Source: Aggregatibacter sp. 2125159857
GTDB taxonomy: Bacteria; Pseudomonadota; Gammaproteobacteria; Enterobacterales; Pasteurellaceae
Reading direction: 5' to 3'
Length of the DNA stretch: 64,000 bases
Assembly (NCBI RefSeq): GCF_017798005.1
Contig: NZ_CP072548.1
Coordinates: 620,001-684,000, forward strand
The notes under the pieces are model-generated. The model had not been told where the DNA came from and ran no database searches. It was given only the letters and a program-made list of their open reading frames with translations. Below, in pieces: positions 1-64,000 of this stretch. The position numbers were made by a program, and so were the translations under genes. Position 1 is the stretch's first letter. Every line of letters begins with the position of its first letter.

Positions 1-43
1 TAGAGTAAACACACAAATTATACTTATTTATCGGAGTTTTTTT

Positions 44-1396
44 ATGTCTCATCTTTCAGTCGCTAAATTCGGTGGCACCAGCGTCGCCAACTACCCCGCC
101 ATGCAATCTTGCGCCAACATCGTGATTGCAGATCCCAATACTCGCGTTGTTGTCCTGTCTGCTTCCGCCGGTATCACCAACTTATTGGTCGCCTTAGCAA
201 ACGGTTGTGAAGAACCGGAACGCAATAAATTGCTGAATGAAGTCCGTCAAATTCAAGAAAACATTTTGACAGAATTAAAAGACGACAGTCGCGTGCGTCC
301 AAAAATCGAAGCCTTATTAGCCAATATCACCTCATTGGCGGAAGCCGCGAATTTAGCCACCTCCTTGGCATTAACCGATGAATTAATCAGTCATGGTGAA
401 ATGATGTCTTCCTTGATTTTTGTGGAAGTGTTGCGTGAATTACAAATTGAAGCCACTTGGTTGGATGTGCGTACTATTGTTGCCACCAACAGCCATTTCG
501 GCAAAGCCGCACCAAACGATGAACAAACGCGTCAAAACTGCGATAACCTCTTGAAACCGTTAATCGAACGCGGTGAGTTAGTCATTACCCAAGGTTTTAT
601 CGGGCGTGATGAACAAGGTAAAACGACCACCTTAGGACGTGGCGGTAGCGACTATTCTGCTGCCCTACTTGCTGAAGTGCTCAATGCGCAAGATGTGTTA
701 ATTTGGACGGATGTTGCCGGCATTTACACCACCGATCCTCGCATCGTGCAAACTGCACAACGCATTGATACCATGAGTTTTTCCGAAGCTGCCGAAATGG
801 CAACCTTCGGTGCGAAAGTGTTGCACCCGGCAACCTTACTACCGGCAGTGCGTAGCAATATCCCGGTCTATGTCGGTTCCAGCAAAGCGCCACAAGACGG
901 CGGTACTTGGGTAACTCGCAATCCGCAACCTCGTCCGATATTCCGTGCAATTGCCCTACGTCGTGACCAAACCCTGCTCACACTCTCCAGCTTAAATATG
1001 TTGCACGCCCAAGGTTTCTTAGCGAATATCTTTACCATTTTAGCAAAACACAAAATTTCCGTAGATACCATTACCACATCGGAAGTCAGTGTCGCATTAA
1101 CCTTGGATAAAACCGGATCGGCATCTTCCGGTGCAAGCTTGTTATCAGAAGAATTACTCCGTGAATTAAGTGAATTTTGCACCGTGAAAGTGGATGTGGG
1201 TTTATCTTTAATTGCGTTAATTGGCAATGAGTTACATACAGCCTCTGGTGTTGCCAAACGGATTTTGGAAACCTTAGATGCGTATAATATCCGCATGATC
1301 AGCTATGGTGCCAGCACCAACAACATTTGCTTATTAGCTGACAGCGATAAGGCCGATAATATTGTTCGAGTCTTACATCGCTCTTTGTTTGAGTAA
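44..1396 (+). CDS. lysC: Aspartokinase III, lysine-sensitive
   Basis: This enzyme phosphorylates aspartate to aspartyl-4-phosphate, the first step towards lysine, threonine and methionine. The 450-residue protein has the amino-acid kinase opening KFGGTSV at residues 8-14 and a C-terminal third, from about residue 310, that fits tandem ACT domains which bind lysine for feedback control. E. coli LysC is 449 residues and there is no fused homoserine dehydrogenase, so ThrA and MetL are excluded. The start has CGGAG seven bases upstream. Only 43 bases of leader are visible, so a lysine riboswitch, common upstream of lysC, cannot be judged. Confidence 0.93.
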   Translation: MSHLSVAKFGGTSVANYPAMQSCANIVIADPNTRVVVLSASAGITNLLVALANGCEEPERNKLLNEVRQIQENILTELKDDSRVRPKIEALLANITSLAEAANLATSLALTDELISHGEMMSSLIFVEVLRELQIEATWLDVRTIVATNSHFGKAAPNDEQTRQNCDNLLKPLIERGELVITQGFIGRDEQGKTTTLGRGGSDYSAALLAEVLNAQDVLIWTDVAGIYTTDPRIVQTAQRIDTMSFSEAAEMATFGAKVLHPATLLPAVRSNIPVYVGSSKAPQDGGTWVTRNPQPRPIFRAIALRRDQTLLTLSSLNMLHAQGFLANIFTILAKHKISVDTITTSEVSVALTLDKTGSASSGASLLSEELLRELSEFCTVKVDVGLSLIALIGNELHTASGVAKRILETLDAYNIRMISYGASTNNICLLADSDKADNIVRVLHRSLFE

Positions 1397-1470
1397 AACG
1401 TATGAAAAAATGACCGCACTTTGCGGTCTCCGTTGGAAAAAACTCACGTCTGTTTGATGTGGTTAAAGGG

Positions 1471-1502
1471 GAGAAGATGAGATGTCATTTTCTCCTCTTT
1501 TC
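1471..1502. terminator. Hairpin between convergent lysC and murJ
   Basis: A 10-bp stem (1471-1480 with 1485-1494, one G-U pair) has a four-base loop and is followed by CTCTTTTC. It can serve both converging genes. A second small hairpin built on an uptake sequence lies at 1412-1428 (GACCGCA/TGCGGTC) but lacks a T tract. Confidence 0.5.
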
Positions 1503-1523
1503 ATTGGATTTAGCGGTGTTTTC

Positions 1524-3104
1524 TCACTGATTTAGCTCTTTTACTAAGAGGTGTTGTTTACGCAGCCCCAAGACCAGCAACATGCCTCCATAAACAATCG
1601 CCGCTAAAACAATCAGCCAGGCGAGCCAATGCACACGGGTAAGAAAAGTCATAGCATTCCATTCGATCAAGCTTGGGCTGTTATACCAAACTAACAGTCC
1701 CATCATGGCGGCAGCGCACAAAACTTTCAGAAAAAACACCGCACTTTGACGGCTGAAATGATAGATGTTTGCTTTCGCCAAGCCACGATAAAGCAGATAG
1801 GCATTTAAGGTTGCCGACATAGCAGAGGCAATGGCCAAACCCACATAGCTAAACGGAATGGCTAAGACATTGAATGCCATGTTGCTCACCATGGCGATGA
1901 TGCCGATTTTCACCGGCGTTTTGGTATCTTGGCGGGCGTAATAACCGTTGGCCAAAATCTTGATTAACATGAAGCTCAGAAGCCCTGCGTTAAAGCCCCA
2001 CAGGGAATAAGAGGCGGCCTGAACATCGTTAAAGGTAAAGCTACCGCGCATAAACAGCACGAGCAACATCGGTTGCGCCAACACGGCAATGCCGATCATG
2101 GCAGGCACGCCGAGCAATAAAATCATGCGAACGCCCCAGTCCACTGTGTTGCGAAAATCCACCGCACTTTTGGCATTATCGTCACGATTCACATGGTGGC
2201 GGGCAAGGGTCGGCAAAATCACCGTAGAAATGGCGATACCGAACAACCCAAGAGGAAACTCTAACAAGCGGTCGGAATAATACAGCCAGCTGATGGAGCC
2301 TGTCATTAAAAAACTGGCGATAAAGGTATCAAGGAGCAAGTTGATTTGGCTCACGGAAACACCGAATAAGGCGGGGATCATCAGCATGCGGATTTTCTTC
2401 ACGCCTTCGTCATGCCACGCCCATTTGGGCTTCACTAATAATTTGGCTTGATATAAGAAAGGCAGTTGAAACAAAAATTGTAATAAACCGCCGAGAAAGA
2501 TCCCGATAGCCAAGCCTAAATCCGGATTTTCCAACTGCGGTGCCAACCAAAGTGCGGTGGCAATCATGGCAATATTGAGCAACACCGGCGAGAACGACAT
2601 CACGCCGAATTTGCCGATGGTATTCAGAATTGCGCCGGACAGCGCAACAAAGGTCACAAACCATAAATAAGGAAAGGTGATTTTGAGCAATAACGAGGCT
2701 TGCGTGAATTTTTCCGCATTTGGCCCGTCATTCAGCCAATCCACAAACCAACCCGTGCCAAAAATGGCCGCGACCACTGGCGAGCCGATCATCGCCAATA
2801 ACGTAACGACCGTGACCAAACCGCCCAACGTGCCGGACACTTTGCCAATAAATTCGCGGGTTTTGGATAAATCACCGGATTTTTGATATTCCGCCAACAC
2901 CGGCACAAACGCTTGTGAAAACGCCCCTTCGGCGAATAATCGACGGAGAAAATTAGGAATACGATTGGCGAACAAAAACACATCCGCCGCTGCACCGGCA
3001 CCGATTAAATTAGCAATCACTACATCGCGAACCAAGCCTAATACGCGCGAAACAAGCGTCATCCCACTCACGATAATGCCGGATTTTAATAATCTTTTAC
3101 TCAA
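1524..3104 (-). CDS. murJ: Lipid II flippase MurJ
   Basis: MurJ (MviN) flips lipid-linked peptidoglycan precursor (lipid II) across the inner membrane. The 526-residue protein is hydrophobic throughout, consistent with the 14 membrane helices of the MOP superfamily. Its N-terminal stretch SGMTLVSRVLGLVRD and the following AGAAADVFLFANRIPN are typical of MurJ. It converges on lysC and is divergent from rpsT, an arrangement also seen in related genomes. The C-terminus ends shortly after the last helix. No anomaly was seen. Confidence 0.95.
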   Translation of the reverse strand: MSKRLLKSGIIVSGMTLVSRVLGLVRDVVIANLIGAGAAADVFLFANRIPNFLRRLFAEGAFSQAFVPVLAEYQKSGDLSKTREFIGKVSGTLGGLVTVVTLLAMIGSPVVAAIFGTGWFVDWLNDGPNAEKFTQASLLLKITFPYLWFVTFVALSGAILNTIGKFGVMSFSPVLLNIAMIATALWLAPQLENPDLGLAIGIFLGGLLQFLFQLPFLYQAKLLVKPKWAWHDEGVKKIRMLMIPALFGVSVSQINLLLDTFIASFLMTGSISWLYYSDRLLEFPLGLFGIAISTVILPTLARHHVNRDDNAKSAVDFRNTVDWGVRMILLLGVPAMIGIAVLAQPMLLVLFMRGSFTFNDVQAASYSLWGFNAGLLSFMLIKILANGYYARQDTKTPVKIGIIAMVSNMAFNVLAIPFSYVGLAIASAMSATLNAYLLYRGLAKANIYHFSRQSAVFFLKVLCAAAMMGLLVWYNSPSLIEWNAMTFLTRVHWLAWLIVLAAIVYGGMLLVLGLRKQHLLVKELNQ

Positions 3105-3292
3105 AACGAATTACTCTGAATGATAAAATTTGCCTAATTGTATAGAAATTTCGTTTTTACGCTATATTCTAAGGGAAAAAACTGTTAAAATCCCGCGCAC
3201 ATCGTTTGTGTGAGCCCATTTAGGAAGCACTTGTTAAGAATAACGATGCTTACTTTCGGTTGTGTCTCACCGAAATCAAAACAAAATCCCCG

Positions 3293-3321
3293 TTGACAAA
3301 AGTACAAGAAATCGGCATATT
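3293..3321 (+). promoter_or_regulatory. Probable sigma-70 promoter of rpsT
   Basis: TTGACA at 3293-3298 and CATATT at 3316-3321 are separated by 17 bases. Transcription would begin near 3328, about 45 bases before the rpsT start. The -35 box is a perfect consensus. Confidence 0.65.
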
Positions 3322-3373
3322 TACGCCCCTATTTTGTCACTATTAACTAACAGAAATTTTTAGGAGTTTGACC

Positions 3374-3637
3374 TTGGCTAATATCAAGTCAGCAAAAAAA
3401 CGCGCGGTTCAATCTGAAAAACGCCGTCAACACAACGCAAGCCAACGCTCTATGATGCGTACTTACATCAAAAAAGTTTATGCGCAAGTCGCAGCGGGCG
3501 AAAAAGCAGCAGCTGAAGCCGCATTCGTTGAAATGCAAAAAGTTGTTGACCGCATGGCTTCTAAAGGCTTAATTCACGCTAACAAAGCAGCAAACCACAA
3601 ATCTAAATTAGTTGCACAAATCAAAAAATTAGCTTAA
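3374..3637 (+). CDS. rpsT: 30S ribosomal protein S20
   Basis: S20 is a small basic primary-binding protein of the 30S subunit. The product starts [10 protein letters not shown] after the initiator and is 87 residues, the usual length. I place the start at the TTG at 3374 rather than the earlier in-frame TTG at 3368: TAGGAG at 3361-3366 is then seven bases away and the N-terminus matches the family. E. coli rpsT also starts with UUG, which is linked to its autogenous translational control. It is monocistronic, with a strong promoter upstream and a terminator directly downstream. Confidence 0.96.
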
Positions 3638-3661
3638 TTTTTGCCTTTTTATGATTAAAGA

Positions 3662-3690
3662 AAAACCGCTCATTTGAGCGGTTTTTTGTT
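3662..3690 (+). terminator. Rho-independent terminator of rpsT
   Basis: AAAACCGCTC (3662-3671) pairs with GAGCGGTTTT (3676-3685) around a four-base loop, followed by a T-rich run. Confidence 0.85.
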
Positions 3691-3715
3691 TTACTTTTTG
3701 GATAGGACGAGAAGT

Positions 3716-3756
3716 AAAGTGCGGTGAAAAAACACGTCATTTTTCAACCGCACTTT
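3716..3756. terminator. Inverted uptake-sequence pair, probable terminator of the MFS gene
   Basis: AAAGTGCGGTGAAAAA (from 3716) and TTTTTCAACCGCACTTT (3740-3756) form a long stem built from two opposed copies of the DNA uptake sequence. It sits just past the end of the leftward transporter gene. Confidence 0.6.
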
Positions 3757-3763
3757 CATCACA

Positions 3764-4990
3764 TTAATGTAACTCTTTGCCTTTTAATTCCGGCACTAAA
3801 CACACCGTGGCTAACATATCAATGACATAAATTACGGCTAAAAAGGCAATAGCGGTTTGGAAGGAATATGCGGAAACCACTGCGCCCACCGCTACCGGGC
3901 CAAAGCCGCCCACAGCACGTCCTAAGTTAAACAACACGTTTTGTGCGGTGGCGCGTGCTTGTGTCGGATAGGCTTCTGCCATTAAAGCGCCGTAGCCACC
4001 CATCATGCCGTTAACAAACATCCCTAAGAATGCTCCGGCAATTAACATGGTATTCGGATCCGTTAATTGAGAATAGGCGATGATACTGACGACCGCCCCG
4101 GCTTGGAACAATAGAAAACTTGGTTTACGCCCAATATGATCGGCCAAACGCCCGAAAATCCAAATGCCCGCCATCATGCCGCAAACAGTCACTGCCGTCC
4201 ATACACCGGATTTCGTCAAGCTGAAGCCAAGTTGTTTGGAGAGAAAATTTGGCATCCAAATCATAATGCCGTAATAACCGAAGTTTTGTACGGAGGTAAG
4301 GATGACCACGCCCAAACTGACTTTGGCGGTGGCTTTATCTTTCACTAATAACTTGAATGACTCCAATTTAGATGCCCAACGGTTTGTTGGCTTTGGAAGT
4401 GCGGTCTGTTTTTGCACAAAAATTTCAGGCTCATGCAAACGGGCACGTAAATACCACGCGACAAATGCAGGGAAGATGCCTACCACAAACATGCCACGCC
4501 AACCGATTTGTGGCAATAATAATGGGGTTAACAATGCCGCGCCTAACACACCAACCTGCCAGCCAAGCGCCACATAAGAAGCCGCTTTGGCGCGGTGACG
4601 TGCTGGCCAAGCTTCTGCCGCCAACGCCATACCAATCCCGAACTCACCGCCTAAACCGATACCGGCAATGGTGCGATAAATCAGTAAATCCCAATAACCT
4701 TGCGCCAATGCACATAAACCGGTGAATACCGCAAAAAGAATGATCGTCCACGTTAACACGCGCACACGGCCATATTTATCACTTAATGCACCGAAAACTA
4801 TGCCACCGAAAACAGCACCAACCAATGTCCAAGTTACTAAAGAACCGCCTTGCGCTGGGGTTAACCCCAAATCGGCAGATATGGCACTTAACATAAAACC
4901 GAGGATAAGAAGATCGAAACCGTCCATCGCATAGCCGACGGCAGAGCCTAGCAAGGCTTTCCAGCCATAGCTATTTACTTTTGTAGTCAT
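3764..4990 (-). CDS. MFS transporter, metabolite:proton symporter type
   Basis: This is a 408-residue inner-membrane protein with about 12 hydrophobic segments. The cytoplasmic loop after helix 2, GALSDKYGRVRVLT (about residues 67-80), is the conserved MFS motif A, and a related GRLADHIGRKPSF follows in the second half. The sequence resembles the sialate/aromatic-acid:H+ symporter group of the MFS. No neighbour hints at a substrate, so I leave it unnamed. It is alone between rpsT (convergent) and yihI (divergent). Confidence 0.82.
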   Translation of the reverse strand: MTTKVNSYGWKALLGSAVGYAMDGFDLLILGFMLSAISADLGLTPAQGGSLVTWTLVGAVFGGIVFGALSDKYGRVRVLTWTIILFAVFTGLCALAQGYWDLLIYRTIAGIGLGGEFGIGMALAAEAWPARHRAKAASYVALGWQVGVLGAALLTPLLLPQIGWRGMFVVGIFPAFVAWYLRARLHEPEIFVQKQTALPKPTNRWASKLESFKLLVKDKATAKVSLGVVILTSVQNFGYYGIMIWMPNFLSKQLGFSLTKSGVWTAVTVCGMMAGIWIFGRLADHIGRKPSFLLFQAGAVVSIIAYSQLTDPNTMLIAGAFLGMFVNGMMGGYGALMAEAYPTQARATAQNVLFNLGRAVGGFGPVAVGAVVSAYSFQTAIAFLAVIYVIDMLATVCLVPELKGKELH

Positions 4991-5217
4991 GTTGAATTGT
5001 CCTTCTGTTACTCACAGGTAACATTTAAAGTTTATAAAGATGTGATTTTTTAGCTTGCAGAAAACAAGGCCAAAAAATTGTGCGCTAGTTTACTGCTTTT
5101 TAAGAAAATTTCAATGAATGGCATGATAAAATCGGTAGAAGATTTGGCGTTCCTCTCGTTAAATTTCTTACACGGTGGTACAATCGCCGCTTAATTTTAT
5201 TCGCTAAGAGATACGTT

Positions 5218-5778
5218 ATGTCCCGTCAGAAAAAGACCCGTCGCGTGACGGATATTATGCCGACCCGCAAAACCGATAAAAAACCGACCGCACCACGTTC
5301 AGGTCGTCAGTCAACGCGTTATGAACTTGATGCAAAGGCGCGTGAAGAGAAGAAAAAACGTAAACACAAAGGATTAGCCTCAGGTTCCCGCCATAGTGCG
5401 GTGAATGCGAAAGCCGAAAATCAAGCATTGGAGATGAAAGATCCGCGCATTGGTAGTCGTAAAAAAGTACCGTTGATCGTGGAATTCGTCAATAAACCGG
5501 AAAAAGGGCAACGTATTCCAATACCACAAACCGAATCAAAAGCGCCATTGGATCCAATGATAGAATTGACGCAATTGGAAAATAATGAATGCTTAAATCA
5601 CTTATTGGATCAACTGGAAGAAGGCAAGCAATTGGCTCTTAAAGATCAGCAATTTGTGGATGAGTGCTTGGCGCGAGTCGCGCAATTAATGGAAGAATTA
5701 GGTATTGTGGAAGACGAGGAAAACGCCGAAGATTTATACCGCACTTTTGAGACAATCAACATTAACCAATTCAAATAA
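5218..5778 (+). CDS. yihI: Der GTPase-activating protein YihI
   Basis: YihI stimulates GTP hydrolysis by Der, the essential 50S-assembly GTPase, and is thought to delay ribosome maturation early in growth. The 186-residue product has the family's split composition: a very basic, disordered N-terminal half (RQKKTRR at the start, then KKKRKHKG near residue 45) and an acidic, leucine-rich C-terminal half. It opens a three-gene run with a DUF2489 gene (14-base gap) and hemN, so co-transcription is likely. Confidence 0.88.
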
Positions 5779-5792
5779 ACCCGTTAGTTATT

Positions 5793-6227
5793 ATGTGGAA
5801 GACAGTGTTATTGCTTGTGGCAGTTTGTATCATTGTGGGGATGATAGGCTATGCCACCTATTTACTGCTTGCCTTGCAAAAGCAAAAAAAGGCGTTGCAA
5901 CAAGCTCGTCGAAACCGAATCAATCGTATTAAGGAAAGCATCGAAATCATTGCCAAAGCCATGCTGAATGGCGATTGCAATCTTTCCGAGGGCGTGTTGC
6001 GTCTGAAAATGCTATTAGAGCCGGTGGGAATGAGCATTAAAAACCATGTTACCATGCTGCAGTTATATGAAGTGGTTGAAACGATGCCGACACATGAGGC
6101 GCGCAAAGCATTAAAAAAGAACGAACGTATGCGTTTAGATTTGCAACGTGAAAGTGCTGAAGCGGCACTTGAAAAAAACATTAAGTTGGAGTTACATCAG
6201 CTATTGGCTGATATTGAAAAATTATAA
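5793..6227 (+). CDS. DUF2489 family membrane-anchored protein
   Basis: This is a 144-residue protein with one N-terminal membrane helix (about residues 3-27), followed by a basic patch (QKKALQQARRNR) and a helical soluble domain. It matches the DUF2489 family found beside yihI and hemN in gamma-proteobacteria. Its function is unknown. The tight spacing to both neighbours suggests an operon link with either ribosome-assembly control or haem synthesis, but the sequence does not say which. Confidence 0.72.
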   Translation: MWKTVLLLVAVCIIVGMIGYATYLLLALQKQKKALQQARRNRINRIKESIEIIAKAMLNGDCNLSEGVLRLKMLLEPVGMSIKNHVTMLQLYEVVETMPTHEARKALKKNERMRLDLQRESAEAALEKNIKLELHQLLADIEKL

Positions 6228-6247
6228 AAAATATTGGGAGAAATTTA

Positions 6248-7615
6248 ATGTCTGAGATTATTTGGGATTTGGCATTAATTCAGAAATATAATCAATCCGG
6301 TCCGCGTTATACGTCTTATCCGACAGCATTGGAGTTTAATGAACATTATACGAACGAGGATTTTATCGCGGCTACACAGCGTTATCCTGACCGCCCGCTG
6401 TCTTTATATGTACACATTCCGTTTTGTCATAAACTTTGTTATTTCTGTGGTTGTAATAAGGTCATTACCCGCCATCAACATAAAGCGGATATCTATTTAG
6501 ATTTTCTTGAAAAAGAGATTAAAGCGCGGTCGAAATTATTTACAAACCGAGTGGCAACCCAAGTGCATTGGGGTGGTGGCACACCGACCTATTTAACGGA
6601 AGCTCAATCGGCACGTTTAATGAATATGCTACGTGAACACTTCAAGATCGCTGACAATGCAGAAGTGAGTATTGAAATGGATCCGCGTGAAATTGAGCTT
6701 TCTATGCTGGACCATTTGCGCAACATTGGTTTCAACCGTATTAGTATGGGCGTGCAAGATTTCAATAAAGACGTGCAAAAAGCGGTGAATCGCGAGCAAG
6801 ATGAGGCATTTGTCAATGCTTTATTGGTGCGCGCCCGTGAGTTGGGTTTCCAATCGACTAATTTGGATTTAATTTACGGTCTTCCGTTGCAAACCGTAGA
6901 AAGTTTTATGTTCACATTGCAAAAAGTGATTGAGCTCAATCCTGATCGTCTCAGTGTGTTTAACTATGCCCACCTGCCTAGTCGTTTTGCCGGTCAGGCG
7001 AAAATTAAAGAATGGCAATTACCTAAGCCGGAAACCAAGCTGGAAATTTTGCAAAAAACCATCGAAACCTTGGGCAATGCCGGCTATAAATTTATCGGTA
7101 TGGATCACTTTGCGAAACCGGATGATGAGCTTGCCATTGCACAGCAAAAAGGCATTTTGCATCGTAATTTCCAAGGTTACACCACACAGGAAGAATGCGA
7201 TTTGCTGGGATTGGGTGTGTCGGCTATTAGCTTGTTAGGCGACACCTACGCACAAAACCAAAAAGATCTGAAAACTTATTATGCCCATGTGGAGGAAAAT
7301 GGCATTGCCTTACACAAAGGCTTGGCGATGACAGAAGAAGATTGCCTGCGTCGTGATGTGATTAAACAATTAATTTGTAACTTTAAATTAGCGTATGCGC
7401 CATTAGAAAAACAGTACAACATTAACTTTAAACAACACTTTGCAGAAGATTTAGCGTTGCTAGCGCCTTTGGCAGCCGACGGTTTATTAGAGATTGGCGA
7501 TGAACAAATTGTCGTTTCTCCGAAAGGCCGTTTGTTGATTCGTAATATTTGTTTGTGTTTTGACACTTACTCTCGCGTACAAGCCAAGCAACAGCAATTC
7601 TCGCGGATTATTTAA
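6248..7615 (+). CDS. hemN: Oxygen-independent coproporphyrinogen III oxidase
   Basis: This radical-SAM enzyme decarboxylates coproporphyrinogen III to protoporphyrinogen IX without oxygen, in the cytoplasm. The 4Fe-4S ligands are visible as C60, C64 and C67 (CxxxCxxC), with C69 completing the HemN-type motif. The SAM-contact segment HWGGGTPTYL follows. At 455 residues it matches E. coli HemN (457), and the N-terminal QKYNQSGPRYTSYPTA marks true HemN rather than HemW. GGGAG lies upstream of the ATG. Confidence 0.96.
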   Translation: MSEIIWDLALIQKYNQSGPRYTSYPTALEFNEHYTNEDFIAATQRYPDRPLSLYVHIPFCHKLCYFCGCNKVITRHQHKADIYLDFLEKEIKARSKLFTNRVATQVHWGGGTPTYLTEAQSARLMNMLREHFKIADNAEVSIEMDPREIELSMLDHLRNIGFNRISMGVQDFNKDVQKAVNREQDEAFVNALLVRARELGFQSTNLDLIYGLPLQTVESFMFTLQKVIELNPDRLSVFNYAHLPSRFAGQAKIKEWQLPKPETKLEILQKTIETLGNAGYKFIGMDHFAKPDDELAIAQQKGILHRNFQGYTTQEECDLLGLGVSAISLLGDTYAQNQKDLKTYYAHVEENGIALHKGLAMTEEDCLRRDVIKQLICNFKLAYAPLEKQYNINFKQHFAEDLALLAPLAADGLLEIGDEQIVVSPKGRLLIRNICLCFDTYSRVQAKQQQFSRII

Positions 7616-7640
7616 GAAAAGCCGACATCGTATTTCCGGC

Positions 7641-7668
7641 TTGCTTTTTGCCGGGAAAAGAGTAAAAT
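7641..7668 (+). promoter_or_regulatory. Candidate promoter of the rpsP operon
   Basis: TTGCTT (7641-7646) and TAAAAT (7663-7668) lie 16 bases apart, about 110 bases before rpsP. It overlaps the right arm of a weak 6-bp hairpin (AAGCCG/CGGCTT) that could end the hemN transcript. Confidence 0.4.
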
Positions 7669-7776
7669 CCACAGGCTTTTTGTCTATATATACAGAGAAA
7701 AAAGTAAGTTTAACTCTCATTTAACTTTCGATATTTGAGGGTTTTCTTTTTGTAATTAAATTATTAGAGGAAGGTT

Positions 7777-8025
7777 ATGGTAACCATTCGTTTATCTCGT
7801 GGCGGAGCTAAAAAACGCCCATTTTACCAAATCGTAGTTGCTGACAGCCGTTCACCACGTGACGGTCGTTTCATTGAGCGTGTGGGTTTCTTCAATCCAA
7901 TCGCACAAGGCAATGCAGAACGTGTTCGTATCAATTTAGACCGTGTTAACCACTGGGTTAGCCAAGGTGCTTCATTGTCTGATCGCGTTGCGACTTTAGT
8001 AAAAGAAGCGCAAAAAGCTGCGTAA
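7777..8025 (+). CDS. rpsP: 30S ribosomal protein S16
   Basis: This 82-residue S16 has the family opening [20 protein letters not shown] and the [15 protein letters not shown] segment. It is the first gene of the conserved rpsP-rimM-trmD-rplS operon for ribosome assembly and tRNA modification. GAGGAAGG precedes the ATG closely. Confidence 0.97.
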
Positions 8026-8049
8026 TTTTACTTTTTTGAGGTGGTGAAT

Positions 8050-8577
8050 ATGCAACAACAAAGAATCGAAACTGTCGGCAAATTAGGTTCGACTTATGGT
8101 ATTCGCGGTTGGTTACGTATTTACTCATCCACAGAACAAGCTGAAAGTATCTTTGATTATCAACCTTGGTTTTTGAAAATCAAAGGGCAGTGGCAGCCAA
8201 TCGAACTGGAAAACTGGCGTCATCATAATCACGAACTGATCGTTAAATTAAAAGGCGTGGATGATCGTGAAGCGGCGCAAATTCTGTCTAATGTGGAAAT
8301 CGGTGTCGATTTATCGGTATTTCCGCAACTAGAAGAAGGAGATTACTACTGGCACGATTTAATCGGTTGTGCGGTGGTGAATTTGGAAGGTTATGCCATG
8401 GGAACCGTAACCGAAATGATGGAAACCGGTTCCAATGATGTATTGGTGGTAAAAGCCAACGTAAAAGATGCTTTCGGAAAACAAGAGCGGTTAATTCCGT
8501 TCTTGTATGAACAAGTAGTTAAAAGAGTCGATCTCGCCACTAAAACAATTACAGTGGATTGGGACGCTGGTTTCTAA
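8050..8577 (+). CDS. rimM: 16S rRNA processing / 30S maturation protein RimM
   Basis: RimM binds S19 and helps mature the 30S head. The product carries the N-terminal RimM fold ([18 protein letters not shown]) and a C-terminal PRC-barrel (about residues 95-170) ending in VDWDAGF. I prefer the ATG at 8050 over the in-frame GTG at 8041: the sequence GAGGTGG just upstream is the ribosome site and would be consumed by the earlier start. The product is 175 residues. Confidence 0.95.
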
Positions 8578-8641
8578 TCTCAGGTATGCCGTAGCGCTTT
8601 GCGGTAACATTAACATAAGGCTCAAAAGTTAAGGCTAAATT

Positions 8642-9391
8642 ATGTGGATTGGGGTAATAAGTCTGTTCCCTGAAATGTTTAAAGCAATTACGGAATACGG
8701 GGTAACCGGCAGGGCTGTTAAGCAAAACCTGTTACAAGTGCGGTGCTGGAATCCAAGAGATTTTACGCACGATAAGCATAAAACCGTGGATGATCGTCCT
8801 TATGGCGGAGGTCCAGGTATGCTGATGATGGTGCAACCGTTAAAGGATGCTATTGATTCGGCAAAAGAAGTCGCAGGTGAAGGTGTGAAAGTGATTTATC
8901 TCTCGCCGCAAGGTCGTAAACTCGATCAACAAGGCGTAGAGGAATTAGCGCAGAATCAGAAGTTGATTTTGTTATGCGGCCGCTACGAAGGCATTGACGA
9001 GCGTTTGATTGAAACGGTTGTTGATGAAGAATGGTCGGTAGGTGATTATGTCCTCACTGGTGGTGAATTGCCGGCAATGACGTTAATTGATGCAGTTGCC
9101 CGATTTATCCCAGGTGTGCTTGGTAAACAAGCTTCCGCCGAGGAAGATTCGTTTGCCGACGGATTACTGGATTGCCCGCATTATACGCGCCCTGAAGTGC
9201 TTGACGGATTAACTGTGCCCCCCGTGCTGATGTCGGGACACCATGAAGAAATTCGTAAATGGCGATTAAAACAATCGTTATTGAGAACATGGTTACGACG
9301 CCCTGAGCTACTGGAAGGCCTAGCTCTGACTGACGAACAACGTAAGCTGTTAAAACAGGTGAAAGCCGAATATAACAGTAAACTCAGTTAA
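8642..9391 (+). CDS. trmD: tRNA (guanine37-N1)-methyltransferase
   Basis: TrmD uses SAM to methylate G37 next to the anticodon, preventing +1 frameshifting. The 249-residue protein has the SPOUT knot signatures: [15 protein letters not shown], then [15 protein letters not shown], and the C-terminal [14 protein letters not shown]. It starts [13 protein letters not shown] as in other TrmD proteins. It is third in the rpsP operon. An uptake sequence lies inside the 5' part (near 8738), tolerated in frame. Confidence 0.97.
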
Positions 9392-9415
9392 TTCTAGGAT
9401 CAAAAAGGATCAAAA

Positions 9416-9766
9416 ATGTCTAACATCATTAAACAACTTGAACAAGAACAATTAAAACAAAACGTACCAAGCTTCCGTCCAGGTGACACATTAGAAGTGA
9501 AAGTATGGGTTGTTGAAGGTAGTAAGCGTCGTTTGCAAGCATTCGAAGGCGTGGTTATTGCAATTCGTAACCGTGGCTTGCATTCTGCATTCACCCTACG
9601 CAAAATCTCTAACGGTGTTGGTGTTGAGCGTGTATTCCAAACTCACTCTCCGGCAGTGGATAGCATCGTAGTGAAACGTAAAGGTGCGGTACGTAAAGCG
9701 AAACTTTACTACTTACGCGCACTTTCCGGTAAAGCAGCTCGTATTAAAGAGCGTTTAGGCGAATAA
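9416..9766 (+). CDS. rplS: 50S ribosomal protein L19
   Basis: L19 lies at the 30S-50S interface. It is 116 residues, begins [15 protein letters not shown], and contains [13 protein letters not shown] and the basic tail [12 protein letters not shown], all typical. It is the last gene of the rpsP operon. Its transcript probably ends at the hairpin about 20 bases downstream. Confidence 0.97.
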
Positions 9767-9785
9767 TTTCGTATATTTAGAAGAA

Positions 9786-9840
9786 TCTGCACGCGAAACG
9801 TTAGATAACATAAGTAACGGACTAAGGTGCAGATTTTTTT
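9786..9840 (+). terminator. Long-loop terminator of the rpsP operon
   Basis: AATCTGCAC (9786-9794) pairs with GTGCAGATT (9829-9837), followed by a T run. The 34-base loop is long for an intrinsic terminator and contains a smaller imperfect pairing. Confidence 0.65.
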
Positions 9841-10098
9841 ATTTGTTAGCGTCCGACTATCGCCTCAGCCACAGGGTTTTCTATCAATTTTTTCCTTTTT
9901 CTTTCTCTCTTTTCTTCCTATTCTCTTACTTGTTTTCTCCTTAAATCACGTCATTAATGCTTTTAACCTATTGATAAGTTTTGATTTACAAATCGTTGAA
10001 GAGGGTTATAATAAATGCGACTTATTATCAGTTAAAGAAAGTTCCTATTCACAGTTTTCTTTTACTTATTTTTTCGAGCCTATTCAAAGGAAAAACAA
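9841..10098 (+). promoter_or_regulatory. exbB upstream region with promoter and inverted repeat
   Basis: No gene is supported here; the short open frame across it has a T-rich, low-complexity translation. A promoter is likely at TTTACA (9985-9990) and TATAAT (10007-10012), 16 bases apart. A 7-bp inverted repeat, ATAATAA (10008-10014) and TTATTAT (10022-10028), overlaps the -10 box and could be an operator. Fur control of exbBD-tonB is usual in this family, but this repeat is a poor match to the 19-bp Fur consensus. Confidence 0.45.
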
Positions 10099-10563
10099 AT
10101 GCCGCAGATTTTTGACTTTTTACAAAAGTACAGTGATTACATTATTATCGGTTTATTGCTTTTTATGAGCGTCTTAATGCTCGCCATGGTGATTGAGCGT
10201 TTTATTTTCTTAGCCCGCGTTAAAGTCAGTCAATATTCCACCATTCATGCACTTGAAATTGATTTAAACCGCAATCTCACTGTAATTTCCACCATCGGCG
10301 CGAATGCACCTTATGTTGGTTTGTTGGGAACCGTTATCGGTATTCTTTTAACCTTTTACCAAATCGGTCAAGCCGGTGGCGAAGTGAATGCCGGTGAAAT
10401 TATGATGCATCTATCTTTAGCGCTAAAAGCGACCGCACTTGGTATCTTGGTGGCAATTCCGTCCATGATTTTCTATAACGCATTAGGACGTAAGGTTGAA
10501 GTTAACCGTTTGAAGTGGAAAGTCTTAAATTCTCAAAAATATAAAGAAGAAACCGAAGCATAA
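10099..10563 (+). CDS. exbB: TonB-system energising protein ExbB
   Basis: ExbB is the inner-membrane proton-channel subunit that with ExbD energises TonB for uptake of haem, siderophores and transferrin iron. The product is 154 residues, the short Haemophilus-type form, with three membrane segments. The MotA/TolQ-type core is visible: IGANAPYVGLLGTVIGIL and the last helix ALKATALGILVAIPSM. It is the first gene of exbB-exbD-tonB, with a 9-base gap to exbD. Confidence 0.94.
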   Translation: MPQIFDFLQKYSDYIIIGLLLFMSVLMLAMVIERFIFLARVKVSQYSTIHALEIDLNRNLTVISTIGANAPYVGLLGTVIGILLTFYQIGQAGGEVNAGEIMMHLSLALKATALGILVAIPSMIFYNALGRKVEVNRLKWKVLNSQKYKEETEA

Positions 10564-10572
10564 GGAATTCCT

Positions 10573-11049
10573 GTGAAAAAGTTTGATGAAATCAACATTA
10601 TTCCGTTTATTGATATTATGTTGGTGTTGCTTGCTATCGTGTTGATTACTGCTTCTTTTATTTCACAAGGAAAAATCCAAGTGAATGTACCGAAAGCAAG
10701 TGCTTCTGTGGCGTTTAAATCTAGTGAGCTGGCAAAATTATTAACCGTTACGGCCAAGGGTGAGCTGTTTTTTAATGACAAACCGACCACGCTTGAAGCG
10801 CTGGAGACTGAAATTGTCGGTTGGGATAAAACCCAAAAAGTGACCTTTAAGATTGATGCGGATGCCACATTCCAAGATTTTGTGTCTGTCACGGATTTAT
10901 TGGCGAAAAATGATATTAAAGATGTCGCCATTGTGGCAACGAAAGATAAAGGTGGAGAGAAACCCAAAAACACGAATCCGCAGGCGCTCAAATCAGTGGA
11001 ATCTCAAGGGACAAAACCTGCAGAACAAGCCGTCAGTGTCGGCAAGTAG
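10573..11049 (+). CDS. exbD: TonB-system energising protein ExbD
   Basis: ExbD carries the proton-binding aspartate of the Ton motor. The product has a short cytoplasmic N-terminus ([20 protein letters not shown]), one membrane helix with the conserved D in [10 protein letters not shown], and a periplasmic domain. It begins with GTG preceded by AAGGAA. After the normal domain end there is a polar, low-complexity tail from about residue 133, rich in K, P, N and Q, making it 158 residues, slightly longer than I expect for the family. tonB follows after ten bases. Confidence 0.92.
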
Positions 11050-11059
11050 GAGAATGTGA

Positions 11060-11827
11060 ATGCAGAATGCAAAACGTTCACTCTTGAGTTTTCTCTTATC
11101 TGCTGCGATTCATATTGCGATAATAGTTTGGCTTTTTGGTAGCCATGTGAATACCACGGATACGAGTGCTAACAGTGCGACCGGTGAAATTTCAACCAGT
11201 ATTTCCATGGAAATGATGATGGCCATGGTAGAGGCTGATCCGCCGCCGGTGGAAGAAAAAGCCCCGGAGCCGGAAAAACAGGAAACCGTTGAAGATCCAA
11301 CCGTTAAACCGGAACCGCCAAAGGTTGAAAAACCAAAAGAACCGGAAAAACCGCAAGAGCCGAAAGAGAAGCCAAAAGAAAAACCTAAACAAAAGCCAAA
11401 AGAAAAACCGAAAGTTAAACCAAGCCCTGATGTGCCGATAGGTGACAGAACGGTTGAATCTAACGCTTCTGTGAATTCAAAGGCAACGACAACCGGTCCG
11501 GCAACGACGACGAATCCTAACTTAGTGGGAAATGGCGCCAGCGGCAGTGAGCTTGATGCTTATCGTTCTGCGTTGCGCCGTGAAATTGAACGACACAAAC
11601 GTTATCCTGCTCGTGCGAAAATGATGCGTAAGCAGGGCGTGGTGACGGTTTCCTTTACTATTGGTGCAGATGGTTCTATCACCGGCGTAGCGATTGCGAA
11701 GAGTTCAGGGGTTGAAGATTTGGATAATGCAGCGTTAAGTGCGGTAAATAGCGCCAGATCGATTGGGCCTCGACCGGCAGGCATGGGTGCATCGATTTCT
11801 GTGCCGATTAGTTTTAAAATCGATTAG
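11060..11827 (+). CDS. tonB: Energy transducer TonB
   Basis: TonB spans the periplasm and passes inner-membrane proton-motive energy to outer-membrane receptors. The 255-residue protein has an N-terminal membrane anchor (residues 8-25), a long Pro/Glu/Lys spacer (about 60-125, repeats such as EKPKEKPKQKPKEKPK) and a C-terminal TonB domain with RYPARAKMMRKQGVVTVSF. The spacer repeat could vary in length between strains. It is last in the operon and followed by a clear terminator. Confidence 0.95.
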   Translation: MQNAKRSLLSFLLSAAIHIAIIVWLFGSHVNTTDTSANSATGEISTSISMEMMMAMVEADPPPVEEKAPEPEKQETVEDPTVKPEPPKVEKPKEPEKPQEPKEKPKEKPKQKPKEKPKVKPSPDVPIGDRTVESNASVNSKATTTGPATTTNPNLVGNGASGSELDAYRSALRREIERHKRYPARAKMMRKQGVVTVSFTIGADGSITGVAIAKSSGVEDLDNAALSAVNSARSIGPRPAGMGASISVPISFKID

Positions 11828-11843
11828 TTTTTCTGACTGATAA

Positions 11844-11887
11844 AAATACGCCTCGGGATTGTGTGACAACCGGAGGCGTATTTTTTT
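11844..11887 (+). terminator. Terminator of exbB-exbD-tonB
   Basis: AAATACGCCTC (11844-11854) pairs with GAGGCGTATTT (11873-11883), with a run of seven Ts from 11881. Confidence 0.85.
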
Positions 11888-11952
11888 GCGGTTAGCCTTA
11901 AAAAGAAAAATAGGCTAAAATTAGGGCATTTTTAATCACGAGAAATTCCTTT

Positions 11953-13314
11953 ATGTCAGTAAAAACTCTTGAAAATCAGACCGCACTTTTACAGCAACAA
12001 GAACAACAATTACGCGATGCGGTCAGTCTTGCCCTTGAAATCGCCCAAAAAGCCGGTGCGGCGGCTGAAGTGGGGGTGACGAAATCCGGAGGGTTATCGG
12101 TTTCTACCCGTTTAAAAGACATTGAAAACGTTGAATTTAATAATGATGGCGCATTAGGCATTTCAGTTTATTTGGGCCAACAAAAAGGCAATGCCTCCAC
12201 TTCCGATTTAAGCCCTGAAGCCATTAAAAATACCGTAGAAGCCGCATTAGCGATTGCGAAATATACCTCACCCGATGATTGTGCCGGTTTAGCCGACAAA
12301 GCATTAATGGCGTTTGATGCACCGGATCTAGATTTGTATTACGCGGCGGATATTGATGTGGATCGTGCTGCGCAGTTGGCATTAGAAACAGAAAATGCGG
12401 CGCTAGCATTTGACAAACGCATTGTTAACAGCGAAGGCGCGTCTTTCAATGCACATACCGGCGTGCGAGTGTATGGCAATAGCCATGGTATGTTGCAAAG
12501 CTATTTGTCTAGCCGCTATTCGTTGTCTTGCTCAGTTATCGCTGCACATGATGATCAATTGGAACGGGATTATGAATACACGGTTTCTCGAGATATGAAT
12601 GCCTTGGAAAAGGCACAATGGGTGGGTGAAAATGCCGCACGAAAAACCCTTGCCCGTTTACAACCGCAAAAAATCGCCACGCAGCAAGCGCCGGTAATTT
12701 TCCTAAATGATGTGGCGACCGGCTTAATCAGCCATTTAGCTGCGGCTATTAGTGGTGGCAGTTTATATCGTAAAGCCAGTTTCTTGCTAGATCATCTTGG
12801 CAAGCAAGTTTTGCCGGATTGGTTTCATATTAGTGAAAAACCGCATTTAATTGGCCGCCTTGCCTCAACGCCATTTGATAGCGAAGGCGTTAGAACACAG
12901 GATTTGGAGATTATTCGTCAAGGGATTTTGCAAACCTATTTGCTCACCAGTTATAGCGGTCGTAAGTTGGGTATGCAAAGCACGGGACACGCCGGTGGCA
13001 TTCACAACTGGTTGGTCCAGCCCAATTCATCTGGAAAACTGACCGCACTTTTACGTGAAATGGGACACGGGTTATTGGTAACAGAAGTGATGGGGCAAGG
13101 GGTAAATTTGGTTACCGGTGACTACTCACGTGGCGCCGCCGGATTCTGGGTGGAAAACGGTGAAATTCAATATCCGGTGGCTGAAATCACCATTGCTGGC
13201 AGATTGCAGGATATGTTACGTAATATTGTGGCCGTTGGGGATGATATTGAACATCGTTCAAATATCCAGACCGGTTCGATCCTGTTGGAAAATCTGAAAA
13301 TTTCCGGGAATTAG
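11953..13314 (+). CDS. pmbA: Metalloprotease subunit PmbA/TldE
   Basis: PmbA (TldE) forms a heterodimer with the catalytic TldD and helps mature peptide antibiotics and degrade CcdA. It is 453 residues, equal to E. coli PmbA (450). The C-terminal region [20 protein letters not shown] (here [19 protein letters not shown]) and [19 protein letters not shown] segment are diagnostic. TldE lacks the HExxxH site of TldD, and none is seen here. Two uptake sequences fall inside the gene. Confidence 0.93.
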
Positions 13315-13328
13315 ATCCTATTTTATTA

Positions 13329-13373
13329 AATGATAATAATTCTTATTGACAAGAATGAGATCTCTGATACAAT
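13329..13373 (+). promoter_or_regulatory. Fur box overlapping a strong promoter
   Basis: TTGACA (13346-13351) and TACAAT (13368-13373) are 16 bases apart. The 19 bases at 13329-13347 match 13 of 19 positions of the consensus GATAATGATAATCATTATC and overlap the -35 box, the classic geometry for Fur repression. No open frame follows; a terminator lies about 110 bases downstream, so the promoter most likely drives a small RNA. Confidence 0.65.
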
Positions 13374-13379
13374 GCATTC

Positions 13380-13512
13380 CATCTGTTAAGTATTGCAGTT
13401 AAGGTGATTGGTTTCATTTTAAAGTTTGCATCATGCTCCATAACAGGTAGAGTAAAAAGTAAATTCGTTAGGGTATTCAAAAGACTGAAGTTTAGACTTC
13501 AGTCTTTTTTTT
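13380..13512 (+). ncRNA. Putative Fur-regulated small RNA
   Basis: A transcript of about 133 nt would run from near 13380 to the T tract at 13505-13512. It ends in a perfect 10-bp hairpin (AAGACTGAAG 13481-13490 with CTTCAGTCTT 13497-13506, six-base loop) followed by eight Ts, a good Hfq-type 3' end. The internal part has no start codon with a credible ribosome site and frame. Fur-regulated small RNAs are known in Pasteurellaceae (HrrF in H. influenzae; several in A. actinomycetemcomitans). Whether this is an orthologue cannot be decided from sequence alone. By analogy with RyhB it would repress iron-using proteins during starvation; that role is inference. Confidence 0.65.
13481..13512 (+). 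terminator. Intrinsic terminator of the putative small RNA
   Basis: A perfect 10-bp stem with a six-base loop is followed by eight Ts. It lies about 45 bases before hpt, so hpt must have its own promoter. Confidence 0.9.
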
Positions 13513-13556
13513 GCTAAAATACCTACACATTATTCCCATTTAAAGGCAGTTGTTCT

Positions 13557-14099
13557 ATGAAAAAACACCATGTTGATATTCTGATTTCCGAACAGGATGT
13601 GCGCAGTCGCATTGCGGAATTAGGCCAAGAAATTACCAATTTTTATCAACATAAAAATATCTATACGCCATTGGTTGTTGTCGGCTTGTTACGTGGTTCT
13701 TTCATGTTTATGGCTGATTTGGTGCGCGAAATTCACTTGCCTGTGGAAATCGATTTTATGACCACATCCAGTTACGGTAATGCCATGAATTCCAATCATG
13801 ATGTGCGTATCAGCAAGGATCTTGATGGAGACATTAAAGGTAAACATGTGCTGATCGTGGAAGATATTATCGATACCGGCTACACCTTACAAAAAGTGCG
13901 CGATATTTTAAATCTACGCGAGCCGAGTTCGTTGACCATTTGCACGTTATTGGATAAACCTTCACGCCGTGAAGTGGATGTGCCGGTTGATTGGGTGGGC
14001 TTCACCATTCCTGATGAGTTTGTTGTCGGTTATGGTATTGATTACGCACAACGCCACCGTAATTTGGGTTACATTGGCAAAGTGATTTTGGACGAATAG
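13557..14099 (+). CDS. hpt: Hypoxanthine phosphoribosyltransferase
   Basis: Hpt salvages hypoxanthine (and guanine) by transferring ribose-5-phosphate from PRPP to make IMP or GMP. The 180-residue protein has the PRPP-binding loop [14 protein letters not shown] at about residues 99-112 and the flexible-loop SSYGN segment. It stands alone, between the putative small RNA and the convergent deoC. Confidence 0.94.
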
Positions 14100-14110
14100 A
14101 TGAGCCCAGC

Positions 14111-14145
14111 AGATGGGAACATCAACAGACGCTGATTTCCCATCT
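14111..14145. terminator. Hairpin between convergent hpt and deoC
   Basis: AGATGGGAA (14111-14119) pairs with TTCCCATCT (14137-14145), with an inner ATCA/TGAT pairing. There is no long T tract, so termination is likely but not certain. Confidence 0.5.
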
Positions 14146-14158
14146 TAAATGAGACGGA

Positions 14159-14830
14159 TTAATAATCGCTATTATTGTCTTTAATCCCTTTCACAATAGC
14201 AATACCGGCACTGGCACCAATGCGTGTTGCGCCGGCTTCAATCATCGCAAGCGCTGTTTGCGTATCTCGAATCCCTCCGGAGGCTTTTACACCCATGTCT
14301 CCAACCACCTGTTTCATTAGTGCCACATCTTCGACGGTCGCACCGCTCCGATTAAAACCGGTGGATGTTTTAACGAAGGCAACGCCCAAGGCTTTACTGA
14401 TTTCACAGGCTTTTACAATTTCTTCTTTTGTGAGCAAACAGGTTTCTAAAATAACTTTTAACGGCTTGCCCTGACAAGCGACTAAGACGGCTTGAATATC
14501 TTCTTTTACAGCGGCCCATTGATTTGATTTAATCCAGCCCACATTGATGACCATATCAATTTCATCTGCACCGGCAGCAATGGCGGCTTGCGTTTCAAAC
14601 ACTTTAGCTGAAGTTAAATTCGCGCCCAATGGAAAGCCGACAACAGTACAAATTTTTACCGGTGTACCGGCCAATTTTTGTTTGGCCAAAGGAATATGAC
14701 AAGTGTTAATGCAAACTGAAAAAAACTGATATTCAATGGCCTCATCGCATAATGTTAAGATATCCGCTTCTGTTTTTTCTGCGGTTAGTGCGGTGTGATC
14801 AATGTAGTGAGCGAGGTGCTTTGCGTTCAT
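14159..14830 (-). CDS. deoC: Deoxyribose-phosphate aldolase
   Basis: DeoC cleaves 2-deoxyribose-5-phosphate to acetaldehyde and glyceraldehyde-3-phosphate in deoxynucleoside catabolism. The 223-residue TIM barrel is the short DERA type (E. coli has 259). The Schiff-base lysine is K154 in FVKTSTGF, and the second lysine is in KASGGIRD. There are no other deo genes beside it. Confidence 0.94.
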   Translation of the reverse strand: MNAKHLAHYIDHTALTAEKTEADILTLCDEAIEYQFFSVCINTCHIPLAKQKLAGTPVKICTVVGFPLGANLTSAKVFETQAAIAAGADEIDMVINVGWIKSNQWAAVKEDIQAVLVACQGKPLKVILETCLLTKEEIVKACEISKALGVAFVKTSTGFNRSGATVEDVALMKQVVGDMGVKASGGIRDTQTALAMIEAGATRIGASAGIAIVKGIKDNNSDY

Positions 14831-14919
14831 TATGAAGACTCCTGTTATTGCAAATAAATAGAAGTAGATTATAACGCAAAGACCTATCTGGGTTGTGATC
14901 TGGATGCTATTTTGTGTAT

Positions 14920-15690
14920 TTAGCGATCATGAATGTGATGGTTTACATACACGTCGAAGCGATGATTCTTCGTTTCGCGCGAAAAGTGCGGTGCTTTTTG
15001 CGCGAGAAAATCCGCGTAGTCGGGGCGTTTGACCACGACGCGCTGACGGGCGAGTTGGAGTGCGGGCGCAAGCAGTTCGTCCGCATCTAAATCGGCACCG
15101 ACCAAATGTTGAAACACGCGCATTTCTTTCTTCACTAAGGCGCTTTTGGCTTTGTGTGGGTACATGGGGTCGAGATACACCACGTCAGCGAAATCCGTGT
15201 CAGGATTCAGTTGATTGATGTGTTGATAAGGCAACAGTTGCATATTTTTTTGCATCCATGAACCGATTTCTTCGTCAGCATAAGCGCGTTGTAAGCCATC
15301 TTGTAACAACAAACGAACAACCGGGTGGCGTTCAACCAGTTTCACTTGGCAACCGAGTGCCGCCAATACAAAGGCATCACGCCCTAAACCTGCCGTGGCG
15401 TCAATCACCGTCGGCAGATTATCTTGTTTAATGCCTACCGCTTTTGCCACCGCTTCACCGCGTCCACCGCCAAATTTACGGCGGTGTGCCATGGTGCCGC
15501 CGACAAAATCCACAAATACCGCGCCTAATTTAGGCTCGTCTAATTTGCGTAATTCCAAGCGTTCTGTGCCTTCCGCTTCTGTCCATACTAACGCCAACGA
15601 GCTGTTCGGATCATGCGTTAAGCCGGCTTCCGCAAAAAGTGCGGTGGGATTTTGTGGTGTTTGGGTTTCACAGAGGAGTTGGATGTTCAT
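14920..15690 (-). CDS. rsmJ: 16S rRNA (guanine1516-N2)-methyltransferase
   Basis: RsmJ methylates G1516 of 16S rRNA using SAM. The SAM-binding motif is visible as [19 protein letters not shown], and the catalytic DPMYP motif as [15 protein letters not shown] choose the ATG at 15690 (MNIQLLCET) because it falls just after the trmA stop at 15693-15695 and matches family N-termini; an in-frame start at 15714 would overlap trmA. The product is 256 residues. trmA and rsmJ probably form one transcript. Confidence 0.9.
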
Positions 15691-15692
15691 AT

Positions 15693-16790
15693 TTATCCCT
15701 TTCTCACTAACCAAACGCCCGCTTCCATGTGTTCCGTGTAAGGAAACTGATCGAACAAGGCGGCTTTTTCAATACGGTGGGTTTGGCTGAGCGTTTGCAG
15801 GTTGTCGCATAGCGTATGCGGATTGCAGGAAATATACAAAATGCGCTCATATTGTTGCACCAGTTTAATGGTCTCTGCATCTAAGCCGGCACGTGGCGGA
15901 TCAACGAAAATGGTGTTGCATTCATAGGCTTTCAAATCAATGCCTTTTAAGCGATTAAATTCGCGCACGCCTTGCATGGCTTGGGTGAATTCTTCCGCTG
16001 ACATTCGGATGATTTGTAAATTGTTTATCTGATTCGCTGCGATGTTAAATTGCGCGGCGGCTACTGAAGGCTTGGCAATTTCTGTCGCCAAGACTTTGCG
16101 GAAGTTTTGCGCTAGCGCGATAGAAAAGTTACCGTTGCCGCAATAAAGCTCTAATAAATCCCCATGGCTGTTACGCGTGCAATCCACCGCCCATTCCAAC
16201 ATTTTGCTGTTTACTGCCGCGTTTGGTTGTGTGAAGCTGTTTTCCACTTGGCGATAAATGTAGTCTTTACCGTGAACGTTTAGGATTTCATCTACATAAT
16301 CCTGTTCCAGACAAATTTTCTGCTTGCTGGCACGTCCAACAATTTGCACATTAAAACCTTGCTGTTGGAGTTGTGAACGCAAGGTTTGCGTAGCGGTTTG
16401 CCAATTTTCATCCAAGGCTTTGTGATACAACAAACTGACGATAATCTGTTGGCTTTGGGTGCTTAAATAATCAATTTGAAACAGGCGGTGGTGTAATACT
16501 GTTTGCTGTTTTAACAACGGCAACAACGCCGTCATCATGCGATTGATGAGTTCGCTTGCGATAGGATAATTATATACCCGATAACGTTGTTTGCTCTGTT
16601 GGTCAAACATAATGTGGTAGAAATCATCGCCGTCATGCCAAATGCGAAATTCCGCACGCATACGGAAATGCTGCGTTGGCGAGGCGAACACCTGTAAATC
16701 TGGGGCATCAAATGGTGATAAAAGTGTGGTCAGTTTTTGCTGCTTTTCTGCGAGCAATTCGGCGTAACGATCAACGGGTAAATTCAGCAT
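15693..16790 (-). CDS. trmA: tRNA (uracil54-C5)-methyltransferase
   Basis: TrmA makes m5U54 (ribothymidine) in the T-loop of tRNA. The 365-residue protein equals E. coli TrmA (366). Visible motifs are [15 protein letters not shown] for SAM binding, [10 protein letters not shown], and the nucleophile cysteine in YISCNPHTL. RlmC/RlmD paralogues have extra iron-sulphur cysteines that are absent here. Confidence 0.95.
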
Positions 16791-16864
16791 AGCAATGATT
16801 CGGTTGGCGGTCGTAAAAACAAAAGGCTCGGAATCCCAAGCCTTCTGGTTGTTATGTCGGTGGT

Positions 16865-17194
16865 TTAGTCTGCGGCGTAATCGTCTAGATTATCTACGCC
16901 AACCACGCCGGATAAGGTATAAAGGCGTTTGTTGGTGGAAATACGGCTGCGATATTTCTGCCAAGTTTTTTCAAAGAAGGTTTCTGCGGCACGTTCACCA
17001 CGACAGAACGCCACGAAGTCTTTTTCTTCTTGCGTTTCCGGTTTGCGTTCGCCGGCATCTAATGCACGGAAAGCCTGACCGTGTTGCTCTAAGGCTTGTG
17101 CTTCTTTGATGGTGTAATCACCGTGGCGGGCAAAACCGCGCGGATAATTTTTGTCGTCAAAAAAACGACGGGTTACGCTAAAACTCTCAGCCAT
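16865..17194 (-). CDS. maoP: Macrodomain Ori organisation protein MaoP (YifE family)
   Basis: In E. coli MaoP works with the maoS site to organise the Ori macrodomain of the chromosome. The 109-residue product carries the whole-length DUF413 pattern: [20 protein letters not shown], then [16 protein letters not shown] and [10 protein letters not shown] use the ATG at 17194; the longer frame from 17218 adds eight residues without family support. The C-terminus is acidic (NLDDYAAD). Confidence 0.88.
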
Positions 17195-17252
17195 ATAATC
17201 CCCTAAAATACGTATCAAAAATAAAATCGGCAGGCATTAAACCAATTTTTCG

Positions 17253-17870
17253 TTATTTTTGCAATAAACCTTTTACGGTTTGTACATATTCATCCACAAA
17301 ACTGTTTTCATTATGGGCTAGGCCTTCCATATTCACGCGATATTTGCCGTTAACATAAAAATCCGGTACGCCGCGCACTTGGTATTTTGCTACTAAGTTT
17401 TGCTGTTTGCTGACCAAACCGTTGACGGCAAAGCTATTAATGCCACCATCGAATTGCTCAGCTGAAATGCCGTTATCAATGAAGATTTGACGAATGTCAT
17501 CCATGGATTTTAATGCGTTAGCCTGTGCCGCTTTAAATAATGGCATTCTGACTTTTTCTTCGGCGTTAATGGCTAAGGCTAGTGCCCATGCGCGAGTGAG
17601 GTTTTCCGATTGACGGCCTAAGAAGTCCACGTGGTATTGTTTGAATGATGTGCCTTCAGGTAATGCCTCGGCAATTTTTTGCGGAATGTGATATTGCGTT
17701 TCAAAAGCATAGCAATGTGGGCAATAGAAAGAGAAAAATTCGATCACTTCAGGTTGTGCAGTGCGCTGTTGTCCTTCAATGACAAGATATTGTTTACCTT
17801 CCGTTAAATCCAACGCGTGTGTAGAAAGCGAAAAGGCAGCAGCCATTGCTAAAAAGAACCATTTTTTCAT
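17253..17870 (-). CDS. dsbA: Periplasmic thiol:disulfide interchange protein DsbA
   Basis: DsbA introduces disulfides into periplasmic proteins. The 205-residue precursor has a signal peptide (residues 1-19, ending THA) and the thioredoxin-fold active site C50-P-H-C53 in FFSFYCPHCYAFE. The cis-proline loop is GVPDFYVNGKYR. Pasteurellaceae DsbA (Por) is needed for competence, because uptake machinery proteins carry disulfides. yihD lies immediately upstream, as in E. coli (yihD near dsbA). Confidence 0.95.
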   Translation of the reverse strand: MKKWFFLAMAAAFSLSTHALDLTEGKQYLVIEGQQRTAQPEVIEFFSFYCPHCYAFETQYHIPQKIAEALPEGTSFKQYHVDFLGRQSENLTRAWALALAINAEEKVRMPLFKAAQANALKSMDDIRQIFIDNGISAEQFDGGINSFAVNGLVSKQQNLVAKYQVRGVPDFYVNGKYRVNMEGLAHNENSFVDEYVQTVKGLLQK

Positions 17871-17892
17871 GTGTCATCCTCAACTAATTGAT

Positions 17893-18159
17893 TTATTTAA
17901 TAATACCGCGCGCTTTTAATAACGCAGTTTTAAAGTCTTCTTCGTAATCTTTTTTAATGCCGGGAATCGGCTCGAATTTGTCTTTGCCGGCCATTTTTAA
18001 GTGATAAATAACGACTTCGTCAGGCAGTTCCGCAAGCGGTTTGTCAAACCCGGCTTCATCAGCGATTTTTTGTAAAATCTGCATTAATGAGAGATCGGCG
18101 TCTTTAGACCAATAAGGTTGTAAAAGTTCCAACACTTCATTCAGGCGATGACATTTCAT
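17893..18159 (-). CDS. yihD: YihD family protein (DUF1040)
   Basis: This small cytoplasmic protein of unknown function belongs to a family conserved in gamma-proteobacteria. It matches along its length: [17 protein letters not shown] at the start, and [19 protein letters not shown] at the end. I use the second ATG (18159), because AAGGAA directly abuts the first ATG but is six bases from the second. The product is 88 residues. It is co-directional with dsbA, 22 bases away. Confidence 0.88.
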
Positions 18160-18224
18160 ACGCATTTCCTTATTATTGAAAAAAATTAAGCAAGATCATA
18201 CTGTAATTAACCTCGGAAGAAAAT

Positions 18225-18833
18225 ATGACAATGTCAATTAGTGCCGTCATTTTAGCCGGCGGACAAGCCAAGCGAATGGAGGGGGCGGATAAGGGATTGC
18301 AATTATTGCACGGTAATCCGCTGTTTCAATTTATTTACGACCGCCTACGTTTGCAGGTGGAACAGATTTCTGTTAACGCCAATCGAAATCAGGCGATTTA
18401 TGCGACGGCCGGGTTGCCGGTGTTTGGCGATAATCTTGAAGGCTTTCACGGGCCGTTAAGTGGGATTTTGACCGCGTTGGAACGCGCTGATTCCGATTTT
18501 GTTTTATTTGTTCCTTGTGATAGCCCATTCTTCCCGGACAATTTACTGGAAAAACTCAAAAGTGCGGTGGATTTTCACGGCGTTTCTATTGCTTATGTGC
18601 ATGATGGCGAACGTGAACATCCTACGTTTTGTTTAATGGCGCGCAGCCTAAAAGACAAGTTGGCGGCTTATTTAGCTTCCGGCGAGCGCAGAATGTTGCA
18701 GTTTATGCGTCAAAACGGGGCAGTGAGTGTGGACTTTTCCGAAAATAAACAGGCATTCACCAACATCAATACATTAGCGGATTTAACGTATTTTAATCAG
18801 CAGAAGGATTTTTCGGGGTTTATTGCTAAATAG
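18225..18833 (+). CDS. mobA: Molybdenum cofactor guanylyltransferase
   Basis: MobA transfers GMP from GTP to molybdopterin to make the bis-MGD cofactor of enzymes such as nitrate, TMAO and DMSO reductases. The 202-residue protein starts with the nucleotide-binding motif ILAGGQAKRMEGADKGLQ, followed by a GPLSGILTALE segment and the metal-binding PCDSPF. It is divergent from yihD, as mobA is from yihD in E. coli. Confidence 0.94.
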   Translation: MTMSISAVILAGGQAKRMEGADKGLQLLHGNPLFQFIYDRLRLQVEQISVNANRNQAIYATAGLPVFGDNLEGFHGPLSGILTALERADSDFVLFVPCDSPFFPDNLLEKLKSAVDFHGVSIAYVHDGEREHPTFCLMARSLKDKLAAYLASGERRMLQFMRQNGAVSVDFSENKQAFTNINTLADLTYFNQQKDFSGFIAK

Positions 18834-18898
18834 GGGAGCTGCGTTATAGAATAACGGCTTATTTTTATTTATGGTTAAGTGAAATTTAAAGGTTTCTC

Positions 18899-19420
18899 AT
18901 GTTAAAAAAACTTTCTGTTTGTTTTTTAATTGGCACGCTGAGTGCGTGTTCGTTTTCCTCTTATTTGCCTTTTTCTTCCGCGCATAAAAAAACGGTGATT
19001 AATTTAGAACAATCAAAAATCGATAAAAAATCTTATGCGACTGCCTATGCGGCAACGGTTGAAACATATGAAGGTCGTGTTGATCGTGATTATTATGTGA
19101 ATTCTTTTGCCAGCGGTGCGAACGACTGGTATTTAGGTCGAATTCTTGTGCCGGTGGAACAAATCAAAGAAAAATTACATAAAGGCGGACATGACTCGAA
19201 TATCTATGCGTATTACAGTGGCGTAATCCACGCCGCAGCGTTACAAACCAATTTTGGTAAGTTAAATGCAAAATGCTGGAGCTATATTGATACGCCAAGC
19301 GTGACCCAAGGTATTTATGATGCCATGTTAGATTTACAGCGTGGCAAAGTGCGGTCTGAAAATGACGAATATATCGTGCAAGGTTCAGAAGAATTGCTCA
19401 AACTTTGCGCGGGCAAATAA
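18899..19420 (+). CDS. Lipoprotein of unknown function
   Basis: This is a 173-residue protein with a clear lipoprotein signal: a positive start (MLKK), hydrophobic core and lipobox LSAC, with the acylated cysteine at residue 17. The mature part contains YAATVETYEGRVDRDYYVNSF and only two further cysteines. I do not recognise a domain. It is a single-gene unit between mobA and the fructose operon with its own terminator. Confidence 0.7.
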   Translation: MLKKLSVCFLIGTLSACSFSSYLPFSSAHKKTVINLEQSKIDKKSYATAYAATVETYEGRVDRDYYVNSFASGANDWYLGRILVPVEQIKEKLHKGGHDSNIYAYYSGVIHAAALQTNFGKLNAKCWSYIDTPSVTQGIYDAMLDLQRGKVRSENDEYIVQGSEELLKLCAGK

Positions 19421-19425
19421 TCAAA

Positions 19426-19456
19426 AAAACTGTCGGTTTTTACCGGCAGTTTTTTG
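19426..19456 (+). terminator. Terminator after the lipoprotein gene
   Basis: AAAACTGTCGG (19426-19436) pairs with CCGGCAGTTTT (19443-19453, one G-U pair), followed by Ts. Confidence 0.8.
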
Positions 19457-19470
19457 TATTTTAAAACTAA

Positions 19471-19484
19471 GCTGAAAGGTTTTT
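19471..19484. promoter_or_regulatory. Weak Cra (FruR)-like site before fruB
   Basis: GCTGAAAGGTTTTT resembles the Cra operator core TGAA-N4-TT, and lies about 50 bases before fruB. Only one half matches well, so this is a suggestion. Confidence 0.25.
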
Positions 19485-19532
19485 GCAATATTCAGCACCC
19501 CATTGATACCCTCGTAGAAACAAGGAGACAGA

Positions 19533-21086
19533 ATGTTTAATTTACCCGAAAGTAACATTCATTTGGCGGCGAGTGCCGATAATAAACAGCAAGCCATTAC
19601 GCTGGCGGCAAATGCCCTTGAACAGTCTGGTTATGTGGAAAGCGGTTATTTACAAGGCATGTTAGGGCGCGAACAACAAACATCGACGTTTTTAGGCAAT
19701 GGCATCGCCATTCCGCACGGCACCTTGGAAACCCGTGGCATGGTGAAAGATACCGGCGTACAGATTTTCCAGTTTCCACAAGGGATTGAATGGGGCGAAG
19801 GCAATATTGCTTATGTGGTGATCGGGATTGCGGCGCGTTCTGACGAGCATTTGGCATTATTGCGTCAACTTACTCATGTTCTCGGCGATGAAGACACGGC
19901 TGCAAAATTGGCCACATTGACTGATGTAAAAAAATTCCGCGCCATTTTAATGGGCGAAGCGGACGATTTTAGCGTGAATGCCGATAACCTAAGTTTAAAC
20001 GTGGATACGCAAAGCCTGTTGACCTTAATCGCCATTAACGCCGGCAAATTGGAACAACAAAGTGCGGTCAATAATCAGTACGTTTCGGAAGTCATTGCCA
20101 ATCCGGCATTGCCGTTGTCGCAAGGCTTATGGGTGACTGATGCCGCCGTTGGCAATCAAAAGAATGCGCTGGCTTTCAGCCGTGCAGTTCAACCCTTCCA
20201 ATTAAATAATAAGGCCGTACATGGCGTAGTGACCGTCGCCTATGTGAACGATCAAATAAACGACACCCTTGCCCGTTTGTTGGATCCGCAGGTGCAACAA
20301 GTGTTACTCAACGGTGACAGTACACAGATTGCTGCGGCATTAAACGGCAAGGCGATTCCGCAAGCGATGACACAGACAACATCAACCATTTCTGTCACGC
20401 CATCTGTCACGGGAAGTCGTGTTGTCGGCACCTTTACCATTCGTAACGAACACGGCTTACACGCCCGTCCTAGTGCCATTTTAGTGAACGAAGTGAAAAA
20501 ATTTACTTCTCAAATGACCGTAGAAAATCTCACGCGCGGCAGTGCGCCGGTGAGTGCTAAGAGCTTGATGAAAATTGTCGCCTTGGGCGTGACGCAAGGT
20601 CATCGTTTACGTTTTGTGGCAGAGGGCGAGGATGCGCAAGCTGCACTAGAAGCTATTGGTAAAGTGATTGCATCAGGGCTTGGCGAAACGATTTCCGCTG
20701 TGCCACCAAGCGAACCGGACACTATTGAAGTGATGGAGCAAGTTGCACCAACCACTTCTGAGCCAACAACTTCTGCGCCAAGTGGTGAAAGTGCGGTGGA
20801 AAATCTGAGTGAATCTGTAGAAGGGGTTTTTGAAGTCAAAAATGAACATGGATTGCATGCGCGCCCAGCGGCGATTCTCGTCAGTGAAGTGAAAAAATAT
20901 AACGCCAATGTTGCCGTACAAAATCTCGATCGCAATACGCCATTTGTCAGCGCAAAAAGCTTAATGAAAGTGGTGGCGTTAGGTGTAGTGAAAGGCCATC
21001 GTTTACGTTTTGTCGCCACCGGGGAGCAAGCACAACAAGCTATTGAGGGTATCGGGGCCGCAATTAACGCAGGATTAGGGGAATAA
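19533..21086 (+). CDS. fruB: Fructose PTS diphosphoryl transfer protein (EIIA-FPr-FPr)
   Basis: FruB takes phosphate from Enzyme I on an HPr-like FPr domain and passes it via its EIIA domain to FruA. Here the 517-residue protein has EIIA at about 1-145 (active H62 in AIPHGTL), a middle region, and two FPr domains: one with active H310 (EHGLHARPSA), the other with H442 (EHGLHARPAA), 132 residues apart. E. coli FruB (376 residues) has one FPr. A Pro/Ser/Thr-rich linker (about 390-430) joins the two. The stop overlaps the fruK ATG by one base. Three uptake sequences lie in or beside it. Confidence 0.94.
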   Translation: MFNLPESNIHLAASADNKQQAITLAANALEQSGYVESGYLQGMLGREQQTSTFLGNGIAIPHGTLETRGMVKDTGVQIFQFPQGIEWGEGNIAYVVIGIAARSDEHLALLRQLTHVLGDEDTAAKLATLTDVKKFRAILMGEADDFSVNADNLSLNVDTQSLLTLIAINAGKLEQQSAVNNQYVSEVIANPALPLSQGLWVTDAAVGNQKNALAFSRAVQPFQLNNKAVHGVVTVAYVNDQINDTLARLLDPQVQQVLLNGDSTQIAAALNGKAIPQAMTQTTSTISVTPSVTGSRVVGTFTIRNEHGLHARPSAILVNEVKKFTSQMTVENLTRGSAPVSAKSLMKIVALGVTQGHRLRFVAEGEDAQAALEAIGKVIASGLGETISAVPPSEPDTIEVMEQVAPTTSEPTTSAPSGESAVENLSESVEGVFEVKNEHGLHARPAAILVSEVKKYNANVAVQNLDRNTPFVSAKSLMKVVALGVVKGHRLRFVATGEQAQQAIEGIGAAINAGLGE

Positions 21087-22030
21087 TGATGGCAAACGTC
21101 GCAACTATCACCTTAAACGCTGCTTATGACTTGGTCGGGCGTTTAAAACGTATCGAATTGGGCGAAGTCAACACCGTGGAAACCCTCGGACTTTTCCCTG
21201 CGGGCAAAGGCATTAACGTGGCGAAAGTGTTAAAAGATTTAGGCGTTGATGTCACGGTAGGTGGTTTTCTTGGTGAAGATAACCAAGGGGACTTTGTTAC
21301 GCTTTTCAACAAACTGGGATTACAAGACAAATTCCAGCGCGTGCCAGGCAGAACCCGAATCAATGTGAAAATTACCGAAACCGAGGCAGATGTTACCGAT
21401 TTAAACTTTTTAGGCTATGAAATCAGTGAAAGCGCGTGGCAACAATTTGTGGTGGATTCTCTCGCGTATTGCAAATCCTTCGACATCGTTGCCGTGTGCG
21501 GTAGCTTACCGCGAGGCGTGACGCCGGACTTGTTTGCCGATTGGCTAAAACAACTCCATCAGGCGGGCATAAAAGTCGTATTAGACAGCAGTAATGCAGC
21601 GCTAGTCGCGGGGTTGAGCGCACGCCCTTGGTTGGTGAAACCGAATCATCGCGAATTAGAAGCCTGGGTGGGTTATACCTTAAATTCACTGGAAGAAATT
21701 GTGTCTGCCGCCAAGAAATTAAAAGCGCAGGGCATTTCCAATGTGATTATTTCCATGGGCGCTCAAGGTTCCGTTTGGTTAAGTGACAAGGCTGTGATCC
21801 AAGCGCAACCGCCAAAATGCGAAAATGTGGTGAGTACTGTGGGCGCAGGCGATTCTATGGTGGCGGGCTTGATTTACGGCTTAATTAACGGTCTTCCACA
21901 AAAAGACACCCTTGCCTTTGCCAGTGCGGTGTCTGCCTTTGCTGTATCACAAAGTAACGTAGGTATTTCTGACCGTACTTTGCTTGAACCAATTTTAAAC
22001 AATGTCAACATCACTGTCATTGAGGGATAA
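21086..22030 (+). CDS. fruK: 1-phosphofructokinase
   Basis: FruK phosphorylates fructose-1-phosphate, the product of PTS import, to fructose-1,6-bisphosphate. The 314-residue PfkB-family protein has the N-terminal glycine-rich GKGINVAKVLKDLG and the C-terminal catalytic motif STVGAGDSMVAGL, with the aspartate base in GAGD. Its start overlaps the fruB stop (TAATG), indicating translational coupling. Confidence 0.95.
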   Translation: MMANVATITLNAAYDLVGRLKRIELGEVNTVETLGLFPAGKGINVAKVLKDLGVDVTVGGFLGEDNQGDFVTLFNKLGLQDKFQRVPGRTRINVKITETEADVTDLNFLGYEISESAWQQFVVDSLAYCKSFDIVAVCGSLPRGVTPDLFADWLKQLHQAGIKVVLDSSNAALVAGLSARPWLVKPNHRELEAWVGYTLNSLEEIVSAAKKLKAQGISNVIISMGAQGSVWLSDKAVIQAQPPKCENVVSTVGAGDSMVAGLIYGLINGLPQKDTLAFASAVSAFAVSQSNVGISDRTLLEPILNNVNITVIEG

Positions 22031-22034
22031 TCTT

Positions 22035-23735
22035 ATGCATATTTATTTGACTCCATCCGCTAATTTGGGTAACGCCAAAGCCTTTTTATTGCGTGAAATG
22101 CTAAGTAAAGCCGCGCAAGCGCAACATCAAATCGTGGACAGTGCCGAGGCGGCGGATTTGATCATCGTTTTGGGGAATGTTTTACCCAATAATGCCCAAT
22201 TCAATGGCAAAAAAGTGTTTTTGGCAAAAATTGACGAACATTTCAACGCACCCGAAAACTTGTTAGACCAGGCCATTCAACAGGCGCAGGATTATGTTCC
22301 GCCTGCTGAAAGTGCGGTCGTTTCTAACGGTAAAATGAAAAATATTGTGGCGGTGACCGCTTGCCCGACAGGCGTCGCGCATACGTTTATGTCTGCCGAA
22401 GCCATCGAAACCTACGCCAAACAACAAGGCTGGCAGGTGAAAGTGGAAACCCGCGGACAAGTGGGTGCGGGCAATGAAATCACGGCAGAAGAAGTGGCGG
22501 CAGCGGATTTGGTGTTTGTGGCAGCGGATATTGACGTGCCGTTGGACAAATTCAAAGGTAAATTAATGTATCGCACCTCTACAGGACTTGCGCTGAAGAA
22601 AACTGCGCAAGAATTCGACAAAGCCTTTAAAGAAGCCAAAATTTACGAAGGCGGCGCAACGTCTGCGACGAAAGCCGAAGAACGCGGCGAGAAGAAAGGC
22701 GTCTATAAGCACCTAATGACAGGTGTATCGCACATGTTACCGTTTGTTGTCGCAGGTGGCTTATTAATTGCAATTGCTTTTGCATTAGGTGGTATTTACT
22801 CTGGAGATAAAGAGAATTTAGGTACATTAGCCTTTGACATTAAATACATTGGTGATACAGCTTTTGGATTAATGATTGCAGCATTTGCTGGTTATGTTGC
22901 TTATTCAATTGCTGACAGACCAGGATTAGTTGTCGGTTTTGTTGGAGGAATGCTCGCATATAAAGGTGAATTAGGAATAGTTGATGGTAACCTTACTTCT
23001 TTGGGCGGTGCAGGTATTTTAGGGGGGATTTTAGCTGGTTTTTTATCAGGTTATATTGTTAAATTTTTAAATACAATTATTAAATTACCCGTATCATTTT
23101 TATCATTAAAGCCAATTTTAATTTTACCTTTATTGGGGACCGGAATAGTCGGCTTATTAATGCTGTATATTTTTATTCCACCAATTAAAGTTATTATGGA
23201 TAATTTGATTATGTGGCTTAATTCCATGGGGCAAACAAATGCCTTAATTCTTGGGGCGATTGTTGGTGCAATGATGTGTGTTGATATGGGAGGGCCGATT
23301 AATAAAGCAGCTTATACTTTTGGTACAGGGCTTATTGCTTCACAGGTTTATACACCAATGGCTGCCATTATGGCAGCAGGCATGGTGCCACCGATCGGTA
23401 TGGCAATCGCCACGTGGTTAGCGCGCAATAAATTCACTGCAAATCAACGTGACGCAGGCAAAGCCTCTTTTGTGCTTGGTTTGTGCTTTATTTCTGAAGG
23501 TGCGTTGCCATTCGTGGCAGCCGATCCGCTCCGTGTGATTATCAGCTGTGTGATTGGTGGCGCAACTGCCGGCGCGATTTCCATGAGCTTAGGCATTGCC
23601 TTGCAAGCGCCGCACGGTGGTTTATTTGTGGTGCCGTTTGTTTCTGAACCGTTGATGTATCTTGCGGCTATCGCCATAGGTTCCGTCGTCACCGGTGTGA
23701 TTTATGCATTGATTAAGCCAAAGGCAGAAGCATAA
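22035..23735 (+). CDS. fruA: Fructose PTS permease EIIBC
   Basis: FruA transports and phosphorylates fructose at C1. The order is a degenerate N-terminal IIB-like part (1-100), EIIB with phosphocysteine C110 (ACPTGVAHTF), and EIIC with about eight to nine membrane helices from residue 225. The ATG at 22035 is preceded by GAGGG; an earlier in-frame start at 22002 would lie inside fruK. Bases from about 22735 to 23360, inside EIIC, are far more AT-rich than the flanks, which suggests a recombined segment. The reading frame is intact throughout. Confidence 0.93.
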   Translation: MHIYLTPSANLGNAKAFLLREMLSKAAQAQHQIVDSAEAADLIIVLGNVLPNNAQFNGKKVFLAKIDEHFNAPENLLDQAIQQAQDYVPPAESAVVSNGKMKNIVAVTACPTGVAHTFMSAEAIETYAKQQGWQVKVETRGQVGAGNEITAEEVAAADLVFVAADIDVPLDKFKGKLMYRTSTGLALKKTAQEFDKAFKEAKIYEGGATSATKAEERGEKKGVYKHLMTGVSHMLPFVVAGGLLIAIAFALGGIYSGDKENLGTLAFDIKYIGDTAFGLMIAAFAGYVAYSIADRPGLVVGFVGGMLAYKGELGIVDGNLTSLGGAGILGGILAGFLSGYIVKFLNTIIKLPVSFLSLKPILILPLLGTGIVGLLMLYIFIPPIKVIMDNLIMWLNSMGQTNALILGAIVGAMMCVDMGGPINKAAYTFGTGLIASQVYTPMAAIMAAGMVPPIGMAIATWLARNKFTANQRDAGKASFVLGLCFISEGALPFVAADPLRVIISCVIGGATAGAISMSLGIALQAPHGGLFVVPFVSEPLMYLAAIAIGSVVTGVIYALIKPKAEA

Positions 23736-23745
23736 CGTTGAACAA

Positions 23746-23774
23746 AAGTGCGGTAGGTTTTTACCGCATTTTTT
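23746..23774 (+). terminator. Terminator of the fru operon, containing an uptake sequence
   Basis: TGCGGTA (23749-23755) pairs with TACCGCA (23762-23768), followed by a T run. The left arm is part of an AAGTGCGGT uptake sequence. Confidence 0.7.
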
Positions 23775-23792
23775 CTCTTATAAGGAACTGGT

Positions 23793-24035
23793 ATGCCATG
23801 GAGTGAAGAAGAAAAACGCAGCCTTTTAGCTGAAAAAGGTATCGGTGCAACGATCTTGAAACGTTTGGGAGAAATGGGATTAGATGACGTCAAAATACTG
23901 GCGACAACTAACCCGGATTTTATTCTCCAAAGAGGCGCCGAAATCACAGGCTCAACCTGTTGGCGAAATAGCCCACAAGCCAGAAAGGCGATTGAAACAG
24001 CAGTGAATTGGGCAAAAGTGATGTCTCAAAAATAA
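23793..24035 (+). CDS. Small conserved-looking protein, possible helix-hairpin-helix
   Basis: This 80-residue soluble protein has a ribosome site (AAGGAA) before the ATG. The segment EKGIGATILKRLGEMGLDDVKILA resembles a helix-hairpin-helix fold such as those that touch DNA non-specifically. I do not recognise the family. It lies just after the fru terminator and converges on emrB, so it has no operon partner. Composition and codon choice are like its neighbours. Confidence 0.55.
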   Translation: MPWSEEEKRSLLAEKGIGATILKRLGEMGLDDVKILATTNPDFILQRGAEITGSTCWRNSPQARKAIETAVNWAKVMSQK

Positions 24036-24042
24036 CCGCACT

Positions 24043-25566
24043 TTAGTGTCGGTTTCCAAAAGGCGGTTTGGCAAACCAGACCAAAATAAATAACACCAAA
24101 AACAGCAAGGCGGATAACCAAAAAATCTCGTTGGCGCCGAGGATAAACCCTTGCGATGTAATGTTACGGGCAAGTAGGGAGGAGGTTTGTTCTTCGCCCA
24201 TGCCAAAATGCTCCATCATCTGGTAATACTGTTGTGCGTTCGGGTTATACGGTGTAATGGCTTCGGTCAGCTGTGAGTGGTGAACGGCTTCACGGTTATA
24301 CCACAAGAATGTCGTAAGGGAAGTACCGATAGAACCGGCGAGGGTTCGCAAAAAGTTAAACAAACTGGAAGCGGAGGCCATTTTGTGTGCCGGTAAATCG
24401 GACAGCGTAATGGTGGTAAGCGGCATGAAAAAACAGGCGACGGCTAAGCCTTGTACCATTTGCGGCAGTGCTACATCGGCAAAACTCATACCCGGTTCAA
24501 AGGTAACGGCACGCCAATAAAAGGTAATGGCATAGACCACAAAACTGATGGTGACCAAAATACGCATATCGATTTTATGTCCAAACTTGCCGATAAGAGG
24601 GGATAACAAAATCGGGAACAGTCCTACGGGCGCGGATGCTAAACCTGCCCAAGTCGCTGTGTAGCCAAAAACCTGTTGCAGCAACAAGGGAATTAACACC
24701 ACTGAGCCGAGGTAAATTAAAAATGCCAAGCTGGTGGACAAACAGCCCATAGTGAAATTACGTTGCTTGAATAGGGAAATATCCACCACCGGGTTGTCGT
24801 CCGTGAGTTCCCAAATGACAAGTGCGGTTAAAGTAACGGCAGAAATAACGGCAAGAATAATGATTTCAGTGGAGTTGAACCAATCCTGCTCACGTCCTTG
24901 ATCCAGCATTAATTGCAAGCAACCTACGCCTAACACCAATAAGACTAATCCCACCGTATCAATAGGTTGGTGCTGAATTTTACTTTCTCTCGGCATTAAA
25001 ATTTTCCAGCTGGCACCGATAATGACAAGCCCAATCGGTACGTTAATAAAGAAGATCCAACCCCAATGTAAATTATCACTGATCCAACCGCCGAGAATGG
25101 GACCGAAAATCGGTGCAACGACTACGGTCATTGACCAAAATGCCAATGCCATACCCCGTTTTTCCGGTGGATAGTTATTGAGTAGCAAACTTTGTGATAA
25201 TGGAATAATCGGGCCTGCCGCTAAGCCTTGGAAAATTCGGCATAAAATCAACATTTCTAAGCTATGAGAAATACCGCATAACCAAGAGGCCAACACAAAA
25301 AGTGCGGTGGAAATGAGGAATAATTTTACTTCCCCGAAACGTTTGGCAAGCCAGCCGGTAATGGGAATAGAAATGGCATTGGCAACACCAAAAGAGGTAA
25401 TCACCCAAGTGCCTTGGCTGAACGATGCGCCGAGATCGCCCGAAATCGTGGGGATCGCCACGTTTGCAATGGTGGAATCCAATACTTGCATGAACGTGGC
25501 AAGAGACAGCGCTAACGTAATGATGCCAAGAGCAGCACCTTCAATGGGTTTTTGCATGATGGGCAA
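24043..25566 (-). CDS. emrB: Multidrug efflux MFS transporter EmrB (DHA2 family)
   Basis: EmrB is the 14-helix inner-membrane pump of a tripartite system that exports uncouplers and hydrophobic drugs with EmrA and TolC. The 507-residue protein has the DHA2 pattern LDSTIANVAIPTISGDLGAS at residues 30-49, and motif GWLAKRFGEVKLF. E. coli EmrB is 512. The gene starts four bases after emrA ends on the same strand. No emrR regulator is adjacent. Confidence 0.92.
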   Translation of the reverse strand: MPIMQKPIEGAALGIITLALSLATFMQVLDSTIANVAIPTISGDLGASFSQGTWVITSFGVANAISIPITGWLAKRFGEVKLFLISTALFVLASWLCGISHSLEMLILCRIFQGLAAGPIIPLSQSLLLNNYPPEKRGMALAFWSMTVVVAPIFGPILGGWISDNLHWGWIFFINVPIGLVIIGASWKILMPRESKIQHQPIDTVGLVLLVLGVGCLQLMLDQGREQDWFNSTEIIILAVISAVTLTALVIWELTDDNPVVDISLFKQRNFTMGCLSTSLAFLIYLGSVVLIPLLLQQVFGYTATWAGLASAPVGLFPILLSPLIGKFGHKIDMRILVTISFVVYAITFYWRAVTFEPGMSFADVALPQMVQGLAVACFFMPLTTITLSDLPAHKMASASSLFNFLRTLAGSIGTSLTTFLWYNREAVHHSQLTEAITPYNPNAQQYYQMMEHFGMGEEQTSSLLARNITSQGFILGANEIFWLSALLFLVLFILVWFAKPPFGNRH

Positions 25567-25569
25567 GCC

Positions 25570-26730
25570 TTAGTTTGTGTTATCACGAATAATTTTTTCG
25601 ATGAGATTTTCCACCGCGCTTTGATCATAATTCAACGTATTGGTGGAATAGAGCGGCGCAGTACGTTTTTGTTGCGATAACATTTCACCATGGGTATCTG
25701 AAATATTCACTTCAACCAAGGTAGATAAGCCCATACGCAACGGGTAGTTAGCGATTTGTTGTGCATCTAGGCTAATACGAACTGGCACGCGTTGCACCAC
25801 TTTGATCCAGTTACCGGTGGCATTTTGGGCGGGGAGCAAAGAAAATGCGCTGCCGGTTCCCATTTCGATGCCTTCTACTTTGCCATCAAATTTCACATCA
25901 TGACCGTATAAATCAAAGGATAATTTTACCGGCTGTCCGATTCGCATATCTTTTAATTGTGTTTCTTTGAAATTAGCATCAACCCACATTTGTTCGTTGG
26001 AAATAATTGCCATCAGCGCGCTACCCACGGCAACTTTTTGTCCCACTTGTGTGCTTCGGCGTGCCACATAGCCATCGACCGGGCTGGTGATTTTCGTGCG
26101 TTGCAAATTGAGCCACGCCTGTTTGACCGAACTGATGGCTTTTTGAATTTCCGGCTGCTCTTTCAGAGGCACATTCATTAATAAGGATTTATTGGCAGCA
26201 AGTTGGTTTTTCACGGCGTTTAAGTTGGCTTCCGCTGTCATTACCGCTTCTCTGGCGTGTTGTAGCGATTCTTTATCAATCGCTCCGCTTTTCCCTAACT
26301 GTTCACGGCGCGCTAAATCGCCTTGGGCTTTCGTCAACGCCGTTTGGTTGGCTTGAACCGTTGCTTCCAGTTGTTTCACGGTGTAGCCAAGCTGCGACAT
26401 TTGGCGTACTGCACTTGCCAAGGTATTTTGTGCTTGGTTAAAACTCAGTTGATAATCTGTGTCATCCAATTCAAGTAACACATCTCCCGCATGCACAAAA
26501 TCCATGTTTTCTACGTTAATTTGTCGCACGTTTCCGGCAATTTGCGAAGAAATCATCACTTGGTTACCGCTCACATAGGCGTCTTCAGTGGTTTGATAAT
26601 TCTTAATAAAATAGAACCAATATAATCCGGCGACGATCGCCATGAGAATAAGAAGAAAAAAGAAAATGCCTAAGGCTTTTTTGCGTGTATTTTTTTGGGG
26701 GGAAGCAGTTGGTTGGCTTGCGTCTGTCAT
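25570..26730 (-). CDS. emrA: Multidrug efflux membrane-fusion protein EmrA
   Basis: EmrA is the periplasmic adaptor joining EmrB to an outer-membrane channel. It is 386 residues with a short cytoplasmic N-terminus, one membrane helix (about residues 19-41), the biotinyl-lipoyl halves (NVENMDFVHAGDVLLELDDTDY and TKITSPVDGYVARRSTQVGQ) and a long alpha-helical coiled coil between them. It is the first gene of emrA-emrB. Confidence 0.92.
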   Translation of the reverse strand: MTDASQPTASPQKNTRKKALGIFFFLLILMAIVAGLYWFYFIKNYQTTEDAYVSGNQVMISSQIAGNVRQINVENMDFVHAGDVLLELDDTDYQLSFNQAQNTLASAVRQMSQLGYTVKQLEATVQANQTALTKAQGDLARREQLGKSGAIDKESLQHAREAVMTAEANLNAVKNQLAANKSLLMNVPLKEQPEIQKAISSVKQAWLNLQRTKITSPVDGYVARRSTQVGQKVAVGSALMAIISNEQMWVDANFKETQLKDMRIGQPVKLSFDLYGHDVKFDGKVEGIEMGTGSAFSLLPAQNATGNWIKVVQRVPVRISLDAQQIANYPLRMGLSTLVEVNISDTHGEMLSQQKRTAPLYSTNTLNYDQSAVENLIEKIIRDNTN

Positions 26731-26928
26731 TTATGTTCCTTTTTTAATAGCTTTTAAAAATGATTATTAGTTATTTGATTTTTATAATCTATCAATTCTA
26801 TTCAGTCTAACAATTGGCGCTATTATGTGCTTTTTTCTATACTTACGCCAACAAAAACGAACGGTGTTAGGTTTTTCAATCGTTCATCTTTTTATAAATT
26901 AACAAAGTAAAGTATAGGAGAACATATC

Positions 26929-27411
26929 ATGTCAAAAACATTTATTGGTTTAGATACCACAAAATCTAAAGAATTAGCTGCAAAATTAAATGAATTATTA
27001 GCCACTTATCAAGTCTTCTACACCAACGTGCGTGGTTATCACTGGAACATTAAAGACGTGAACTTCTTTGAATTACACGCAAAATTTGAAGAAATTTACA
27101 CCGATTTAGTGGAAAAAGTGGACGAAGTGGCAGAACGTATTTTGACCTTGGGCTACACCCCAAACAATGCGTTTAGCCAATATTTAAACCATTCTCGTAT
27201 TAAGGAAGATATTGCTGTGAGCACTGCAGTTGCTTGCTTAAGAGGCACACTAGAAGGCTTTAAAGTGTTACTGGCTCAACAACGTGAAATTCTTGCTTTG
27301 GCGGCAGATGCCGGCGATGAAGGCACCGTTTCACAAATGAGTGATTACATTAAAGCACAAGAAAAATTAGTTTGGATGTTCCAAGCCGCTTGCCAAACTT
27401 GTGCAAACTAA
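26929..27411 (+). CDS. dps: Dps family ferritin-like DNA-protection protein
   Basis: Dps forms a 12-subunit shell that oxidises and stores iron with hydrogen peroxide and protects DNA. The 160-residue protein has the intersubunit ferroxidase ligands H38, H50, D65 and E69 in GYHWNIKD...FFELHAKFEEIY...VDEVAERI. The N-terminal tail has a few lysines but is short. AGGAG precedes the ATG. It is monocistronic with its own terminator. Confidence 0.93.
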   Translation: MSKTFIGLDTTKSKELAAKLNELLATYQVFYTNVRGYHWNIKDVNFFELHAKFEEIYTDLVEKVDEVAERILTLGYTPNNAFSQYLNHSRIKEDIAVSTAVACLRGTLEGFKVLLAQQREILALAADAGDEGTVSQMSDYIKAQEKLVWMFQAACQTCAN

Positions 27412-27430
27412 TTTGCGCGATTTTTTAAAG

Positions 27431-27466
27431 AAAAACCTGCTTGATTGAGATTAAGCAGGTTTTTTT
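27431..27466 (+). terminator. Terminator of dps
   Basis: AAACCTGCTT pairs with AAGCAGGTTT (27453-27462), followed by a T run. Confidence 0.85.
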
Positions 27467-27477
27467 ATGGATAAAGT

Positions 27478-27541
27478 GCGGTGAAATTTTAGGACGGTTT
27501 ATCAAATAAAAATCCTTTTATATTTCACCGCTCTTTTTTTT
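27478..27541 (+). terminator. Second hairpin downstream of dps, with uptake-sequence arm
   Basis: GCGGTGAAAT (27478-27487) pairs with ATTTCACCGC (27522-27531), then a nine-T run. The loop is 34 bases. It may be a backup terminator, or the 3' end of a short untranslated RNA; no promoter is evident between the two hairpins. Confidence 0.5.
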
Positions 27542-27615
27542 TCAATAAGTAGAATTGCGATTAAACGCATTGGAGAATGGCACTGTCGTTATTTGTGCGT
27601 TTGGATAAATTAAGG

Positions 27616-27643
27616 TTGGAAGGCAAAGAAAAGTTGATATAAT
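27616..27643 (+). promoter_or_regulatory. Candidate promoter of psd
   Basis: TTGGAA (27616-27621) and a perfect TATAAT (27638-27643) are 16 bases apart, about 45 bases before psd. Confidence 0.55.
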
Positions 27644-27685
27644 CACGCCCTTATTCATTTTAACATTGTACAAGAAATAGACATT

Positions 27686-28555
27686 ATGACGAAATTCACT
27701 TATTGGCAACGTGCGAAAGTTGCTTTTCAATACATTATGCCGCAACTGTATTTAACCCAATTAGCCGGTTGGTTTGCCCAACAAAAATGGGGTGCAGTAA
27801 CACATTTCGTGATCAAGGCTTTCGCGAAGAAATACAACGTGGACATGAGCGAAGCAAAAAAAGAGAACTTTAGCGATTATGAAAGTTTCAACCAATTTTT
27901 TATTCGTGAGTTAAAAGACGACGCGCGAAAAATCAATGAAAATCCGACCGCACTTTGCTTACCTGCCGACGGTCGTGTGAGCCAAATCGGGCATATTGAC
28001 GATGAACGTTTATTGCAAGCCAAAGGGCATTTTTTCAGCCTATCTGATTTATTAGCCGGCGATGAAGAATTAGTTGACACCTTTAAAAACGGCGAATTTG
28101 CGACAATCTATTTATCTCCGCGTGATTATCATCGCGTCCACATGCCGTGCGATGCGACCTTGCGCAAAATGATTTATGTGCCGGGCGATTTATTCTCGGT
28201 CAATCCGTTCTTAGCAGAACACGTGCCAAATTTATTCGCTCGCAATGAGCGCGTTATTTGTGTTTTTGATACAGCGTTCGGCCCAATGGTACAAATCCTC
28301 GTGGGGGCGACCATTACAGCCAGCATGAGTACGGTTTGGGCAGGCGTCATTAATCCGCCACGCACCGGTGAAGTCAAAGTCTGGACATATCAAGGAGACA
28401 GCGCCATCAAATTAACCAAAGGCCAAGAGATGGGCGCATTCCAATTGGGCTCAACCGTCATTAACTTATTCCCGGAGAATTCCGTGACCTTAGCAGAACA
28501 TTTAGAGGTGGACGTTCCGGTAAGAATGGGCGAAATCTTAGCCACAATGAAATAG
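27686..28555 (+). CDS. psd: Phosphatidylserine decarboxylase proenzyme
   Basis: Psd converts phosphatidylserine to phosphatidylethanolamine in the inner membrane. The 289-residue proenzyme self-cleaves in LGST: G255-S256, with S256 becoming the pyruvoyl group of the small alpha chain. The catalytic triad histidines are in [14 protein letters not shown]. coli Psd is 322 residues; the shorter C-terminus here is common in Pasteurellaceae. The next gene, an FKBP, begins 25 bases downstream. Confidence 0.94.
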
Positions 28556-28580
28556 TTTTATCAACAGAAAGGAAAACAAC

Positions 28581-29213
28581 ATGACAGCAGAATTTTTCAA
28601 TCAAGTGAGATTAGACGATACCGAAGCCAAAGGCAGTTACGGTATCGGTTTGCAAATCGGTCAACAATTATTGGATAGCCAATTAGCGGTGAAAGCGGAA
28701 GCGGTAGCAAAAGGGATTTACGATGTATTAAATCAACATGCGCCGGCATTAGATTTCAATGAAATCAGCCAAGCGTTGCAACAATTGCAACAACAAGCTG
28801 CGGAAGCCCAACAAGCGCAATTCAAAGAAATTGAAGCCGCAGGTAAAGCTTTCTTAGAGGCGAACAAACAAAAAGACGGCGTGAAAGTCACCGATTCTGG
28901 CTTGCAATATGAAGTGTTAGTTGAAGGCAAGGGCAACGTGCCATCTACAACCGATAAAGTACGCGTTCACTACACCGGCACATTACCGGACGGTACCGTA
29001 TTCGACAGTTCCGTCGCTCGCGGTCAACCGGCAGAATTCCCGGTTAATGGCGTAATCAAAGGTTGGATCGAAGCGCTTTCCATGATGCCGGTCGGTTCCA
29101 AATGGCGTTTGGCAATCCCACACGAATTAGCCTATGGCGAACGTGGTGCAGGCGCAGCCATCCCACCATTTAGCCCATTAGTCTTTGAAGTGGAATTGTT
29201 AGAGATTCTTTAA
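28581..29213 (+). CDS. fklB: FKBP-type peptidyl-prolyl isomerase (FklB type)
   Basis: This is a proline cis-trans isomerase that also acts as a folding helper. The 210-residue product has an N-terminal helical dimerisation domain (1-95, [14 protein letters not shown]) and a C-terminal FKBP domain (about 110-208, [16 protein letters not shown] and [14 protein letters not shown]). There is no signal peptide, so it is cytoplasmic like FklB, unlike FkpA. It may share the psd transcript and is followed by a terminator. Confidence 0.9.
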
Positions 29214-29228
29214 TTTATCCCTTTCATA

Positions 29229-29266
29229 AAAAAGCCACGCGCGATATTGACGTGTGGCTTTTTTTT
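29229..29266 (+). terminator. Terminator of psd-fklB
   Basis: AAAAAGCCAC (29229-29238) pairs with GTGGCTTTTT (29254-29263), with a long T tract. Confidence 0.85.
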
Positions 29267-29270
29267 ATTC

Positions 29271-31250
29271 CTATTTGACGATGGTTCCCACAATACTTCG
29301 GGTCGTTTCCCGCACTTCCGTGAGTTGTACGCGAATTGGGTCGCCGATTTTGTATAATCGCTGATCTTTCACATAAAAAGCGATTTCATCAGGATTAATC
29401 ACAACCTCTTCTTTATTGTCATGTAAGGTTGAGGCGGGAATAAACATGGAAGCACCATTTTCTAGCAACATCACACGTAAACCGCCACGGGTCACATCTT
29501 GTACTTCTGCGTCAAATTCCGGTTTTTCAGCGACTTTATCCGCCAAATAACGACAATATAACCAATCGGCAATATCACGTTCCACCAAACGATTTTGGCG
29601 ACGTGCTTCTTGTAAACGGGCGAGTACGCTTTCTTCCGGTTTGCTGAAATCGCGGTTGGCTAAATGGGCTTTGATTAAGCGATGGTTCACCATATCCGAA
29701 TATTTACGGATTGGCGAGGTCCACGTGGCATAGCCATTTAAGCCTAGGCCAAAGTGCGGTGACAATTCCGCTTTAAATTCTGCGAAAGTGAGAAAACGGC
29801 GCAAACGGAATTCCAAATAATCTCCTTCAATCGGTTCAATATCATGGCGCATTTGGCAATAGCCGTTTAAGGTTGCCAGCTTTTCAAGCGCATAACGGCT
29901 TTGTAATTCCGCTTTGTTTTCCTCATTGGCTAAATTGGCTAACAAGAAATGGTGGGCATTTTCCAAGAACTTTTTATCGAATCCGCTGTGCGTATTGAAG
30001 ATGCCGCATTGCAAGTTTTCATGTAAAAATTGGGCAGCGCAGATATTGGCGATAATCATGGCTTCTTCGACGATTTGGTTGGCAATACGACGGTATTCCG
30101 CCTTAATTTCTAGCACTTTGCCGTTTTCTGCCAGCACGAAAGAATAATCCGGTTTTTCTTTAAAAAGTAGGGCGTGGGTTTTACGCCATTGCGTTCTGGT
30201 TAGGGTAAATTGGTGTAGCCAGTGAATTTGCTGTGCTGTTTCCGGATTTTCCGGCTGCCAAGCATTGTCTTTGCCTTCTAGGTAATCGGAAACATTGTTA
30301 TAGGCTAATTTGGCTTTAGATTGCACTTCTGCCAATACAAATCGTGAAGGCGCGGTGATGTTGCCGGCTAAATCTGTTTGAATATAACACACTAATGCCG
30401 GGCGGATTTCGTTCGGTTTGAGGGAGCATAGCTCGTCAGATAGTTCCCGTGGCAACATCGGAATATTGAAGCCGGGCAAATAATTGGTGAAACAACGTTG
30501 TTTGGCGTCTTTTTCGATTTGTGAATTTAAACTGATATAAGCCGTCGGATCGGCAATGGCAACCACTAATTGCCAGCCGGTTTGTTCGCCGTTTGAGGTG
30601 ATAGGCTCAATATACAAGGCGTCGTCCATGTCCTGCGTGGTTTCAGAGTCGATGGTGACGAAGTGAAGTGCGGTCAGATTTTCGCGCGTTTCTTGATCCT
30701 GCATTTCATAGTGATCTTGTCCTTGCACCGGTTCACGCGGTTGTTCGTGACGTGCAAGGGTCACCCACCAAGGTGCCAGTTCATCATCGGCGTGGCAAAT
30801 AAATTGCGTGATTTGCGCATAGAAAAAACGATCGTCGCGCAACGGGTGAGTTTTCAAGGTTGCTACAACCCAATCGCCTTCCTGTAATTCTTCTTTGACA
30901 GCTTTGCTTTGCGCGGCGCCAATGGGCTGATTGATGTTAGGGTGATCAACAAGCACCTGTAATTTCTTGTCTTTATTGAACCGCACTTTCGCGATAAAAC
31001 GGGTAAGCATCGGCTCGATTAAGGCTTCCGGTTCCGCTTGTTCTTTATCGCCTTGTTTTTCGATCGTGGCGCTGATTTTGTCGCCGTGCATGACTTTTTT
31101 CATGGCAATAGGGGAAATGAAATAGCTTTTCTTGTCGCATTCCAAAAAGCCGTAAGCCTTGTCCGTACCTTTCACCGTGCCTTCCACACGTTCTTTGCTG
31201 TCATGAATTTGTTGTTTGAGTTGTGCGAGTAATGGATTATCTTGGAACAT
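29271..31250 (-). CDS. rnb: Exoribonuclease II
   Basis: RNase II degrades single-stranded RNA 3' to 5'. The 659-residue protein has two N-terminal cold-shock/OB domains, the RNB domain with the catalytic aspartates in TIDSETTQDMDDALYIE, the FNIPMLPRELSDELCSL segment, and a C-terminal S1 domain. I use the ATG at 31250 ([14 protein letters not shown], exactly the family start) rather than 31316. A truncated second copy of its 5' end lies near 33.9-34.06 kb. Confidence 0.95.
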   Translation of the reverse strand: MFQDNPLLAQLKQQIHDSKERVEGTVKGTDKAYGFLECDKKSYFISPIAMKKVMHGDKISATIEKQGDKEQAEPEALIEPMLTRFIAKVRFNKDKKLQVLVDHPNINQPIGAAQSKAVKEELQEGDWVVATLKTHPLRDDRFFYAQITQFICHADDELAPWWVTLARHEQPREPVQGQDHYEMQDQETRENLTALHFVTIDSETTQDMDDALYIEPITSNGEQTGWQLVVAIADPTAYISLNSQIEKDAKQRCFTNYLPGFNIPMLPRELSDELCSLKPNEIRPALVCYIQTDLAGNITAPSRFVLAEVQSKAKLAYNNVSDYLEGKDNAWQPENPETAQQIHWLHQFTLTRTQWRKTHALLFKEKPDYSFVLAENGKVLEIKAEYRRIANQIVEEAMIIANICAAQFLHENLQCGIFNTHSGFDKKFLENAHHFLLANLANEENKAELQSRYALEKLATLNGYCQMRHDIEPIEGDYLEFRLRRFLTFAEFKAELSPHFGLGLNGYATWTSPIRKYSDMVNHRLIKAHLANRDFSKPEESVLARLQEARRQNRLVERDIADWLYCRYLADKVAEKPEFDAEVQDVTRGGLRVMLLENGASMFIPASTLHDNKEEVVINPDEIAFYVKDQRLYKIGDPIRVQLTEVRETTRSIVGTIVK

Positions 31251-31320
31251 AATTACGTTGGGCGGATTTTTGTCCGCAGATAAAGTGAAAAACAATAACG
31301 GCAGACTGAAGTCCACCTTA

Positions 31321-31350
31321 CAAAAGAAAAGGCAGGTTAAAAAACCTGCC
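31321..31350 (-). terminator. Terminator of fabI copy 1
   Basis: On the minus strand GGCAGGTT (31350-31343) pairs with AACCTGCC (31338-31331), followed by TTTTCTTTT. The same hairpin is present after fabI copy 2 (34143-34162). Confidence 0.8.
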
Positions 31351-31371
31351 GATAAATAAAGGAAGAAAAAA

Positions 31372-32160
31372 TTATTCTTCGCCTAATTCGCCCATGGCGG
31401 TGATGCTGAAACCGGCATCAACATGGACGATTTCACCGGTGATCCCGGAGGCTAAATCAGAACATAAGAACGCAGCGGAGTTACCCACATCTTCGATTGT
31501 CACGGTACGACGTAACGCAGCGGTTTTCTCGAAGGTTGCCAACATTTTCTTGAAGTTTTTAATGCCGGAAGCCGCTAAGGTACGAATCGGGCCAGCAGAA
31601 ATGGCGTTCACGCGAATGCCGTCTTTACCTAAATCAGCTGCCATCACACGGGTTGCCGCTTCAAGAGAGGCTTTGGCTAAACACATCACGTTGTAGTTTG
31701 GAATGGCACGTTCTGCACCCAAGTAAGAAAGGGTTAATAAAGCCGCGTTAGGATTCAAATATGGACGTGCCGCTTGCGCCATTGCCACGAAGCTGTAGGC
31801 ACTGATATCGTGGGCAATGCGATAACCTTCGCGGGTTGCCGCATTCACATAGTCGCCGTCTAATTGATCGCCTGGTGCGAATGCGATGGCGTGTACGAAA
31901 CCATCGAATTTATCCCAATGTTTGCTTAATTCTGCGAAGCAGTTTTGAATGCTTTCATCGGTGGCAACGTCTAACGGAAGCACGATGTTTGCGCCAAATT
32001 CTTTGGCAAATTCTTCAACACGCGGTTGTAATTTTTCATTTAAATAAGTGAAGGCTAATTCTGCGCCTTGCTCTTTCATCGCTTTTGCGATGCCGTAGGC
32101 GATAGAACGATTGCTGGCGAGACCTGTAACTAAAATACGTTTACCTGTTAAGAAACCCAT
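31372..32160 (-). CDS. fabI: Enoyl-ACP reductase (NADH), copy 1
   Basis: FabI reduces trans-2-enoyl-ACP in each fatty-acid elongation cycle and is the triclosan target. The 262-residue protein aligns without gaps to E. coli FabI; the catalytic Y146, Y156 and K163 are in [20 protein letters not shown] second copy (34184-34972) differs at one residue (A52 here, S52 there). Upstream sequence is different between the copies, so regulation may differ. It lies directly upstream of rnb on the same strand, separated by a terminator. Confidence 0.96.
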
Positions 32161-32276
32161 AATTATTCCTGTTTGTTTTAGTGAAAAAATTGGCGAAATT
32201 ATACTTGTTTTGCCTTATAGGAGCAATTATCAGAGTAAGTGTTCCGATATGTTAGGGTAATTTATTAAAAGCTAAT

Positions 32277-32561
32277 TTATTCAGATTGGTTATGCTGACT
32301 ATGTTTGCCAAGTGCATAGAGCGTAACTAAGCCTAATCCAGTAACAACAATGCTGCGGGTGGTAAACAGTTTTTTACTTACTGCCGTGAATAGTAAAGAA
32401 CGTATTAAGGGTTGATTTAACACTGAACCTAAGAAATTTATATTTTGGAGAGGAGATGAAATTTCTCGTTTTGTTGTATTACCCTGTGAACGTAATTTAA
32501 GTCGCAATATATTGCCCTTGAGTACTAAAAGTTCTTTTTCTTCTTCTAAACGCATTATCAC
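32277..32561 (-). CDS. YqjK-like small protein
   Basis: This 94-residue protein has a charged N-terminal helix (RLEEEKELLVLKGNILRLKLR) and one hydrophobic segment near residues 72-86. Position after yqjE- and yqjD-like genes suggests the YqjK family; similarity by eye is weak. The start overlaps no gene and lies five bases after the preceding coding sequence ends. The whole three-gene block is much more AT-rich than its neighbours. Confidence 0.55.
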   Translation of the reverse strand: MIMRLEEEKELLVLKGNILRLKLRSQGNTTKREISSPLQNINFLGSVLNQPLIRSLLFTAVSKKLFTTRSIVVTGLGLVTLYALGKHSQHNQSE

Positions 32562-32566
32562 TTCTC

Positions 32567-32950
32567 CTACTCTTGTTTGGATTTACCTATAATATTTTTT
32601 AATGCACTAATATCTTGTTGTATCTCTATTACTGTATCCATCATAAATGTTTTTTGTTTTTTTAAAAAACGCGATAACCCAAAGGCTAAAATAAAAACAA
32701 TGAATAGGGAAATAACACTGATAGAGAAAAATACGGTGATTTTATTTTCTGGGGCAAGATAGGAATCTAAACCAAATAACAAGCTGATAAAAGAAACTAA
32801 TAAAAGTAATGAGGAGAACAATATAATAATGAGAGATGATAATAAAGAATTTTTTAGCTGGATAAAGTCAATCCGAAGCATTTGCAAACGGATTTGTGTT
32901 AACTCAAGGGTTGTAATCAATGTATTTTTAATTTTTTGTATAATTTGCAT
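32567..32950 (-). CDS. YqjE-like (phage holin superfamily, DUF1469) membrane protein
   Basis: This is a 127-residue protein with a short amphipathic N-terminus and two close membrane helices (about residues 33-62 and 72-95), followed by a charged tail. This is the layout of the YqjE/holin-3 family. Function is unknown; in E. coli the yqjD-yqjE-yqjK genes are expressed in stationary phase under RpoS. It is second in the cluster here. Confidence 0.65.
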   Translation of the reverse strand: MQIIQKIKNTLITTLELTQIRLQMLRIDFIQLKNSLLSSLIIILFSSLLLLVSFISLLFGLDSYLAPENKITVFFSISVISLFIVFILAFGLSRFLKKQKTFMMDTVIEIQQDISALKNIIGKSKQE

Positions 32951-33046
32951 TCCGTCTCCTTAAGAGCTGTCTGAAAGAAAAAGTGGCTGCGTAGAAAATG
33001 AGTAAACGCAGCCATTATTCAGTAGAACTCTTTTAGTAAATAGAAA

Positions 33047-33358
33047 CTATTTTTTACTGATGAGTACGCCCAGTAATAATCCAATAACACCAGCAGTGCC
33101 GATGGCTTTGTAAGGATTTTCTTGCACTAGAGTATCGGTGCTTTTAATCACCTCTTTGGTTTTTTCAACGGCTTCTTCTTGAAGAGAACTAAATTGTCCT
33201 TTAATTGTTTTAATTTGAGAACTTAAATTTTTTTTCAATTTTTTCAGTTCTTCTGCGCCTGCTTCACTTTTTTCATTAAAAAGCTCTTCAGCATTATTTA
33301 AAATGTCATTCAGTTCTTCTAATAGTTCTTTGCGTTTTGCATCAAATTCTTTACTCAT
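33047..33358 (-). CDS. yqjD: YqjD/ElaB family (DUF883) membrane-anchored protein
   Basis: YqjD and ElaB are inner-membrane proteins that bind ribosomes in stationary phase. The 103-residue product has a long charged helix (1-70), then the diagnostic end: a VQENPYKAIGTAGVIGLLLGVLI segment (the DUF883 glycine-rich C-terminal anchor) and a terminal SKK. It is the first gene of the leftward cluster. GGAG is visible before its ATG. Confidence 0.78.
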   Translation of the reverse strand: MSKEFDAKRKELLEELNDILNNAEELFNEKSEAGAEELKKLKKNLSSQIKTIKGQFSSLQEEAVEKTKEVIKSTDTLVQENPYKAIGTAGVIGLLLGVLISKK

Positions 33359-33475
33359 AGTGTTTCTCCTCTTGTTAAAATGTAATAATTAAAATACCAG
33401 TAGAAATAATACTTTTATTCCTACATGGTTACTATTCTATACATATATTTTATAGAGAAGTCAAGAGTAAATCAG

Positions 33476-33850
33476 TTATGCCGGATTATCCATATCCTTA
33501 AATTCCACCTCAAATCCCTGTTCGTTTGCCAGCCATTCACCTAACGCTTTTACGCCATAACGTTCGGTGGCATGGTGGCCTGCGGCAAAGAAATGAATTC
33601 TTTGTTCTCTAGCGGAGTGAATGGTTTGCTCAGAGACTTCGCCTGTAATAAAGGCGTCAAAACCTTGGGCTGCAGCAAGATCAATGTAACCTTGACCTCC
33701 ACCGGTGCAGATGCCGATTTTGCGGATAAAGTGCGGTCCGTTTTCTGTGCAAATTAATGGTCTGCGCTTTAACATCTGTTCGATGCGTTCGGCAAATTGT
33801 TCGGCAGTTAATGGTTCTTTTAAGGCGCCCCAAACAGGAATGCTGGCTGA
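33476..33850 (-). pseudogene. 3' fragment of a Nif3/YbgI-family gene
   Basis: The translation [11 protein letters not shown], then GICTGGGQGYIDLAA, ITGEVSEQTIHSARE and FFAAGHHATERYG is the C-terminal half of the YbgI/Nif3 dinuclear-metal hexamer family (about 250 residues in full). Only about 120 residues remain; the coding frame runs upstream to about 33850, where it meets a truncated rnb sequence in a different frame. An internal ATG at 33775 could start a 99-residue product, but the N-terminal metal site is missing. I call it a decayed remnant. Confidence 0.8.
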
Positions 33851-34059
33851 GCTTTACCGCCTTGTTTTTCGATCGTGGCGCTGATTTTGTCGCCGTGCAT
33901 GACTTTTTTCATGGCAGGTGGCGCAATAAAGTAGCTTTTTTTATCACATTCTAAAAAGCCATAGGCTTTATCAGAGCCTTTTACCGTGCCTTCTACACGT
34001 TCTTTACTGTCATGAATTTGTTGTTTGAGTTGTGCGAGTAATGGATTATCTTGGAACAT
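33820..34059 (-). pseudogene. 5' fragment of rnb (second copy)
   Basis: This reads [20 protein letters not shown] onwards for about 70 residues, nearly identical to the intact rnb at 31250, then diverges ([13 protein letters not shown]) and stops at 33820. The break with the YbgI fragment is near 33840-33855. Compared with the intact gene several residues differ (for example SYFIAPPAM here, SYFISPIAM there), so the copies have diverged or came from different lineages. No RNase domain remains. Confidence 0.85.
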
Positions 34060-34062
34060 AAT

Positions 34063-34130
34063 TATTTTTATCGTAGGGCAGAGTGGAGTCTGCCGAAATC
34101 ATCATAAAATGGCGGAGTGAACTCCGCCTT
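34063..34130. repeat. REP-like inverted repeats between rnb fragment and fabI copy 2
   Basis: Two hairpins, GGCAGAGTGGAGTCTGCC and GGCGGAGTGAACTCCGCC, lie within a GTAGG...CTTAC frame. The equivalent position in copy 1 (about 31288-31312) keeps only one degenerate unit. A similar GTAGGGTGGGC...CCTAC element sits between zwf and pgl. Confidence 0.6.
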
Positions 34131-34142
34131 ACAAATAGAAAA

Positions 34143-34162
34143 GGCAGGTTAAAAAACCTGCC
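34143..34162 (-). terminator. Terminator of fabI copy 2
   Basis: The GGCAGGTT/AACCTGCC hairpin of copy 1 is repeated here, with TTTTCTATTTG following on the minus strand. Confidence 0.75.
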
Positions 34163-34183
34163 AATAAATAAAGGAAGAAAAAA

Positions 34184-34972
34184 TTATTCTTCGCCTAGTT
34201 CGCCCATGGCGGTGATGCTGAAACCGGCATCAACATGGACGATTTCACCGGTGATCCCGGAGGCTAAATCAGAACATAAGAACGCAGCGGAGTTACCCAC
34301 ATCTTCGATTGTCACGGTACGGCGTAATGCAGCGGTTTTCTCGAAGGTTGCCAACATTTTCTTGAAGTTTTTAATGCCGGAAGCTGCTAAGGTACGAATC
34401 GGGCCAGCAGAAATGGCGTTCACGCGAATGCCGTCTTTACCTAAATCAGCTGCCATCACACGGGTTGCCGCTTCAAGAGAGGCTTTGGCTAAACACATCA
34501 CGTTGTAGTTTGGAATGGCACGTTCTGCACCTAAGTAGGACAGCGTTAATAATGCCGCATTCGGATTCAAATACGGACGTGCCGCTTGCGCCATTGCCAC
34601 GAAGCTGTATGCGCTGATGTCGTGGGCAATGCGATAACCTTCACGGGTTGCCGCATTCACATAGTCGCCGTCTAATTGATCGCCCGGTGCGAAGGCGATG
34701 GCGTGCACAAAACCATCGAATTTATCCCAATGTTTGCTTAATTCTGCGAAGCAGTTTTGAATGCTTTCATCGGTGGCAACGTCTAACGGAAGCACGATGT
34801 TTGCGCCAAATTCTTTGGAAAATTCTTCAACACGCGGTTGTAATTTTTCATTTAAATAAGTGAAAGCCAATTCTGCACCTTGCTCTTTCATCGCTTTTGC
34901 GATGCCGTAGGCGATAGAACGATTGCTGGCGAGACCTGTAACTAAAATACGTTTACCTGTTAAGAAACCCAT
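34184..34972 (-). CDS. fabI: Enoyl-ACP reductase (NADH), copy 2
   Basis: This is a second full-length FabI of 262 residues, identical in protein to copy 1 except S52 for A52, but with many silent base differences (for example around 34531-34570 against 31719-31758). All catalytic residues (Y146, Y156, K163) are intact, so it should be active. The start is the ATG at 34972; the open frame continues upstream without family support. It has its own terminator hairpin at 34143-34162. Confidence 0.95.
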
Positions 34973-35064
34973 AATATTTCCTGTGATTTGCGTTAAAAAT
35001 CGCGGTGTAGTGTAAGCGAAAACGCTTTTGAATACAAAGCCGACTAATTTATCAAAACTAAAAA

Positions 35065-35090
35065 GCACTTATTCAGTGCTGAATAAGTGC
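35065..35090 (-). terminator. Near-perfect palindrome carrying an uptake sequence, orphan minus-strand terminator
   Basis: GCACTTATTCAG (35065-35076) and CTGAATAAGTGC (35079-35090) form a 12-bp stem around two bases. Read leftward it is followed by TTTTTAGTTTTG, so it looks like an intrinsic terminator for a leftward gene, but no leftward gene ends here; lon, the next gene, points right. The rest of the 34973-35330 gap holds no gene I can support. Confidence 0.5.
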
Positions 35091-35266
35091 GGTTGAATGT
35101 TACGCTAATTTAGCTAAAACACATGTGGTCAGTCTATAAAATATGATGAAAGCATAGAATTATACTGCGCTTTACTCTAGAATCAATCCGTTCATTTAAA
35201 CGGTTGCATGGCAATTGAGAATATGGTGAAAGCGTGAATTAAGTGCGGTAGATTTTTTTTCTAAAT

Positions 35267-35294
35267 CTTGAATTTAACGAAATCATCTCCATAT
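35267..35294 (+). promoter_or_regulatory. Sigma-32 heat-shock promoter of lon
   Basis: CTTGAA (35267-35272) and CTCCATAT (35287-35294) are 14 bases apart, matching the sigma-32 consensus CTTGAA and CCCCATNT at all but one specified base. Transcription would start near 35302, about 30 bases before lon. lon is a known heat-shock gene in E. coli. Confidence 0.75.
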
Positions 35295-35330
35295 AGAGCC
35301 AAATTAGCAGAATAGAAAAGAGAGTATGCG

Positions 35331-37745
35331 ATGAGAACAAAAAAATCAGAATTACAAACCATACCGGTATTGCCATTGCGCGATGTCGTTGTGTTTCCTT
35401 ATATGGTGATGCCGTTATTTGTAGGGAGACCAAGATCTATCCACAGCCTTGATGAAGCAATGAATCACGGCAAGCAACTCTTGTTGGTATCGCAAAAGCA
35501 GCCGGAATTGGAAGAACCCGGTATTGATGATTTATACGATGTCGGCACCATTGCCAATATTATCCAGTTGCTCAAACTGCCGGACGGCACGGTGAAAGTG
35601 TTAGTGGAAGGACAGCAACGTGCACAGATCTATCAATTGGAAGATACCGGTGAACATTTTCAAGCGCAAATTAAGCCGATTGAAAGTACGCTTGGCAATA
35701 AAAAAGAATTACAAGTTGTTCACAAAGCAGCCTTAGATGAATTCCAAAACTATGTGAATTTGAACAAGAAAGTACAGCCGGATATTCTTTCCGCACTTCA
35801 ACAAATTGAAAATTTGGAACAATTAAGTGACACCTTAGCCTCCCATTTACCGGTTTCCGTTGCTCAAAAACAAACCGTATTAGAAATGAGCAATGTGGTG
35901 GAACGTTTTGAGTATTTGCTGGGGGTAATGCAGTCCGAAGCGGATCTATTACAGGTGGAAAAACGCATTCGTAGTCGCGTGAAAAAACAAATGGAGAAAA
36001 GTCAGCGCGATTATTACTTAAACGAACAAATTAAAGCCATTCAAAAAGAGCTTGGCGAAGAAGAAAATGCGATAAGTGAAATTGAACAGCTTCGTCAGAA
36101 AATTGAAGAAGCAAGAATGCCTTTGGAAGCACGTGAAAAAGCCGAAGCTGAATTGCAAAAACTGAAAATGATGTCGCCAATGTCGGCTGAAGCCACCGTT
36201 GTGCGCAGTTATATTGACTGGATGATTCAAGTGCCTTGGCATAAACGCACCAAAGTGAAAAAAGATCTCGCTAAAGCACAAGAAATTTTAGATGCCGATC
36301 ACTATGGTTTGGAGCGCGTGAAAGAGCGTATTTTGGAATACCTTGCCGTGCAAACCCGTTTAAATCAATTAAAAGGGCCAATTCTTTGCTTGGTAGGCCC
36401 TCCTGGTGTTGGTAAAACCTCTTTAGGACAATCTATTGCCAATGCAACAGGGCGTAAATATGTGCGCATGGCATTAGGCGGCGTACGTGATGAAGCAGAA
36501 ATTCGTGGTCACCGTAAAACCTATATTGGTTCTTTGCCGGGTAAATTGATTCAAAAAATGGCAAAAGTCGGTGTAAAAAACCCGCTCTTTTTGTTAGATG
36601 AAATCGACAAAATGTCTTCTGATATGCGTGGCGATCCTGCCTCTGCATTATTAGAGGTATTGGATCCTGAACAAAATGCTCATTTCAACGATCATTATTT
36701 GGAAGTGGACTACGATTTATCCGATGTCATGTTTGTGGCGACCTCAAACTCCATGCACATTCCAACGCCATTATTAGATCGTATGGAAGTGATTCGTTTA
36801 TCCGGTTATACGGAAGATGAAAAACTGAATATCGCCACTCGCCATTTGATCAACAAACAAATGGAACGCAACGGATTAAAAGCCGGTGAATTAACCATTG
36901 ATGACAGTGCGATCGTGGATATTATCCGCTATTACACTCGTGAAGCCGGTGTGCGTAATTTAGAACGTGAAATATCAAAAATCTGCCGTAAAGCTGTAAA
37001 AACCTTACTGTTAGATAAGAAATTAAAATCCATCAAAGTGACGGCGAAAAATCTACACGATTACCTTGGCGTGAAACGCTTTGAATTTGGTCGTGCAGAT
37101 ACGCAAAATCGTGTCGGCGAAGTCACTGGTTTGGCATGGACGGAAGTCGGCGGCGATTTACTGACGATTGAAACTGCCTCAGTGCTAGGGAAAGGTAAAC
37201 TCAGTTACACAGGCTCCTTGGGCGATGTCATGAAAGAATCCATTCAAGCGGCAATGACTGTCGTACGCGCCCGTGCAGATAAATTAGGCATTAATCCGGA
37301 ATTCCACGAAAAACGCGATATTCATATTCACGTTCCGGACGGTGCGACACCAAAAGACGGCCCGAGTGCAGGGATTGCTATGTGTACCGCATTGGTGTCT
37401 TGTTTAACCGGTAATCCGGTAAAATCCGAAGTAGCGATGACCGGTGAAATCAGCTTACGTGGCAAAGTATTACCAATTGGCGGTTTAAAAGAAAAATTAC
37501 TGGCTGCGCACCGTGGTGGTATTAAAACCGTCATTATTCCAAAAGATAATGTGAAAGATTTGGAAGAGATTCCGGAAAATGCTAAACGTGATTTGAACAT
37601 TCACGCAGTAGAAACCATTGATGAAGTGTTAACCATTGCATTGGAAAATCCACCGACCGGTGTAGAGTTTGTCAAACTTGAGCCAATTTCTACGGTGAAA
37701 AATAGCCGCCGGAAGAAAGGTATTGCACCAAGTGCGGTCAATTAA
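35331..37745 (+). CDS. lon: ATP-dependent protease Lon
   Basis: Lon degrades misfolded and regulatory proteins as a cytoplasmic hexamer. It is 804 residues: N-terminal substrate domain (ETIPVLPLRDVVVFPYMV-like start), AAA+ domain with Walker A GPPGVGKT at 356-363 and Walker B FLLDEIDK, and a protease domain with catalytic S679 (DGPSAGIAM) and the partner lysine in IGGLKEKLLAA. Numbering matches E. coli Lon. A heat-shock promoter lies upstream. The last codons overlap an uptake sequence. Confidence 0.97.
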   Translation: MRTKKSELQTIPVLPLRDVVVFPYMVMPLFVGRPRSIHSLDEAMNHGKQLLLVSQKQPELEEPGIDDLYDVGTIANIIQLLKLPDGTVKVLVEGQQRAQIYQLEDTGEHFQAQIKPIESTLGNKKELQVVHKAALDEFQNYVNLNKKVQPDILSALQQIENLEQLSDTLASHLPVSVAQKQTVLEMSNVVERFEYLLGVMQSEADLLQVEKRIRSRVKKQMEKSQRDYYLNEQIKAIQKELGEEENAISEIEQLRQKIEEARMPLEAREKAEAELQKLKMMSPMSAEATVVRSYIDWMIQVPWHKRTKVKKDLAKAQEILDADHYGLERVKERILEYLAVQTRLNQLKGPILCLVGPPGVGKTSLGQSIANATGRKYVRMALGGVRDEAEIRGHRKTYIGSLPGKLIQKMAKVGVKNPLFLLDEIDKMSSDMRGDPASALLEVLDPEQNAHFNDHYLEVDYDLSDVMFVATSNSMHIPTPLLDRMEVIRLSGYTEDEKLNIATRHLINKQMERNGLKAGELTIDDSAIVDIIRYYTREAGVRNLEREISKICRKAVKTLLLDKKLKSIKVTAKNLHDYLGVKRFEFGRADTQNRVGEVTGLAWTEVGGDLLTIETASVLGKGKLSYTGSLGDVMKESIQAAMTVVRARADKLGINPEFHEKRDIHIHVPDGATPKDGPSAGIAMCTALVSCLTGNPVKSEVAMTGEISLRGKVLPIGGLKEKLLAAHRGGIKTVIIPKDNVKDLEEIPENAKRDLNIHAVETIDEVLTIALENPPTGVEFVKLEPISTVKNSRRKKGIAPSAVN

Positions 37746-37779
37746 TGAAAAGTTTTTCAACACGATAAGGATCTATAGA

Positions 37780-37932
37780 GTAGCGTGAACATCCGAAAGG
37801 GTGAAATCACGTTCCGTGCGTGGTTTGTTCGTGCATCAAGATGCACGCTACATACGAAATCGTGAATACACGAAAGGGTTAAATAATGTTCCATGCGTGA
37901 TTGGTCGTGCATCAAGATGCACGCTACGTACT
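37780..37932. repeat. Two 76-bp tandem repeats with palindromic core
   Basis: Two imperfect units sit side by side after lon. Each ends with the palindrome GTGCATCAAGATGCAC (37831-37846 and 37907-37922; period 76) followed by GCTAC. The first unit starts with GTAGCGTG, complementary to the CACGCTAC ends, so the array could fold as a large hairpin. Units share CGAAAGGGT and GTTCC.TGCGTG. No coding capacity was seen. Confidence 0.7.
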
Positions 37933-37959
37933 GAGTTATAGGCGATTGCGGAGTAACTA

Positions 37960-38161
37960 GAGATTACGGATATTCGACAAATGATGCGAACGAAGGATGA
38001 GTTATATCACGAGCTTGGTCTTGATAATCCGGCATTAAGTCGTGATGCGCTGTTGCAGGCGATCAGTCAGCATATTGCGCTTTTTGGAACGCCCGATTCT
38101 TATTAACGGTAATAAAGCGAAAATAGGCCGCCCACCGGAAAGCGTGTTGACGATTTTATAG
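37960..38161 (+). pseudogene. C-terminal remnant of an ArsC/YfgD-family reductase, frameshifted
   Basis: The first frame reads DIRQMMRTKDELYHELGLDN through ISQHIALF, and after an apparent one-base insertion near 38088 the next frame reads ERPILINGNKAKIGRPPESV-LTIL and a stop at 38159-38161. This is the C-terminal half of the glutaredoxin-like ArsC family (about 116 residues in full). The N-terminal half, with the catalytic cysteine, is missing and replaced by the tandem repeats. A 41-residue product from 37981 would be non-functional. Confidence 0.75.
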
Positions 38162-38223
38162 GTGAAAAACAGGGAAAAGGAAAAAACAGATGCATTTTAG
38201 ACCGCACTTTATGTATAGAAGCT

Positions 38224-38817
38224 CTGACCTAATCTGATAAATCACAATAAAGTGAGAGTTTCCCCGTTTAGAATATGAGTGTCAAAATTAATCTAAACAA
38301 AAAGGAAAATCTCATATTTTATGAGAGCAATCCTCTTATTAAACACAAGACTGATTTACTTAATTTAGCCGAATAGTGGGGAACATCTCTTAATCCTGCC
38401 AAATTATGGCATGAATCGTGATACCTTTTATCGTTATCAATAATAAGTTTGGTTGCTGAAAAAGGTATTATTTTAAGTGAATCGCAAGTACAAGCCTTAG
38501 AGTGCAATAAAGAAGAGGTCAAACACCCATAACCCAATGGTACCTGCGAGCGTTTCCACAAAACGATTTTACAGGAGTTTTATCAGGATACCTTTAGAAA
38601 GCGAATTTATACGGATTTAGAGACATTACAAACAGACTTAGACGAATGGGTATTGTATTATAATTATCATTGTACCTATCAAGGTAAAATGTGTTATGTA
38701 AGAACACCGATGGAAACATTACTTGATGGAAAACGCATTTGAGCAGAAAAGAATCTAAGCTTAAATTAATCTGGCAGGCACGAGTTTTTTAAGTATGAGA
38801 TTGTCAGATTGGGTTTG
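38224..38817 (+). mobile_element. Degenerate IS481-type insertion sequence
   Basis: Terminal inverted repeats are visible: ACCTAATCTGATAA near 38227 and, inverted, ACCCAATCTGACAATC near 38799-38814. Between them a broken transposase frame can be read, with early stops after LLNLAE and after LWHES, and an in-frame C-terminal integrase piece: NGTCERFHKTILQEFY, then DEWVLYYNYHCTYQGKM and TPMETLLDGKR. The DDE core upstream is largely deleted. About 590 bases remain of an expected 1 kb or so, so the element is immobile. Confidence 0.7.
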
Positions 38818-38833
38818 ATTTTCTGCAAATAAA

Positions 38834-38872
38834 CCGCACTTTAATGTAATTTATTAAAGTGCGGCATTTTTT
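38834..38872. terminator. Inverted uptake-sequence terminator beyond rmuC
   Basis: CCGCACTTTAAT (38834-38845) pairs perfectly with ATTAAAGTGCGG (38853-38864) around seven bases, with Ts at 38867 onwards on the plus strand and an AT-rich run on the minus strand. It lies 12 bases past the rmuC stop and may act in both directions. Confidence 0.65.
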
Positions 38873-38883
38873 TGTACATTTTT

Positions 38884-40524
38884 CTATGTGCTTTCTAGGC
38901 TTTCTTTAGGTTCGTTCTCTGTTTTTTCTTTATTCAGCAACAACCGTTCCGTTTCAAAATCATGATGCAGCGGTTCGATATCGGGCATGGTTTTATTGGC
39001 TTTGGCAGAAAGTGCCTTAAAGCGTTCCACTTTGCCTATCAAGCCCTGTTGCCCTACGAGTGCCGTGACAGCACTGTTGTAGTGCGAACTGACGGTGGAA
39101 AGGCTGTTTCCCACTTTCGCCAAACGCTCCGCAAGTAAGCAGATTTGGTTGTAAATGTCGCCGGCTTTTTCGCTGATTTCACGCGCTTCCGCATTACCGC
39201 GTTCCACCCGCCACAGATTCGCCACCGTGCGTAAAATCGGCATCAGCGTGGTATGTGACACCATAATGACATTTTTGTCATAACCATAACCGAACAAACT
39301 CGGGTCCATTTTTAAGGCTTCAATGTAAGCGGGTTCCACGGCAATAAACATCAACACGAAATTCGGGCTACGTACGCCGATAAGGTTGCTGTAATCTTTA
39401 CGGGATAAGTCATCGATGTGATTACGCAATGCCTTAATATGCTCGCGCAGAAACGCCTGACGTTCTATTTCATCTTCAGCATTGACCGCACTTTCATAGG
39501 CGTTAAGCGACATTTTGCTGTCGATAATCAAATGTTTCTCATCCGGTAGGTTAAGAATAAAGTCGGGATAATTGCGTTTGCCCTCTTCGTTTTTGAAATG
39601 CGCCTGTGCCGTGTAATGTTCATTTTCCACCAAGCCGGCAGATTGCAACGCCCGCTCCAACTGCATTTCCCCCCAGTTACCAAGGGTTTTCTTTTCCCCT
39701 TTCAGAGCGGAAGTGAGGTTGTTCGCCTGCTGCGACATACTCAAACCGATTTCTAACACTTTCTTAATTTCCGCTTCCAAGCCCGCATTGCCTTTGAGGG
39801 ATTCCGAATGAATTTCATTCACCCGTTTTTGGAAACTCTCAATTTGCTCACGGAAAGGCTTTAACAGACTGTCCATCGACGCTTGATTCGTTTGCTGAAA
39901 ACGCTGGCTTTTCTCTTCCAAAATACGATTGGCGAGGTTTTGAAATTCCGTATTGAGCTGCTGTTTGGTTTGTTCAACATGTTGTTGCTGCTCGGCAAAA
40001 TGCTTTTCTTTTTCTGTTAACGTGGTTTTGAGTTCCGCCAGTTCCTGCGAAAGTGCGGTGTATTTTTCCGTTAAATTTGTCAGCGATTCTTCTTTGCGGA
40101 CAATCTGCGCTTGGCTTTGCGCGAGTTGTCCGCGCAAGCTGTCCGCCTGTGCCGATGCCACACCAAAACGTTCTTTCAGCGTCGTTATTTGTTCTGCAAT
40201 GGCAGAATGGCGCGCCTGTTCTTCATTTAATTCCGTTTGCAAATACTGTACTTTTTCATCCCGTTCGTTTAAGCGAATTTGTAGCCCATCCGCCGTGGTT
40301 TGCGCTTTCACTACCTCTTGTTCTAATTGATTTTTACGGGCAGTAACGGCATCAAACTTTTCTAATAACCGATTAAAATCCTCAATGTTTTTATTTAAAT
40401 CCTGTTGTAATTCCAAGCTATCCCGTTTCCGGCGCGCGCTGACAAAAAGCAAAATAAGGCAAAGCACGCCCAATGCGACGCAAACGCCCAATAACAGATT
40501 TAAATCAATATCCAATGCAAACAT
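38884..40524 (-). CDS. rmuC: DNA recombination protein RmuC
   Basis: RmuC limits recombination at inverted repeats. The 546-residue protein has an N-terminal membrane anchor (about residues 8-27), a long coiled coil (about 35-235) and the RmuC nuclease-like domain with GNWGEMQLERALQSAGL, YPDFILNLPDEKHLIIDSK and LMFIAVEPAYIEAL. The length and order are typical. Confidence 0.93.
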   Translation of the reverse strand: MFALDIDLNLLLGVCVALGVLCLILLFVSARRKRDSLELQQDLNKNIEDFNRLLEKFDAVTARKNQLEQEVVKAQTTADGLQIRLNERDEKVQYLQTELNEEQARHSAIAEQITTLKERFGVASAQADSLRGQLAQSQAQIVRKEESLTNLTEKYTALSQELAELKTTLTEKEKHFAEQQQHVEQTKQQLNTEFQNLANRILEEKSQRFQQTNQASMDSLLKPFREQIESFQKRVNEIHSESLKGNAGLEAEIKKVLEIGLSMSQQANNLTSALKGEKKTLGNWGEMQLERALQSAGLVENEHYTAQAHFKNEEGKRNYPDFILNLPDEKHLIIDSKMSLNAYESAVNAEDEIERQAFLREHIKALRNHIDDLSRKDYSNLIGVRSPNFVLMFIAVEPAYIEALKMDPSLFGYGYDKNVIMVSHTTLMPILRTVANLWRVERGNAEAREISEKAGDIYNQICLLAERLAKVGNSLSTVSSHYNSAVTALVGQQGLIGKVERFKALSAKANKTMPDIEPLHHDFETERLLLNKEKTENEPKESLEST

Positions 40525-40689
40525 GTTCCCTCCTGATATTCGGCGTTAGTATAAAGGAAATCCGCGGCCTTTGCCGACCTTTTGCTTTTTCATTTCGTGG
40601 GTGGCAAAAGGCGCAAAACTTGCGGTAGAATGGCGCTTGAAGCGTTTTAATATTTGTCGAGAAAAATCACCGCACTTTTAGGGCATGCT

Positions 40690-41238
40690 ATGAACCAACC
40701 TTTATTTCAACATACCAAACACGAGGAGCACTGCCCGCAGTGCGGTGCATTGTTGCAAATAAAGCAAGGCAAAAAAGGGCTGTTTCTCGGCTGTTCTGCC
40801 TATCCGCAATGTGATTATTTAAAACCGTTACAGGCCTCCAACGAACTAAAAACCCTTAAAATATTGGAACAAAACTGCCCCCAATGCGGCCATTTATTGG
40901 CGTTAAAACAAGGGCATTTCGGCATGTTTATTGGCTGTAGTAATTATCCGGAATGTCATTTTGTAGCGCATGAAGAAACGCCACAAAGCGAAGAAGAGAG
41001 CCTGCCTTGCCCGGAATGTAAAGAAGGGCAGTTAGTGGCGCGGCGTGGACGTGCCGGCAAGTTATTTTACGCCTGCAACCGTTTTCCGCATTGTAAGTTT
41101 TCCGTACCAAGTAAACCTTATTTAGTGGGTTGCCCGCAATGCCACGGCAATTTAGCCTTATTAAAAAAACAACAGGGCGAACAACGCACTTGGCAATGTG
41201 TGAATAAAACCTGCCGCCACATTTTTACGACCGAGTAA
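40690..41238 (+). CDS. yrdD: Topoisomerase-type C4 zinc-finger protein (YrdD)
   Basis: This is a 182-residue protein made of four zinc-finger-like modules related to the C-terminus of topoisomerase I: CPQC...[12 protein letters not shown]...[12 protein letters not shown]...ACNRFPHC and CPQC...QCVNKTC. There is no topoisomerase catalytic domain. I start at the ATG at 40690; an upstream TTG at 40654 runs through an uptake sequence and lacks family support. It heads yrdD-tsaC-aroE, the same order as in E. coli. Confidence 0.85.
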
Positions 41239-41242
41239 CCTC

Positions 41243-41794
41243 ATGAATTTACAAGAGATTGTTAACCATTTAAAAAATCAGCAAGTCGTTGCCTACCCTA
41301 CCGAGGCGGTTTTCGGCTTAGGTTGTAATCCAAACAGCCAAAATGCGGTGGAAAATTTACTGGTTTTAAAACAGCGCCCGATGTCAAAAGGGCTAATTTT
41401 AATTGCGTCGAGCTTGGATTTTTTATTGCCTTTTATAGATGAAAGCCGTTTGATGGAAGAACATTGGCAGCGCTTAAGCTCTAAATATGATCGGCCAACG
41501 ACATGGGTCGTACCGGCAAAAACAACGACACCCAAATTTCTTACCGGCGATTTTAACAGTATTGCGGTGCGCATCAGCCAACACCCTGCCGTTAAGCTGT
41601 TATGCGAACAGGCAGGCTTTGCACTCACCTCCACCAGCGCCAACTTAACCGGACAGCCACCTTGCCGCACAGCACAAGAAGTGACACAGCAATTCGGCAC
41701 GAATTTCCCGGTGCTGGATATGCCTGTGGGCGGCGCGGTAAACCCATCCGAAATTCGCGACATTTTCACCAACCAAGTTTTTCGTCAAGGATAA
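41243..41794 (+). CDS. tsaC: Threonylcarbamoyl-AMP synthase
   Basis: TsaC makes threonylcarbamoyl-AMP from threonine, bicarbonate and ATP for the t6A37 modification of tRNA. The 183-residue protein shows the YrdC fold: [32 protein letters not shown] with the KxR/SxN nucleotide site, and [10 protein letters not shown]. It lacks the Sua5 C-terminal domain. It starts five bases after yrdD and three bases before aroE. Confidence 0.94.
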
Positions 41795-42598
<804 letters not shown>

Positions 42599-42600
42599 GG

Positions 42601-43473
42601 CTATTGGCGCGTTTTCGCTTGTAGAATGCCATCCGTGATAATCAAAAGCATGGCAAGGACCAAACAAATAAACAACGGATAGCTTTGCGAATCAATTTCT
42701 TCACCGATTAACAAAGAAACCCCCACCATCAAGCAAGGCTCTACATAACCAAGTAAGCCCAACAAATTCATCGGCAAATAATTGCTGGCAAGAATATAAG
42801 AATTAAGCGCCGTGCCGCTAATTAAACCGAGCAGTAGCAATAAAACCAAAATATTCGGATTACTTTGTTGTACTTGGGCAATATCAACTTGCCAGGCGAA
42901 GTAAATACAAAATGGCAAAAGAGTCAACATTTCTAAGAAGAATGCCGCAAGATCGGTGATTTTCCACATTCGACGTACCACAAAATAAGAGGTATATCCC
43001 ACGCAAATTACCAATGCTTCCCAAGAAATTTCCCCTTTTAAAGCGATGTTGGAAATGACCCCCACGGCAGCAATCAATACGGCTAAAAACTTAATGCGCG
43101 AAACCCGTTCTTTAAAAATAATTCGCGCTGCCGCCACCATCACTAAAGGCAGCAATAAATAACCGAAAGAAACACTCAACGAGCTACCATTATTAGGTGC
43201 CCACAAAAATAGCCACATTTGAAAGCCCATTAAGGCACTGGTGAAGATAAACGCCAAGATAAAGTGCGGTCGTTCTTGAATGCGTTTTAAATGCGCGATG
43301 AGTGCTGCTTTCTGCTTAAATAACACCACGGCAGCCGCGACAAAAGGCAAGGTAAAAACAATGCGATAGCCGAAAATATCCGTTCCGCTCAAAGGCAACA
43401 GCAAGGTAGAAAAATAATACATGTAGCCGAACAACAAAGAGGCAAATAATGAAAACGCGACGCCTTTTAGCAT
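42601..43473 (-). CDS. rarD: RarD-type EamA permease
   Basis: This is an inner-membrane protein of the drug/metabolite transporter superfamily, 290 residues with ten hydrophobic segments. The N-terminus KGVAFSLFASLLFGYMYYFST and the SLSVSFGYLLLPLVMV segment are RarD-like. Substrate is unknown; the family's chloramphenicol link is weak. It ends beside aroE. ilvY lies just upstream, on the same strand. Confidence 0.82.
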   Translation of the reverse strand: MLKGVAFSLFASLLFGYMYYFSTLLLPLSGTDIFGYRIVFTLPFVAAAVVLFKQKAALIAHLKRIQERPHFILAFIFTSALMGFQMWLFLWAPNNGSSLSVSFGYLLLPLVMVAAARIIFKERVSRIKFLAVLIAAVGVISNIALKGEISWEALVICVGYTSYFVVRRMWKITDLAAFFLEMLTLLPFCIYFAWQVDIAQVQQSNPNILVLLLLLGLISGTALNSYILASNYLPMNLLGLLGYVEPCLMVGVSLLIGEEIDSQSYPLFICLVLAMLLIITDGILQAKTRQ

Positions 43474-43500
43474 AAAAACTCCTTAAATTATGACCGCACT

Positions 43501-44379
43501 TTACTCCAACAACTGCCAAAATGCACGCACTAAAGGGCGTTCCAAGGCAGGTTTTAAAGCACACACGCCGAGTTCAAAAGGCGCAATCGGCACATCCAAC
43601 TGCAAGGTAGAAATTTGGCTGTTCAACGGGCTATTTTTAATCACCACATCGGGCAATAAGGCTAAACCACACCCGAGTGCCACCATGGACACAATGCCTT
43701 CGTGCCCCGCCACGGTGCCATAGATTTTCGGGTGTTTAATGCTTTTTTGTTTAAACCATTCTTCGACCCGCTGTCGAGCCATGCCATCTAACGGCAAAAT
43801 GAAGGGAACTTGCTGCCAATTGATAGGTTCTTGCTGTAATAACTGCGTCGCCGAACATGCCACACGAGGCGCAATCATCGACAACGCAATATCATCGATA
43901 TAATGAAACGTCACCGCACTCGGCAATATCGGCGGTTTCCCCGCCAACGCCAAATCCACCTGCTGCGCCTGCACCAAATGTACCGCCTGCGCCGGATCGC
44001 CTGTGGTCAGTTGAATTTCCACTTTCGGATAATGCGCACGGAATTTCTCCAAAATCCCCGGCAAATGGCTATACGCCGCCGTCACCGAGCAATACAGCTT
44101 GAGCTCCCCGCTAAGCTCTTCCTCTTGGGTATGCAACTGCTGTTGAAACAGCATCCAATTCTGCCACTGCTGCTGTGCAAAGGCCAAAAACACCTCACCA
44201 TTCGGCGTCAACGACACCTGGCGATTATCCCGCCACAAAAGCTGTTGCCCCAATTCCTCTTCGATTTTTTGAATTTGGCGGGACAAGGTTGATGGCGACA
44301 TGTGGTGCAACGCCGCCGTTTTGGCGAAGTTTTGAGTTTGGGTGAGGGTGATGAAGATTTTGAGATCGGTAAAAGTCAT
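43501..44379 (-). CDS. ilvY: LysR-type activator of ilvC
   Basis: IlvY senses acetohydroxy acids and activates ilvC. The 292-residue protein has an N-terminal winged helix (residues 1-60, FAKTAALHHMSPSTLSRQIQ recognition region) and a LysR co-inducer domain. I use the ATG at 44379 (MTFTDLKIFITL, family start). Its position divergent from ilvC supports the name, although the gap (about 720 bases) is far longer than in E. coli because repeat elements lie between. Confidence 0.88.
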   Translation of the reverse strand: MTFTDLKIFITLTQTQNFAKTAALHHMSPSTLSRQIQKIEEELGQQLLWRDNRQVSLTPNGEVFLAFAQQQWQNWMLFQQQLHTQEEELSGELKLYCSVTAAYSHLPGILEKFRAHYPKVEIQLTTGDPAQAVHLVQAQQVDLALAGKPPILPSAVTFHYIDDIALSMIAPRVACSATQLLQQEPINWQQVPFILPLDGMARQRVEEWFKQKSIKHPKIYGTVAGHEGIVSMVALGCGLALLPDVVIKNSPLNSQISTLQLDVPIAPFELGVCALKPALERPLVRAFWQLLE

Positions 44380-44445
44380 GATATTTGTTTTATTTAAGTT
44401 TGATTTGGGTTTCGTACTCAACGTCGTTGAGTACGAGTTCATTTT

Positions 44446-44615
44446 CTTTGCTTGCCCAAAGAAAACGAACCAAAAGAAAAGGCACCCCGGATAATCCGCT
44501 TATCCTTATTTCAATGCAATTTTCTTAACGCAAAATTTCGAACTCGCTTCGCTCAAACAAAGCGAAATTTAGCTAAAAATTGCCTTTCCATAAGAGCGTC
44601 TTACACGGGGACCCA
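44446..44615 (+). repeat. Intergenic repeat element, unit 1
   Basis: This begins TTTCTTTGCTTGCCCAAAG, has GGCACCCC, an inner AAATTTCGAACTCGC...GCTCAAAC hairpin-forming core, and ends near GGGGACCCAT. The same string of landmarks recurs in reverse at 44728-44930. Short open frames over it are by-products, not genes. Confidence 0.55.
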
Positions 44616-44727
44616 TTTTTCCGAGCATCATTCTAAAAATACGATCGATTTTAAAATCGTTATTTCAAATAAAAACACTTAAAAAATTAACCGCACTTTA
44701 ACGCTAATAATACTCGGACAAATTGAG

Positions 44728-44930
44728 GGCCCCATCTGAACCGCCTGAGCGACTTGTCATTTTTAGGAAATTTTCGCCTGTTTGAGCCGCTTGCGGCGAG
44801 TTCGAAAATTTCCGTTAAAAAAATTACAATCAAGCGAAGAACAGCTGTGAAGCTGGGGTGTGCTTTCTTTTTGCCTACTTTTACTTTGCACAAGCAAAGA
44901 AAAAGTAGGTCGCCGTCAGGCGAAATTCTG
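44728..44930 (-). repeat. Intergenic repeat element, unit 2 (inverted copy)
   Basis: Read on the minus strand it shows, in order, TTTCTTTGCTTGTGCAAAG, GCACACCCC, AAATTTTCGAACTCGC...GCGGCTCAAAC and GGGGCCC, the same plan as unit 1 with diverged bases. The inner core folds as a stem (GCCGCTTGCGGC). The region from unit 2 to ilvC ends in the ilvC promoter. Confidence 0.55.
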
Positions 44931-45029
44931 ACGATTTTTGCAAAAGAAAGAAGGTCGCCATCGGCGAAACCGATTCTTCTAAATGTAGATAATTGCAAAA
45001 ATCGCAACATAAAATCCCAATAATATCAC

Positions 45030-45057
45030 TTTACGCAACACCAAAACACCCTATAAT
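45030..45057 (+). promoter_or_regulatory. Probable promoter of ilvC
   Basis: TTTACG (45030-45035) and perfect TATAAT (45052-45057) are 16 bases apart, with transcription expected near 45064 and AAGGAAA before the ATG at 45101. A poor -35 fits an activator-dependent (IlvY) promoter. Confidence 0.55.
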
Positions 45058-45100
45058 CACCCAAACCTAAACAAACACTCCCACACAAAAGGAAAACATC

Positions 45101-46579
45101 ATGGCTAATTATTTCAACACGTTAAACTTACGCCAACAATTAGACCAACTCGGTCGTTGCCGTTTTATGGATCGCAGTGAGTTCGCAACTGAAGCAGATT
45201 TCTTGAAAGGCAAGAAAATCGTGATCGTAGGTTGCGGTGCACAAGGGTTAAACCAAGGGTTAAATATGCGTGATTCTGGTCTAGACATCAGCTACGCATT
45301 ACGTCCCGAAGCCATCGCAGAAAAACGTGCGTCATTCCAACGTGCCAGTGAAAATGGTTTTAAAGTGGGCACTTATGAAGAACTGATTCCAAAAGCCGAC
45401 CTAGTCATTAACCTCACCCCAGACAAACAACATTCCAAAGTCGTTGCTGATGTGATGCCGTTGATGAAAAAAGGCGCGGTATTGGGCTATTCCCACGGTT
45501 TAAACATTGTTGAAGTGGGCGAGCAAATCCGTCCTGACATCACCGTCGTAATGGTGGCACCAAAATGCCCGGGTACAGAAGTTCGTGAAGAATACAAACG
45601 TGGTTTTGGCGTGCCTACATTAATTGCCGTGCACCCGGAAAATGACCCACAAGGCGAAGGGTTAGAAATTGCTAAAGCTTGGGCGGCGGCAACCGGTGGT
45701 CATCGTGCAGGCGTGTTGGAATCCTCTTTCGTGGCGGAAGTCAAATCCGACTTAATGGGTGAACAAACCATCCTTTGCGGTATGTTGCAAGCAGGTTCTC
45801 TCATTTGCTACGACAAATTAGTGGCTGACGGCAAAGATCCGGCTTATGCGGGCAAATTAGTGCAATACGGTTGGGAAACCATCACCGAAGCCTTAAAACA
45901 AGGCGGTATCACGTTGATGATGGATCGCTTATCCAACAGCGCAAAATTGCGTGCGTTCGAGTTAGCAGAACAAATCAAAGAAGAATTGGCGTTCTTATTT
46001 GCCAAACACATGGACGATATCATCAGCGGCGAATTCTCCCGTGTGATGATGGAAGACTGGGCAAACGGCGATGCCAACCTCTTAAAATGGCGTGAAGAAA
46101 CCGGCAAAACCGCTTTTGAAAACGCACCGAAATATGAGGGCAAAATCAGCGAGCAAGAATATTTCGACCATGGCGTGTTAATGATTGCGATGGTGAAAGC
46201 CGGTGTGGAATTGGCATTCGATACCATGGTGGCCAGTGGCATTTACGAAGAATCCGCTTACTACGAGTCCTTACACGAATTGCCGTTAATCGCCAACACG
46301 ATTGCGCGTAAACGTTTATATGAAATGAATGTGGTGATTTCCGACACGGCAGAATACGGTAACTACTTATTTGCTAACGTTGCCGGCCCGATTATGCAAA
46401 AAGCATTGGTGCCGACTTTACGCAAAGGCGATATCGGCGAACCGACACCAACCGTGGAAATCGACAACATCACTTTACGCGATGTGAACGATGAAATCCG
46501 CAATCACCCAGTAGAATTAATCGGTCAAGAATTGCGTGGTTACATGAAAGATATGAAACGCGTTTCATTGCAAGGTTAA
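45101..46579 (+). CDS. ilvC: Ketol-acid reductoisomerase (NADP+)
   Basis: IlvC converts acetolactate and acetohydroxybutyrate to dihydroxy acids in valine, leucine and isoleucine synthesis. The 492-residue protein is the long class II form (E. coli 491) with a duplicated knotted C-terminal domain. The Rossmann loop is [20 protein letters not shown], and magnesium-binding acids lie in [19 protein letters not shown]. It starts [14 protein letters not shown] as usual and has its own terminator. Confidence 0.96.
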
Positions 46580-46599
46580 TGGAAATATTCATAATGTAA

Positions 46600-46626
46600 A
46601 AAAGCCGGCGATATTGCCGGCTTTTC
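46600..46626 (+). terminator. Terminator of ilvC
   Basis: AAAAGCCGGC (46600-46609) pairs with GCCGGCTTTT (46616-46625). Symmetric A and T runs let it work for gyrB on the other strand too. Confidence 0.85.
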
Positions 46627-46664
46627 TATGCTTGTGTGAACAGGATAAAACGCAATAGGCTGTT

Positions 46665-49148
<2,484 letters not shown>

Positions 49149-49181
49149 CTAAACATAACTGCACTTAAACGGTACTTAGAC

Positions 49182-51074
49182 TTATTCGGTTGCGCGGGCA
49201 TTTTTATGTTCGCGGATTAAAGACAGAAACGCTTGTCCGAAACGTTCCAATTTAATCGTACCGACACCGTTAATTTGCAACATCTCAATATTGCTAACCG
49301 GTTGGTACTGCGCCATTTCTTGCAAAGTCGCATCGTTAAACACGATATACGGGGGAATGTTTTCCTTATCGGCAATTTGCTTACGCAAGAAGCGCAAACG
49401 TGCAAATAAATCTTTGTCGTAAGAACCGACCGCACTTTTGTGCATCATCACAGTGGTAACGATAGACGATAGACGTGGCGTTGCCAATTCCAACGGCATC
49501 TCTCCCCGCAAAATCGGCTTGGCGTTTTCTGTGAGCTGTAACGTATTGCCATACTCGCCAATGATTTGGCGAACTAAGCCCAAATGAATGAGCTGACGCA
49601 ACACGGACTGCCAGTATTCCGTGCTGTGTTCTTTGCCAATGCCGTACACACTCAGTTGGTCGTGTTGCTGATCACGAATTTTCTGATTATTCATGCCACG
49701 CAAGACGGCAATGACATAATGAGCACCATAACATTGACCGGTACGATAAATTGTCGACATGATTTTTTGTGCGTCCAACAACCCATCGTATTTTTTCGGT
49801 GGATCGAGACAAATATCGCAGTTTTGACAGGCTGTTTGACGATGTTCGCCGAAATAATTCAATAAGACCAAACGGCGGCAGGTTTGGCTTTCGGCAAATT
49901 CGCCGATGGCTTGCAATTTATGCTGTTCAATTTGGCGTTGTGGCGTTTCCGGCTTTTCCATCAACATTTTGTTCAGCCACACATAATCCGCCGGATCGTA
50001 AAACAACACCGCCTCCGCCGGCAAATCGTCACGCCCTGCACGGCCGGTTTCTTGATAGTAGGATTCAATGCTACGCGGTAAATCAAAATGTGCCACAAAA
50101 CGCACGTTAGATTTATTGATCCCCATGCCGAAGGCGATCGTCGCCACCACCACTTGGATGTTGTCCCGCTGAAAATCCCGTTGTACCTTTTCCCGTAAGC
50201 TATTTTCCATGCCCGCATGATACGCCGCCGCCCGCACGCCTTTGTTACACAGCGTTTCCGCAATGCGTTCCACCTTATTGCGGCTGTTGCAATAAACAAT
50301 GCCGCTTTTGCCTTTTTGGGCGAGCACGAAACGACAAAGCTGTTCCATCGGCTTAAATTTTTCCACTAAAGTGTAACGAATATTTGGGCGATCAAAACTG
50401 CCCACATGAAAGTGCGGTCGATTTAGCCGGAGATTTTGCAGAATATCTTGTTGCGTTGTGGGATCTGCCGTGGCTGTCAGCGCCATAATCGGCACGTTCG
50501 GGAAACTGCCTTTTAAACCGCCAAGTTGGGTATATTCAGGGCGAAAATCGTGCCCCCATTGGGAAATGCAGTGCGCCTCGTCGATAGCAATAAAGCTGAC
50601 GTTGCAATGAGAAATAAATTGGAAAAAGCTGTTGGTCATGACTTTTTCCGGAGATAAATACAATAATTTTAACTGGCCGGAAATTGCCCTATTTTGCACC
50701 TGTTGCTGTTCTTCAAAGGTTTGCGAGGAGTTTAAATAATCCGCTTCTACGCCGCTGGCACGAAGCTGATCCACCTGGTCTTTCATTAAAGAAATCAACG
50801 GCGAAACCACCAAGGTCATTCCGTCAAAACACAACGCAGGAATTTGATAGCACAACGATTTTCCCGTGCCTGTCGCCATAATGACCAAACAGTCTTGCCC
50901 ATTTAGCGCCGCATGAATAATCTCTTGTTGACCTTTGCGGAAAGATTGATAACCGAAAACGGAATGTAAAACATCCAATGCGGTGGAAGAAAGTGCAGTG
51001 AGATTTTCCGGCGATTTATCGGAAAAATTCACCGCACTTTGTTGAAGGGATGAAGATGGGGCTAAAACGGACAT
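49182..51074 (-). CDS. recQ: ATP-dependent DNA helicase RecQ
   Basis: RecQ unwinds DNA 3' to 5' in RecF-pathway recombination. The 630-residue protein has Walker [15 protein letters not shown], the DEAH box [15 protein letters not shown], the helicase C half ending QETGRAGRD, the zinc-binding RQC domain (cysteines in QTCR...CQNCDICLD), and a C-terminal HRDC domain. Its start overlaps the cyaY stop by one base, so the two are coupled. Confidence 0.96.
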
Positions 51075-51382
51075 TAAGCGAAATGTACTTGTTCACCATG
51101 TTTGGCACAGGCTTCGGTTAAAGCTTGCCAGAAATCCAAGCCCTCATGATTCACCCAATGGCCGTCTTTGTAAGCAAAATGGAAACCGCCATTGTGGCTC
51201 GCCAACCATAATTCGAACAACGGTTCTTGTTTGTTGATCACAATTTGACTGCGATCGCCAAGCGTAATCGTGAACACGGAGCCTTGGCGATCACAATCCA
51301 CATCACAATCTTGCGCTTCTAATTGTTCTTCGATTTGATTCCAAATTTGTTCAATATTTTGATGAAATTCCATTACATTCAT
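51074..51382 (-). CDS. cyaY: Frataxin homologue CyaY
   Basis: CyaY binds iron through an acidic ridge and regulates iron-sulphur cluster assembly by IscS. I use the ATG at 51382 ([19 protein letters not shown]), giving 102 residues; the frame extends upstream to 51451 without family support. The acidic N-terminal helix and [17 protein letters not shown] beta-sheet motif are diagnostic. It is translationally linked to recQ. Confidence 0.93.
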
Positions 51383-51504
51383 AAAACCACTCCTCGTAAA
51401 TCCTGCTAAAATGGCGATTATAAAGATTTTCCGTGCGTTGTGATAGCACAAAGCCGGATTTAGTGGTAAAAAGAGTAGCCGAAGTGAAGCGCAAGGAGCA
51501 ACCT

Positions 51505-51624
51505 ATGAAAAAACTGATTTCTGTATTTTTACTCGTCACATTGTGTGCGCTAAGTAGCGGTTGCGGTGTTAAAGGCCCATTATATTTTCCGGAACAAGAT
51601 AGTACTCAGCAAACAACGAAATAA
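51505..51624 (+). CDS. lptM: LPS-assembly lipoprotein LptM (YifL)
   Basis: LptM is a short outer-membrane lipoprotein that helps LptD mature its disulfides. The 39-residue precursor has a signal ending in LSSGC and the mature N-terminus CGVKGPLYFPEQ, the conserved LptM motif. The start is the ATG at 51505, with AAGGAG 8 bases before. It lies between cyaY and lysA exactly as yifL lies between cyaY and dapF in E. coli. Confidence 0.9.
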   Translation: MKKLISVFLLVTLCALSSGCGVKGPLYFPEQDSTQQTTK

Positions 51625-51642
51625 CTTTTTATAGGCGACTTT

Positions 51643-52893
51643 ATGGACTTTTTCCAATATAAAAACAATCAACTCATGGCGGAAAATCTGCCAGTCAAAC
51701 AATTGGCCGAACAATTTGGTACGCCTTTGTATATTTACTCTAAAGCTACCCTTGAACGTCATTGGCACGCATTTAATAACGCGTTTGGCGAGCATCCGCA
51801 CTTGGTGTGTTTTGCGGTGAAATCCAACCCGAATATTGCGATTTTAAACGTAATGGCAAAATTAGGATCAGGCTTTGACATTGTGTCCCAAGGGGAATTG
51901 GAACGCGTCCTTGCCGCCGGCGGTGACGCGGCCAAAGTGGTCTTTTCCGGTGTCGCAAAATCTCACCAAGAAATCGCCCGCGCATTAGAAGTCAACATTC
52001 GTTGTTTTAATGTGGAATCGGAAGCAGAATTATTGCGCATTAACCAAATCGCCGGTGAAATGGGCAAAATCGCACCTATTTCATTGCGCGTAAATCCGGA
52101 CGTGGATGCCCATACCCACCCTTACATTTCCACAGGGTTAAAAGAAAATAAATTCGGCGTGAGCGTAGAACAAGCTCGAGAAGTCTATAAATTAGCCGCT
52201 ACCTTATCAAATATTAAAATTGTCGGTATGGATTGTCACATCGGCTCACAACTCACGGAATTACAACCGTTTTTAGATGCGGTAGATCGCTTAATTGTAC
52301 TCATGGAACAATTAAAACAAGATGGCATTCATTTAAAACACTTAGACTTAGGCGGCGGCTTGGGTGTGACTTATACGGACGAAACGCCGCCACATCCGAC
52401 AGACTATGCCAAAGCGTTGTGGGAAAAATTGAGTGCCTTTAGTGAACTGGAAATCATCGTCGAACCGGGACGCGCCATTACTGCAAACGCTGGGATTTTG
52501 GTCACCAAAGTAGAGTATTTAAAATCCAACGAAAGCCGTAATTTTGCCATTGTGGATGCCGGCATGAACGACATGATTCGCCCGGCGTTGTATCAAGCTT
52601 ACATGAACATTCTAGAAATCGACCGCACTTTAGCGCGTGAAGAAAAAATCTATGATGTGGTCGGCCCGATTTGCGAAACCTCCGATTTCCTCGGCAAACA
52701 ACGCAAACTTGCCATTGCGGAAGGGGATTATTTAGCCCAACGATCTGCCGGTGCCTACGGCGCAAGTATGTCTTCTAACTATAACTCTCGCCCAAGAACA
52801 GCGGAAGTGATGGTGGATGGCGATAAAGCTTATCTTATCCGCCGTCGCGAGGCGTTAAACGAATTATGGCAATTAGAAAGCTTATTGCCGTAA
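51643..52893 (+). CDS. lysA: Diaminopimelate decarboxylase
   Basis: LysA decarboxylates meso-diaminopimelate to lysine, the last step of the pathway. The 416-residue PLP enzyme has the cofactor lysine K60 in CFAVKSNPN, the phosphate-binding HLDLGGGLGVTY, and the C-terminal GPICETSDFLG with the active-site cysteine and Y in GAYGASMSS. It is 18 bases after lptM and probably co-transcribed. Confidence 0.96.
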   Translation: MDFFQYKNNQLMAENLPVKQLAEQFGTPLYIYSKATLERHWHAFNNAFGEHPHLVCFAVKSNPNIAILNVMAKLGSGFDIVSQGELERVLAAGGDAAKVVFSGVAKSHQEIARALEVNIRCFNVESEAELLRINQIAGEMGKIAPISLRVNPDVDAHTHPYISTGLKENKFGVSVEQAREVYKLAATLSNIKIVGMDCHIGSQLTELQPFLDAVDRLIVLMEQLKQDGIHLKHLDLGGGLGVTYTDETPPHPTDYAKALWEKLSAFSELEIIVEPGRAITANAGILVTKVEYLKSNESRNFAIVDAGMNDMIRPALYQAYMNILEIDRTLAREEKIYDVVGPICETSDFLGKQRKLAIAEGDYLAQRSAGAYGASMSSNYNSRPRTAEVMVDGDKAYLIRRREALNELWQLESLLP

Positions 52894-52910
52894 CGCAAGG
52901 TGAAACATAA

Positions 52911-52941
52911 AAAATCCCGCAACTGATTTGCGGGATTTTTT
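52911..52941 (+). terminator. Terminator of lptM-lysA
   Basis: AAAATCCCGCAA (52911-52922) pairs perfectly with TTGCGGGATTTT (52928-52939), with Ts after. Flanking As make it usable for hslO in the other direction. Confidence 0.88.
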
Positions 52942-52942
52942 G

Positions 52943-53815
52943 TTAGTGGGTTGATGCTTTTAATTTCTCAATCGTTTCTTTATTGAAGAAATAATGCGTG
53001 CCACAGCATTCGCATTGCATATCGATGGTGCCTTGGTGTTCAGCAAGGATATGGTCAATTTCTTCTTCCGAAATTAACAACAAGGCAGCGCCTGAACGTT
53101 CTTGCGAACAGCCACAGTGGAAGGTCACCGATTGTGGTGCGAAGAGTTCAACGGTTTCTTCGTGGTATAAGCGGTACAACAATTCTTCTGCGCTTAAACC
53201 AAAAATCTCGTCGTCTTTAATGGTGGCGGTTAAGGTGGCTAAATGCTCGAAATCGTCCGGTGAGCCTGAACCATCCGGGACGATTTGTAATAACACGCCG
53301 GCAGCGACCGGTTTGCCGTCATATTCACCACTGCGGATAATCAGTTGGGTTTGGAGTTGTTCGGAACGGATGAAATAGTCTTCTAAACATTCGCTGATGG
53401 TGGGTTTGTCCAGTGGTACGATACCTTGATAACGTTCGCCTTCTTTTGGCGCAATGGTGATCACCAACACGCCTTTGCCGATCATTTGGTGTAGGCTCAT
53501 GTTGTTATCAATATCGCCTTGCAAACGGGCAAGCGCACGGATTTGTTGCTGATCGTTGCCGTTGACTAACGCCAGTTTTAATGGGCCATCGCCTTGAATT
53601 TGCACGGTGATGTCGCCGTTAAATTTTAAGGTGGCGGTCAGCAAACTGGTGGCGACCATCATTTCGCCTAATAAATTGCGCACGGCTTGCGGGTAATGAT
53701 GGGTGTTTAAGGTGTCGTTGAACGTTTGATTTAAGCGTACCCATTCGCCACGTACGGCGCGGTCTTTGAACAAGTAACGATAAAGTTGGTCGTTGTCTTT
53801 AGTATAAGTTGTCAT
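52943..53815 (-). CDS. hslO: Redox-activated chaperone Hsp33
   Basis: Hsp33 is a holdase switched on by oxidants such as hypochlorite. The 290-residue protein has the C-terminal zinc-binding redox switch CGCS (residues about 233-236) and CECC (about 265-268). The start at 53815 (MTTYTKDNDQLYRYLF) matches the family; the frame extends 11 codons further. It is last in yrfG-hslR-hslO, the E. coli order. AraC/Rcl genes nearby also fit oxidant stress, though they are a separate unit. Confidence 0.94.
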   Translation of the reverse strand: MTTYTKDNDQLYRYLFKDRAVRGEWVRLNQTFNDTLNTHHYPQAVRNLLGEMMVATSLLTATLKFNGDITVQIQGDGPLKLALVNGNDQQQIRALARLQGDIDNNMSLHQMIGKGVLVITIAPKEGERYQGIVPLDKPTISECLEDYFIRSEQLQTQLIIRSGEYDGKPVAAGVLLQIVPDGSGSPDDFEHLATLTATIKDDEIFGLSAEELLYRLYHEETVELFAPQSVTFHCGCSQERSGAALLLISEEEIDHILAEHQGTIDMQCECCGTHYFFNKETIEKLKASTH

Positions 53816-53883
53816 CTTTTTTGTTCCTAATTGAATGTTGTTCGCCAAATATAAGGCCGTTTTCCTCGATTACAAGGTGGCGT

Positions 53884-54300
53884 TTATGCTTGGTTTTGAT
53901 GTTTGAATTTAAGTAAATCGCGACGTTCTTTTTTGTCCGGGCGGCGATCAGGGTGCGGCATGGACAGCGCATTCATTTTGCGCGCCATGGCAAGTTTTTC
54001 TCGATTGGCAAGGCTTTGTTCCGTTTCTCGGTAAAGCAGTTGCGCTTCTGGTGCGCCTCGTCGTTGAGTGGAAAGCGCCAACACAACGATTTCCTTTTCG
54101 TCACTGCCTTGGCGTATTTTTAGGGTGGCACCCACTTCTACGATTTTATTTGGTTTGCTACGTTGCCCGTTGTAATGGACTTTGCCTCCGTCAATCATTT
54201 CTTTGGCGAGTGTGCGGGTTTTGTAAAAACGCGCTGCCCACAGCCATTTGTCCAAACGCACTGCTTCTTTTTCTTCTTCCATTTGAGAATGTTTTGCCAT
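53884..54300 (-). CDS. hslR: Ribosome-associated heat-shock protein Hsp15
   Basis: Hsp15 binds 50S subunits carrying stalled nascent chains and helps recycle them. The 138-residue protein has an S4 RNA-binding domain (about residues 13-75, VRLDKWLWAARFYKTRTLAK) and a basic C-terminal tail. yrfG is 12 bases upstream; hslO is about 70 bases downstream. Confidence 0.93.
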   Translation of the reverse strand: MAKHSQMEEEKEAVRLDKWLWAARFYKTRTLAKEMIDGGKVHYNGQRSKPNKIVEVGATLKIRQGSDEKEIVVLALSTQRRGAPEAQLLYRETEQSLANREKLAMARKMNALSMPHPDRRPDKKERRDLLKFKHQNQA

Positions 54301-54312
54301 GTTGCCGCGTCC

Positions 54313-54972
54313 TTACAGTAAAGTGCGGTAGTTTTTGACGGAGAAATGACGCTCAAAGGATTTGTCCGCCAATGTACTGTCCGGATTTTCCACGCCGATG
54401 GTGTAGGCGATGCCAAATTTTTTAGCGCTATCTAACACCGGTTCTGTGTCGTCGATAAAAAGGGTTCGGCTCGGATCGAATGGCGTGAATTGTTGCAAAC
54501 GTTGCCACAAAGACTGTTCCACTTTTGGCGCATTAAACTGATGGCTGGAAAGCAACAAATCAAAGTGCGGTGCTAAATCGCAGTGTTTTAATTTTTCTGC
54601 CAAACTGAACGGATGGCTGTCGGTGAGCAAAATCAATTTCTTGCGGCGCTCGCGGGCAGCCTGTAAAAACGGATATACATCCGACCGCACTTTGATGTAA
54701 TCGCGCTGTTGTTGTAACAATTCGCGCAACGGTAAATCTAAATTCTTCGCCCAAAAATCAATGCAATACCATTGCATACTGAATTCCACCTGCTGATAAC
54801 GGCGATGGATCAGTTCGCGACTTTGTTCCACAGAAAGCTTGAATTTGTCGGCATATGCCTGCGGCACCACCTTTTTCCAGAAACGATGATCGAAATACAG
54901 ATCGATTAGCGTGCCGTCTAAATCCAGAATCACGGTGTCGATTGCTTGCCAGTCAAATTTTTGTTGCGCCAT
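54313..54972 (-). CDS. yrfG: HAD-family GMP/IMP nucleotidase YrfG
   Basis: This 219-residue haloacid dehalogenase phosphatase carries motif I DLDGTLID at about residues 17-24, motif II LLTDSH, and the FIDDTEPVLDSA acidic motif. In E. coli YrfG dephosphorylates GMP and IMP. It heads the yrfG-hslR-hslO group and is divergent from nudE. Confidence 0.88.
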   Translation of the reverse strand: MAQQKFDWQAIDTVILDLDGTLIDLYFDHRFWKKVVPQAYADKFKLSVEQSRELIHRRYQQVEFSMQWYCIDFWAKNLDLPLRELLQQQRDYIKVRSDVYPFLQAARERRKKLILLTDSHPFSLAEKLKHCDLAPHFDLLLSSHQFNAPKVEQSLWQRLQQFTPFDPSRTLFIDDTEPVLDSAKKFGIAYTIGVENPDSTLADKSFERHFSVKNYRTLL

Positions 54973-55059
54973 CCCTGTTGTGGTCCCTTTTCTTTGTAAA
55001 AATAGTGGGGTATGGTATCGCTATTTCGGTAGTTTGTAAAACAAGGGAAGAAGAGAACA

Positions 55060-55617
55060 ATGTTACAAAAACCAACTATTCTCAATATAAAAACTGTAGC
55101 AAAATCAACGATATTTGAAATTCAATCGGTGGATTTGAAATTCGCCAATGGAACGCACCGCACTTATGAACGTTTTCGCCCCGGCAAGTACGCTTCGGTG
55201 ATGGTGGTGGCGATTGATGGCGACGATATGTTGTTAGTGCGTGAATATGCCATGGGAACAGAGCGCTATGAGTTAGGATTTGTGAAGGGCAGAATGGATG
55301 CCGGTGAAACGCCGGAACAAAGTGCCAATCGCGAGTTGCAAGAAGAAATTGGTTTAGGCGCAACATCTTGGGTGCATTTACGTACGATTAATTCATCCGT
55401 TGGCTTCATGAATAATCCAATGCACATTTTATTGGCGCAGAATTTTTATCCGAGCAAACTGGAAGGTGACGAGCCGGAACCGTTGCAAGTGGTACGCGTG
55501 CCGTTGGCAAACATTAACGAATTATTGTATGACCCTGAGTTCAATGAAGCGAAAAATCTGACCGCACTTTATTTACTTCGGGATTATTTACAACGGAAAG
55601 CCTGTGTTAACCCATGA
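55060..55617 (+). CDS. nudE: ADP compounds hydrolase NudE
   Basis: NudE hydrolyses ADP-ribose, NADH and Ap3A. The 185-residue protein carries a complete Nudix box, GRMDAGETPEQSANRELQEE followed by IGLG, near residues 75-98. The N-terminal LNIKTVAKS and the neighbouring yrfG match E. coli nudE, although igaA, which lies between them there, is absent here. Confidence 0.93.
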   Translation: MLQKPTILNIKTVAKSTIFEIQSVDLKFANGTHRTYERFRPGKYASVMVVAIDGDDMLLVREYAMGTERYELGFVKGRMDAGETPEQSANRELQEEIGLGATSWVHLRTINSSVGFMNNPMHILLAQNFYPSKLEGDEPEPLQVVRVPLANINELLYDPEFNEAKNLTALYLLRDYLQRKACVNP

Positions 55618-55631
55618 ATTGGTAGTTGTAT

Positions 55632-56510
55632 TTATCGGTATTTCCCCGGAGAAATGCCGTAATAGGATTTGAAGACTTTGGTAAAGTGGGTGTCTGATTG
55701 GTAGCCCACTTCCGAGGCAATCACGCTAATCGGTTTTTGTGTGTTTTTTAGTAACATTCCTGCCATATTCATTCGCATTATAGTGAGAAATTTACCGGGT
55801 AAAATGCCCGTTTTTTGTTTAAATGCACGAATAAAATTGGCGCGCGACATGGCGCAACTTTCTGCTAAGCTCTCCATGCTCCAGCTTTCCTTGGGATTGG
55901 CTATGATGGCATTCACGGCATTTCTTAAACGCTTGTCCTGTAATGCGCCGAAGATGCCTTGATTGACCTGATGGTGTTGAAGGTAATCTCTGATTAAATA
56001 AGTGAAAAGAATGTTGCATAACGCATTGACGACAACTTCATTGCCGAGGTTATCCTCTGTTTCTTTGCGCAGCAATTTCAGTAAGGCCATGATGGAATCG
56101 TTATTTCCGGCAAGGTGCCACTGCGGTAGATTAAACAGTAAACTTTGCGCAACGTTTAAATAACGGAAATAACCGCAAAACATTTCAAAATCAGCAGATT
56201 CGTTGCTTGGGCTGTTGCGATGTAATGTAAAAACACCTTGAGTGGTTTTGGTAATTTGTGTTTCTGTGTCGGTGCCGTGATAAATAACGTGCTCTTCTCC
56301 GTAGGGCAGAAAAATGACATCGCCCGGTTTGAGCTGGCAGGTTTGGTCTTTCAGCTGAATTTGGCATTCCCCTCGTGACACAATATGAAATCTGCCAATT
56401 AAATTCGGTTCCTGTTTATGATGGATTAGCCAGTCACCTTGAAAACGACAGAGGATATTGATTTCTCCCTCAATGCCTGACTGTCGGACAAGCTGATCTA
56501 AATAGTCCAT
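55632..56510 (-). CDS. RclR-like AraC-family regulator
   Basis: This 292-residue regulator has an N-terminal cupin sensor domain (about 1-130, with LKPGDVIFLPYGEEHVIYHG) and a C-terminal AraC helix-turn-helix pair (about 195-290, WSMESLAESCAMSRANFIRAF and ASEVGYQSDTHFTKVFKSYYG). C21 and C112 (MFCGYF) align by eye with the two redox-sensing cysteines of E. coli RclR, which responds to hypochlorous acid. The next gene upstream on the same strand encodes an RclC-like protein, supporting that reading. It converges on nudE. Confidence 0.78.
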   Translation of the reverse strand: MDYLDQLVRQSGIEGEINILCRFQGDWLIHHKQEPNLIGRFHIVSRGECQIQLKDQTCQLKPGDVIFLPYGEEHVIYHGTDTETQITKTTQGVFTLHRNSPSNESADFEMFCGYFRYLNVAQSLLFNLPQWHLAGNNDSIMALLKLLRKETEDNLGNEVVVNALCNILFTYLIRDYLQHHQVNQGIFGALQDKRLRNAVNAIIANPKESWSMESLAESCAMSRANFIRAFKQKTGILPGKFLTIMRMNMAGMLLKNTQKPISVIASEVGYQSDTHFTKVFKSYYGISPGKYR

Positions 56511-56582
56511 GTTCTACTTTTCTCCTGATTAACAAATGAAGAAGCCTATCACAGAGTGATAAGCTTCATACCGGTGTTTCAA

Positions 56583-57209
56583 TTAGACGGATGCTTTATA
56601 TTTTAAGTAGCGATTCGCACATTCGGCAGCGGCAACTAATCCCCCAGCCATCATAATAATATCTTTAATAACCAAACGTCCCGCGGCGGATAAATATGGA
56701 AAGCCGTAATTTGGTGTAGGCAAATCACCCCCTAAATTAGGCACCCACGTTTCCGGCGTGAAGATCAGGAACGACAGGGTGACAATGGACATACCGAACG
56801 TCAGCAAACCGCCGAGTAGCCCAAAAGTCGGAGACCAGATTCCGGCTAACGTTAATAAGCCGATGGCCACAATGATTGCACCGATAATATAAGACGCTGT
56901 GTAAGTCCCGTTAGCTTTGTGCCATTCAATATTTTTCGCCACCATTTTACCTTCGGGATTTTTATAAAGGGTATATTCTTTTACTAATTCGCCTTTATCG
57001 TTTTGCACTAAATTCGGTCCGTTTTTATAGAGGAAACTTAAAAATGGACTGTTCGAGACAAAATGGGCAATACCATCTGCTTCATATTGACATACTTTTA
57101 ACCCGCCAATCCATACCATAACGATACAAATGGCGATCCGTATAAAGTTAATAAATTGGCGTTGCATCGGGGCAACAATTTTTGCGAGTAATTCAATTAA
57201 TGCATTCAT
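56583..57209 (-). CDS. RclC/YkgB family (DUF417) membrane protein
   Basis: This is a 208-residue inner-membrane protein with about four helices. The pattern FIRIAICIVMVWIGGLKVCQYEADGIAHFVSNSP is the conserved start of the DUF417 family; E. coli RclC (YkgB) is the best-known member and is part of the reactive-chlorine response. A long polar loop (NDKGELVKEYTLYKNPEG) lies between helices 1 and 2. It is upstream of the AraC-type gene on the same strand, with 70 bases between. rclA and rclB are not in view. Confidence 0.8.
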   Translation of the reverse strand: MNALIELLAKIVAPMQRQFINFIRIAICIVMVWIGGLKVCQYEADGIAHFVSNSPFLSFLYKNGPNLVQNDKGELVKEYTLYKNPEGKMVAKNIEWHKANGTYTASYIIGAIIVAIGLLTLAGIWSPTFGLLGGLLTFGMSIVTLSFLIFTPETWVPNLGGDLPTPNYGFPYLSAAGRLVIKDIIMMAGGLVAAAECANRYLKYKASV

Positions 57210-57557
57210 TTTTTAGCCTCATAGAACTTCATCATTCAGTGGATGATACAAAATTTAGTGGTTATTTACCTAAATGGAATAGGTTCGGCGAACTATATAG
57301 GATATAAAGAATAAATAACTTGATGAGACTCGCTATTTTTTATAATTGAGACTAAATCAGATGGATTTAAGATTATAGCGATGTTGGGTAGAGGACAGTT
57401 TTACTATTGAATAGGTTATGGGATTATAAATAGTTTAAAAATATGGCTGATATTTAAATAAAATTCAATTTAAGCAAAATAAATTGAATGAAACTTGATT
57501 ATTCGCCGCTTTTTTGTCAAGGTGTCAATGTTTTTATTAAAAAAAATAGGTAATGAT
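57210..57557. promoter_or_regulatory. AT-rich divergent control region (rclC-like / OPT)
   Basis: This is a 348-base gap with no credible gene. A small inverted repeat GTTC-GGC-GAAC sits at 57283-57293, placed where an RclR-like operator might be. A rightward promoter may be TTGATG (57320-57325) and TATAAT (57341-57346), with a short 15-base spacer. Leftward -10-like TATA runs lie near 57293-57306. Confidence 0.35.
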
Positions 57558-59564
57558 ATGCAATCTACAAACTTAAAAGAATTGACCTTCCGAGGCATGT
57601 TACTCGGCGCGTTGATTACGGTGTTATTCACCGCTTCCAACGTGTATTTAGGTCTGAAAGTGGGGATGACATTTGCGTCGTCGATTCCGGCGGCAGTTAT
57701 TTCCATGGCGGTACTGAAATTCTTTAAAGATTCCAGTATTTTGGAAAACAACATGGTGCAAACCCAAGCGTCTTCTGCGGGTACGCTTTCCTCTGTGATT
57801 TTCGTGTTGCCGGGCTTATTGATGATGGGCTACTGGCAAGACTTTCCGTTCTGGCAAACCATGTTGATTTGTGCGGCGGGTGGTACGTTGGGCGTGTTGT
57901 TCACGATTCCATTACGTCGCGCGATGGTGGTAAATAGCGATTTACCTTATCCGGAAGGCGTTGCGGCGGCAGAAATTTTAAAAGCCGGTAACAATTCTGA
58001 TGCAGACAGCGGTGTGAAAGATATTGCTTATGGCGGTATTTTTGCCAGCGTTGTGGCGTTTTTAACCAACGGTTTGCGTTTGATGGCAGATGGCGCCAGT
58101 GCGTGGTTTACCGGCCCGGGTGGCAAAGCCATCTTCCAACTGCCGATGGGCTTTTCTTTAGCCTTATTAGGGGCGGGTTATTTGATCGGTATTGTTGGCG
58201 GGATTGCCATTTTATTAGGCACTTTCTTTGCTTGGGGCTTAGCGGTGCCATTCTTTACTATGTCCGGTGATTTGCCGACAGATACAACCCTTGCCGGCTA
58301 TGCCATGAGTATGTGGAAAACCAAAGTGCGTTTTATTGGGGTGGGAACCATCGGGATTGCGGCGATTTGGACGTTATTGATGCTGATGAAACCGATGGTG
58401 CAAGGCATGGTGCATTCCTTCCGTATGTTGAAGGGCGCGCAAGAAGCGTCGGATCATCGTATTGATATCGACCTTTCACCAAAAACCATGATTTATATTC
58501 TTATTGCGACCGTGGCATTAATTGTGATCTCATTACATCACTTTATCGCGACCGCGCCGATTTCCCCGGAATTAGCCTTATTATTGGTGGTGGTTTGTAC
58601 CTTCTTAGCGGTGTTTATCGGTTTCTTCGTGGCGGCAGCCTCCGGTTACATGGCAGGGCTTGTGGGTTCATCTTCCAGTCCAATTTCCGGTATCGGGATT
58701 ATTTCCGTGATCGTGATTTCTTTGGTGTTGGTTTCTATCGGCAATGCGTCCGGTTTATTTGATACCGCTGACGGACAGAAATTCTTGACTGCACTGACCT
58801 TGTTTACCGCGTCTATCGTGTTAACCACAGCGACCATTTCTAACGATAACCTGCAAGATTTAAAAACCGGTTTATTGGTCGAAGCAACACCTTGGCGTCA
58901 ACAGGTGGCGTTAATTATCGGTTGTTTCGTGGGCGCATTAGTGATTGCACCGGTATTGGAAATTCTTTACCACGCCTACGGTTTCACCGGCGCATTACCA
59001 CGTCCAGACATGGATCCATCACAAGCCTTGTCTGCACCGCAAGCGACGTTGATGACCACCATTTCACAAGGGATTTTTTCCAATAAATTAGAATGGACTT
59101 ATATTCTTACCGGTGTGGGTTTAGGGGCTGTGTTAATCATTATTGATAGCTTCTTGAAAAAAGTGAGTAACAAAGCCTTTGCTTTACCGGTATTGGCAGT
59201 GGGGATTGGTATCTACTTACCACCTTCTATTAATATGCCGGTTGTTATCGGGGCAGTTTTGGCGTGGTTACTGAACCGCCATATCGCAAAATATGCGGCA
59301 CGAAGCGGGGATAAAGAGGTCAGCAAACGAGCTGAGCGTTTCGCAACGTTATTTTCTGCCGGTTTAATCGTGGGCGAAAGCCTAATGGGCGTTGTGCTAG
59401 CGTTTATCATTGCCGCCTCCGTTACCTCAGGTGGATCTGAAGCGCCATTGGCCTTGAAGTTGGAAAACTGGGGTACGATTGGTGAAGTGCTTGGCTTACT
59501 TGTATTTATCGCCGGAATTGCCTTTTTCACCTTGCGTGTATTACGTGCAAAAAAATCTGCGTAA
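57558..59564 (+). CDS. OPT-family oligopeptide/metal transporter
   Basis: This is a 668-residue inner-membrane protein with about 16 hydrophobic segments. The N-terminus LTFRGMLLGALITVLFTASN and VYLGLKVGMTFASSIPAAV is the OPT signature, and DLPYPEGVAAAEILKAG is conserved in the prokaryotic peptide-type branch. I start at the ATG at 57558, preceded by AGGTAA, rather than 57495. Substrates in this branch may be peptides or metal chelates; the sequence does not tell. Confidence 0.9.
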   Translation: MQSTNLKELTFRGMLLGALITVLFTASNVYLGLKVGMTFASSIPAAVISMAVLKFFKDSSILENNMVQTQASSAGTLSSVIFVLPGLLMMGYWQDFPFWQTMLICAAGGTLGVLFTIPLRRAMVVNSDLPYPEGVAAAEILKAGNNSDADSGVKDIAYGGIFASVVAFLTNGLRLMADGASAWFTGPGGKAIFQLPMGFSLALLGAGYLIGIVGGIAILLGTFFAWGLAVPFFTMSGDLPTDTTLAGYAMSMWKTKVRFIGVGTIGIAAIWTLLMLMKPMVQGMVHSFRMLKGAQEASDHRIDIDLSPKTMIYILIATVALIVISLHHFIATAPISPELALLLVVVCTFLAVFIGFFVAAASGYMAGLVGSSSSPISGIGIISVIVISLVLVSIGNASGLFDTADGQKFLTALTLFTASIVLTTATISNDNLQDLKTGLLVEATPWRQQVALIIGCFVGALVIAPVLEILYHAYGFTGALPRPDMDPSQALSAPQATLMTTISQGIFSNKLEWTYILTGVGLGAVLIIIDSFLKKVSNKAFALPVLAVGIGIYLPPSINMPVVIGAVLAWLLNRHIAKYAARSGDKEVSKRAERFATLFSAGLIVGESLMGVVLAFIIAASVTSGGSEAPLALKLENWGTIGEVLGLLVFIAGIAFFTLRVLRAKKSA

Positions 59565-59582
59565 TCGCTAAAATTCCTCTAC

Positions 59583-59614
59583 AATAGGCTATCTTCTGAT
59601 AGCCTATTTTTTAC
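59583..59614 (+). terminator. Terminator of the OPT gene
   Basis: AATAGGCTATC (59583-59593) pairs perfectly with GATAGCCTATT (59598-59608) around TTCT, followed by Ts. Confidence 0.88.
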
Positions 59615-59626
59615 TCAGGAATTCTT

Positions 59627-60055
59627 ATGTCGTCTAAATTTCCTTACTTAAAAGCATTCATTGTATTTCCGTTTATTCTGCAAATTTTGGGCATGATCAT
59701 CGGGTTTTGTCTTAACGATAATATCGATGAAACGTTTACCGTGACCGATTTAATCGTATTTTATTTTTCTAGCACGTTTTTTATAGCTACCATTCCGGCA
59801 TTTCTAATTGCCTTATGGGCGAAGGCCTACCGTTATACCCGTTATAATGTGTTTGCGATTGTGCTGATTTCAGCGATTATTGCATTTTGTTATAGCAATG
59901 TTGCCGGATATATTTACATGACCTTATTCGAAACATCGATGACCTTTGGGACTTGGTTATATAGTGGCGCATTAGATGTCGCCTTATTATTTAGTTGCGG
60001 TATGGCACTTTATTCCGTGTTGACACTCCCGTTGCTGTTGCCAAAAGAGAGATAA
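59627..60055 (+). CDS. Unknown four-helix membrane protein
   Basis: This is a 142-residue protein with about four membrane segments (about residues 8-27, 42-65, 75-98, 108-137) and few charged residues. I do not recognise the family. AGGAAT precedes the ATG. It ends 26 bases before cysQ and could be co-transcribed with it. Confidence 0.6.
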   Translation: MSSKFPYLKAFIVFPFILQILGMIIGFCLNDNIDETFTVTDLIVFYFSSTFFIATIPAFLIALWAKAYRYTRYNVFAIVLISAIIAFCYSNVAGYIYMTLFETSMTFGTWLYSGALDVALLFSCGMALYSVLTLPLLLPKER

Positions 60056-60081
60056 ATCGACAAAAAATAAGAGGGAATGCA

Positions 60082-60900
60082 ATGCCTATTCTCACCACAC
60101 AGTTATTACAGGATGTGATTCATATCGCTCAGCAGGCAGGTGAGCATTTACAGCGTTTTTATCAACATTCGGTGTCGGTACAGATCAAAGCGGATAACAC
60201 TCCGGTGACGGAAGCGGATTTGTTTGCCAGTCAATTTTTAATGGAAAAACTGACCGCACTTACACCACACATTCCCATTTTGTCAGAAGAAAATTGCAAT
60301 ATTCCCCTTGCGGAGCGGCAGGCGTGGGCGTCCTATTGGTTAATTGACCCTCTTGATGGCACGCAACAATTTATTAATCGCACCGATCAATTTTCCGTGC
60401 TCATTAGCCTAGTGAAAAATCATCAACCGGTGTTGGGCGTGATTCATGCACCGATATTGGGCTACACCTATTACGCCATGAAAGGATTTGGCGCCTATAA
60501 GCTGCAAGAGGGAAAACTCTGCAAATTGGCGTTCCGCGACATTGCGTTGGACCGACCTTTGCGCATTGCCGTTGGTTCTGCGGCTGCAGCGGAAAAAGTG
60601 CGGTCGATTTTAAGTGCGAATTTTGACTATGCATTCCATATTTACGGTTCCAGCGGCTTAAAAAGCACCTTGGTCGCCGAGGGAATCTGTGATTGCTATA
60701 TTCGCTTGGGGCGCACCGGTGAATGGGATACCGCTGCTGCAGAAATTTTGCTGGCGGAAATGGGCGGAGTGGTTTTTGACTTAAATTATCAACCGCTGAC
60801 TTACAATCAACGAGAATCTTTCGTCAATCCGGACTTTTTCATGGGCGTAACGCGAGATTTTTTATGGGGTAATATCTTTCACTCCGATTTATCAGAGTGA
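60082..60900 (+). CDS. cysQ: 3'(2'),5'-bisphosphate nucleotidase CysQ
   Basis: CysQ hydrolyses PAP, a by-product of sulphate assimilation, to AMP. The 272-residue protein has the inositol-monophosphatase metal motifs: PILSEENC, WLIDPLDGTQQFINR and GEWDTAAAEILLAEMGG. The start at 60082 is preceded by GAGGG; an upstream in-frame ATG at 59995 lies inside the previous gene. Confidence 0.93.
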   Translation: MPILTTQLLQDVIHIAQQAGEHLQRFYQHSVSVQIKADNTPVTEADLFASQFLMEKLTALTPHIPILSEENCNIPLAERQAWASYWLIDPLDGTQQFINRTDQFSVLISLVKNHQPVLGVIHAPILGYTYYAMKGFGAYKLQEGKLCKLAFRDIALDRPLRIAVGSAAAAEKVRSILSANFDYAFHIYGSSGLKSTLVAEGICDCYIRLGRTGEWDTAAAEILLAEMGGVVFDLNYQPLTYNQRESFVNPDFFMGVTRDFLWGNIFHSDLSE

Positions 60901-60970
60901 TTAGAAATGTCCGATGATTTTCCTTATCATACGGGCATTTATTAAATCGTAACATTAATGTGGTAACTAA

Positions 60971-62455
60971 ATGAAAGCAGAAAATTGTTGTATCGTTATC
61001 TTCGGTGCATCCGGAGATTTAACTTATCGTAAACTGATTCCGGCGTTGTATGACCTTTATAAAATTGATCGGCTGGGCGATAATTTCTCCGTGTTGGGTG
61101 TGGCGCGTACCGAATTAAACGATGAATCTTTCCGTCAAAAAATGTATCAAACGCTGATCGAACACGAAGGCGGGGAAAGTGAGTGTTTAGCCAAATTTTG
61201 TGGTCATTTGTATTACCAAGCCGTCAACACAGCAGATAAAGCGGATTATGCCAAACTGATTCCACGCCTTGATGCCTTGCATGAAAACTATAAAACCAAC
61301 GGCAACACCTTATATTATTTATCCACACCGCCAAGTTTATACGGCGTGATTCCCGAATGTTTAGCCGAACATGGATTAAACAAAGAAACACAAGGTTGGA
61401 AGCGTCTGATTGTGGAAAAACCGTTTGGCTATGATCGCAAAACGGCAGAAGCGTTGGACGTTCAAATTCATCGCTTCTTTGAAGAACACCAAATCTATCG
61501 TATCGACCATTATCTGGGTAAAGAAACCGTACAAAACCTACTTGTGCTACGTTTTTCTAATGGTTGGTTTGAGCCGCTTTGGAACCGCAATTTTATTGAG
61601 TATGTGGAAATCACCGGTGCCGAATCCATTGGTGTAGAGGATCGCGGTGGCTATTACGACGGTTCCGGCGCAATGCGCGATATGTTCCAAAACCATTTAC
61701 TGCAAGTGTTGGCGATGGTGGCAATGGAGCCACCGGCGATTATCAATGCGGATTCCATGCGTGATGAAGTGGCGAAAGTACTGCACTGCTTACGTCCTTT
61801 AACCCATGAAGACATGGAACATCATTTGGTGCTTGGACAATACACTGCCGCAGAAATTAACGGCAAAATGGTGAAAGGCTATTTGGAAGAAAAAGGCGTG
61901 CCGGCAGATTCCCGCACGGAAACCTACATGGCATTGCGTTGTGAAATTGAAAACTGGCGTTGGGCAGGCGTGCCGTTTTATGTGCGTACCGGCAAGCGTT
62001 TACCGGCGCGCGTTACCGAAATTGTAATTCACTTCAAAACCACACCGCACCCGGTGTTCAGCCAAAATGCACCGGAAAATAAATTGATTATTCGTATTCA
62101 GCCGGATGAAGCCATTTCCATGCGTTTCGGCTTGAAAAAACCGGGCGCCGGTTTTGAGGCAAAAGAAGTTTCCATGGATTTCCGCTATGCGGATTTAGAG
62201 GGCGCGACTGTGATGACCGCATACGAGCGTTTATTGCTTGATGCCATGAAAGGCGATGCCACCTTATTTGCCCGTACCGATGCTGTACACGCTGCTTGGA
62301 AATTCGTGCAACCGATTTTGGATTACAAAGCTCAAGGTGGTCGCGTGTATGACTATGAAGCCGGCAGTTGGGGCCCGGTAGCCGCAGATAAACTGATTGC
62401 CAAAGAAGGCAAAGTATGGCGCAAACCGAGTGGTTTGATGAAGAAAAAAGTTTAA
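60971..62455 (+). CDS. zwf: Glucose-6-phosphate 1-dehydrogenase
   Basis: Zwf oxidises glucose-6-phosphate to 6-phosphogluconolactone, making NADPH. The 494-residue enzyme has the coenzyme loop [20 protein letters not shown], the EKPFGYD motif and the active site [13 protein letters not shown]. Its partner pgl follows, about 95 bases downstream, separated only by a repeat element. Confidence 0.97.
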
Positions 62456-62470
62456 TTTAGTTAATCTCAT

Positions 62471-62540
62471 GTAGGGTGGGCTTCAGCCCACCGTTCCTAA
62501 TCTCTAACATAATAAAAGGGTGGGCTAAAGCCCACCCTAC
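62471..62540. repeat. REP-like paired palindromes between zwf and pgl
   Basis: GTAGGGTGGGCTTCAGCCC (62471 onward) and GGGCTAAAGCCCACCCTAC (ending 62540) are inverted copies of one palindrome. Each folds on itself (GGGC...GCCC), and the two also pair with each other. It may act as an attenuating or RNA-stabilising structure between the two genes. Confidence 0.75.
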
Positions 62541-62549
62541 GGAAAAACA

Positions 62550-63248
62550 ATGAACTATATTACCTTTCCGACAGCGCAAAGTGCGGTGGAAAAAATTGCC
62601 CAAGAATTTGTGATTTATAGCCAAGTAAATCACCCCGTACACATTTCCTTGTCCGGCGGTTCCACACCGAAATTATTGTTTAAAACCTTGGCACAAGCCC
62701 CTTACGCGGATGACATTAACTGGAAAAACCTCCATTTCTGGTGGGGCGATGATCGCATGGTGCCGCCATCTGATCCTGAAAGTAATTACGGCGAAGTGCA
62801 AAAACTCTTGTTTGATCACATCAACATTCCTGCTGAAAACATTCACCGAATTCGTGGCGAAAATGAACCGCACTTAGAGCTTAAACGCTTTGAAAAAGAA
62901 TTAAGTGCGGTCATTCCTGACGGTGTTTTTGATTGGATTATCCTCGGCATGGGCGCAGACGGGCACACAGCTTCCTTGTTCCCGAATCAAACCAATTTCG
63001 CGGATGAAAATCTTGCCGTTATCGCCAAACATCCTGAAAGCGGACAGCTCCGCATTTCCAAAACCGCCAAATTAATTGAACAAGCGAAACGCATTACCTA
63101 TTTGGTGACAGGCGAAGGCAAAGCGGAAATTCTCAAAGAAATTCAAACCACACCGGCGGAAAACTTGCCTTATCCCGCTGCAAAAATCAAAGCAAAAAAT
63201 GGCGTGACGGAGTGGTATTTGGATAAAGCGGCGGCAAAATTGCTATAA
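62550..63248 (+). CDS. pgl: 6-phosphogluconolactonase
   Basis: Pgl (DevB type) hydrolyses 6-phosphogluconolactone to 6-phosphogluconate. The 232-residue protein has SLSGGSTPKLLF, FWWGDDRMVPPSDPESNYG, and GMGADGHTASLFP, the key family motifs. Three uptake sequences or near copies fall within it. It follows zwf. Confidence 0.95.
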   Translation: MNYITFPTAQSAVEKIAQEFVIYSQVNHPVHISLSGGSTPKLLFKTLAQAPYADDINWKNLHFWWGDDRMVPPSDPESNYGEVQKLLFDHINIPAENIHRIRGENEPHLELKRFEKELSAVIPDGVFDWIILGMGADGHTASLFPNQTNFADENLAVIAKHPESGQLRISKTAKLIEQAKRITYLVTGEGKAEILKEIQTTPAENLPYPAAKIKAKNGVTEWYLDKAAAKLL

Positions 63249-63282
63249 CAGATTGCATATCAGACATCACGGGGTTCACAAT

Positions 63283-63675
63283 ATGATCGAATACAAAACC
63301 AACTATCCCATTTCAGTAGAACAATTTATTGAATTGCTCAATAAAACTACCTTAGGCGCACGCCGTCCGTTAGAAGATAAAAAACGTGTAGCAGCGATGT
63401 TACATCATGCCGATTTGTTAGTGACAGCTTGGGATGGTGAGTTATTGGTGGGTGTCGCTCGTTCGGTGACGGATTTTTCCTACTGCTGTTATTTGTCTGA
63501 TTTGGCGGTTGACGAACAATATCAAAAACAAGGTATCGGCGTGCAGTTAATCGAACACACCAAACAGGCGTTACATCCACAAGCCAAAATTGTACTTTTA
63601 TCTGCTCCGCAAGCGGTAGATTATTATCCGCATATTGGGTTTACGCAGCACATGAGTGCATGGACGAAGAGTTAA
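63283..63675 (+). CDS. GNAT-family N-acetyltransferase
   Basis: This 131-residue acetyltransferase carries the acetyl-CoA loop in DLAVDEQYQKQGIGVQLIEH (Q/RxxGxG/A type) and a C-terminal YYPHIGFTQH. I start at the ATG at 63283, with GGGGTT 7 bases before; the longer frame from 63253 lacks support. Substrate is unknown. It is 34 bases after pgl. Confidence 0.78.
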   Translation: MIEYKTNYPISVEQFIELLNKTTLGARRPLEDKKRVAAMLHHADLLVTAWDGELLVGVARSVTDFSYCCYLSDLAVDEQYQKQGIGVQLIEHTKQALHPQAKIVLLSAPQAVDYYPHIGFTQHMSAWTKS

Positions 63676-63701
63676 TTTATTAGAATGGTATGGAGACAAA
63701 A

Positions 63702-64000
63702 ATGAAAAAATTGTTTGTGCTACTTACTTCAACTTTGTTATTTGCTTGTTCATCTGGTCCATCTTTAGATCAGTTAGCGGCACAAATGCCAAAAGATAAT
63801 CGCTCAGTAATGCTTCAAGTTCCAGAAGCAGGAAACCCAGTTTCAAATGGAATGCTTGTAGCAACGATTAGAACCGCAGGTGGTACTTCAGGAAAACGAC
63901 TCGTATCTCTTTTAGCTACAGATAATTTACACATCGGAATTGCAGGGAACAGTCAATCTGTGAATAAAGCAGTTGCTATGTATGGACTAAATAATGCAGA
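63702..64000 (+). CDS. Lipoprotein, partial at window end
   Basis: The visible 99 codons start with a lipoprotein signal: MKKLFVLLTSTLLFACSSG, acylated cysteine at residue 16. The mature part is polar and reads LDQLAAQMPKDNRSVMLQV onward. GGAG lies 7 bases before the ATG. The gene runs off the window, and I do not recognise the family. Confidence 0.65.
   Translation, partial: MKKLFVLLTSTLLFACSSGPSLDQLAAQMPKDNRSVMLQVPEAGNPVSNGMLVATIRTAGGTSGKRLVSLLATDNLHIGIAGNSQSVNKAVAMYGLNNA

Follow-up and report, generated by a model that had tools for sequence, protein, structure and literature searches.

What does Aggregatibacter sp. 2125159857 encode in the stretch between pmbA and hpt? RyhB of Escherichia coli, NrrF of Neisseria and PrrF of Pseudomonas are small RNAs that are repressed by Fur, end in intrinsic terminators and are produced when iron is short. 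An earlier reading made from the sequence alone (here, the sequence-only reading) had proposed an RNA of this type for the interval: a Fur box overlapping a strong promoter, a terminator about 110 bases later, and no coding sequence between. It had mentioned HrrF as an unverified possible homologue. We followed up this proposal in a window of 64,000 nt, by which we mean the whole stretch of DNA that was analyzed. The two flanking genes had been named correctly. Both exceed curated cut-offs, and the downstream one encodes hypoxanthine phosphoribosyltransferase:

11953..13314, plus strand: pmbA, upstream neighbor (open reading frame; NCBIfam PmbA equivalog, 725.7 bits, cut-off 438)
13557..14099, plus strand: hpt, downstream neighbor (open reading frame; TIGR01203, 240.6 bits, cut-off 150)

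When the window was scanned against all Rfam families, HrrF (RF02728) was the sole match at gathering score. The covariance match lies at 13379-13510 on the plus strand, scores 94.4 bits (gathering score 77), covers the model from position 1 to position 116 of 116, and is the only one in the genome. Membership in the HrrF family is established by this search, a check that the sequence-only reading had suggested, and its central proposal of a Fur-controlled small RNA between pmbA and hpt is supported. Relative to the Rfam model, the upper 5' hairpin of the window HrrF is extended by 16 inserted bases. The Rfam listing at E<=10 for 13200-13700 also gives HrrF a second, weak match on the opposite strand (minus, 13479-13599, 27.6 bits), which we take to be the palindromic terminator matched in reverse. 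Because the RF02728 match exceeds the gathering score over the whole model and is single in the genome, and because the neighbors, the start and the Fur-box spacing agree with the published gene, we hold with high confidence that the interval is the hrrF gene, presumably Fur-controlled and a member of a known family rather than a new one. The HrrF reading is also supported by the genome's having one FUR-family match together with modA, modE, modB, asnA, asnC, and nrdB. The parts of the locus are as follows:

13326..13350, no strand assigned: Fur box cluster (best 7-1-7 site 13331-13345, 12/14; kept upstream of the core in relatives)
13346..13373, plus strand: hrrF promoter (-35 box TTGACA 13346-13351, 16-nt spacer, -10 box TACAAT 13368-13373; 11/12 matches)
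13379..13512, plus strand: hrrF small RNA gene, about 134 nt (RF02728 match; predicted start)
13381..13448, plus strand: 5' hairpin of HrrF (from the fold; basal stem covaries among long forms)
13447..13474, plus strand: conserved HrrF core, presumed mRNA-pairing region (from conservation in relatives and the predicted fold)
13479..13512, plus strand: intrinsic terminator of hrrF (13 pairs at 13479-13508 with a loop of 4; eight T at 13505-13512)

The published gene is that of nontypeable Haemophilus influenzae 86-028NP, where pmbA and hpt flank HrrF and the RNA starts 63-65 nt past the pmbA stop (PMC4144887). In the window, the pmbA stop ends at 13314 and the HrrF model starts 65 nt on, at 13379; the published spacing, transferred to the window, gives 13377-13379. 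Three Fur boxes are predicted within 41 bp in H. influenzae, the first of them 11 bp past the pmbA stop (PMC4144887), and the Fur-like cluster of the window begins 12 nt past the stop. The H. influenzae gene, then, has the same sequence family, locus, start and Fur-box spacing, core and terminator as the window copy. The two differ in length, about 134 nt in the window versus about 97 nt in H. influenzae, and at one base of the core; forms of about 126 nt are described outside Haemophilus (PMC4144887). Closer to the host, an HrrF homologue of Aggregatibacter actinomycetemcomitans is reported to be induced by iron restriction, the two iron-induced small RNAs of that species, this homologue included, are placed in its direct Fur regulon, and asparagine biosynthesis is a predicted target of the homologue (PMC5156373). 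The window copy is an HrrF orthologue, an ordinary family member in its usual chromosomal place, of the kind that an Rfam scan annotates.

The likeness to RyhB proved to be one of layout. What HrrF shares with RyhB of E. coli, NrrF of Neisseria and PrrF of Pseudomonas is repression by Fur, an intrinsic terminator and synthesis in iron shortage (partly from PMC4144887); the account of HrrF in that paper reports no sequence similarity to any of the three, and an RNA stability that is Hfq-independent in H. influenzae. Membership in the RyhB family itself was rejected. None of these three RNAs gives an Rfam match at gathering score in the window, or appears among the matches at E<=10 for 13200-13700. 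The JA01-JA04 RNAs of A. actinomycetemcomitans (RF02729-RF02732) are likewise Fur-regulated, in a related host, and entered Rfam along with HrrF (PMC5753348). Membership in these families was rejected as well: none of their models reaches the gathering score in the window. JA02 (RF02730) scores 21 bits against 49, on the other strand, and is absent from the genome at E<=0.001 in a search run without a positive control.

The signals around the gene were then weighed individually. The Fur box had been given as 13/19 to consensus. It is present, and a match of this grade is by itself weak evidence: the consensus GATAATGATAATCATTATC is matched at 13/19 by three plus-strand sites (13326, 13329, and 13332) and at 14/19 by 13332-13350 on the minus strand, at least 13/19 is reached on one strand at 24 further positions in the 64 kb, and 13/19 was attained by 9.3% of 5,000 Markov sequences modelled on the 242-nt intergenic region. 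By the stricter 7-1-7 pattern, no site in the window scores higher than 13331-13345 (12/14), a value reached by 0.8% of the 5,000 sequences; this site sits directly upstream of the -35 box. The overlap of the Fur box with a strong promoter held up, with the cluster reaching 13350, inside the -35 hexamer, and a TG precedes the -10 hexamer. The terminator and its eight Ts were rightly described, with a stem that had been understated as a perfect 10 bp; 100 nt separate the expected start near 13379 from the stem. Short open reading frames of 37 aa (plus strand) and 45 aa (minus strand) are present in the intergenic stretch. Both appear mechanical, since the length from expected start to core varies by 1-2 nt within the genus, and the absence of a coding sequence stands. 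A weak promoter-like site for hpt (9/12, 13491-13520) overlaps the hrrF terminator, and given this site hpt may start inside the end of hrrF.

Could the arrangement be a coincidence, an AT-rich Fur-like stretch beside a promoter-like site and a terminator, with no gene? Simple counts would allow it. The 1.1 kb scanned holds five promoter-like sites, where shuffles average 3.2 (sd 1.9), and one terminator-like site, where they average 1.0; neither count is above chance, and the 13/19 score lies within chance as well. The weight rests instead on the strength, order and conservation of promoter and terminator, and coincidence is contradicted by the Rfam match and by the conservation of the whole arrangement, so that we give it almost no credence. 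A cis-acting element of a neighbor, either the 3' tail of pmbA, terminator included, or an hpt 5' leader through which Fur acts on hpt, would fit the co-directional placement of hrrF between the two genes and the overlap of the hpt promoter-like site with the terminator. This explanation was rejected as very improbable: the element has a strong promoter and a terminator of its own, H. influenzae makes a discrete RNA of about 97 nt with its own start, as described from northern blot and primer extension (PMC4144887), and pmbA and the core are kept without a detected hpt in 13 of 99 core-bearing loci. Of these 99 loci, pmbA lies upstream in 98 and hpt downstream in 85, on the same strand (some genomes being counted twice, as named and unnamed).

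The predicted fold of the 134-nt hrrF strand has an energy of -37.2 kcal/mol (z -5.25), none of 200 shuffles being equally stable, and the terminator adds to this stability. The core is unpaired at 22 of 28 positions in the centroid fold and at 14 of 28 in the minimum-energy fold, and matches the common core at 27 of 28 bases; in the HrrF paper, the near-invariant core is given as nucleotides 29-64 (PMC4144887). Among 22 long forms, the basal stem AUCUGU/ACAGGU of the 5' hairpin covaries: all 131 countable cells are paired (100%) and nine carry a two-sided change, values reached by none of 500 shuffles for either measure and not approached by slid registers of the stem. Eight of these nine cells reflect one C-G to U-A change, which was perhaps inherited, and the number of basal-stem pairs with a two-sided change (two) is not above shuffles (190/500). 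The alignment takes in 22 of the 26 distinct long forms, the other four being three of genus g3 and one of g9, and RNAalifold on this MAFFT alignment gave a poor consensus (9 pairs, -2.18 kcal/mol); the basal stem was taken from Rfam and was named and counted after that consensus.

The conservation of HrrF extends through much of the Pasteurellaceae, with a 3' core that hardly varies. RF02728 matched at E<=0.001 in 97 of 140 family genomes, 62 of which exceed the cut-off, and in none of the 14 control genomes in the same search; Bacillus subtilis, a control, was matched below the cut-off in a laxer single-genome search. The counts that follow rest on a single locus from each of 91 matching genomes (all of the 97 except G001, G002, G003, G006, G007, and G134); two of these matches, in G082 and G104, appear to be false. 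The core GTAGAGTAGAAAGTAAATTCGTTAGGGT scores at least 48/56 in 75 genomes. A Fur-box match of at least 11/14 occurs within 220 nt upstream in 82, a slightly generous figure because the best site in that span was taken (in G109 the site taken precedes the core by about 199 nt and falls within or close to pmbA), and 70 genomes have both this match and a core of at least 48/56. In 88, TTGAC precedes the core by 54-127 nt. Twenty-nine of the genomes examined fall below the Rfam cut-off, and 21 of them have a core of at least 34/56 and a Fur-box match of at least 11/14. The core, the Fur box and the locus therefore persist in genomes that score under the cut-off.

The 17 named loci taken as Pasteurellaceae (L052-L066, L074, L107) include 6 that pass the HrrF gathering score and 11 with the core. 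It is absent from the other six: Histophilus somni, Rodentibacter caecimuris, a Pasteurellaceae assembly (L059), Mannheimia haemolytica, Ursidibacter maritimus, and Nicoletella semolina. In the M. haemolytica locus (L062, 3820-3865), the aligned pmbA end and hpt start are about 45 nt apart and the core is absent, so by sequence this would be a lineage without HrrF at the pmbA-hpt locus. Three g2 genomes (G004, G008, G009; e.g., loci L051, L260, and L261) have the core shortened to TTAGGGTAAAAGTAAATTCGTTAGG and keep the Fur box and TTGACA; TTAGGGTAA recurs in the 5' hairpin of these short-core genomes.

The window copy shows two small differences. At one position its core has A where all eight other genomes of the genus have G, and its apical loop is without the GGUAG found in six of those eight. 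These differences favor an HrrF with an altered target set, which we consider unlikely: the A also occurs in four other genomes (G124, G035, G036, G037) with Fur boxes of 12-13/14, and the promoter, Fur box, stem and terminator of the window copy are intact. In its fuller form, the idea is that HrrF may carry two pairing sites, of which the window copy lost the second and changed one base of the first, retuning its targets; we put little faith in this version too. The comparison of the 5' part with the core by local alignment (500 dinucleotide shuffles) gave a median p of 0.83 in the genus of the window (n=9; the window itself, 0.41) and of 0.03 in genus g35 (n=6), the latter a nominal value, uncorrected for the 16 genera compared. 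An echo of the core, UAGAGUAG, lies in the apical loop of the long-form 5' hairpin in five of six g35 genomes (L042, L043, L236, L237, L238), and GUAGAG or GGUAG occurs in the apical loop of L041, L233, and L234 (g32), L035 and L231 (g6), L040 (g30), and L028, L023, L228, and L044 (g1). We treat the apical-loop echo as a lead about the HrrF family and not as a finding in the window.

With the element read as an ordinary hrrF gene, a working model can be drawn from its relatives, in which the iron and Fur response, Fur binding and the affected genes were established by others. H. influenzae HrrF is reported to be induced by chelation and by loss of Fur, and Fur was found to bind in a pull-down (PMC4144887). 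By analogy, the window copy would be repressed when iron is plentiful by Fe(II)-Fur bound at 13326-13350, which adjoins the -35 box and in part covers it; such repression by occlusion is suggested by the anatomy of the locus and the published binding. When iron is short, Fur would leave, and RNA polymerase would start near 13379 and stop at the terminator. The product would be about 134 nt long and consist of a 5' hairpin, the conserved core, for the most part open, and the hairpin of the terminator. Because no other part is as conserved and most of it is open, the core is the likely site of pairing, and would most likely pair with mRNAs to alter their stability or translation.

The expected outcome would be that of H. 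influenzae, in which HrrF is reported to lower modABC and to raise asnA, asnC, and nrdB, with the paper's own predicted pairing site lying inside modB (PMC4144887). The window copy would thus lower molybdate uptake and raise the other three genes. The guess of molybdoenzyme mRNAs in the sequence-only reading came near the published modABC effect (PMC4144887). Duplex energies gave no signal: around the starts of modA, asnC, and nrdB (-70 to +50), the HrrF core gave mean z values of -0.24, 0.14, and -0.18, no better than shuffles in a test that ignored accessibility. Each genome's own core was used, with 60 first-order Markov shuffles per pair, in 24 genomes for modA (of 28 loci, four genomes without an HrrF sequence being dropped), 24 for asnC (of 29), and 22 for nrdB (of 27). 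A target at sodB, which the same reading had named, fails as stated. The one superoxide dismutase found in the genome (L142, 1177-1848) fits the manganese model, with 367.7 bits against a cut-off of 363, and not the iron model, with 169.2 against 348; no iron-type enzyme was found there. Iron sparing through sodB is not expected here, because the only superoxide dismutase found is of the manganese type.

A known iron-starvation regulator is thus placed in this genome, and with start, Fur site and end all predicted it can be annotated.
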